Positions 1 through 34,221 of a stretch of 34,221 bases of DNA are shown here, piece by piece. The DNA is taken from the NCBI GenBank assembly GCA_018824725.1, contig JAHJGB010000102.1, forward strand, positions 1 through 34,221. Reading direction: 5' to 3'. Position numbers and translations under genes: made by a program. The notes beneath the pieces are model-generated. The model ran no database searches and had not been told where the DNA came from. It worked only from the letters and a program-made list of their open reading frames with translations. Numbering within the stretch: the stretch's first letter is position 1; the number at the start of each line of letters is the position of its first letter. The DNA is from Candidatus Omnitrophota bacterium. Lineage in GTDB: Bacteria; Omnitrophota; Gorgyraeia; Gorgyraeales; Gorgyraeaceae.

Positions 1-146
1 ATCTCTATTAAATTCCTTACAAGCTTCCCCCCTCCGGAAACAACGACAACCTTATGCCCTCTCTTAATCAACTCCTTAGACAGGTCTATAGTGCCCGTCT
101 CCACCCCGCCTACGTCAAGTTTTGGAAGAATCTGCAATATATTCAT
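1..146 (-). CDS. Glycosyltransferase family 4, N-terminal fragment
   Basis: Only the first 48 codons lie in the window; the rest runs off the left edge. The visible residues read MNILQILPKLDVGGVETG followed by an LSKELIKRGHKVVVVSGGGE-type strand, which is the N-terminal Rossmann start of GT4/GT-B glycosyltransferases: a hydrophobic beta strand, a GGVE phosphate-loop-like turn, then a second strand ending in a glycine run. Such enzymes transfer sugars from nucleotide-sugar donors during cell-envelope polysaccharide synthesis. The ATG at 144-146 is chosen because it begins the first beta strand. The frame stays open further upstream and no clear Shine-Dalgarno is visible, so the start is uncertain. 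The acceptor cannot be told from this fragment. Confidence 0.7.
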   Translation of the reverse strand, partial: MNILQILPKLDVGGVETGTIDLSKELIKRGHKVVVVSGGGKLVRNLIE

Positions 147-220
147 ATACAATCTTGACACTCTAACAATGTCAGTTTTGTGAAGCGCCACAGCTTTACA
201 GCCATGGCATTTTTTATTAT

Positions 221-244
221 GGGGTTCGCTTTTAAGCGAATCCC
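221..244. repeat. Intergenic hairpin between larB and the glycosyltransferase
   Basis: TTCGCTT (225-231) and AAGCGAA (234-240) form a perfect 7-bp stem with a 2-nt loop, extended by GGG/CCC on either side of a bulged T. In the minus (transcribed) direction it lies 42 bp after the larB stop, but no T tract follows it, so it is not a standard intrinsic terminator. The rest of 147-285 shows nothing else recognisable. Confidence 0.55.
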
Positions 245-285
245 GAGCCAGCCTCACTCATCTCTCTTGGCGAGGGGTCAAGTTG

Positions 286-1029
286 TTACTTGTTTATTAA
301 GCTGGCGAAGTAACCGGCTCCGAATCCGTTATCTATATTCACCACTGTGACTCCTGGCGCGCAGGAATTCATCATCGTAAGTAAAGGCGCAATGCCTTTG
401 AAACTGGAGCCATAGCCGACGCTTGTAGGCACTGCAATAACAGGCTTGTCAGTAAGGCCTCCTATCACGCTTCCAAGCGCGCCTTCCATACCTGCCACTA
501 CTATAATAACATTGGCTTTTGAGATCTCAGGAAGCTTGTCCAGCAAACGGTGTATACCTGCAACGCCCACATCGTAAACAGTCTTTACCCTGTTTCCCAT
601 CACTTCCAAGGTTATCCTGGCTTCTTCAGCCACAGGTATATCGCTGGTGCCTGCTGTTAGTATCAAAACTGTTTTCTTATTTTTTAACCTGCCTCTTTTT
701 AGGTATATAACCCTTCCCGGCTCATTATATTTTAATACCGGAAAATATTTTTTCAAATAATCATATAGGGGTTTAGCGGCGCGTGTGAGTAAAATAGGGT
801 TCTTGTGTTTTAAAAGAGCTCCCGTTATTTTCTTTACCTGTTCAGGCGTTTTATTTTCGCAATAGATAACCTCGCCGAAACCTTTGCGGACAGCTCTGTG
901 ATGATCCAGCCTGACAAATTCCATATTTTGATAAGGAAGGTTTTTAAGCGCCTTGAAAGCGCCGGCTACAGATATCTTTTTAGAATGAGTCTTGGCCAAT
1001 ATTTCCTTTAAATATTTTGCGGAGTGCAT
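286..1029 (-). CDS. larB: LarB, nickel-pincer cofactor biosynthesis carboxylase/hydrolase
   Basis: 247 residues, the usual length for LarB. The protein has an N-terminal helical region (about 1-115) and a PurE-like C-terminal domain (about 118-247) with AGTSD at 126-130, GMEGAL at 180-185, PTSVGYG at 201-207 and a terminal VNIDNGFGAG block holding the family's conserved residues. LarB carboxylates the pyridinium ring of nicotinic acid adenine dinucleotide and cleaves the phosphoanhydride to start synthesis of the nickel-pincer cofactor of lactate racemase-type enzymes. larC and larE are not in the window, so whether the full pathway exists is unknown. The gene begins 2 bp after the HTH-membrane gene ends, suggesting co-transcription with the bactofilin cluster. 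Confidence 0.93.
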   Translation of the reverse strand: MHSAKYLKEILAKTHSKKISVAGAFKALKNLPYQNMEFVRLDHHRAVRKGFGEVIYCENKTPEQVKKITGALLKHKNPILLTRAAKPLYDYLKKYFPVLKYNEPGRVIYLKRGRLKNKKTVLILTAGTSDIPVAEEARITLEVMGNRVKTVYDVGVAGIHRLLDKLPEISKANVIIVVAGMEGALGSVIGGLTDKPVIAVPTSVGYGSSFKGIAPLLTMMNSCAPGVTVVNIDNGFGAGYFASLINK

Positions 1030-1031
1030 TT

Positions 1032-1331
1032 TTATTGTTTTTTGAATATAAAGTAAAGTATTACGATTATCGCTACGCTGGAATATATGTAAAAATCATT
1101 GAAATAGAAAAAATCCCTGATGTTGTCAAAAATATTTTTACTATGCCTTTTACTGCCTTTTGTTATGCCTTTTTTGCGGTATGCCTCAAGGTCGTCTACC
1201 TTGAATCTGGTATATACCCCGCCTATCTTGTATGCGGTAATCTGGCCGGCATCTGCTAAATTATTCAGTTCATCCTCAGAAATACCCAGGTAACCAGCTG
1301 CTTCCTCTGATGTCAAAAATCTCTTCATCAT
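1032..1331 (-). CDS. Small helix-turn-helix protein with a C-terminal membrane anchor
   Basis: 99 residues. Positions 4-53 form a MerR/excisionase-type winged HTH (LTSEEAAGYLGIS, then the wing YKIGGVYTRFKVDDLEAY), the fold annotated as an excisionase-family DNA-binding domain. Residues 54-75 are basic and polar. Residues 80-96 (YIYSSVAIIVILYFIFK) are a single hydrophobic segment long enough to span a membrane, leaving only KKQ after it, so the HTH would face the cytoplasm as a tail-anchored protein. Two tandem ATGs occur; an AAGG abuts the first and a GAGG lies 10 nt before it. The gene sits directly downstream of a bactofilin carrying a related HTH. No function is assigned; a membrane-tethered DNA-binding or peptide-binding role is inference. 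Confidence 0.8.
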   Translation of the reverse strand: MMKRFLTSEEAAGYLGISEDELNNLADAGQITAYKIGGVYTRFKVDDLEAYRKKGITKGSKRHSKNIFDNIRDFFYFNDFYIYSSVAIIVILYFIFKKQ

Positions 1332-1355
1332 CCTTAAAGCGCCTCTTATTTAAGC

Positions 1356-1865
1356 CTATTTCGTTTTTTCCTTCGCTATCCATTCTTCTATTTTTGGCCG
1401 TTCGAATTTCCAGTCATTGCCTTCTTTGAAAGCCGGTATTTTTCCTGAATTAGCCCAGTCAAGTATATTGGCTACCTCTACTTCCAGATATCCCGCAAGC
1501 TCTTCTACATTAAAGACATTTCCTTTGCCTGTAAGCATCTGGCACCTGCCGTGAATAACAGCGCCTTCATCTACGCTGAGGCTCGGCGTGATTATATCTC
1601 CTACAATATGGGCAGTGGAAAGAACTTTTAAGCTGTTTGAAGCAGTGATATTGCCTGTGAGTTTTCCGCCTATCACTATTTCATCGCCGCGTATATCTGC
1701 GTGCACAGAGGCATTTTCGCCTATCGCAAGCCAGCCTTTGGTATCAAGCTTACCCTCGAAACTGCCGTTTATGCGCAGATTCACGAGATCCTTGAACACG
1801 AGAGTTCCCTGCATGCTAGCATCGACATCTAAAATCTTTTTTTCCTGCTTATCGCGTTTTAGCAT
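1356..1865 (-). CDS. Bactofilin with fused excisionase-type HTH domain
   Basis: 169 residues. Residues about 12-110 are a bactofilin beta-helix (DASMQGTLVFKDLVNLRING, then repeated short strands with G-x-I/V turns such as IGGKLTGNITAS). Bactofilins self-assemble without nucleotide into cytoskeletal filaments that position cell-wall or chromosome-segregation machinery. Residues 117-165 form a second domain like MerR/excisionase HTHs (FNVEELAGYLEVEVANILDWANSGKIPAFK, ending FERPKIEEWIAKEK), which typical bactofilins lack. The start is the ATG at 1863-1865, preceded by an AAGGGGG Shine-Dalgarno with 7-nt spacing. A longer open frame to 2006 exists but overlaps mgtC and encodes an unrelated extension. 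It precedes the membrane-anchored HTH gene, suggesting a linked function. Confidence 0.88.
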   Translation of the reverse strand: MLKRDKQEKKILDVDASMQGTLVFKDLVNLRINGSFEGKLDTKGWLAIGENASVHADIRGDEIVIGGKLTGNITASNSLKVLSTAHIVGDIITPSLSVDEGAVIHGRCQMLTGKGNVFNVEELAGYLEVEVANILDWANSGKIPAFKEGNDWKFERPKIEEWIAKEKTK

Positions 1866-1879
1866 ACGTATCCCCCTTT

Positions 1880-2311
1880 CTATTGCCTGTCCTCTATTGG
1901 AATTTTTCTCAATAGATACAAGGTTGCAAGCGTAATGATACTGGCGGTAAAGCCTGCTATATAAAAACCGCATCCTATTGCCAATCCTATGCCTGAAACA
2001 GTCCACAGGCTTGCCGCTGTGGTAAGTCCCTGCACGTTTTCACCTGAACGGATAATGGTGCCTGCTCCTAAAAATCCTATACCTGTCACTACTCCTGCGG
2101 CTATTCTTGCTGGGTCTACAGGCGCTTTTCCCGCATAAGCTTCAAATATATATATCGAGACAAGCATTATAAGAGCAGAGCCTACGGTTACAAGTATGTG
2201 AGTCCTTAAGCCCGCTATTCTTTTATTATGCTTTTGCCTTTCAAAACCTATGACCCCTCCTAGTACCGCAGCAAAAAATAATCGCGATACAACCTGAATA
2301 TCTGTAATCAT
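1880..2311 (-). CDS. MgtC/SapB family membrane protein
   Basis: 143 residues with four hydrophobic stretches (about 5-20, 40-60, 66-88 and 98-133). The N-terminal signature is GGVIGFERQKHNKRIAGLRTH, then VTVGSALIMLVS; the central part is GVVTGIGFLGAGTII, then GLTTAASLWTVSGIGLAIG. These are the family hallmarks. The protein is the short SapB/MgtC type without the ACT-like C-terminal domain of Salmonella MgtC. Proteins of this family lie in the inner membrane and are linked to Mg2+ limitation and ATP-synthase regulation in some pathogens; the role here is unknown. It stops 14 bp before the bactofilin start, so the bactofilin ribosome-binding site lies in the short gap. Confidence 0.88.
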   Translation of the reverse strand: MITDIQVVSRLFFAAVLGGVIGFERQKHNKRIAGLRTHILVTVGSALIMLVSIYIFEAYAGKAPVDPARIAAGVVTGIGFLGAGTIIRSGENVQGLTTAASLWTVSGIGLAIGCGFYIAGFTASIITLATLYLLRKIPIEDRQ

Positions 2312-2323
2312 GCGTAAACCTCC

Positions 2324-3307
2324 TTATACCCTAGCCGTAATATCTAGAGCTGCTTTTGCGCCTAATTTAAACAGCCTGTATCCAAGGCCTGCCACCATAG
2401 CGGCATTATCGGAACATAACTCGAGAGGCGGAAAATATAATTCAAAAGCCCTATACATGGCCTCTCTCTGCATCATTTCTCTGAACCTGGAATTTGCGCT
2501 TACTCCGCCGCCCACAACAAAAGATTTTATTTTATATTTTTCCAAAGCCTTTATTGAATTTTCTACGATAACTCTTAATGCGTTTTCCTGAAAGCTCGCC
2601 GCAACATCCGGGATCCTATTCTTCACCATTGACCCCTGACTCTTCACCCAATATAATACAGCTGTTTTTATCCCGCTAAAGCTGAAATCCAATGTGCCGT
2701 TAACAGCCTTGCATGTAAATTTAACTGCATCGGGATTTCCTTTTTTTGCAAGAGCGTCTATGACCGGTCCTCCGGGATAACCAAGCCCTAAAATCTTAGC
2801 GACCTTATCGTATGCCTCCCCTATAGCATCATCAACCGTATCCCCAAGCAATTCAAACTCATTAAAGCCCTCTACAAGATATAATCTTGTATGGCCTCCT
2901 GAGATAACCAGGCCTATAAAAGGAAACCTGGGCGCATTTTTTAACATTATGGCGGAATACACATGAGCCTTCAAATGGTCTACAGCGATAAGCGGCTTAT
3001 TAAGGCTATAGCTGATAGCCTTGGCGCATGAAATACCCGTTAATAACGCGCCTACTAAACCTGGCTCATCCGTCACAGCCACAGCATCTATTTCTTTTAT
3101 GCCAATGCCTGCTTTATGCAAAGAACGACTCACTACCTTGTCTATATTTTCTACATGGTGCCTGGTGGCTATCTCAGGCACTACGCCGCCAAACTTCTTA
3201 TGGTACTTGAGGCTTGATGAAATTACATTTGATAAAATGTTTACGCCGTCTTTTACAACGCTCGCAGCTGTTTCGTCGCAAGAAGTCTCTATCCCTAAAA
3301 TTAACAT
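2324..3307 (-). CDS. tsaD: TsaD, tRNA N6-threonylcarbamoyladenosine transferase subunit
   Basis: 327 residues from the ATG at 3305-3307, which gives the canonical MLILGIETSCDET start. An upstream in-frame ATG at 3358 would add 17 residues, but these are encoded by a palindromic intergenic repeat and are not family-like. Metal ligands H111 and H115 (DHLKAH) and D300 (CSDNAAM) are present, as are the SGGHT (136-140) and GGGVSANSR (266-274) loops of the ASKHA fold. TsaD with TsaB/TsaE transfers the threonylcarbamoyl group to A37 of ANN-decoding tRNAs. Residues about 222-230 (VKSQGSMVKN) look like a 7-residue in-frame insertion or duplication just before the conserved IPDVAASF helix. Confidence 0.95.
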   Translation of the reverse strand: MLILGIETSCDETAASVVKDGVNILSNVISSSLKYHKKFGGVVPEIATRHHVENIDKVVSRSLHKAGIGIKEIDAVAVTDEPGLVGALLTGISCAKAISYSLNKPLIAVDHLKAHVYSAIMLKNAPRFPFIGLVISGGHTRLYLVEGFNEFELLGDTVDDAIGEAYDKVAKILGLGYPGGPVIDALAKKGNPDAVKFTCKAVNGTLDFSFSGIKTAVLYWVKSQGSMVKNRIPDVAASFQENALRVIVENSIKALEKYKIKSFVVGGGVSANSRFREMMQREAMYRAFELYFPPLELCSDNAAMVAGLGYRLFKLGAKAALDITARV

Positions 3308-3310
3308 AAA

Positions 3311-3353
3311 TAAAGCCTGCGGAAGCCCGACTCCCGTAGGGAGCCGGGCTTCC
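3311..3353. repeat. GACTCCC hairpin, copy 1 (with TAAAGCCTGCG flank)
   Basis: The core 3321-3353 is GGAAGCCCGACTCCC, GTA, then its near-exact inverse with one A/C mismatch. The left flank TAAAGCCTGCG also precedes the copy at 20880, so the repeated unit is longer than the hairpin. It occupies the gap between the protease stop and tsaD and creates the spurious upstream extension of the tsaD frame. Confidence 0.8.
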
Positions 3354-3357
3354 GTCA

Positions 3358-4644
3358 TTATTTTCCAGAATATATCACAATGCCTTTAAGCACATCCATG
3401 GCCCTCAAAAGCTGATTATCCAGTTCTTTCTTCTTTTTTTCATCCGCCTTTTCCTGTTCTGTCTTTTCCTTGCCTTCTATTAATTTTTCAAGCAAGGCTG
3501 TTTCTTTTTCTACTTCCTTATCCTTCACGGGACGCTCTTCGTATTCAACTAAGATATCAGGCACTATGCCTAATCCGTGAATAGAGCGGCCTTTCGGCGT
3601 ATAATATTTACTTGTAGTAAGCCTTATCGCAGAGCCGTCTGACATGGGCACAACAGTCTGGACAGAACCCTTGCCGAAACTCTTGGTGCCTAAAAGAATC
3701 GCCCTCTTGTAATCCTGTAAGGCACCTGCTACAATTTCAGAAGCAGATGCGCTGCCTTCGTTTATCATCACTACTATAGGATAATTCAAATGATTATTTT
3801 TATTCCTGGATTTAAATTCAATATTTTGAGCTTCAATTCTTCCTTTTGTGCTGACGACCACCTTGCCTTCCTCCAGAAATTTTCCTCCCACGTCGACCGC
3901 CACATCTAAAAGCCCGCCAGGATTATTCCTGAGGTCCAGCACAAGCCCTTTCAGGCCGTCTGATTCTAGTTTTTTCAGGGCCTCGGACAAATCCTTGGGA
4001 GTATTTTCCTGAAATTCAGAAAGCCTGATATAGCCTATACCAGGCTCCATCATCTCCGCCTTTTTAATACTGGCTATTTTAATTATGGCCCTTGTTATCT
4101 TAAACTCCAGCAGTTTTTTCTCAGACTCTCTAAGCACTATAATATTCACATCCGTGCCTGGCTTACCTCTTAATTTTTTAACAGCCTCCATCAGCGTAAG
4201 GTCTTTTGTGACATCGCCCTCTATCTTTACAATCTTATCTCCTGCCTTAAGCCCTGCTTTATACGCAGGCGTATCATCAATAGGGGATATGATTGTCAAA
4301 AGGTTATCCTTCATGGTGATCTCTATACCTATGCCTCCGAATTCCCCCTCGGTTTCGACTTTCATTTCATTGTAAGTATCAGGGTCCATAAACTGGCTGT
4401 AAGGATCTAGGGAGGACAACATACCTTTCAGGGCACCGTATATAAGATCCTTTGATTTTTTATCCTCTACATAATCCGCGCGGATTATACTTACAGCGTC
4501 TGAAAAAAGCTCCAGTTGATTATAAAGATCGTCTGTTTTTTGTTTTTGCTGCTGCTCTTGTTTTTCAGCAAAGCTTATATTGTGCGCCGCAATGCCTATT
4601 GCAAAACTTGCTATAATCAGCAATATTACTATTCTCTTTTTCAT
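3358..4644 (-). CDS. S41-family carboxy-terminal processing protease (CtpA/Prc type)
   Basis: 428 residues. The N-terminus has a signal peptide (MKKRIVILLIIASFAIGIAA, cleavage likely near residue 26), so the protein acts in the periplasm. A PDZ domain spans about 98-172 (GEFGGIGIEI, then AGLKAGDKIVKIEG). The peptidase domain carries the Ser-Lys pair: S300 in NEGSASASEI and K325 in SFGKGSVQ, with Q329 at the usual spacing. The C-terminus has a charged tail (about 375-428) rich in Glu/Lys. CtpA-type enzymes trim the C-termini of exported proteins such as cell-wall hydrolases. The start overlaps the gatB stop by 4 bp (ATGA), implying translational coupling. Confidence 0.94.
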   Translation of the reverse strand: MKKRIVILLIIASFAIGIAAHNISFAEKQEQQQKQKTDDLYNQLELFSDAVSIIRADYVEDKKSKDLIYGALKGMLSSLDPYSQFMDPDTYNEMKVETEGEFGGIGIEITMKDNLLTIISPIDDTPAYKAGLKAGDKIVKIEGDVTKDLTLMEAVKKLRGKPGTDVNIIVLRESEKKLLEFKITRAIIKIASIKKAEMMEPGIGYIRLSEFQENTPKDLSEALKKLESDGLKGLVLDLRNNPGGLLDVAVDVGGKFLEEGKVVVSTKGRIEAQNIEFKSRNKNNHLNYPIVVMINEGSASASEIVAGALQDYKRAILLGTKSFGKGSVQTVVPMSDGSAIRLTTSKYYTPKGRSIHGLGIVPDILVEYEERPVKDKEVEKETALLEKLIEGKEKTEQEKADEKKKKELDNQLLRAMDVLKGIVIYSGK

Positions 4645-6104
4645 TTTACCCCTTTCAGTTTTTCCCTCAGCATCTCATTCACTTTATTTGGGTTTGCCCT
4701 GCCCTTTGTCTTTTGCATTACCCTCCCCACAAGAAACATTACGGCATTGTCCTTACCGTTTTTAAAATCATTCACAGATTTCTGGTTTTCAGCAATAGTT
4801 TCGCTTATGGCGTTTTCCAATAAATTATTATCGGAAATCTGCTCAAGCCCTTTTGCCTTAACTAACTTGCGAGGATCGATACCTGTCTTGATAACTTCTA
4901 TTAAAAGCGTTTTGGCGATCTTCCCGGTAATTACCCCGCTATCGATCATTTTAAGCATATCCGAGAGGCGCTCCGGCTTCAAGTTTAAATCTTTTATCGA
5001 TACGCTATTCTCTTTTATATACGCGGAGATGTCTCCCATAAGCCAATTAGCAACTGCTTTTGGGTTAACGTATAAGTTAGCGCATTTCTCAAAATAATCC
5101 GCAGTGTCTTTGTCAGAGACTATCACCGCGGCATCGTAATTTGAGAGCCGGTAATCTTTTATAAATCTATTCTTTTTAGGCTCCGGAAGCTCGGGTATGC
5201 CTTTATGAATTTTCTCTAAAAGACTTTCTTCGAAATCAAAAGGCGCAAGGTCCGGCTCAGAAAAATATCTGTAATCATGGGCCTCTTCTTTGGACCTCAT
5301 CGGTTCTGTAACGCATTTTTCCGCGTTATAAAGCCTGGTTTCCTGGATAATCCTTTTTCCGTCTTCCAATGAATCCATCTGGCGTTTTGATTCATATTCT
5401 AGCGCAGCCTTAACGCCTTTAAATGAATTCATATTTTTTATCTCTGTTTTTGTGCCCAGGGCGCTATCGCCTTTTTTTCTTATAGATATATTCGCATCGC
5501 ACCTGAGACTGCCTTCTTCCATATTACAATCAGAGACATCTATGTATTCCAATATTGATTTCAAAGCCGTGAGATATGAATATGCCTCTTCCGGAGAATT
5601 CATGTCCGGTTCGCTCACTATTTCCAATAACGGTATCCCTGACCTGTTAAAATCAATCAGGCTGTAATCTTTTTGATGAAAAAGCTTTCCGGTATCTTCT
5701 TCCAGATGGACCCTTCTTATCCTTATATTTTTTTGAGCCATCGCCGATGGCTCATCCTGAAGCCCACAAGGCTGAAGGATCTCAATTGAAAGATTGCCGT
5801 GCTGGGCTAATGGCTGGTCAAATTGGGAAATCTGATAATTCTTCGGCAGATCCGGATAAAAATAATTTTTTCTGTCAAATCGTATCTCTTTTGCTATCCG
5901 GCAACTCAAAGCAATCGCGACCCTTACCCCGAGTTCCAGGGCTTGTCTATTTAAAACAGGTAGGCTCCCTGGAAAACCAAGGCACACAGGACAAGTCTGG
6001 GTATTCGGCGCAGAGCCGAAATCCGTACTGCATCCGCAAAATACCTTGCTCTTTGTGTTAAGCTGCAGATGAACCTCTAAACCTATAACTATTTCATAGG
6101 TCAT
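4641..6104 (-). CDS. gatB: Aspartyl/glutamyl-tRNA(Asn/Gln) amidotransferase subunit B
   Basis: 487 residues, full length. The N-terminal cradle domain begins with IVIGLEVHLQLNTKSKVFC and has the zinc-binding pair C23-x-C25 and C38-x2-C41. Further motifs are EEDTGKLFH and NRSGIPLLEIVSEPD. The C-terminal helical YqeY-like domain runs from about 335 to 487 and ends NKVNEMLREKLKG. GatB binds the mischarged Glu-tRNAGln or Asp-tRNAAsn and phosphorylates the acyl group before ammonia transfer from GatA. The gene is third in gatC-gatA-gatB and is separated from gatA by a 68-bp gap holding a hairpin; an AAGGA lies 14 nt before its ATG. Confidence 0.97.
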   Translation of the reverse strand: MTYEIVIGLEVHLQLNTKSKVFCGCSTDFGSAPNTQTCPVCLGFPGSLPVLNRQALELGVRVAIALSCRIAKEIRFDRKNYFYPDLPKNYQISQFDQPLAQHGNLSIEILQPCGLQDEPSAMAQKNIRIRRVHLEEDTGKLFHQKDYSLIDFNRSGIPLLEIVSEPDMNSPEEAYSYLTALKSILEYIDVSDCNMEEGSLRCDANISIRKKGDSALGTKTEIKNMNSFKGVKAALEYESKRQMDSLEDGKRIIQETRLYNAEKCVTEPMRSKEEAHDYRYFSEPDLAPFDFEESLLEKIHKGIPELPEPKKNRFIKDYRLSNYDAAVIVSDKDTADYFEKCANLYVNPKAVANWLMGDISAYIKENSVSIKDLNLKPERLSDMLKMIDSGVITGKIAKTLLIEVIKTGIDPRKLVKAKGLEQISDNNLLENAISETIAENQKSVNDFKNGKDNAVMFLVGRVMQKTKGRANPNKVNEMLREKLKGVK

Positions 6105-6127
6105 AATTTTACACTAATTCCTTAACC

Positions 6128-6179
6128 AATTTAGCCCCCGTTGCTTCGTTTTGCAAAGCAAAACGAAGGGGGCTAAATT
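6128..6179. repeat. Long two-part hairpin at the gatA stop / gatA-gatB gap
   Basis: The outer stem pairs AATTTAGCCCC (6128-6138) with GGGGCTAAATT (6169-6179). The inner stem pairs CTTCGTTTTGC (6144-6154) with GCAAAACGAAG (6158-6168) around an AAA loop. Only CGTTG (6139-6143) is unpaired. The gatA stop codon TAG (6173-6175) lies within the stem. There is no downstream T tract on either strand. It could alter gatA/gatB ratio or mRNA stability, but it may simply be another palindromic repeat. Confidence 0.75.
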
Positions 6180-7627
6180 AAACGGGGTTTAATTCTGTGC
6201 CAATCTGTGTTTTGTTCGTAATTATATGCTATTCTTAAAATAGTCTCTTCGTCAAAAGGTTTTCCAAGTATCTGAAGCCCTATCGGCAGATTATTTTTTG
6301 TAAATCCGCATGGTATGGATATGCCGGGGATACCGGCCAGATTTGCAGAGATTGTGAATATATCTGAAAGATACATAGTAAGAGGGTCACTTATTTTCTC
6401 TCCTATTTTAAAAGCAGCTGTAGGGGAAGTAGGGGTAACAATCGCATCAAATTTTTGAAACGCCTTATCAAAGTCCATTTTTATCAATGTCCTGACTTTC
6501 AGCGCCTTTGAATAATAAGCATCATAGTATCCGCTTGAAAGAGCGAATGTCCCGAGAATAATCCTGCGTTTTGCCTCGTCTCCGAATCCCTGTTTGCGCG
6601 TCTTTTTATACATATCTATCATTGACTTTATATTATCTGCCCTTAAACCGTATTGAACCCCGTCAAACCTTGCAAGATTCGAACTCGCTTCAGCTGTTGC
6701 AACTAGATAATACACGCTCACGGCGTATTCAGTATGCGGCAAGCTCGTGTCTTCGCAGACAGCGCCTAATTTTTCCAGTTTCTCTATGGCAACTTTGATC
6801 GAATTTTTGACTTCCTTATCCATGCCCTCGATAAAATATTCTTCTGGAACTCCGATCTTGAGCCCTTTTATGCTTTTTTTCATACCGGAAAGGTAATCCG
6901 GAACAGGCATATCAGCAGAGGTTGAATCCATTTCATCATGCCCTGAAATAGCTTTTAATAAAATAGCTGCGTCTTCCACATCTTTTGTAATCGGGCCTAT
7001 CTGGTCCAGAGAAGACGCAAACGCTATAAGCCCGTATCGGGACACCCTTCCATATGTCGGCTTTAGCCCCACTACTCCGCAAACACCGGCAGGCTGCCTT
7101 ATGGATCCGCCTGTATCTGACCCAAGCGCGAATATCGCTTCATCTCCTGCCACAGCTGCTGCAGACCCTCCTGATGAACCCCCGGGTATTCTCTCCAGAT
7201 CCCACGGATTCCTGGTAGGGCCATAACACGACGTTTCAGTTGACGAACCAAAAGCAAACTCATCCATATTTGTTTTGCCCATAAGGATTGCGTCAAGGCC
7301 TGTGAGCTTATCTATTACAGTAGCGTTGTAAGGAGGCTTAAAACCTTTAAGAATTTTTGAGGAACATGTAGTGAGTTCGTCTTCGACGCAGATATTATCT
7401 TTTATAAAAATCGGGATTCCCCAAAGCGCGCCTTTTTCAGCACCTTTACTGAGATTGCTGCATCTCTCCAAAACCTTTTCTTTATCAAAATGCGCAAGCG
7501 CGCACAGGCTTTTCTCTGTCTTTTCTATTTTATTAATAATATTATTGCATATATCTATAGGACAGATATCGCCTTTTTTTAAAAGCTCCATCAGATTATG
7601 CGCGGTGAGGGTATTTAATTCCATCAT
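6173..7627 (-). CDS. gatA: Aspartyl/glutamyl-tRNA(Asn/Gln) amidotransferase subunit A
   Basis: 484 residues, the standard GatA length. The amidase-signature catalytic triad is visible: K76 (IPIFIKDNI), cis-Ser S151 ([13 protein letters not shown]) and nucleophile S175 ([12 protein letters not shown]). GatA hydrolyses glutamine or asparagine to ammonia, which is channelled to GatB. The ATG at 7625-7627 overlaps the gatC stop (ATGATGG contains the TGA), giving coupled translation; a second ATG follows at once. The last codons and stop are embedded in a long hairpin. No asparagine or glutamine synthetase is visible nearby, so the amidated tRNA (Asn, Gln or both) cannot be read from this window. 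Confidence 0.97.
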
Positions 7628-7920
7628 GCCTCTATGTCTATAATCTTCGGTACTTTGAATAAATTATTTTCCGCAAGAGGAGCGTTTTTTATAGCTCCGG
7701 AAACTGGCAATGAATTCTTAACAGCATCTTCCCTGTAGACATTCTTCATCTTCAGGACATGGCTTGTAGGTTTAAGATCAGCAACATTCAGAGTATTTAG
7801 CTTATCCACATAAGCTAAAATTTTGTCCAATTGACCTGTAAAGTGGTCCAGTTCCTCATCAGACAGCTCTATCCTTGCAAGATTAGCCGTATATTTAACA
7901 GTATCTTTATTTATAGCCAT
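7624..7920 (-). CDS. gatC: Aspartyl/glutamyl-tRNA(Asn/Gln) amidotransferase subunit C
   Basis: 98 residues, typical for GatC. It opens with the [28 protein letters not shown] helical hairpin (quoted in parts: [13 protein letters not shown] and [10 protein letters not shown]) and ends with a [11 protein letters not shown], then FKVPKII tail that wraps the GatA/GatB interface. It stabilises the amidotransferase. It is the first gene of gatCAB, and a sigma70-like promoter ends about 10 bp before its ATG. No Shine-Dalgarno is present, so the message is probably leaderless or nearly so. Confidence 0.95.
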
Positions 7921-7930
7921 AATTTAGACT

Positions 7931-7959
7931 AAAATAGCATATATATAGCATATTGTCAA
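7931..7959 (-). promoter_or_regulatory. Sigma70-type promoter of gatCAB
   Basis: On the minus strand, TTGACA (7959-7954) is followed by a 17-bp spacer and TATTTT (7936-7931). The -35 is a perfect consensus and the spacing optimal; the -10 matches in 4 of 6 positions. The expected start of transcription falls about 3-6 nt before the gatC ATG at 7920, predicting a leaderless or ultra-short leader transcript. Confidence 0.7.
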
Positions 7960-7986
7960 CGCCAAACAGCTTTACCATGAGTTATT

Positions 7987-8023
7987 ATGGGAGCCCGACT
8001 CCCTGCGGGAGTCAGGCTCCCAT
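7987..8023. repeat. GACTCCC hairpin, copy 2
   Basis: ATGGGAGCCCGACTCCC, TGC, then its inverse with one C/A mismatch. It lies in the 116-bp gap between the rsmA stop and gatC, 13 bp after the rsmA stop in the direction of transcription. Without a T tract it is a poor intrinsic terminator, but it sits where one would be expected. Confidence 0.8.
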
Positions 8024-8036
8024 GAAAGCGCTGGTT

Positions 8037-8852
8037 TTATTCAGTTGTTTGCGCGGATAAAGAAATGAATTCCTGCAAGGAGATTGTTTCAGGACGGCGG
8101 TCGGGTGATATGCGGGCTTTTGATAAACAGGTAAACGCTTCTTCTTTTGATTTAAATATGCCTGAAGAAGCCAAAGAGTTCAGAATAGTCTTCCTGCGTT
8201 TTTCAAAACTGGAACGGATCAGCTTAAAAAGCAATTCCTGGTCAATAGACTCGTCTATCTGTTTCTCAAAATCTATCTTTAAAAAACATGAATCAACTTC
8301 TGGCACAGGAAAAAATGCGCCTCTTGGAATTTTAAATAAAATCTTTGTGTCTCCGTAGAACTGGGCATAGCAGGATAGCGATCCATAATCTTTTGTACCG
8401 GGCGCTGCAGCAAGCCTTTCCCCGAATTCCATCTGCACTGTCGCATAAAGAGCCTTGATACAGCCTCTATTGTCTATCAGCTTATTCAATATAGGGCTGG
8501 ATATGAAATATGGGAGATTGCCTACAACAACTAATTTTCTGGAAATAGCTTTGAATTCATAATTCAGGATATCGTCATTTATAAGATTTAAACCTTTATT
8601 ATTTGAGAGGTAGTCATGCAAACGCTTATCTTTTTCTACTGCAATGACTTCTTTTGATTTTTTAACCAAATCTTCTGTTAAGGCGCCTAGGCCCGGCCCT
8701 ATTTCCAAAACAATATCTTCTTTTTCCAGCGCAATAGAACGCATTATTTTATTTTTGATATTCTGGTCTATTAGAAAATTCTGGCCAAGGCGCTTACTGG
8801 GGCGAATATCATATTCGCGCAGAATTGATTTTACTTCGCTTAATTTTAGCAT
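8037..8852 (-). CDS. rsmA: 16S rRNA (adenine1518-N6/adenine1519-N6) dimethyltransferase
   Basis: 271 residues, the usual KsgA/RsmA length. Motifs in order: RLGQNFLID (21-29), SAM-binding motif I EIGPGLGAL (50-58), acidic VEKD after strand 2, catalytic NLPYFI, and a C-terminal helical domain with SSFEKRRKTILNSL. RsmA dimethylates two adjacent adenines in helix 45 of 16S rRNA late in 30S assembly. The gene lies 6 bp downstream of pdxA in the conserved surA-pdxA-rsmA order. The mRNA ends at a palindromic repeat before gatC. Confidence 0.97.
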   Translation of the reverse strand: MLKLSEVKSILREYDIRPSKRLGQNFLIDQNIKNKIMRSIALEKEDIVLEIGPGLGALTEDLVKKSKEVIAVEKDKRLHDYLSNNKGLNLINDDILNYEFKAISRKLVVVGNLPYFISSPILNKLIDNRGCIKALYATVQMEFGERLAAAPGTKDYGSLSCYAQFYGDTKILFKIPRGAFFPVPEVDSCFLKIDFEKQIDESIDQELLFKLIRSSFEKRRKTILNSLASSGIFKSKEEAFTCLSKARISPDRRPETISLQEFISLSAQTTE

Positions 8853-8858
8853 TTTTAA

Positions 8859-9683
8859 TTAACACATGCTGACTGCAAGCTTGATTGCTTCTTTCATGGA
8901 ACTCGGGTCTGCTATGCCCCTGCCTGCTATGTCATAGGCTGTGCCATGGTCTGGAGAGGTGCGGATAAAAGGAAGGCCCAATGTGACATTCACGCCTTTT
9001 TCAAAAGCCAGCATCTTCAGCGGGCCTAATCCCTGATCGTGATACATTGAAATAACAGCGTCTAATTTCCCATGAAAAGCCATATAAAAAATAATATCTC
9101 CTGAAATAGGGCCCAGGACTCCTGGCGCAAGGCGCCTGATTTTTTTAACAGCAGGGATTATTATAATCTGCTCTTCATTGCCTATTTTACCGCCTTCTCC
9201 GCAATGCGGGTTCAATGCGCATACCCCTATTTTTGGTTTTTTAATACCGAAATATCTTTTTAAAGCAAAATCCGTCAATTTTACAGCGTCTATTATTTTT
9301 GCCTGCGTAAGTATCTCGGAGACTTTTTTTAGCGGCACGTGGCGTGTAACGGTAGTGACCTTGAGCGGGCCGCCGCAAAGCATCATTGCGAATTTTTTTG
9401 TATTTGAGGCTTCTGCCAGATACTCGGTATGCCCCTGGAAAGGTATTCCTGATCTATTTATCGTTTCTTTGTTTACAGGGGCTGTTACGAGGGCCTGCGC
9501 TTTCTGCTTTTTTAAAATCTCTGCGGCTTTTTTGATTGCGTCAAAACCGGTTTTATCTCTTGGCTCTATTATAAAGAAATTTGCCAGGCGTTTTATTTTA
9601 GAGTCTTACAGCGCCTTTTTAGTAACCTCGGGCCCGATACCCTTGGGATCTCCTGTGGTAATCAATACGGTGGATTTGATCAT
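8859..9683 (-). pseudogene. pdxA: 4-hydroxythreonine-4-phosphate dehydrogenase, interrupted (pdxA)
   Basis: Translation from the ATG at 9681-9683 begins MIKSTVLITTGDPKGIGPEV, a clear PdxA N-terminus, then meets an in-frame TAA at codon 26 (9606-9608). The same frame resumes with DSKIKRLANFFIIEPRDKTG and continues as PdxA to 8859: metal ligands TRHVPL, NPHCGEGG and MYHDQGLGPLK, and the end SPDHGTAYDIAGRG. The total is about 274 codons against roughly 320-335 for the family, and the shortfall falls next to the stop. This looks like a deletion that created the stop, leaving a pseudogene. Reinitiation at an internal start (for example the ATG at 9386) would lack the N-terminal lobe. PdxA normally oxidises 4-phosphohydroxythreonine in the DXP-independent pyridoxal phosphate pathway. 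The ATG overlaps the upstream gene's stop (ATGA). An assembly error is the main alternative. Confidence 0.8.
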
Positions 9684-10747
9684 TTTATGCAGATATAAGC
9701 TTTTTTCTTAAGGCCTGACAGCCACTCCCCTACCTTTACTTTGAATTCATTCTGGAAAAGCATCATCTGTATATCTTTCTGGGCTTCTTCAAGGCTTAGC
9801 TGCCGCCCATATTTTGTATCCTCGACTTTAAAAATATGATATCCTATCTCGCTTTTAACAGGCTCAGAGGATTCTCCTGGTTTTAATTTAAATATAGCGT
9901 TATCCAGGGACTCGAGCATCTGACCTTTTTCTATATACCCCATATCCCCGCCCTTTTCCGCATTAGGGCCCTTGGAATACTGCATCGCCAGATCGTCAAA
10001 GTTTGCGCCTTCTTTAAGCTTAGCATAAACATCGTCTATTTCTACTTTTGCCAGTTCAAGACTAACCTCGTCTTTTGCCTTTATTAAGATATTTTTTACC
10101 CTGTACTTATCCTCTTCCCTGAGCTGGTTTTTATGCTTTTCATAATAATCGTTTACCTCTGAAGGCAAAACAGAGATCCTTGATTTAACTTCATAATCCA
10201 CAAGTTTTTTCATCATTATCTGGTCTCTGTACCTGTCTTTTAAATTAGCTATGGTAACGCCCTGGGTTTCAAGGGTTTTATAAAACTCATCCTCTGAAGG
10301 AAATCCATTTTTAATATAATCCAGCCTCTCGCTTATTTCCGATTCAGTAACCTTTATGCCTAATTCTTTTGCCCTGCTCAAGACAAGCTTATCCTCTATT
10401 ATCTGGTTCAATATATCCTTTTTGACCCCTTCCATTTTTTGCAATAATTCATCGCCTTTATATTCCTGGCTATACTGGGCGTACAGCACCGACAGCAGCT
10501 GGTCTACATCCTGCTGGGTTATGACTTCGTCATTTACAATCGCCACAAGCTTATTAATAGTCTCTGCCTGAGCGAAAGCGCCAAACGCTATAAGAGCGGC
10601 TGAAATAATTATAATTTTAATACATTCGCGGCCACAAAACCGCAGCCTTAAGGCCGCGGATAAGTAATGGCCGCTCAGTATTCCGCCCAAGGAACCCCGG
10701 GCCTTAGCCCGGGTGGGCGCCATTTTCCTGATGTTTATTAAGTCCAT
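9680..10747 (-). CDS. SurA-like periplasmic peptidyl-prolyl isomerase/chaperone
   Basis: Up to 355 residues. A hydrophobic signal-like segment (IKIIIISAALIAFGAFAQA, about 43-61) is followed by a SurA N-terminal chaperone domain (INKLVAIVNDEVITQQDVDQLL) and one parvulin-type PpiC domain (about 210-310; YRVKNILIKA, then FDDLAMQYSKGPNAEKGGDMGYI, here quoted in parts). It would assist outer-membrane protein folding. The ATG at 10747 is used because GAGAGG lies 6 nt upstream, but it sits inside mfd. The first 42 residues are unlike family members and are encoded by two palindromic repeats. A better signal peptide would start at the ATG at 10625 if a single T were absent, so an ancient or sequencing frameshift is possible. 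Its stop overlaps pdxA. Confidence 0.85.
   Translation of the reverse strand: MDLINIRKMAPTRAKARGSLGGILSGHYLSAALRLRFCGRECIKIIIISAALIAFGAFAQAETINKLVAIVNDEVITQQDVDQLLSVLYAQYSQEYKGDELLQKMEGVKKDILNQIIEDKLVLSRAKELGIKVTESEISERLDYIKNGFPSEDEFYKTLETQGVTIANLKDRYRDQIMMKKLVDYEVKSRISVLPSEVNDYYEKHKNQLREEDKYRVKNILIKAKDEVSLELAKVEIDDVYAKLKEGANFDDLAMQYSKGPNAEKGGDMGYIEKGQMLESLDNAIFKLKPGESSEPVKSEIGYHIFKVEDTKYGRQLSLEEAQKDIQMMLFQNEFKVKVGEWLSGLKKKAYICIK
10627..10713. repeat. Two adjacent palindromes across the mfd stop and the SurA-like gene start
   Basis: Palindrome one pairs CCCGGGC (10696-10702) with GCCCGGG (10707-10713) around a 4-nt loop that contains the mfd TAA. Palindrome two pairs CGCGGCC (10627-10633) with GGCCGCG (10652-10658), with an inner GCC-TTAA-GGC. 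Together they fill the junction and supply the last mfd codons and the atypical N-terminal residues of the next gene. Neither has a T tract. Confidence 0.65.
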
Positions 10748-12614
10748 CTGCAGCCTCTCTTAAAATCCTGCAATATAAATCAAAACCGATTGCGGATATA
10801 TAACCGTGCTGTTCTTTGCCGAGCAGGTTTCCCGCTCCTCTTATCTCCAGGTCTTCCATTGCTATTTTAAACCCTGAACCGAGATCCTTATACCTTTCCA
10901 ATGCATCAAGCCTTCTTTCCGATTCCTTGCTCAATACGCTGCCTCTAGGGACAAGAAAATACGCATACGCCTTATTTTTAAACCTGCCCACCCTGCCTTT
11001 CAGCTGATACAGATCAGCAAGGCCAAACATGTCCGAACGATTAACTATAAGGGTATTGGCATTAGGTATATCAATGCCGGACTCTATTATAACCGTTGAT
11101 ACCAAAACGTCAATACTTCCTTTCATAAATTCTCTCATTATGCCTTCCAATTCTTTTGAATGCATCCTGCCGTGCACAACAGCTACCTTTACCTCAGGCG
11201 CAAGGCCTGATATCCTCTGAGCTATTTTATCAATGCCTTCGATTCTATTGTGCACAAAAAATATTTGGCCGTTTCTCTTTTTTTCAAAAAGTATCGCCTT
11301 CTTTATAACATTATCGTCATATTCCGAGACAATCACTTCTACCGGAAGCCTGTCCTCTGGAGGGGTTTCTATGACAGACATATCTTTTATCCCCATCAGA
11401 GACATGTAAAGGGTTCTTGGGATAGGCGTGGCAGTGAGCGTCAAAATATCTACCGTGAGCCTGATTTTTTTAAGCCTCTCCTTATCGTTTACTCCAAACC
11501 TCTGTTCTTCGTCTATTATCACCAGCCCCAAATCTTTGAACTTCGTATTCTTCCTGAGTATCGCGTGCGTGCCTATAAGGATATCAATAGAGCCTTCTTC
11601 CGCCTGTTTTAATATCCTGTTTGACTCAGCCTTGGTCCTGAAGCGGCTCATCATCTCCACTGTCACAGGAAAATCCTTCATCCTGTTTTTAAATGTTATA
11701 AAATGCTGCTCTGCCAGAAGTGTGGTCGGGACAAGTATTACAACCTGCTTATTATCCATGACTGCTTTAAAAGCCGCGCGGAGGGCAACCTCTGTCTTGC
11801 CGTATCCCACATCCCCGCATAAAAGCCTGTCCATCGGCTTTTTGGCTTCCATGTCTTTTTTTACTTCAACCGTCGAGCGCAGCTGGTCAGGAGTCTCTTC
11901 GAAAGGAAAATTATTTTCAAACTGCGCCTGCCAGTCTGTATCTTTTGAAAACTGGAAACCTTCCACCTTTGAGCGCATCGCGTTTATTTCCAGAAGCTCA
12001 AAAGCCATGGAATAAATCCCCTTTTTAACCCTCTCTTTAACCGCTTTCCACATCTTGGAGCCCAGCTTATAAAGCTTCGGCGGCCTGCGTTCAAACGCAA
12101 CATACTTCTGTATCAGATGCATTTCTTCTATAGGGACATACAGCCTATCGTTATCAGCGTAGTCTATGATAATATTTTCTTTTTCTTCTACGCCAAATTT
12201 TATTTTCTTAAAACCTTTGAATACACCTATGCCGTGGTCCACGTGAACCACATAATCATTTATCTGTATATCTACAAAAGAACTTACCGGGATTTTTTCT
12301 CCCAGATTGATTTTTTTTCTTTTTTTTGGGTAAATGCCCAGCTTTGGAAGGATTATAACCATTGCGTGCTCTTCAAGGGTTTCTGAAGAAAGCAGGCTGT
12401 AGCTCCTTATGGATTCCACAATATTACCTGATAATTCAATCCTGACAGGGCCTTCGAATGCAGGAGGGAAAATATCTATTATGCCGCCGCGCATGCTGAA
12501 GTCTCCTGTTTCAGAAATCATCTCTCTGCGCTCGTAGCCATAATCCACCAGCTGGCCGGCAAGAGCCTTATAATCCAATTCTTCGCCTTTATAGATTTTA
12601 ATGGATTCGAACAT
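10704..12614 (-). CDS. mfd: Reduced transcription-repair coupling factor (Mfd) helicase
   Basis: 636 residues against about 1,100-1,150 for typical Mfd. Present in order: a UvrB-domain-2-like module (about 24-92; YERREMISETGDFSMRGG, then IIDIFP), the RNA-polymerase-interacting CarD-like domain (about 117-170; NDYVVHVDHGIGVFKG) and a RecG-like SF2 translocase (about 235-610) with Walker A GDVGYGKTE (267-275), DEEQ (368-371), TATPIPRT (394-401) and the RGAGNLLG block. Missing: the first UvrB-like domain 1a, the roughly 250-residue segment (domains 1b/3) normally before the CarD-like domain, and the C-terminal TRCF domain (D7). Both ends abut repeats: the stop lies in a hairpin loop and the start is 13 bp from a large repeat. 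It may still displace stalled RNA polymerase. No clear Shine-Dalgarno is seen. Confidence 0.85.
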   Translation of the reverse strand: MFESIKIYKGEELDYKALAGQLVDYGYERREMISETGDFSMRGGIIDIFPPAFEGPVRIELSGNIVESIRSYSLLSSETLEEHAMVIILPKLGIYPKKRKKINLGEKIPVSSFVDIQINDYVVHVDHGIGVFKGFKKIKFGVEEKENIIIDYADNDRLYVPIEEMHLIQKYVAFERRPPKLYKLGSKMWKAVKERVKKGIYSMAFELLEINAMRSKVEGFQFSKDTDWQAQFENNFPFEETPDQLRSTVEVKKDMEAKKPMDRLLCGDVGYGKTEVALRAAFKAVMDNKQVVILVPTTLLAEQHFITFKNRMKDFPVTVEMMSRFRTKAESNRILKQAEEGSIDILIGTHAILRKNTKFKDLGLVIIDEEQRFGVNDKERLKKIRLTVDILTLTATPIPRTLYMSLMGIKDMSVIETPPEDRLPVEVIVSEYDDNVIKKAILFEKKRNGQIFFVHNRIEGIDKIAQRISGLAPEVKVAVVHGRMHSKELEGIMREFMKGSIDVLVSTVIIESGIDIPNANTLIVNRSDMFGLADLYQLKGRVGRFKNKAYAYFLVPRGSVLSKESERRLDALERYKDLGSGFKIAMEDLEIRGAGNLLGKEQHGYISAIGFDLYCRILREAADGLNKHQENGAHPG

Positions 12615-12626
12615 TTTAAATTATAT

Positions 12627-12812
12627 CTGGGTCAGGCTGAGGCCGTTCGGCACTGAAATAGTTTCGCCGCGCGCTACGGTTTACGGCTCATTTTTTATAC
12701 CGAAGGTAGTCTTGACGGTATAAAAACTTCGCCGTAATCCCTTGCGCGCTTAGCTGTAAAAAGCTATTATGCCGAAACTTTTCTAATGTGCCTCAGACCC
12801 AGCCTGACCCAG
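12627..12812 (+). repeat. 180-bp structured repeat, copy 1
   Basis: Terminal inverted repeats CTGGGTCAGGCTG / CAGCCTGACCCAG bound the element. Conserved blocks shared with the copy at 24669-24849 are GCCGTTCGGCACTGAAATA, CTACGGTTTACGGCTC, GTAATCCCTTGC and TCTAATGTGCCTCAGACC. The interior folds as one long hairpin: AGTTTCG with CGAAACT, GCGCGC with GCGCGC, TTACGGC with GCCGTAA, and the apical TTTTTATACCG with CGGTATAAAAA. It lies in the 365-bp gap between argS and mfd. No open reading frame of note is inside. It could be a non-autonomous mobile element or a structured RNA gene. Confidence 0.85.
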
Positions 12813-12832
12813 CAATATATAGAATAGCTATT

Positions 12833-12975
12833 CTTTCCGGCTGGCAGGTTTGAGAAAAGCAATGAGCGAAGGACGCCTCGCTGGGGCGTTTGAGCGCCCG
12901 TCGGCAAAGCCTAAAGATTGCGCAAGTCCCGAGTGAAGCGAGGGGCGTCTTTTCGAAAGCCTGCCAGCCGGAAAG
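12833..12975. repeat. Terminal-inverted-repeat element with CCAGCGA hairpin, copy 1
   Basis: A perfect 16-bp terminal inverted repeat, CTTTCCGGCTGGCAGG (12833-12848) and its complement (12960-12975), encloses 111 bp. An internal hairpin ACGCC-(TCGCTGG)-GGCGT (12873-12889) has a loop that reads CCAGCGA on the minus strand. The strings CGAAAAGACGC and CCCCAGCGAGGC are shared with the element at 24538-24901. It ends 4 bp after the argS stop. No coding capacity is evident. Confidence 0.8.
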
Positions 12976-12979
12976 ATCA

Positions 12980-14611
12980 TTACATCTTTTCAAGCGCAGT
13001 TACGCCCAGTAAACCAAGTCCGCTGGCCAGAACTTTTTTAACTGTATGGATAAGGGTGATCCTTGCCTCGGTAAGAGGCTTATCATCAGTGACTACGCGA
13101 TAAGCGTTGTAATAGGTATGGAAAAATCCTGCCAGGTCTTGCAGATATGCGAGAAGAATAAACGGTTCCAGGTTTATAGCCGCTGCTTCTATTATCTTAG
13201 GATAATGCATCAGGGCTTTTATTAAATCCAGTTCCTGCTCTTTATCCAGCAGAGTCAGATTGTTAAAATTTGGTTTTGCGTTTTTAGAAAATTCTATAAT
13301 GCTGGAAATCCTTGCGTGGGCATACTGTATATAATAAACAGGGTTATCCAGCGTCTGGGCCTTTGCAAGCGCCAGGTCAAAATCAAGATGGCTATCTGTC
13401 CGCCTCATAATAAAAAAGAACCTGGTTGCATCTCTTCCTACCTCATCCATTATTTCCCGCAGCGTAACAAACTCGCCTTCCCTGGTAGACATCCTGACAG
13501 GTTTTCCGCCCCTGTAAAGTGTTACAAGCTGTGCTATCATTATATGCAGCTTATTGCTGTCGTATCCCAGCGCCTCGCAAGCCGCTTTTATCCTGTTTAT
13601 ATAGCCATGGTGGTCAGGCCCGAGTATATCTATTATCCTATCATAACCTTTTTCAAATTTTTCCCTGTGATAAGCCATATCCGAGGTAACGTACGTATAC
13701 GAGCCGTCGCTCTTTATTACCACCCTGTCCTTATCGTCCTTGAACTGAGTTGACCTGAACCATGTTGCGCCTTCCCGCTCGTATAAAAAACCATTGTCCT
13801 TCAGCGCGCTCAGAGTCTTTTCTATGTTACCTGATTTTCCAAGCGATTTCTGGCTATACCAGACATCAAAATGAACCCCGTAATCTTCCAAGTCCCTTTT
13901 TATGGTCTGCATTATTTCTTTAGCTGCATATTCCATGAAAAATTCTTCTGATATTTTTTTATCTTTATGGCTGTTTTTTAACTTTTCCGCTATATCATAA
14001 ATATACCTGCCTTTGTATCCATTCTCAGGAAATTCTGATTGTTCGCCCGTTAACTCCAGAAACCTTGCCTTAAGCGATTTCCCAAGTGCCTGTATCTGCA
14101 CGCCCTCGTCATTTATATAGTACTCCTTGGTAATGTCGTAACCGCAGAACTGTAAAATCCTGGCCAAAGAATCTCCTATGGCCGCCTGCCTCCCGTGAGC
14201 TACGGTCAGAGGCCCTGTTGGATTTGCGCTTACAAATTCTATCTGCGCCTTTTTACCTTCGCCCATGGAAGATTTTCCAAAACTATCTGCTTCATTGATA
14301 ATATCTTTAAGACTGCCTACCACTGCCTTGTTAGAGACATAAAAATTTATAAATCCTGGCTTTTCAACTTTAACATCATTTATGAGATCTGATCTTTCAA
14401 TGTGCTTTATAATAACTGCTGCTATATCTATAGGCGGTTTTCTGATCTGTCTGGATAGTTTCATAGCTATATTTACAGAGAAATCCCCGAATTTTTTCTC
14501 TTTCGGGATTTCCAGGACAATGCCAAGGCTATCATTATCAGATATCTCCGGAAATGCCTTATTTAAAGCTTCTTTTATTATCTTTACCAGGTATGTTTCA
14601 AGCTTGATCAT
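12980..14611 (-). CDS. argS: Arginyl-tRNA synthetase
   Basis: 543 residues, full length for a class Ia ArgRS. It has an N-terminal Add-1 domain (1-95), the HIGH-equivalent NPTGPLTVAHGRQA (130-143), a Rossmann catalytic domain with YVTSDMAYH and DILGPDHHGYI, a KMSKS-equivalent VRMSTREGEFV, and a DALR anticodon-binding domain at the C-terminus (LLAYLQDLAGFFHTYYNAYRV, quoted in part as AGFFHTYYNAYRV). It charges tRNAArg using ATP. The ATG at 14609-14611 lacks a Shine-Dalgarno; the upstream 26 bp contain GGGTCAGGCC on the plus strand, resembling a repeat end. The gene is the last in the nadD-rsfS-HD-GYP group before a repeat-filled gap. Confidence 0.97.
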   Translation of the reverse strand: MIKLETYLVKIIKEALNKAFPEISDNDSLGIVLEIPKEKKFGDFSVNIAMKLSRQIRKPPIDIAAVIIKHIERSDLINDVKVEKPGFINFYVSNKAVVGSLKDIINEADSFGKSSMGEGKKAQIEFVSANPTGPLTVAHGRQAAIGDSLARILQFCGYDITKEYYINDEGVQIQALGKSLKARFLELTGEQSEFPENGYKGRYIYDIAEKLKNSHKDKKISEEFFMEYAAKEIMQTIKRDLEDYGVHFDVWYSQKSLGKSGNIEKTLSALKDNGFLYEREGATWFRSTQFKDDKDRVVIKSDGSYTYVTSDMAYHREKFEKGYDRIIDILGPDHHGYINRIKAACEALGYDSNKLHIMIAQLVTLYRGGKPVRMSTREGEFVTLREIMDEVGRDATRFFFIMRRTDSHLDFDLALAKAQTLDNPVYYIQYAHARISSIIEFSKNAKPNFNNLTLLDKEQELDLIKALMHYPKIIEAAAINLEPFILLAYLQDLAGFFHTYYNAYRVVTDDKPLTEARITLIHTVKKVLASGLGLLGVTALEKM

Positions 14612-14637
14612 AAAAAAGGAGGGTTGGGTCAGGCCTT

Positions 14638-15759
14638 TTAGGCTTTGCGTTTCTTCTTATCCAGAACCTTTATAAAAATCTTCACTATATCCGGGTCAAA
14701 TTGAGTGCCTGCGCCTTCCAATAACTCCTGCCTTATTTTTTTAGAGGACAGCGCTTTTCTGTAAGGCCTGTCTGAAACCATTGATTCGTATGCATCCACA
14801 ACAGAAAGTATCCTTGCGCCCAGGGGGATCTTCTGTTTCTTTAGCCTTGAAGGATACCCCTTACCGTCATATCTCTCGTGATGATGCAGTATGATAGGGG
14901 CAAGATCGTCAAGAAACCCTATCTGCTCTACTATCCCGGAGCCAACCACCGGGTGCATGGTCATTATCTTCCATTCATCCTTGCTCAACTTGGAAGGTTT
15001 TCTTAATATTCCTACGTCTATGCCTATCTTGCCTATGTCATGCAAAAGTCCCGCATATTTCAAAACCTCTTTTTGGCTTTCAGATAGCTTGAGGGTCTCA
15101 GCAATAGCCATACAATGTTCCATGACGCGCTCGGAATGCCCGAATGTCTGGCTGTCTTTGGCGTCTATTATATTAGAAAGCGTCCTGATAGTATTCAGAT
15201 AACCTGTCTGAGCCTGTTCGAAAAGCCTGGCATTTTCAATAGCTATCGCAGCCTGGCTGGCAAACATTGTTAAAAGCTTCGCATCTTCAAGGGTATATTT
15301 TCCTACTTTTATATTGTAAATACTCAAGGTGCCTATAATTTTATCTTTTTGTACAAGAGGCACAGTCACCATTGACCTGAGCCCTATATGTGTAGCATAA
15401 GATGGGTATTTATATTTTTTTTCTTTTCTCAGGTCATTTATAAGATACTGTTTGCCGCTCTTAACTACTCTGCCGGCAATGCTTTCTCCTACCTTGAGGC
15501 TTCTTTTTATCTTTTGAAACCTTTTGCTCGTAAAGCCGTATGAAGAACGCAGAAGAAGCTCGCAGCCTGATTTATCTAAAAGCCTCAGGGAGCAGGCAGA
15601 CGCTTTCATTATAGTTGCTGTTTTTTTTGTTATAAGCGCCAGGACTTCATCGAGATGGAGGGTTGAGGTTATAAATTTACCTATTTCGTAAAGCGCGGAG
15701 AATTCTTCTATTTTTTTCTTGAGGTCTTCTTTGAGCGAGTTTTTTTCTTTTTGTGGCAT
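14638..15759 (-). CDS. GAF domain HD-GYP protein, probable cyclic-di-GMP phosphodiesterase
   Basis: 373 residues: a short N-terminal coiled coil (1-30), a GAF sensor domain (about 35-180) and an HD-GYP domain (about 185-365). The HD-GYP signatures are all there: FGHSERV (207-212), HDIGKIGI (240-247), MHPVVGS, HHHERYDGKGYP (292-303) and VDAYESMVSDRPYR. Family members hydrolyse c-di-GMP to pGpG or GMP at a di- or tri-metal site. No receiver domain or transmembrane segment is seen, so it is a soluble enzyme gated by whatever the GAF domain binds. Its first 52 bp overlap the 3' end of rsfS in another frame. No diguanylate cyclase is in the window; pilT at 21 kb is a plausible but unproven link to motility. 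Confidence 0.93.
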   Translation of the reverse strand: MPQKEKNSLKEDLKKKIEEFSALYEIGKFITSTLHLDEVLALITKKTATIMKASACSLRLLDKSGCELLLRSSYGFTSKRFQKIKRSLKVGESIAGRVVKSGKQYLINDLRKEKKYKYPSYATHIGLRSMVTVPLVQKDKIIGTLSIYNIKVGKYTLEDAKLLTMFASQAAIAIENARLFEQAQTGYLNTIRTLSNIIDAKDSQTFGHSERVMEHCMAIAETLKLSESQKEVLKYAGLLHDIGKIGIDVGILRKPSKLSKDEWKIMTMHPVVGSGIVEQIGFLDDLAPIILHHHERYDGKGYPSRLKKQKIPLGARILSVVDAYESMVSDRPYRKALSSKKIRQELLEGAGTQFDPDIVKIFIKVLDKKKRKA

Positions 15760-16094
15760 AACTTGATTCTAGGAGCATCTCCCCACAAGCCTTCCAAATT
15801 ATAAAACCTTCTAACATCTCCGTAAAATATATGGGCTACAACATCGTAGGCATCTATCAGCACCCACAGGCCTTCATTGTAGCCCTCTATTTTAGAGACA
15901 GACTCCTTTTTTTCAGATAGGCCTGTTTCTATTGTTTCTGCTATTGTCTGGCACCGCTTTGTCGAAGATGCGCTCGCTATGACAAAAAAATCCGTAATAC
16001 TGGACACCTTCCTCATGTCCAGTATTATAATATCCTCTGCTAGCTTTTGTTTTGCAAGTTCTGCAACAAGCAGCGCTTTTTCTTTAGATCTCAC
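15708..16094 (-). CDS. rsfS: Ribosomal silencing factor RsfS
   Basis: 128 residues. The RsfS/Iojap core is clear: AEDIIILDMRKVSSITDFFVI, then S-T-KRCQTIAETIE, EGYNEGLWVLIDAYDVVAHIF and YNLEGLWGDAPRI (quoted in parts). RsfS binds ribosomal protein L14 and blocks subunit joining in starved cells. The C-terminal 17 residues are almost all Lys/Arg/Ser and overlap the next gene by 52 bp. The start is GTG at 16092-16094 with no good Shine-Dalgarno. In many bacteria rsfS follows nadD, as here, with one small gene between them. Confidence 0.93.
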   Translation of the reverse strand: MRSKEKALLVAELAKQKLAEDIIILDMRKVSSITDFFVIASASSTKRCQTIAETIETGLSEKKESVSKIEGYNEGLWVLIDAYDVVAHIFYGDVRRFYNLEGLWGDAPRIKLCHKKKKTRSKKTSRKK

Positions 16095-16108
16095 AAATTG
16101 ATATGCTT

Positions 16109-16255
16109 TTACTTATTGCCCATGATACAAAACATATTTGTACCGCAGGTAGGGCATTTACCCTTCATTGCTTTTCTCTTGTTCTTCATTACGACTTCTT
16201 TTGCGTCTTTCATTTCCTTTTTCGCCTTGCACTTTACGCAATAACCTTGTGCCAT
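16109..16255 (-). CDS. Small zinc-ribbon protein (DUF5679-like)
   Basis: 48 residues: MAQGYCVKCKAKKEMK near the start and GKCPTCGTNMFCIMGNK at the end. The CxxC (6, 9) and CxxC (34, 37) pairs form a probable zinc ribbon with a basic linker (MKNKRKAMKGK). This is the pattern of DUF5679-type proteins, whose function is unknown. A GGAGG Shine-Dalgarno lies 5 nt before the ATG, and a sigma70-like promoter is 50 bp upstream, inside the nadD stop region, so it can be expressed apart from nadD. It is easily missed because of its size. It stops 15 bp before rsfS starts. Confidence 0.88.
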   Translation of the reverse strand: MAQGYCVKCKAKKEMKDAKEVVMKNKRKAMKGKCPTCGTNMFCIMGNK

Positions 16256-16304
16256 TTGCATCCTCCTTGTTTAATAAATAACGCCTGTTACGTTAAACGA
16301 GATA

Positions 16305-16333
16305 AATCTAACACAATAAATCAAAATTGTCAA
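16305..16333 (-). promoter_or_regulatory. Sigma70-type promoter upstream of the zinc-ribbon gene
   Basis: On the minus strand, TTGACA (16333-16328) is followed by 17 bp and TAGATT (16310-16305). The -35 is consensus and the spacing optimal. The -35 overlaps the nadD stop codon (16330-16332). The predicted transcript has a leader of about 43 nt ending in GGAGG and would also carry rsfS, the HD-GYP gene and argS. Confidence 0.65.
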
Positions 16334-16899
16334 ATATATAATTTATTTCTATGTATATAACACTCCGCCATGCGAGGCATCAGGCCTGCCGGATGCCTCC
16401 CTGTTTTTATTCTATTGCGGATTTCTGTGGCAGATATATCCTTTGCGTTTACCTTAAGATAAATAAGGCCTGCTGGCAATTTCTTTGCTTTAAACCCAGG
16501 CCTTTCCACGACGACAAACTTGCAGAGTTTCAGTATCTCTTCCAGGTTTTTCCATTTATCAAGCTCTCTCAAAGAATCAGAGCCTGTTATAAAGAAAAAT
16601 TCCGCTTTACGTCCATATCTTCTGCTTAACCGCCTAAGGGTTTCTACGGAATATGACCTGCCTTTTCTTTTTATCTCCATATCCGATAACTTGAAAATTT
16701 TACTGCCCGAGACCGCAAGCTTGAGCATATTGTATCTATGCCTTGCCTGGGTTACTTTAACGCCTTTTTTGTGCGGGGGAATGTATGTAGGTATAAATAT
16801 CAGCTTATCAAGCGATAATTTCTTGCAAATCTTTTCCGCAAGATACATATGCCCATTATGCACAGGATCAAATGTTCCGCCTAATATGCCGATTCGCAT
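16330..16899 (-). CDS. nadD: Nicotinate-nucleotide adenylyltransferase
   Basis: 189 residues, standard for NadD. It has the nucleotidyltransferase GGTFDPVHNGHM loop (7-18), IPTYIPPHKKG for substrate recognition, FITGSDSLREL with the conserved GxD, and SATEIRNRI near the C-terminus (the ISSTxIR motif). It makes deamido-NAD from NaMN and ATP. The ATG at 16897-16899 starts 15 bp downstream of the lpdA stop, just after a short GACTCCC palindrome. The 3' end overlaps the -35 of the zinc-ribbon promoter. Confidence 0.96.
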   Translation of the reverse strand: MRIGILGGTFDPVHNGHMYLAEKICKKLSLDKLIFIPTYIPPHKKGVKVTQARHRYNMLKLAVSGSKIFKLSDMEIKRKGRSYSVETLRRLSRRYGRKAEFFFITGSDSLRELDKWKNLEEILKLCKFVVVERPGFKAKKLPAGLIYLKVNAKDISATEIRNRIKTGRHPAGLMPRMAECYIHRNKLYI

Positions 16900-16913
16900 A
16901 CTAAACCTCGTGT

Positions 16914-16938
16914 ACTATGGGAGCCCGACTCCCATAGT
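16914..16938. repeat. GACTCCC hairpin, copy 3 (short form)
   Basis: ACTATGGGAG, loop CCCGA, then CTCCCATAGT: a perfect 10-bp stem. It contains the lpdA stop codon and encodes the last residues of that protein (MGVGLP). It is shorter than the other copies, missing the outer GGAAGCC arm. Confidence 0.75.
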
Positions 16939-18222
16939 GCTTACTTCGCAGATTATCTCAGACAGCGTCGGATGAGCGTGTATTACGCTTGCAAGTTTCT
17001 TAGATGTTATCCCAAACTGGATACACGGAGAAATCTCTGCTATTAATTCTGTCGCATGCGGCCCTATTATCTGACAGCCAAGAATTTTATCGTTTTTAGC
17101 ATCGGTTACCAGTTTTATAAACCCGTCTGTCTCCCCGAGCACATGAGCCTTTCCAATAGCGGAGAATAAAAATTTCCTGGCTTTTACTTCCATGCCTTTA
17201 TTTTTCGCTGCCTTTTCATTTAAGCCAACGCTTGCTATCTCAGGATTTGTAAAAATACAGCTGGGTACTGCGTTATAATTTATAACTTGGCTATTGCCTG
17301 CCATGTGTTCTACTGCTACGATTCCTTCTCTGGATGCTACATGAGCAAGCAGCATGCCGCCTTTTATGTCTCCTGCGGCATAGATATTATTTACATTTGT
17401 CCTGAAGTTTTCATCTACTCGTATCCATCCTTTATTGCACTCTATGCCCAGCGCCTCAAGCCCAATGGCTTTTGAGTTAGGCGAGCGGCCTACAGCAATA
17501 AGCGCTTTATCGCCTTTGTCTATTTTATCAATCTTTGTATTGGTCAATACCTTTATGCCTCTTTTTTTAAAAGATTGCTCTATTTTGCAGCTGATCTCTT
17601 CATCTTCGTTAGGCAAAAGCTGAGGCATTGCCTCAATTATTGTTATCTCCGAGCCAAAAGACCTGAATATGGACGCAAATTCACATCCTATCACCCCGCC
17701 GCCGACTATTATGAAGCTTTTGGGTATGGTTTTTAATTCCAGGATATCGGTGCTGGATAAGATATCTGTATGGTCAAAAGGCAGTCCGGGTAGTTCAAAG
17801 GGAATTGAACCTGCTGCTATAAGTATATTTTTGGTTTCTATTTCTAAATTGGCTGTTTTGACAACAGTAGGGCTTTTAATTTCTGCGTTTTCTCTTATTA
17901 TATCCAGCTTTCTGGCTTTTAAAAGCATTTCCACGCCAGAAGAAAGCTTTTTTACTATCTTTTCTTTTCTTTCATATACCTTTGTAAAATCCAGGTCAAA
18001 GCCTTTTACATCTATCCCGAATTCTGAAGCGCGCTCTATGTTATAAAGCGCAGCAGCAGAAGCTGAGAGTGCTTTTGTAGGGATACATCCCCAGTTCAGG
18101 CACACCCCGCCTATCCTGTCTTTCTCAAAAATACAGGTTTTAAGCCCAACCTGGGCTGCCCTGATGCCAGCAACATAACCGCATGGGCCAGAGCCTATTA
18201 TAGCTAAATCGTATTTTTGCAT
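16915..18222 (-). CDS. lpdA: Dihydrolipoyl dehydrogenase (E3 component)
   Basis: 435 residues: an FAD-binding GSGPCG (11-16), redox disulfide GGVCLNWGCIPTK (C41, C46), NAD-binding GGGVIGCEFAS, GR-P-N and IYAAGDI motifs, and the C-terminal HAHPTLSE with the catalytic His-Glu pair. It reoxidises dihydrolipoamide of 2-oxoacid dehydrogenase or glycine cleavage complexes. It is some 25-35 residues shorter than usual. About 15-17 residues are missing where IDKIDKGDKALIAVGR runs straight on, and the tail after LSE is cut short by VSTMGVGLP, encoded by a palindromic repeat. No E1 or E2 gene lies in the window, so the partner complex is unknown. Confidence 0.93.
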   Translation of the reverse strand: MQKYDLAIIGSGPCGYVAGIRAAQVGLKTCIFEKDRIGGVCLNWGCIPTKALSASAAALYNIERASEFGIDVKGFDLDFTKVYERKEKIVKKLSSGVEMLLKARKLDIIRENAEIKSPTVVKTANLEIETKNILIAAGSIPFELPGLPFDHTDILSSTDILELKTIPKSFIIVGGGVIGCEFASIFRSFGSEITIIEAMPQLLPNEDEEISCKIEQSFKKRGIKVLTNTKIDKIDKGDKALIAVGRSPNSKAIGLEALGIECNKGWIRVDENFRTNVNNIYAAGDIKGGMLLAHVASREGIVAVEHMAGNSQVINYNAVPSCIFTNPEIASVGLNEKAAKNKGMEVKARKFLFSAIGKAHVLGETDGFIKLVTDAKNDKILGCQIIGPHATELIAEISPCIQFGITSKKLASVIHAHPTLSEIICEVSTMGVGLP

Positions 18223-18230
18223 ATTTGCTA

Positions 18231-18369
18231 ATCGCGGAAATATGCGGAAGCAGTTGCTCGCTGCGCTCGCAACTGACGCGGAACTACGCGGAAATTAAAC
18301 GTCAGTTTCCGCGTTTTTCCGCGTCTGCTCCGAGCAAAGTAAGGAGCAGCTTCAGCGTGGTTCCGCGAT
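18231..18369. repeat. ACGCNGAA array, copy 1
   Basis: ATCGCGGAA (18231-18239) and TTCCGCGAT (18361-18369) bound the element. Inside are ACGCGGAA units on both strands and two hairpins: CAGTTGC-(TCGCTGCGCTC)-GCAACTG, and CTGCTCC-(11 nt)-GGAGCAG, the latter shared with the copy at 33825. The right end supplies the last codons and stop of mdh. It fills the 129-bp gap between mdh and lpdA. Confidence 0.8.
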
Positions 18370-19248
18370 TTTATCAATGCCTTCGCGAATCTGGCGGGCA
18401 GATTCTTTAAAAGCCTGCTTCTCTTCTTCAGCAAGCGCTGTTTCTATTATTCTCTCAATGCCCTGCGCCCCTAAAATAACAGGCACTCCTATGTAGATAT
18501 CTTTTTCATTATATTGGCCCCGGAGATACGCGCTTGCGCACAAGGGCTTTTTTTCGTCTTTAATTATAGCCTTTAACATAAAAAATACAGACGCTGACGG
18601 CGCAAAATAAGCGCTTCCGGTCTCAAGATATCTTACGATTTCCGCGCCCCTGTTCCTTGTAAGCTCCGATGCTCTCGTGAAATCTTCTTTTGAAACCTTT
18701 TCTGACCTCGAGACAGGGACCATCGTGTCTCCATGGCTGCCCATCATAAGAAATTTATCATCGTCTATATCTTTATTTTTTTCTCTCAGAATATTTATAA
18801 ATCTGGCTGTATCCAAAACACCTGCCATGCCGATTACTTTTTTATGGTCAATCCCTGTGATTTTCATAACAAGATAGGACATGACATCCAGGGGATTGGT
18901 TACAACAATAATTATGGACGAAGGGCAATATTTTTTTACCTGGGAAGAAATCTCTTTGATAATATCTGAATTCTTTTTCAGTAGGTCGTCGCGGGACATG
19001 CCCGGCTTTCTGGCCAGGCCTGCTGTGATAACAACTATATTAGAGCCTTTTATATCCTTAAAATCTTCTGCGCCTGTTATATTAGCGCTAGAATCAAATA
19101 TAGGCCTTGCATCTGATATATCCAATGCCTTGCCTTTTGCAAGGCCTGGCACAACATCCAATAAAACAACATCTGCGAGGTCAGCGTCTATAACCCTGGA
19201 AGCAACCATTGCCCCAACATTGCCTGCTCCGATAATAGCTACTTTCAT
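18352..19248 (-). CDS. mdh: NAD-dependent malate dehydrogenase (LDH-like type)
   Basis: 298 residues. The Rossmann loop is GAGNVG (7-12) and D31 indicates NAD preference. Substrate residues are R80 and R86 (ARKPGMSRDD), R149 and catalytic H172 (GSHGDTMVP) with D146. An arginine at position 80 rather than glutamine is the malate signature of the LDH-like MDH family found in Chloroflexus, PVC and many anaerobes. It interconverts malate and oxaloacetate. The last residues EPR and the stop are encoded by a palindromic repeat, and the usual last helix is a few residues short. It follows icd by 15 bp and so belongs to a TCA-type operon. Confidence 0.94.
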   Translation of the reverse strand: MKVAIIGAGNVGAMVASRVIDADLADVVLLDVVPGLAKGKALDISDARPIFDSSANITGAEDFKDIKGSNIVVITAGLARKPGMSRDDLLKKNSDIIKEISSQVKKYCPSSIIIVVTNPLDVMSYLVMKITGIDHKKVIGMAGVLDTARFINILREKNKDIDDDKFLMMGSHGDTMVPVSRSEKVSKEDFTRASELTRNRGAEIVRYLETGSAYFAPSASVFFMLKAIIKDEKKPLCASAYLRGQYNEKDIYIGVPVILGAQGIERIIETALAEEEKQAFKESARQIREGIDKIAEPR

Positions 19249-19263
19249 AGATAAGTTCTGGTA

Positions 19264-20349
19264 CTATTTTTTTAGTTTCGCAATGATTGCATCTGCCATC
19301 TGGCTTGTTCCGCTAGCTGTGGGATCATTGCGGTCTTTTTTCAAATCATAGGTAACGTGCTTGCCTTCGGCTATTACTTCACCGGTAGTCTTTTCCAGCA
19401 TATCCGCGGCTTTCTCCTCTTTTAAATAACGGAGCATCAATACGCCCGAGAGTATCATAGCAGTAGGGTTTACTTTATCCAGGCCTGCGTATTTCGGAGC
19501 GCTGCCATGAACAGCCTCAAATAAAGCCATGTTATCCCCGATATTGGCGCCAGGTGCTATCCCCAAACCGCCTATTAAGCCTGCACAAAGATCTGACAAG
19601 ATATCGCCATATAGATTAGGAAGAACAAGCACGTCATATAATTCCGGCTTCTGCACCAGCTGCATGCACATATTGTCAACGATTCTATCCTCAAACTCTA
19701 TCCTGCCTTTATATTCTTCAGAAACCTCTCTTGCGCACTTCAGGAAAAGGCCGTCTGTCTCTTTCATTATATTCGCCTTATGCACAGCTGTAACTTTTCT
19801 TCTGTTATTCTTAACAGCATAATCAAAGGCAAATCTGACTATTCTTTTAGACGCGCTTATTGAAATAGGCTTTATGCCTATTGCAGAATCCGCTTTTATT
19901 GAAATACCGCTCTCTGCTTCAAGATACTTTATCAAGTCTCCTGTTCTTTTAAGGCCCTGGCTGAATTCTATGCCGGCATATAGATCTTCTGTGTTTTCCC
20001 TCACCACCACGATATCTACATTGGTATATCTGGTTTTTACGCCTTTTATTAATTTGCACGGTCTCAGGCACGCATATAAATCAAGCGCTTTTCTAAGCTG
20101 GACATTCACTGACCTGAAGCCTTTTCCCACAGGCGTTATTATAGGGCCTTTTATAGCGACCTTGTTCTTTCTTATGGAGTCCAGGACCTGCGTAGGCAAA
20201 ACCGTCCCGTATTTGGCAATAGCTTCTTCGCCGGCTATCTGCTCTTCCCATTCTATTTTTACGCCTGTAGCGTCAATGCATCTCTGGGCAGCAAGACTGA
20301 CCTCTCTCCCTATCCCATCCCCAGGAATCAAAGTAACTCTATGGCTCAA
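19264..20349 (-). CDS. NAD-type isocitrate dehydrogenase (IDH/IMDH family)
   Basis: 361 residues. [11 protein letters not shown] opens the fold; [22 protein letters not shown] carries S80, N82, R86 and R96 of isocitrate-binding enzymes (quoted in part: [10 protein letters not shown]). [13 protein letters not shown] (118-129) is of isocitrate or homoisocitrate type, unlike the RE-TGG-YFG of Leu[13 protein letters not shown] supplies the catalytic Lys, [10 protein letters not shown] the metal Asp residues, and HGSAPKYAG the NAD site. The start is TTG (20347-20349) with GGGGAG 7 nt upstream; no nearby ATG fits. It overlaps the LeuD-type gene by 11 bp. Homoisocitrate or isopropylmalate activity cannot be excluded from sequence. 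Confidence 0.88.
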
Positions 20350-20839
20350 TTTTCAACTCCCCGTATTTTTTATAATAATTCACTATACCGCCGATTTCCA
20401 CAAGGCTTTTCTGGAATTTTGTAAAGGGCTTTATATGCAGAGTATATTGTTTATCCAGGCCCACAACAATGCCTTTTTCAATATCCACTTCTATTATATC
20501 TTCTTTTTTTATCTTATCAGTATCGCATTCCACCAAAGGCAATCCTAGATTAAACGCATTTCTATAAAATATCCTGGCAAAGCTTTTAGCAAGCACTGCC
20601 TGGCATCCGGCATATTTAAGAGCCAGAGGAGCTTGTTCGCGCGACGATCCGCATCCGAAATTAGTGCCTGCTATTACGAAAAATTTATCCCTGCCTACTT
20701 TTTTGTGGAACTCAGGGTCTATGTCTTCAAACACATGCCTGGCAAGCTGATTCGGATCCGTTATTGAAAATTTGTACCTTCCAGAAATAATCAGGTCTGT
20801 ATTGATATCATCTCCGAATTTATATGAAATGCCTTTCAT
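20339..20839 (-). CDS. LeuD-type aconitase/isopropylmalate isomerase small subunit
   Basis: 166 residues, a free-standing aconitase swivel domain. [16 protein letters not shown] is the N-terminal substrate-recognition loop, and [17 protein letters not shown] (58-74) is the conserved active-site loop. An AAGGA lies 7 nt before the ATG. Paired with the LeuC-type gene about 1.2 kb upstream it would make a two-subunit hydro-lyase acting on citrate/isocitrate, isopropylmalate or homocitrate. The adjoining isocitrate and malate dehydrogenases and the lack of leuA/leuB favour an aconitase role, which is inference. Confidence 0.88.
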
Positions 20840-20879
20840 ATATTATATCCTTTATTCTAATGGAGGTTACGTAAGGTTA

Positions 20880-20923
20880 CTAAAGCCTGCGAAAGTCCGA
20901 CTCCCTATAGGAGTCGGGCTTCG
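20880..20923. repeat. GACTCCC hairpin, copy 4 (with TAAAGCCTGCG flank)
   Basis: CTAAAGCCTGCG is followed by GAAAGTCCGACTCC, a short loop and GGAGTCGGGCTTCG. Its arms have diverged more than in other copies. The flank TAAAGCCTGCG is shared with copy 1. It lies in the 110-bp gap between pilT and the LeuD-type gene; just beyond it GGTTACGTAA forms a small separate palindrome. Confidence 0.75.
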
Positions 20924-20949
20924 ATAGGTATAAGCAACCTTGCTTGTTA

Positions 20950-21996
20950 TTATAAATTCCTTACCTCATCCGGATTCTTCATGTACATCTTAAACACATC
21001 TTCTGAGATAATGCCTTTTTGATAAAGCGCCTTTAAAGATTTGTCCATTGTATGCATGCCGAGCTGGCCGCTTGTCTGAATGTGAGTCAAAAGCTGTTCT
21101 GTTTCATGCTCGCGGATAAGATTTCTTATTGCGTTTGTGGCAATCATCACCTCTGTCGCAATAACCCTGCCCGGCCTGTCTCTTCTGGGCAACAGCTGCT
21201 GCGAAATAACCCCCTGTAAAGTAGTAGAAAGCTGGATCTTTATCTGCTCCTGCTGATAAGGAGGAAACACATCTATAATCCTGTCTATTGTCTGGGACGC
21301 GTCAGGCGTATGTAAAGTTGCCAGCACAAGATGGCCTGTTTCCGCAGCCGTAAGAACAGTGGATATTGTCTCTATATCCCTCATCTCACCCACTATTATT
21401 ACATTGGGATCCTGCCTCAATGCGTGAACCAGCGCATTTGAGAAAGACCTGGTATCGGCGTATACTTCTCTCTGCTTTATTATGCAGCGCTTATTCGCAT
21501 GCACATACTCTATGGGGTCTTCCACGACTATAACAATTGCCTGGCGCTCTGTGTTTATAAGGTCTAACATCGCAGCAAGCGTTGTGGTTTTACCAACTCC
21601 GGTAGGGCCTGTAACAAGAACCAGCCCCTGGGTTTTGCGGCAAAGATCTGCTACAACAGGAGGCAATCCTAATTCAGCAATGGTCCTTATTTTCAATGAC
21701 ACCAATCTGAACGCAGCCTCAACGCTTCCTCTCTGCATGTGGACATTTACCCTGAACCTGTTCAATCCAGGCACATCAAGAGATAAATCTAATTCCAGGT
21801 CTCTTTCAAAAATAGCCTTCTGTTTATCGTCAAGTATACTGTACACCAGCCTCTTGCAGGACTCTTTATCCAGCTTTGGGAAATTTAAAGGTATCAATTT
21901 TCCGTCTATTCTTACAATCGGAGCAGAATCCGCTGTAATATGAAGGTCTGATGCATCTTTTTCAACAGCGTTTTTTAGAAAGTCTCTTATGTCCAT
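20950..21996 (-). CDS. pilT: Type IV pilus retraction ATPase PilT
   Basis: 348 residues, the usual PilT length. It has an N-terminal PAS-like domain (1-100; ASDLHITADSAPIVRIDG) and a RecA-like core with Walker A GPTGVGKTTT (130-139), the Asp box around VVEDPIEY, Walker B VGEMRD (202-207) and the His box TGHLVLATLHT (220-230). The PilT signature AIRNLIREHE is near the C-terminus. It powers pilus retraction or twitching. It separates the genes for the large and small dehydratase subunits, and no other pilus gene is in the window. Confidence 0.96.
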   Translation of the reverse strand: MDIRDFLKNAVEKDASDLHITADSAPIVRIDGKLIPLNFPKLDKESCKRLVYSILDDKQKAIFERDLELDLSLDVPGLNRFRVNVHMQRGSVEAAFRLVSLKIRTIAELGLPPVVADLCRKTQGLVLVTGPTGVGKTTTLAAMLDLINTERQAIVIVVEDPIEYVHANKRCIIKQREVYADTRSFSNALVHALRQDPNVIIVGEMRDIETISTVLTAAETGHLVLATLHTPDASQTIDRIIDVFPPYQQEQIKIQLSTTLQGVISQQLLPRRDRPGRVIATEVMIATNAIRNLIREHETEQLLTHIQTSGQLGMHTMDKSLKALYQKGIISEDVFKMYMKNPDEVRNL

Positions 21997-22010
21997 AGGT
22001 ATCCTCTGGG

Positions 22011-23294
22011 TTATTTGATGTATTTCCTCGGATCTGTGATTTTACCTTCCAGGGCTGAAACTGCCACCGTAGCAGGGGATCCCAGATAAATAAATGCATC
22101 CGGATTGCCCATCCTGCCTTTAAAATTTCTGTTTGCGGTTGAGATACAGACTTCTCCGGAAGAAAGGACTCCGTTGTGAGTACCTACACACGGCCCGCAC
22201 CCCGGAGCAACCACGCATGCCCCTGACTTTACAAATTCTGATATCGCGCCCTTTTCCATAGCCTTCTGAAAAATATCTTTTGAAGCAGGCGCAATTATCA
22301 TCTTTACGTTTTCGTTTATTTTTCTATTTTTTAATATAGAGTATGCTATCATGAGGTCTTCCAGCCTGCCGTTGGTGCACGTGCCCAAAAACGCCTGGTC
22401 AATCTTTGTCTTTCTTAGTTTATTTATCGGCGTAACATTGTCTACAGTATGAGGCTTGGCTATTTGCGGAGTAATTTTACTCATATCAAATTCAAGAATT
22501 TTCGAATAAACGGCATCTTTATCGCCCTTCACCCTTAACCCGCCTGCCCTGAGCGAAGTCGAAGGGTTACCTTTCACCCTGTGCATCTTTAGCCAATTAT
22601 ATGTTTTCTCGTCCGGCTCCATCAGCCCTGCTTTCGCTCCCATCTCAATTGCCATATTAGCTATGGTAAAGCGGCTGTCCATGCTTAAACTTTTTATATA
22701 TTCCCCGGAAAATTCAACTGCCTTATATGTGGCATAATCAGCCCCGAGTTTTCCTATTACATAAAGTATCGCGTCTTTTGAATAAACGCCTTTTTCGGCT
22801 TTGCCTTTAAGAATTATCTTTATGGTTTCCGGGACCTTAAACCAGTTTTTTCCGGTTGCAAGCGCCACTGCCACATCAGTAGACCCCATGCCGGTTGAAA
22901 AAACTCCAAGCGCTCCGTAGGTGCACGTATGCGAATCAGCTCCTACTACCAGATCTCCCGGCAGGACAAGGCCGGCTTCAGGTATGACCTGATGACATAC
23001 TCCGCAGCCTATATCAAACACCTTAAGATCATGCTCCTTTGCAAAATTGCGCATCTTCTTATGGACTTCTGACACGCCTATGCTGGGGCTGGGAGAGTTA
23101 TGGTCTATAACCATTCGGAATTTAGCTTTATCAAAAACTTTTTTTGCGCCCAGATTCCTGAATGCGTCTATAACAAGCATGCTGGTCCCGTCCTGGCCAA
23201 AACAAAAATCTATATTTGCGACCACCACGTCCCCGGCCTTTGCATCCTTATTACTGTGAGCGCTGAATATTTTTTCTACTATTGTCTTACCCAT
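22011..23294 (-). CDS. LeuC-type aconitase/isopropylmalate isomerase large subunit
   Basis: 427 residues from the ATG at 23292-23294, which begins MGKTIVEKIFSAHS and is preceded by a GAG 4 nt away. The open frame extends 26 residues further into a palindromic repeat and is not used. The 4Fe-4S ligands are C306 (LGTCTNGR), C366 and C369 (GCGPCVG). HNSPSPS, GADSHTCTYGALG and GMGSTDVA are family motifs. It dehydrates and rehydrates a C6/C7 tricarboxylate with the LeuD-type subunit; the neighbouring IDH and MDH favour citrate. Residues about 239-254 contain an in-frame repeat insertion (NPSTSLRAGGLRVKG). Confidence 0.88.
   Translation of the reverse strand: MGKTIVEKIFSAHSNKDAKAGDVVVANIDFCFGQDGTSMLVIDAFRNLGAKKVFDKAKFRMVIDHNSPSPSIGVSEVHKKMRNFAKEHDLKVFDIGCGVCHQVIPEAGLVLPGDLVVGADSHTCTYGALGVFSTGMGSTDVAVALATGKNWFKVPETIKIILKGKAEKGVYSKDAILYVIGKLGADYATYKAVEFSGEYIKSLSMDSRFTIANMAIEMGAKAGLMEPDEKTYNWLKMHRVKGNPSTSLRAGGLRVKGDKDAVYSKILEFDMSKITPQIAKPHTVDNVTPINKLRKTKIDQAFLGTCTNGRLEDLMIAYSILKNRKINENVKMIIAPASKDIFQKAMEKGAISEFVKSGACVVAPGCGPCVGTHNGVLSSGEVCISTANRNFKGRMGNPDAFIYLGSPATVAVSALEGKITDPRKYIK
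22525..22580. repeat. In-frame palindromic repeat insertion inside the LeuC-type gene
   Basis: CCCTTCACCCT (22525-22535) and CCTTTCACCCT (22570-22580) are direct repeats 45 bp apart, enclosing a CCCTGAGCGAAGTCGAAGGG palindrome-like unit. Translated, this reads RVKG-NPSTSLRAGGL-RVKG, so the flanking RVKG is duplicated. The 45-bp gain keeps the frame. The pattern fits insertion of a short repeat with target duplication. Confidence 0.7.
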
Positions 23295-23309
23295 AATCTC
23301 AATGTGTTC

Positions 23310-23355
23310 ACTATCGAAGTCCGACTCCCATAGTCGGGAGTCGGACCTCGATAGT
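23310..23355. repeat. GACTCCC hairpin, copy 5 (long form)
   Basis: ACTATCGA-A-GTCCGACTCCC, a 6-nt loop, then GGGAGTCGGAC-C-TCGATAGT: an 8-bp outer and an 11-bp inner stem with one mismatch. It fills the gap between the aminotransferase stop (23356) and the LeuC-type start, and it extends the LeuC frame spuriously. The outer arms (ACTATCGA) differ from those of other copies but still pair with each other. Confidence 0.8.
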
Positions 23356-24525
23356 TCAGCAGTTTTTATCAAACCATTCTTCTATCCTATCTATGCCTTT
23401 TTTGATATTTTCCATGCTGGTTGCAAAGCTGAGCCTCATATGCCTGTCAGACCCGAAAACCTTGCCCGGCACAACAGCAACCCTTGCCTCATTTAAAAGC
23501 CTGTCCGCTGCCTCCATGCTGGAAAGATCGGCCTTACGTATCCTGCAAAACACATAAAAAGCGCCTTCGGGCTTTAAACAGGAAAGCCCTTTTATCTTAT
23601 TGATCCTGTCTGTTATATAATTCCTTCTTTTCTCAAACTCACTTCTCATCTCATCCACAATAGTCCCGGTATTTTTCAGGCCTTCCAAAGCCGCCATCTG
23701 GCTTATAGAGGTAGGATTGGATGTAGAGTGGCTCTGTATATTTTTAATAGCTGTAACAAGCTCATTGTCAGGCGAAGCAAGATACCCTATCCTCCAGCCT
23801 GTCATGGCAAAGCTTTTAGAAACACCGTTCACCACAACAGTATTTTTAAAAATATCTTCTCCAAGCGCTGCTATGGAAACATGTTTATTGCCGTCAAAAA
23901 TAATCTTTTCGTAAATCTCGTCGGTGATAACCAGAATACCTTTTTCAGCAGCCACCTTGCCTATTTCCCTCAACGCCTCTTTTGAGTAAATAGCGCCCGT
24001 GGGATTAGAAGGGCTGTTTATAATCAGAATCTTTGTCTTTTTTGTAATTGCTTTTTTAAGGTCTGATACGGATATCCTGAAGCCGGAAGAATCATCTGTT
24101 TCTATAAAAACTGATTTTGCCTCTGCGAGATTCACCATCTCGGGATAGCTCAGCCAGTAAGGAGATGGTATTATTACCTCGTCTCCTTTCTCGCACACTG
24201 CCTGGATTATATTATAAAGCGAATGTTTTGCCCCGCAGGATACCACTACTTGGGATAGGCTATAAGTAAGGCCATTGTCCTTCTGGAATTTATCGCAGAT
24301 TGCTTTTTTCAGCTCATCAGTGCCTGACTCAACTGTATATTTTGTAAAGCCCTGCTGGATAGCTTTTATTGCGGCGGCTTTTATATGGTCTGGGGTGTCA
24401 AAATCAGGCTCGCCTGATCCAAAGCCTACGACATCGATGCCTTCCTGCTTCATCTTTTTGGCTTTGGCTGTGATAGCAAGAGTCAATGACGGAGAAACGC
24501 TTTTTGCGCGCGAGGAAAGTTTCAT
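23356..24525 (-). CDS. Aspartate-type PLP-dependent aminotransferase (class I)
   Basis: 389 residues, fold-type I subgroup Ib/1-gamma as in thermophilic AspC. Motifs: GSGEPDFDTPDHI (36-48), SCGAKHSLYN, INSPSNPTGA with N174, ITDEIYEKIIF with D202 and Y205, and PLP-binding K237 in NGVSKSFAMTGWRIGY with R245. The C-terminal carboxylate-binding RLSF is present. Most likely it makes aspartate and 2-oxoglutarate from glutamate and oxaloacetate, linking nitrogen assimilation to the TCA genes downstream. Aromatic or prephenate specificity is possible for this family. Upstream is a 391-bp gene-free stretch of nested repeats without a clear promoter. Confidence 0.92.
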   Translation of the reverse strand: MKLSSRAKSVSPSLTLAITAKAKKMKQEGIDVVGFGSGEPDFDTPDHIKAAAIKAIQQGFTKYTVESGTDELKKAICDKFQKDNGLTYSLSQVVVSCGAKHSLYNIIQAVCEKGDEVIIPSPYWLSYPEMVNLAEAKSVFIETDDSSGFRISVSDLKKAITKKTKILIINSPSNPTGAIYSKEALREIGKVAAEKGILVITDEIYEKIIFDGNKHVSIAALGEDIFKNTVVVNGVSKSFAMTGWRIGYLASPDNELVTAIKNIQSHSTSNPTSISQMAALEGLKNTGTIVDEMRSEFEKRRNYITDRINKIKGLSCLKPEGAFYVFCRIRKADLSSMEAADRLLNEARVAVVPGKVFGSDRHMRLSFATSMENIKKGIDRIEEWFDKNC

Positions 24526-24537
24526 AATAGTTTAGGT

Positions 24538-24901
24538 GGGATTAGGCAGGCCTACGAAAAGACGCTCGGTTGCCCCAGCGAGGCAACCTTCGCTCCGCGC
24601 CGATTCTCGCCCTTCGTCGCTTTGCTCCTCAGGACCAGGTCAATACTAAGCAAAACGTCTGGGCTCACCCTGTCAGGCAGGTCTGAGGCACATTAGAAAA
24701 ATTTTGCCAAATGTCCGCAAGGGATTACAGCGAGCAAATGACGGAACTGACCCTCGTCTATAATATATGAAGAATTCCGCCAAATTTGCGAGCCGTAAAC
24801 CGTAGCGGACGGCAAAATTATTTCAGTGCCGAACGGCCTGCCTGACAGGATACCATGCCCGCTCGAATCGGCAAGGCTTTTCTTTAGGCCTGCCTAATCC
24901 C
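24538..24901. repeat. Terminal-inverted-repeat element with CCAGCGA hairpin, copy 2, hosting a second repeat
   Basis: A perfect 17-bp terminal inverted repeat, GGGATTAGGCAGGCCTA (24538-24554) and its complement (24885-24901), spans nearly the whole 391-bp gap between rplQ and the aminotransferase. Internal strings CGAAAAGACGC and CCCCAGCGAGGC match the element at 12833. The hairpin GGTTGCC-(CCAGCGA)-GGCAACC (24568-24588) keeps the loop of the other copy while changing the stem on both sides. A copy of the 180-bp structured repeat lies inside. Confidence 0.8.
24669..24849 (-). repeat. 180-bp structured repeat, copy 2 (inverted)
   Basis: Terminal repeats CCTGTCAGGCAGG (24669-24681) and complement (24837-24849). 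Read on the minus strand it contains the same blocks as copy 1 (GCCGTTCGGCACTGAAATA, CTACGGTTTACGGCTC, GTAATCCCTTGC, TCTAATGTGCCTCAGACC). Its stems differ but still pair: AATTTTGCC with GGCAAAATT, GTCCGC with GCGGAC, and TTACGGC with GCTGTAA (one G-U). The apical region is unrelated to copy 1. Confidence 0.85.
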
Positions 24902-24916
24902 TGGTTTAAGTATCAG

Positions 24917-25501
24917 TTAATCGCCTTTTCGCCCAAAAAACTTCTTAAAGAATCCTGGTTTCTGTATAGGTTTTTCAGGCTTCTTTGGTTGAAGAACTTC
25001 TTTTTTATGCTCCTCTTTCCTGTGCTCTTCTTTTTTCTGCTCAGGCTGAACAGGTTTCTCTTCTTTTTCAGCCTTAGTTTCTATTGCCGGCGCAGTTGAT
25101 TTTTTCTCTTTTTTCTCAGCTTTTTTCTTAGGCTCTGGCGGTTTTGGCTTTTCAACAAATTCAAGTATAGCCATCTGCGCATTGTCTCCGCGCCTTTTTA
25201 CAGTCAGCATAACTCTTGTGTATCCGCCTAATCTGTCTTTAAACAAAGGCGCAAGCTCATTAAAAAGTATCGCAACCAGTTTTCTGTCCCCCAGGATAGC
25301 ATATGCCCTGCGCTGGTTAGTTACTGTCTTTTCTTTTCCCAGAGTTATGAGTTTATCCGCCAGGCGGGAAGTCTCTTTTGCCTTTGTCTTTGTTGTAGTT
25401 ATGCTCTTACTTATAACAAGGGCTGAAACCAGGCTCTTTAGAGTTGCCTTATAGTGGCTTCTCTGCCTTCCGAATTTTACGCTGTGTCTGTGGTGTCTCA
25501 T
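24917..25501 (-). CDS. rplQ: Ribosomal protein L17 with charged C-terminal extension
   Basis: 194 residues. L17 proper is 1-117: MRHHRHSVKFGRQRSHYKAT, then the RLADKLITLGKEKTV helix, and GGYTRVMLTVKRRGDNAQMA (quoted at or under 20). Residues 118-182 are a low-complexity Lys/Glu/Pro tail, and 183-194 (GFFKKFFGRKGD) a short aromatic-basic end. Bacterial L17 is typically 115-130 residues. It binds 23S rRNA in the 50S subunit at the exit-tunnel side. It is the last gene of the alpha operon, after rpoA, separated by an A/T-rich repeat. Confidence 0.96.
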   Translation of the reverse strand: MRHHRHSVKFGRQRSHYKATLKSLVSALVISKSITTTKTKAKETSRLADKLITLGKEKTVTNQRRAYAILGDRKLVAILFNELAPLFKDRLGGYTRVMLTVKRRGDNAQMAILEFVEKPKPPEPKKKAEKKEKKSTAPAIETKAEKEEKPVQPEQKKEEHRKEEHKKEVLQPKKPEKPIQKPGFFKKFFGRKGD

Positions 25502-25524
25502 CGCAACCGTCCTTTAAACACGAG

Positions 25525-25650
25525 TTAACTCAAAAGTAAAAACGAAAAAGTCAAAACTACAATTAAAAACTCAAAACCTTTTATTTCTATTTTTAAATTT
25601 TAACTTTTGAATTTTGGTTTTACCTTTTTACTTTTGACTTTTTAGTTTAC
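25525..25650. repeat. A/T-rich inverted array, copy 1
   Basis: The left half consists of AAAAGTAAAAA and AAAAGTCAAAA units and the right half of their complements (CTTTTTACTTTTGACTTTTT), so the region can fold on itself. The first 50 bp match the copy at 29990 with one difference. It fills the 149-bp gap between rpoA and rplQ. Confidence 0.75.
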
Positions 25651-26637
25651 TTATTTAGATGTTTTCTCTTTTGGTATTTCCATTCCTAAAGAAAGTCCCA
25701 TAGCTTTAATAATCTCCGTTATTTCCTGAAGAGACTTTTTGCCGAAATTCCTGTACTGGAGCATCTCCTGTTCTGTTTTTGTAACCAGCTCTCTTATGGT
25801 CTTTATGCGCGCCTCTCTGAGGCAATTGCCGCTTCTTACGGAAAGCTCAAGCTCTGAAACAGGCAGTTTCAACTTATCTAATAATTCTTTATTCTCCTTG
25901 TTACCTTCTTCCTGCTCTTCATCTTCTACAACAATCTGGCCGAATTTTAAAAACACATCCAGATGCTTATTTAATATATGGGACGCATGAAGAATTGCAT
26001 CTTTAGGCTCCATGCTTCCGTTTGTCCATATCTCTAATATCAACTTATCGTAATCTGTGATCTGGCCCACCCTGGTATTTTCTACGTGATAACTTACCCT
26101 TCTTACGGGCGCAAATATGGAATCCACTGATATCACGCCTATAGCCTGGCCTTCTTTTTTATTCCTCTCTGAAGGCACAAAACCCCTGCCTCTGCCTATT
26201 TCAAGCTCCATATTAAAACTTGCATCCTTGGTGAGAGTCGCTATGTGCAGATCCGGATTTATTATCTCTACGGTATCATCGGTGGATATATTCTTTGCGG
26301 TAATCTCGCCTTTTTTATATGCCTTTAACCGCAGTATCTTGGGAGTGCGGGACTCCGATCTAAGAATCAGCTGTTTTATATTCAAAATAATCTGCGGAAC
26401 ATCTTCCAATACACCCGGTATAGTAGAAAATTCATGCAGCACGCCGTCTATCTTTATAGAAGTTACTGCTGACCCTTCGATAGAAGATATAAGAATGCGC
26501 CTAATGGAATTTCCTATTGTAGATCCAAAGCCTCTTTCAAAAGGTTCTGCGATAAATTTTCCATATGTTTTGGAATAACTAGCATCATCGCAATCCAATC
26601 TTTTAGGCATCTCAAAAGTCTTCCAGCTTATCCCCAT
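25651..26637 (-). CDS. rpoA: RNA polymerase alpha subunit
   Basis: 328 residues. The N-terminal dimerisation domain (1-235) has EPFERGFGSTIGNSIRRILI, then SIEGSAVTSIKIDGVLHEFS (each within limit), and RVGQITDYDKL. An acidic linker (about 238-250; EDEEQEEGNKEN) joins the C-terminal domain (255-320), which holds two HhH-like helices (RTIRELVTKTEQEML, FGKKSLQEI) that contact the UP element and activators. A GAGGGGG Shine-Dalgarno lies 6 nt before the ATG. Confidence 0.98.
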   Translation of the reverse strand: MGISWKTFEMPKRLDCDDASYSKTYGKFIAEPFERGFGSTIGNSIRRILISSIEGSAVTSIKIDGVLHEFSTIPGVLEDVPQIILNIKQLILRSESRTPKILRLKAYKKGEITAKNISTDDTVEIINPDLHIATLTKDASFNMELEIGRGRGFVPSERNKKEGQAIGVISVDSIFAPVRRVSYHVENTRVGQITDYDKLILEIWTNGSMEPKDAILHASHILNKHLDVFLKFGQIVVEDEEQEEGNKENKELLDKLKLPVSELELSVRSGNCLREARIKTIRELVTKTEQEMLQYRNFGKKSLQEITEIIKAMGLSLGMEIPKEKTSK

Positions 26638-26657
26638 TATTACCCCCTCGTAAATGT

Positions 26658-27287
26658 TTATTTAGAATATAATTCGATGATCAGCTGCTCTTTGATGTCA
26701 GCTGCTATGTCGCTTCTTTCGGGAAGCCTTGCGATCTTTACCTTAAGGCCTTCTTTATCAACATCAATCCAGCCGGGATAACCCCTGTCTTTCAGTTTAT
26801 CGGCAGATTCTTTTACTATCTTTACGGTTTTTTCTTTTGGTTTTATAACCACATTGTCGCCTGTCTTTACGGAAAAAGACGGGATATCCACTTTCCTGTT
26901 GTTTACAAGCACATGTCCGTGCATAACCATCTGCCTTGCAGCCGGCCTTGACGAAGCAAAACATGCCCTGAAAATGACATTGTCCAACCTTCTCTCTAAA
27001 AGCTCTAGCAGTTTTGAACCCGTGATGCCTTTTGAACGGCTGGCTGTCTGGAAATATTTTCTAAACTGTCGTTCCAGTATTCCGTATACCTTTTTCACCT
27101 TCTGCTTTTCTCTTAATTGCAGGCCGTAATTTGAAAGCTTGATCCTCCGGCCCTTTCCGTGCTGCCCGGGCGCATAGCTCCTCTTGTCAAAACCGCATTT
27201 CTCTGTATAACACCTCTGGCCTTTTAAAAAAAGCTTTACAGCTTCTCTTCTACATACCCTGCATGATGACCCTGTATATCTTGCCAT
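26658..27287 (-). CDS. rpsD: Ribosomal protein S4 (zinc-binding C+ form)
   Basis: 209 residues. C9, C12, C26 and C31 form the zinc site of the C+ paralogue; many bacteria have the C- form. The S4 RNA-binding domain (about 97-160) has RLDNVIFRACFASSRPAARQ, then HGHVLVNNRKVDIPS. It nucleates 30S assembly on the 5' domain of 16S rRNA and is the classical translational repressor of the alpha operon. It lies 2 bp after rpsK and 20 bp before rpoA. Confidence 0.98.
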   Translation of the reverse strand: MARYTGSSCRVCRREAVKLFLKGQRCYTEKCGFDKRSYAPGQHGKGRRIKLSNYGLQLREKQKVKKVYGILERQFRKYFQTASRSKGITGSKLLELLERRLDNVIFRACFASSRPAARQMVMHGHVLVNNRKVDIPSFSVKTGDNVVIKPKEKTVKIVKESADKLKDRGYPGWIDVDKEGLKVKIARLPERSDIAADIKEQLIIELYSK

Positions 27288-27289
27288 GT

Positions 27290-27679
27290 TTAGACCCTTC
27301 TCTTTTTCGGCGGCCTGCAGCCATTATGAGGGATAGGCGTTACGTCCTTTATGGCGCTTATATGCAGCCCTGCTGCCTGTATAGCCCTTATCGCCGCTTC
27401 TCTGCCTGAACCAGGACCTTTTACAAAAACCTCCACATCTTTAAAGCCGTGCTCAATAGCCTTTTTTGCAGCGTCGGTGGCAGTTACTTGCGCCGCAAAA
27501 GGCGTTGATTTCTTGGAGCCTGTAAAACCCACAGACCCGCAGCTGGCCCACACTATTACATTACCCTGTTTGTCGCTTATAGTGACTATGGTGTTATTAA
27601 AAGTCGCTAAAACATGGACTATGCCGCTTGTGATATTTTTAGTGATTTTTTTCTTCGCTGTCTTTGGTTTCTCTGTCAT
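27290..27679 (-). CDS. rpsK: Ribosomal protein S11
   Basis: 129 residues: [20 protein letters not shown] near the start, [17 protein letters not shown] in the middle, and the end [18 protein letters not shown], all canonical. It forms part of the 30S platform with S6 and S18 near the mRNA exit site. GAGGAG lies 4 nt before the ATG. It sits in the standard rpsM-rpsK-rpsD order. Confidence 0.98.
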
Positions 27680-27701
27680 AAAACTCCTCTAACTTGTTAT
27701 G

Positions 27702-28106
27702 TTATTTTGCTGCCGGGGCTGCCGCCGGTGCCTTGGTAGCTTTTCTTGTAACGCCCACTGTCTTTCTCGGGCCTTTTCTGGTCCTAGCATTTGTCTTTGT
27801 TCTCTGGCCCCTTACAGGCAGAGACTTTCTGTGCCTTAAACCTCTGTACGATCCTATATCTATAAGCCTTTTTATGTTCTGGGAAACCTCTCTTCTCAGG
27901 TCTCCCTCAACTTTGCATTCCTTCTGAATAATAGCCGCTACCCTGGATATCTCATCCTCTTTCATATCTTTTGCCCTGGTATCCGGATTTACGGCCGCCT
28001 GTTTCAATATCTTGTTTGAAAGAGCCCTTCCTATGCCATAAATATAGGTCAATGCTATCTCTATGCGTTTTTCTTTCGGTAAATCAATGCCTGCAATCCT
28101 TGCCAT
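27702..28106 (-). CDS. rpsM: Ribosomal protein S13
   Basis: 134 residues. It opens [20 protein letters not shown] and has the helix-two-turns-helix [12 protein letters not shown], then [20 protein letters not shown] and [10 protein letters not shown]. The tail ends in an Ala/Pro-rich [10 protein letters not shown], about ten residues beyond the usual basic end. S13 sits in the 30S head and contacts the P-site tRNA and the 50S subunit. An AAGGAG lies 7 nt before the ATG. Confidence 0.98.
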
Positions 28107-28118
28107 GCTTTGAACTCC

Positions 28119-28232
28119 TTATCCCTGTCTTTGTTTATGCTTGGGGTTTGAACAAATTATTCTGACAACGCGTTTACGCTTTATTATCTTGCACTTATCG
28201 CATATAACTTTTACTGAAGCCTTCACTTTCAT
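28119..28232 (-). CDS. rpmJ: Ribosomal protein L36
   Basis: 37 residues: [20 protein letters not shown], then [17 protein letters not shown]. Zinc ligands C11, C14, C27 and H32 mark the zinc-binding C+ form. It belongs to the 50S subunit. AAGGAG lies 6 nt before the ATG and the gene ends 13 bp before rpsM. Its position between infA and rpsM is conserved in bacteria. Confidence 0.97.
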
Positions 28233-28291
28233 TTTAACTCCTTGCAGCTTATAGTTTTTGGCAAGACTAAAGCCTGCCCTGCATATTTGTC

Positions 28292-28344
28292 GCAAAGGCC
28301 TTCATAAACAGGCAGATTAAAATCTGCCTGTTCTCGGCCTTTGC
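28292..28344. repeat. Two-part hairpin in the infA-rpmJ gap
   Basis: The outer stem pairs GCAAAGGCC (28292-28300) with GGCCTTTGC (28336-28344). The inner stem pairs ACAGGCAGATT (28308-28318) with AATCTGCCTGT (28321-28331). It begins 3 bp after the infA stop in the direction of transcription and has no T tract. CTAAAGCCTGC just to its left resembles the flank of GACTCCC hairpins 1 and 4. It could partly separate infA from rpmJ expression. Confidence 0.65.
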
Positions 28345-28346
28345 CT

Positions 28347-28565
28347 TTATTTGGCTCTATATGTTATTCTTCCTCTTGTAAGGTCATAGGGCGAAAGCTC
28401 CATCTTTACTTTGTCGCCCGGCAAAATCTTTATAAAATTCATCCTCATCTTTCCTGAAACATGCGCTAAAACTTTATGGCCGTTCTCCAGCTCGACCCTG
28501 AACATTGCGTTCGGCAACGACTCCACTACCGTGCCTTCTACCTCTATCGCATCTTCTTTGGGCAT
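28347..28565 (-). CDS. infA: Translation initiation factor IF-1
   Basis: 72 residues, the exact family length: [20 protein letters not shown], then [20 protein letters not shown] (two quotes), and [13 protein letters not shown]. It is an S1-like OB fold that occupies the A site during initiation. The gene begins 18 bp after map and ends at a long hairpin before rpmJ. The Shine-Dalgarno GGAG is rather far (about 13 nt) from the ATG. Confidence 0.98.
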
Positions 28566-28582
28566 ATTTTCAGTTTGCTCCT

Positions 28583-29326
28583 TTAAGTTAATATCTTTGG
28601 TCCATTGCTTGTGATTGCTATGGTATGTTCAAAATGAGCTGATAATAATCTATCTTTCGTGACCGCTGTCCAGCCATCGCTTAAGATTTCGACTTCATAC
28701 CCGCCCTCATTTATCATAGGCTCTATTGCCAGCACCATCCCGTTTTTTAATCTCGGGCCTGTGCCTTTTTTTCCGAAATTAGGGACCTCCGGATCTTCGT
28801 GCAGATTTTTGCCTATGCCGTGTCCTACAAATCCCCTGACTACCCCGTAACCATGAGATTCTGCGAACGCCTGTATTGCATTAGAAATATCAAAGAGCCT
28901 GTTTCCTTCTACCGCTTTTTCTATCCCAAGGTGCAGGGATTTTTCTGTAACTTCTACAAGAGACAGCGCATTGCCGGAAACCTTGTCTCCTATTGGAACT
29001 GTAATAGCGCTGTCTGCGTAATACCCGTTTTTCTCAATGCCCACGTCTATGCTCAAGATGTCTCCGGAAGAGAGAACCGTATCTCCCGGAATACCGTGCA
29101 CAACCTGCTCATTCAAAGAAGTGCATATTGCTCCAGGAAAACCTCTGTATCCAAGGAACGCAGACCTTGCATTTGATTTTTTTATTACTTCTTCCGCTAT
29201 ATTAGAAAGATCGGCTGTTTTTATCCCGGGCCTTGCCGCAGCTTTAAGCTCTACTAAAACCAGTCTTACTATTTTTCCTGCTTCAGAGATAAGCTTAAGC
29301 TCATTTTCTGACTTTATGTCTATCAT
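28583..29326 (-). CDS. map: Methionine aminopeptidase type I
   Basis: 247 residues. Substrate His H77 (VVHGIPGD) and metal ligands D94 ([10 protein letters not shown]), D105 (YYADSAIT), the His in [16 protein letters not shown], and two later Glu residues (AIEPM and FEHTIAI) are all present. It removes the initiator methionine from nascent proteins in the cytoplasm. The first 26 bp overlap the end of adk in another frame, so the two are tightly coupled. There is no N-terminal SH3-binding extension. Confidence 0.97.
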
Positions 29327-29978
29327 CCGGCTTGCAGGTGTTTAATATCTCAGATAACTCGCTGTAAACCTTAGGGGCTTCCAGGTCGCCTGAAACCTCT
29401 TTAAGGATCCCTTGAGCCTTGTAATAATCTATAAGATCTTTTGTCTGATTATCGTAAACTTCTAATCTCTTTTTTATCGTCTCTTCGCTGTCGTCTTTTC
29501 TCTGATAAAGTTCCGAGCCGCACTTATCGCATACGCCCTGTTTTTTTGTCGGCATATTAACTATATGATAATTTGCCCCGCATTTAGAACAAAGCCTTCT
29601 GCCTGTGAGCCTGAAAATAACTGTCTTGGTGCTGGTTTTAAAATACACTGCCATGTCTATCGCTAGCTTCAACTTATCTAATTCTTTGTCCAGCTTTTTT
29701 GCCTGGTATACGGTCCTGGGAAATCCGTCCAGGATAAAATCGTTTTTTCCTCTGGCATTCTTTATAGTATCAAGCATCATCCGTAGTACGATATCGTCCG
29801 GGACCAGCTCTCCTTTTTCCATAAACTCTTTTGCTTTTCTACCTATATCAGTCTTATTCTTTACGTTCTCTCTCAGGATGTCGCCCGTAGAAAGATGCAA
29901 AAATCCTTTTTTTTCAGCAAGCATAACAGCCTGCGTTCCTTTACCTGCCCCGGGAGGGCCTAACAACACGATTCGCAT
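29301..29978 (-). CDS. adk: Adenylate kinase (zinc-LID, long form)
   Basis: 225 residues from the ATG at 29976-29978, giving MRIVLLGPPGAGKGTQ and preceded by GAGGCGAT. A longer frame to 30017 only adds residues from the A/T-rich repeat. Motifs are the P-loop (7-15), LSTGDILRENV for AMP, DGFPRT, and a zinc LID with CSKCG and CDKCG pairs. It equilibrates ATP, ADP and AMP. The order secY-adk-map-infA is the conserved spc arrangement. It overlaps map by 26 bp. Confidence 0.97.
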   Translation of the reverse strand: MRIVLLGPPGAGKGTQAVMLAEKKGFLHLSTGDILRENVKNKTDIGRKAKEFMEKGELVPDDIVLRMMLDTIKNARGKNDFILDGFPRTVYQAKKLDKELDKLKLAIDMAVYFKTSTKTVIFRLTGRRLCSKCGANYHIVNMPTKKQGVCDKCGSELYQRKDDSEETIKKRLEVYDNQTKDLIDYYKAQGILKEVSGDLEAPKVYSELSEILNTCKPDDRHKVRK

Positions 29979-29989
29979 ATCGCCTCTAT

Positions 29990-30078
29990 AACTCAAAAGT
30001 AAAAACGAAAAAGTCAAAACTACAATTAAAAATTCAAAACCTTAATTTTAACTTTTTACTTTTGACTTTTAACTTTTG
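29990..30078. repeat. A/T-rich inverted array, copy 2
   Basis: ACTCAAAAGTAAAAACG and the following 35 bp match copy 1 at 25525 with one difference. The right half is T-rich (TTTTTACTTTTGACTTTTAA) and complements the left. It lies between the secY stop (30079) and adk. Its core lacks the roughly 35 bp present in the middle of copy 1. Confidence 0.75.
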
Positions 30079-31425
30079 TTACCTTCTGCCTCTGATTCTT
30101 CCTTTTTTAAAAAAGCCCTCGTAGTGCCTCATCAAAAGCTGGGACTCCACAGCCCTCATGGTATCCAACATAACGCCAACTACTATCAAGAGCGCTGTGC
30201 CGCCGAAAAAACTGGCTATCAGATATGGTATCTTAAGCCACGCGCCTAGCATATCAGGAAAAACAGCTATGAATGCAAGAAATATCGCGCCCGGAAGAGT
30301 GATCCTTGTCATTATAAAATCAAAATATTCCGCGGTCGGCCTGCCCGGCCTTACGCCCGGCACAAATCCGCCGTATTTTTTCATATTATCAGCTACATCA
30401 GCCGGATTAAAGGTGATAGCCGTATAAAAATAAGCAAAGAATATGATCAATAAACTATAAAGAGCAGTGTATAAAATCTGGCCTCTCATCAAAGCCTCTG
30501 CAAATCTTTGAAGCCCTGGATTGGATATAAAGCCCGCGACAGTCGCGGGAAAAAGTATTATTGACTGCGCAAATATAATAGGTATAACCCCTGCCTGGTT
30601 TACCCTTAAAGGTATATAAGTGCTCTGGCCGCCGTACACCTTTCTGCCAACAATCCTTTTGGCGTACTGAACAGGTATTTTTCTCTGGCCCTGAGTGATT
30701 AATATAACAGCTACTACTACTGCAACGCCTATAACTGCCATGAAGGCAATCGTAAAAAAAGGATATTTGATTACGCTTTTTTGAGGAACAAATATCAATG
30801 TAAAAACCTGTTCCAATGCCGTGGGCAGCCTGGAAATAATGCCTGCTGTAATTACAAGGGATATGCCGTTGCCTATGCCGTGTTCTTGAATCTGTTCCCC
30901 TATCCACATTATAAAAGCAGTGCCTGTGGTAAGCGTAACTACTGTCAGGAACCTGAAGCCCCATCCCGGATTAGCTACAATCTGAAGCCCCTGAAACCTT
31001 ACGGGGTTTTCCAGCCACATGCTTATGAAAAATGCCTGGATAACAGAAAGAACTATTGTCCCATAGCGCGTATACTGTATCATCTTGCGCCTGCCAGCTT
31101 CGCCTTCCTTTGAAAGTTTCTCCAGGTAAGGAACCACCGTGACAAGAAGCTGCAAGATAATGGAAGCGGATATGTACGGCATTATGCCCAGCGCGAATAT
31201 GGTAAGCCGAGTAAGCGCGCCGCCTGAAAACATATCCATTATGCCGAAAAGTCCGCCGCCCTGAGACCTGGCCACATTGTTAAAGAACTGCATTAGAGCT
31301 GCGCCGTTTACACCCGGCGTAGGTATGTAAGCGCCTATCCTGTAAATCGCCAGTAATAAAAGCGTGATAAATAATTTTTTTCTAAGGTCCGGTATCCTGA
31401 AAGAATTTATAAACGCCTGGAGCAT
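30079..31425 (-). CDS. secY: Preprotein translocase subunit SecY
   Basis: 448 residues with ten hydrophobic segments. Signature stretches include RIGAYIPTPGVNG, LGIMPYISASIILQLL, GIGNGISLVI (plug-adjacent TM5 region), GGQSTYIPLRVNQAGVIPII (quoted at 20), and TAITFNPADVADNMKKYGGF. SecY forms the inner-membrane protein-conducting channel with SecE and SecG. The gene begins 3 bp after rplO and ends 1 bp from an A/T-rich repeat. Confidence 0.98.
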   Translation of the reverse strand: MLQAFINSFRIPDLRKKLFITLLLLAIYRIGAYIPTPGVNGAALMQFFNNVARSQGGGLFGIMDMFSGGALTRLTIFALGIMPYISASIILQLLVTVVPYLEKLSKEGEAGRRKMIQYTRYGTIVLSVIQAFFISMWLENPVRFQGLQIVANPGWGFRFLTVVTLTTGTAFIMWIGEQIQEHGIGNGISLVITAGIISRLPTALEQVFTLIFVPQKSVIKYPFFTIAFMAVIGVAVVVAVILITQGQRKIPVQYAKRIVGRKVYGGQSTYIPLRVNQAGVIPIIFAQSIILFPATVAGFISNPGLQRFAEALMRGQILYTALYSLLIIFFAYFYTAITFNPADVADNMKKYGGFVPGVRPGRPTAEYFDFIMTRITLPGAIFLAFIAVFPDMLGAWLKIPYLIASFFGGTALLIVVGVMLDTMRAVESQLLMRHYEGFFKKGRIRGRR

Positions 31426-31428
31426 AAT

Positions 31429-31872
31429 TTATTTTATAATCTCACATTTTCCGCCCACAGCCTTTATCTTCTCTTCGGCTGATTTTGAAAACGCGTGGGC
31501 CTTTATATGTACAGGGACCTTTATCTCTCCCTTACCGAGTATCTTCAAGAAATTAAGAGCGCCTTTTATTATCCCTTTTTCTTTCAATAATTCAGGTGTT
31601 ACCAAAGCCTCTTTTTTCAGTTTTGAGAATATGTCAAGATTTACTATAGAATACCCTGCCCTGGGCCTTCTCCTGAACCCTCTCTTGGGCAGTTTTCTTA
31701 TCAAAGGCATCTGTCCGCCTTCAAAACCAGGAGACCTTCCTGCGCCGGAACGGGACATCTGGCCTTTATGGCCTCTTGTGGAGGTCTTGCCATGGCCTGA
31801 ACCAGGGCCCCTGCCTACTATTTTTCTTCTCTTCTTAGCTCCTCTTGCCGGCCTTAAATCCTGTATCTTCAT
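31429..31872 (-). CDS. rplO: Ribosomal protein L15
   Basis: 147 residues from the ATG at 31870-31872 ([20 protein letters not shown]), which overlaps the rpsE stop by 4 bp (ATGA). A longer frame reading into rpsE is rejected because L15 starts at this methionine. [18 protein letters not shown] and [17 protein letters not shown] are canonical. L15 is a late-assembly 50S protein. In most bacteria rpmD lies between rpsE and rplO; here no room exists for it. Confidence 0.97.
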
Positions 31873-32381
31873 GCCCCACCTTCTGACATATCGCGTTCCA
31901 GCCTTAATTTCTTTAAGCCGTCCATAGTTGCCTTTGTTACATTTATCGGATTCGCAGAGCCAAGCGATTTGGTAAGAATATCTTTTATTCCGGCTGCGTC
32001 GCATATGGCGCGCACAGACCCTCCAGCAACAACACCCGTACCTTCAAGCGCCGGCTTCAAAAGCACTTTTGCAGCCCCGAAATGGCCCATAATCTCGTGA
32101 GGTATTGTCTGGCCCCTCACAGGAACCTTAAAAAAATTCTTCTTTGCGTTGGAAAGGGCTTTTCTTATGGAATTTGCGACATCGTTGGCTTTTCCATAGC
32201 CGCATCCTACCGTGCCGTTTCCGTTGCCGACAGCGATAAGCGCGGTAAATGAAAATCTTTTTCCGCCTTTCACGACCTTTGAAACCCTGTTGATGGCTAT
32301 AACTTTTTCTATATACTGGTCTTCCTGGGCCGCGTCAAGCTTCTTTATTAATCTCTCTTTTGACTGAATCCTCTCTGCCAA
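31869..32381 (-). CDS. rpsE: Ribosomal protein S5
   Basis: 170 residues. [20 protein letters not shown] begins the double-stranded-RNA-like domain; [17 protein letters not shown] and [20 protein letters not shown] follow, and the C-terminal fold ends [21 protein letters not shown]5 helps decoding fidelity and mRNA unwinding at the 30S entrance. The start codon is TTG (32379-32381) with GGAGG about 6 nt upstream; no nearby ATG fits. It overlaps rplO by 4 bp. Confidence 0.97.
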
Positions 32382-32392
32382 TTTATCCTCCG

Positions 32393-32770
32393 TTAAAATT
32401 TCAATCCTGCTTCTCTTGCAGCGTCCGCCAGGGCCTTTATCCTACCGTGATACAGATAACCGCCTCTGTCAAATATGATTTTCTGGATACCTTTTTTAAC
32501 CGCTTCTTTTGCTATGTACGCTCCTGCCTTTTTAGCCGCATCCACGTTTCCACCCTTGGCCCCGAATTCTTTCTTAAAAACCTGATCATTTGTTGAAAGA
32601 GAAAGTATTGTATGATTAGCCATATCATCCACAAACTGCGCGTAAATATTGTTGTGGCTTCTGTGGACAATAAGCCTGGGGACCTCTTTTGTCCCTGACA
32701 TTCTTTTGCGTATCCTGTAGTGCCTTTTTATTCTTCCTAATTCTGATTGGCTTCTGATTTTTCTCTTCAT
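32393..32770 (-). CDS. rplR: Ribosomal protein L18
   Basis: 125 residues: [20 protein letters not shown], then [17 protein letters not shown], and the C-terminal [20 protein letters not shown] are typical. L18 binds 5S rRNA and helps join it to the 50S subunit. It starts 1 bp after rplF ends and stops 11 bp before rpsE. The N-terminal rich basic region is normal for the family. Confidence 0.98.
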
Positions 32771-32771
32771 T

Positions 32772-33323
32772 TTATTTCTCTGTTCCCCCGACTGCTTTAC
32801 CGGCTTTTTTCCTTACAAATTCTCCCAAATATCGTATACCCCTGCCTTTATAAGGTTCAGGCTCGAAAAATGCCCTTATTTCAGCAGCTGTTTCTCCAAC
32901 CCTCGCCTTATCAATGCCCTCTATGATAATATGGGCTGGCTTGGGAGGGGTCTTTATCGATATGCCTTCTGGTACAGCATAAACTATCTGATGAGAAAAG
33001 CCTAAATTTAAAGTAAGTTTTTTGCCTTCTGTCTGAGCGCGGTAACCCACCCCGACTATCTCAAGGGTTTTAATATATCCATCGCTCACGCCTTTTACCA
33101 TATTATTTATATAAGCCCTGGCTAACCCGTGCATTGTAAAAGCAGTCTTGTCTTCTTTTAATCTTTTAACAATAATGCTGGAATTATCCACTTTTACTTC
33201 TACATTGGAAGGAAACACCCACTCCAGCTTGCCTTTTGGACCTTCTACAAAAATCTTTCCAGAATCTATTTTTATCTTTACTTTATCCGGAATCTGTATT
33301 GGTTTCTTGCCTATTAAAGACAC
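32772..33323 (-). CDS. rplF: Ribosomal protein L6
   Basis: 183 residues with the duplicated L6 fold: [19 protein letters not shown] and [10 protein letters not shown] in the first half, and [20 protein letters not shown], then [17 protein letters not shown], ending [14 protein letters not shown]. The start codon is GTG (33321-33323) with GGAG 7 nt upstream. L6 lies near the sarcin-ricin loop. A hairpin fills most of the 83-bp gap to rpsH. Confidence 0.98.
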
Positions 33324-33365
33324 TTATTGCTCCAATAATTTTATTCTAACGTTACAGGATGAAGC

Positions 33366-33406
33366 TTATGGAAGCCCGACTCCCTATGGGAGTCGGGCTT
33401 CCATAA
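33366..33406. repeat. GACTCCC hairpin, copy 6 (perfect)
   Basis: TTATGGAAGCCCGACTCCC, loop TAT, then the exact inverse: a 41-bp perfect palindrome. It abuts the rpsH stop codon (33407-33409) inside the spc operon. It gives the best consensus for the family. There is no T tract, so read-through to rplF is expected. Confidence 0.85.
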
Positions 33407-33805
33407 TTACCACACATAGCACAAAACTTCTCCGCCAGCCTGCATCTCTCTAGCCTGCGTATCTGTTACTATGCCTCTGGAGCTGGACAAAATAGCTATG
33501 CCAAGCCCTCCGAAAACCTTTGGTATCTTGTCTTTTTTTACATAGACCCTGAGACTGGGCTTGGATATCCTGGCCAGGCCTTTTATAACAGGCTCTTCGT
33601 TTCTTGTGTATTTTAAATAAACCCTCAGCGCCCCTTGTTTCTTGTCATCTATAAATTTAAAATCCTTGATGTATTTTTCTCTTTTTAATATATTGAATAT
33701 CTCTTCAGTCATCTTGGAAAACTGGATATCCACCTTTATCTTCTTTGCCATGCTTCCGTTTCTGATTATCGTCAATGCGTTGCTTATCGGATCTGTAAGA
33801 TTCAT
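33407..33805 (-). CDS. rpsH: Ribosomal protein S8
   Basis: 132 residues: MNLTDPISNALTIIRNGSMA opens it and the C-terminus has KVFGGLGIAILSSSRGIVTD, then AREMQAGGEVLCYVW, which is the S8 signature. S8 binds the central domain of 16S rRNA and in E. coli represses its own spc operon. GGGAG lies 7 nt before the ATG. An ACGCNGAA repeat separates it from rpsN. Confidence 0.98.
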   Translation of the reverse strand: MNLTDPISNALTIIRNGSMAKKIKVDIQFSKMTEEIFNILKREKYIKDFKFIDDKKQGALRVYLKYTRNEEPVIKGLARISKPSLRVYVKKDKIPKVFGGLGIAILSSSRGIVTDTQAREMQAGGEVLCYVW

Positions 33806-33824
33806 TCCTTAACTCCCTATGTTT

Positions 33825-33941
33825 ATCGCTGAACTACGCGGAATTTAACGCAGAATTACGCTGAAGTCAAACGCTGACTTCCGCGTTTTTCCGCGTCTGC
33901 TCCGAACGAAGCGAGGAGCAGCTTCTGCGTGGTTCCGCGGT
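33825..33941. repeat. ACGCNGAA array, copy 2
   Basis: On the plus strand ACGCGGAA, ACGCAGAA and ACGCTGAA occur 10-12 bp apart in the left half; the right half carries the inverse. AAGTC-AAACGCT-GACTT and CTGCTCC-(11 nt)-GGAGCAG are internal hairpins. It fills the 138-bp gap between rpsN and rpsH. An open frame across it is not a gene. Confidence 0.8.
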
Positions 33942-33943
33942 TT

Positions 33944-34129
33944 TCACCAACTCGCTTTTGTCACGCCCGGTATATCTCCGCGTGACGCCATTTCCCTGAA
34001 GCATAAACGGCATACATGGAATCTTCTTGAATATGCGCGCGGCCTGCCGCATAGTTTACATCTGTTATATTTTCTTACTTTGAATTTCGGTTCTTTTTTT
34101 TGTTTCGCTATCAAACATTCTTTTGCCAT
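33944..34129 (-). CDS. rpsN: Ribosomal protein S14, short zinc-binding form
   Basis: 61 residues, the type Z length. C24-x2-C27 and C40-x2-C43 form the zinc site ([12 protein letters not shown] and [11 protein letters not shown]). The end [10 protein letters not shown] is canonical. S14 sits in the 30S head near the A site. A GAGG lies about 13 nt before the ATG. The preceding gene in this order would be rplE, beyond the right edge of the window. Confidence 0.97.
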
Positions 34130-34152
34130 AACTTATCAAGTCCTCTTTGTTT

Positions 34153-34221
34153 GTCGCTGAACAACGCAGAACATAACGCAGAACCACGCTGAAGCTAAAC
34201 GTTAACTTCCGCGTCTTTCCG
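34153..34221. repeat. ACGCNGAA array, copy 3 (cut by window edge)
   Basis: GTCGCTGAACAACGCAGAAC is followed by further ACGCAGAA and ACGCTGAA units, then the inverse CTTCCGCG starts. It matches the left half of copy 2 and runs off the right edge, in the gap upstream of rpsN. Confidence 0.75.

Follow-up and report, generated by a model that had tools for sequence, protein, structure and literature searches.

An interspersed palindromic repeat family with covarying stems in the intergenic spacers of Omnitrophota

Bacterial palindromic repeats of the MITE-like kind, including ERIC, the Correia/NEMIS elements and the Rickettsia palindromic elements (RPE), have been reviewed together (PMC10969869). 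These repeats are small, palindromic and without an open reading frame, are present in tens of copies, and are located mainly between genes in both orientations, and the same holds for the Omnitrophota element described here. As in our element, Correia elements are capable of inverting, and SPRITE repeats were reported to insert into each other. A different process, template switching at inverted repeats, leaves homogenised arms and inverted spacers behind (PMC8604942, PMC8794818).

The window, which is the whole stretch of 34,221 nucleotides that was analysed (contig JAHJGB010000102.1, assembly GCA_018824725.1, from a Candidatus Omnitrophota bacterium), carries two copies of the element, and larger palindromes surround or adjoin them.

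12627-12812, plus strand: hairpin element, copy 1, with apical module A, in the spacer between the minus-strand genes argS and mfd
12627-12639, plus strand: left arm of the basal free-sequence stem of copy 1, CTGGGTCAGGCTG
12642-12689, plus strand: conserved 5' half of the core of copy 1, GCCGTTCGGCACTG .. CTACGGTTTACGGCTC
12690-12729, plus strand: apical module A of copy 1, hairpin TTTTTATACC..GGTATAAAAA
12730-12799, plus strand: conserved 3' half of the core of copy 1, GCCGTAATCCCTTGC .. TCTAATGTGCCTCAGACC, variable side arm included
12800-12812, plus strand: right arm of the basal free-sequence stem of copy 1, CAGCCTGACCCAG
24669-24849, minus strand: hairpin element, copy 2, with apical module B, in the spacer between two minus-strand genes, rplQ and one for an aminotransferase
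24837-24849 and 24669-24681, minus strand: outer arms of copy 2, CCTGTCAGGCAGG and CCTGCCTGACAGG
12642-12660 (copy 1, plus strand) and 24819-24837 (copy 2, minus strand): shared block GCCGTTCGGCACTGAAATA
12674-12689 (copy 1) and 24790-24805 (copy 2): shared block CTACGGTTTACGGCTC
12734-12745 (copy 1) and 24717-24728 (copy 2): shared block GTAATCCCTTGC
12782-12799 (copy 1) and 24680-24697 (copy 2): shared block TCTAATGTGCCTCAGACC
24538-24901, minus strand: larger palindromic repeat of a second family, with GGGATTAGGCAGGCCT and AGGCCTGCCTAATCCC as its outermost arms and copy 2 located at the tip
12832-12976, no strand assigned: member of the second family directly adjoining copy 1, arms TCTTTCCGGCTGGCAGG and CCTGCCAGCCGGAAAGA

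A sequence-only reading of the window had described both copies, their four shared blocks and their outer arms, and every one of these was located at the coordinates it claimed. The stems of both copies are paired, as it had also claimed, and the TAC/CTT internal loop that it took to be kept stays open in the predicted folds of both. Each copy was predicted to fold into a single long rod, at -92 kcal/mol for copy 1 and -99 kcal/mol for copy 2, with a folding z of about -10 for the window copies against mononucleotide shuffles. The element is 130-220 bp long and is, as a whole, an imperfect inverted repeat. Its apical part does vary, as the reading held, but is not simply free to do so, being drawn from few modules: A (TTTTTATACC..GGTATAAAAA) in copy 1, B (GGCGGAATTC..GTCAGTTCCGCC) in copy 2, and C (..CTATCG..).

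The element is not confined to these two copies. A covariance model built from 12 copies of the same genome found about 19 copies there, and BLAST added fragments; the true number is probably higher, since several of these copies are at contig ends. Among relatives, 22 of 59 genomes were positive, with up to 44 matches per genome, a maximum that also counts reverse-strand echoes of the palindrome. With a broader covariance model, hundreds of copies were found in Omnitrophota, in 64 of the 285 sampled genomes and 46 of the 224 genera. A two-part pattern run against 84,980 species genomes matched at least 112 stretches, and among the matches listed the named hosts were all Candidatus Omnitrophota except one 'bacterium' bin. 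As far as seen, the family is limited to Omnitrophota, and copies in other phyla may exist. Comparison with Rfam 15 gave zero matches at the gathering score, the best permissive match being a plant microRNA model (E 1.2), and no copy was found in plasmids, in phages or by a pattern scan of IMG/VR. The open-licence literature held no description of the element family, which is apparently undescribed before. The copies, which are scattered in either orientation and mostly lie between genes, constitute a phylum-wide repeat family shaping the intergenic space of a group mostly known from metagenomes.

The basal stem, of about 19 bp, is nearly free in sequence yet self-complementary. Counted outward from the core over 109 copies, stem positions 7-18 carry 0.06-0.4 bits and are paired in 59-86% of the copies versus 37-51% when shuffled, with pairing stopping at about position 19, and the longest exact inverted match between the flanks has a mean of 15.7 nt versus 6.7 nt permuted. 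Copies with cores 98-99% identical can have stems that are quite different but fully paired, for example L089, L093 and L087, all from one genome, and between near-identical copies the identity of the arms, 0.92 beside the core, has dropped to about 0.45 at a distance of 14 nt. A loose consensus, CAGGCTGGGGCC, is retained in the inner part, so that the stem resembles a mosaic of element and site. That the outer stem is merely an unrelated pre-existing palindrome was found to be only partly true, given this inner consensus and a stem change at orthologous sites (L132 versus L139).

Presence, place and orientation of the element differ between orthologous spacers of close relatives. The argS-mfd spacer is only about 12 bp long and without a hairpin in G008, contains simple unrelated palindromes in G002, G004, G007 and G011, and carries the element in G000, G001, G005, G006 and G010, where place, strand and nesting level differ. 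A different unrelated palindrome was seen in this spacer in nearly each species of the genus (L308-L318). A whole nest is present in one and absent from the other of G010 and G005, the flanks of which are 92 and 95% identical; such presence/absence comparisons are between species-level genomes and place the insertion boundaries only approximately. Where both orthologous spacers are occupied, orientation agrees in 62 pairs, 10 of which are one locus fetched in duplicate, and disagrees in 35, and many of the pairs are non-independent. The clearest inversion is that between L081 (G017) and L212 (G018), where the flanks have 94-97% identity and the terminator-like stem is shared, apart from compensatory changes, but the element enclosed by it is inverted. 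In tandem spacers, 70 copies have the same orientation as the genes and 51 the opposite one. Direct repeats of at least 8 nt were observed at 13 of 127 copies versus 3.5 permuted, a slight excess that palindromic stems can explain. Separate models for the two halves revealed no autonomous or ORF-bearing copy, the distance between the halves never exceeding about 120 bp over 208 pairs, an absence that is not certain because MAG assemblies break at repeats. The many copies in both orientations, the differences between orthologous spacers and the lack of an ORF-bearing version agree with the earlier suggestion of a mobile, non-autonomous element.

The studied element is often located at the tips of other palindromes, forming nested hairpins that are in register with the host stems. 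The entire nest around copy 2 (24538-24901) folds at -190 kcal/mol. Its host belongs to a second repeat family, whose branched palindromes are organised as GAGAAAAGC..GAGCGGGCACGGTGTC, tip, GACGAGCG..CTTTTCG and have a variable basal stem of their own; their tip is occupied by the studied element or, in its place, by a short N8-GAATA-N8 hairpin. In one copy (L005, at G000:C176), a third hairpin is inserted into the side arm; near-perfect palindromes of the same kind, GGAAGCCCGACTCCC..GGGAGTCGGGCTTCC, are found in the window at 33366-33406 and 23310-23355. The window also contains the A-rich sequence AAGTAAAAACGAAAAAGTCAAAACTACAA at two sites, 25527-25648 and 29987-30077, and a T-rich partner of it in inverted orientation. 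Another outer layer of repeats, ..TACTTTCAATG.AGGTAACACT / AGTGTTACCT.TCATTGAAAGTATTGC.., was observed at L119 (600-1180), L017 (870-1210) and L093 (680-1110), with apparent end direct repeats of about 8-16 bp relative to empty sites, as for a transposed element. In a comparison of L170 (7287-7502) with L149 (664-1017), the orthologous spacer of a distant relative was occupied by an unrelated, G+C-rich long palindrome (GCGCGAAGCT..), which indicated that palindrome-rich spacers are not limited to the studied family.

We consider it probable, with a fair measure of reserve, that the element is a non-autonomous interspersed palindromic repeat of the MITE/ERIC-like type, mobilised in trans through its folded strand, with template switching keeping its stems matched. 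The bases of the internal loops and the asymmetry of these loops are conserved across families and phylum-wide, and the conserved asymmetric loops suggest that the folded strand is probably recognised by something, which could be a trans-acting recombinase or transposase. Such a putative enzyme would join the folded hairpin to the tip of another hairpin, and replication template switching between the arms may then maintain the match of the stems and flip the interior. A bolder form of this proposal, which we put forward tentatively and regard as doubtful, is that the mobile element targets hairpin structure and not sequence: the enzyme would attach a folded hairpin, in register, to another hairpin's stem in place of the tip, and over repeated rounds Russian-doll palindromes would arise in intergenic spacers throughout the phylum. 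If an enzyme acting on folded DNA were indeed behind the in-register nesting, this would amount to a new rule by which mobile elements choose their targets.

Stem covariation, which the sequence-only reading had noticed between two copies, is very strong over 97 copies. In an alignment of these copies, which was fitted to the model and therefore somewhat favours structure, 97.8% of cells are paired, both partners vary in 41 of 52 pairs (25 after shuffling), and the covariation score reaches 0.345 versus 0.118 for shuffled alignments and 0.03-0.07 with partners slid; none of 500 shuffles matched the observed values. Neither outcome that the reading had named as refuting it, a lack of covariation or the existence of these two copies alone, was thus observed. 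Together with the conserved unpaired bases, such covariation would be in line with a structured non-coding RNA or RNA motif, either an sRNA or a processed mRNA element, whose fold is under selection and whose copies are paralogous RNA genes or parts of mRNAs. The reading had indeed held that a structured RNA would be expected to leave such covariation, but the classes of mismatch carry no RNA-strand bias. Selection on one transcribed strand should place G·U far above A·C, and the equal counts that we observed do not favour an RNA: departures from pairing comprised 42 G·T and 43 A·C, with two conserved wobble columns left out and in sequences that are related to each other, and the outer stem gave 68 G·T and 74 A·C, whereas tRNAs of the same genus, a control set biased to high-scoring genes, gave 37 to 0. 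This parity is an indication, not proof, against selection on an RNA strand. Helices 2-4 alone lean to G·T over A·C by 10 to 1, which hints weakly at RNA-level selection in these helices. The block replacement of outer stems free in sequence between copies with near-identical cores, the location of copies both ways relative to genes, the inversion at orthologous sites, and copy numbers ranging from 0 to dozens inside one genus all speak against a structured RNA as well, and we regard it as unlikely; the other possibility that the reading had named, a hairpin recognised as DNA, fits better.

Template switching can itself create covariation, so covariation need not mean a functional RNA, and the covariation of the stems was plausibly helped by template switching during replication. 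By itself, template switching cannot explain either the dispersal of the element or the persistence of its conserved loops. That very strong covariation in repeated hairpins is possible without an RNA-strand signature matters for pipelines that predict new RNAs from covariation only.

Transcription termination offers another use for such hairpins, and runs of T and A flank many outer stems in the manner of a two-way terminator (L060, L061, L150 and L153), with copies located in spacers near gene ends. However, the element does not avoid divergent spacers, which are occupied at the expected rate (18 of 145 versus 47 of 418), orthologous spacers lack the element or contain unrelated hairpins, and termination does not need a conserved core of 150 bp; it is therefore quite improbable that the nested hairpins are domesticated bidirectional terminators or mRNA 3'-end stabilisers, kept for stopping transcription or protecting transcripts. 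Least probable of all, and in our view very unlikely, is a known single-strand recombination site, either REP-like and moved by Y1 (RAYT) transposases or attC-like and moved by the integron integrase: the hairpin is imperfect with conserved extrahelical positions and Y1 genes occur in every searched genome of the taxonomic family, but Y1 is also present in genomes without the element, neither the element nor nested palindromes flank any of the 14 Y1 genes examined, per-position information revealed no conserved tetranucleotide at the hairpin base, R and L boxes of the attC core-site type were not noticed in the element's consensus, and the element is far longer than the short REP hairpins.

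The search for a mobilising enzyme found none. The 14 unflanked loci led us to reject Y1 transposase as a linked mobiliser, and Y1 showed no clear relation to element copy number. Neither reverse transcriptase nor IS110 is likely to be a general mobiliser, as both are absent from the copy-rich genomes G000, G001, G008 and G010, although these are incomplete MAGs and the absence is not absolute. Three reverse-transcriptase genes, on contigs C28, C55 and C43 of G004, were the only ones among the 19 searched genomes of the family.

The interspersed palindromic repeat that we favour can be compared with several described systems. It differs from the MITE-like repeats in its free-sequence basal stem and in that it is usually nested at the tip of another palindrome, and neither a clean target-site duplication nor sequence kinship in Rfam, plasmids or phages was found for it. 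As to the features that define a MITE, no ends in common with an autonomous mover were found, in MAGs that are broken at repeats; the element is short, foldable and without a transposase gene, it has terminal inverted repeats, its copies are dispersed, and insertions differ between relatives. Template-switch mutation (PMC8794818, PMC8604942) has the homogenisation of arms, the multi-base compensatory changes and the spacer inversion in common with what was observed here, but it acts within one site, without by itself transporting elements elsewhere, and internal loops would tend to be lost under it. REP/BIME and the insertion sequences targeting them (PMC1525189, PMC2817692) are similar in that palindromic extragenic repeats are involved and palindromes serve as insertion targets; REPs are short hairpins, whereas in the present case guest and target alike are gene-less palindromic repeats.
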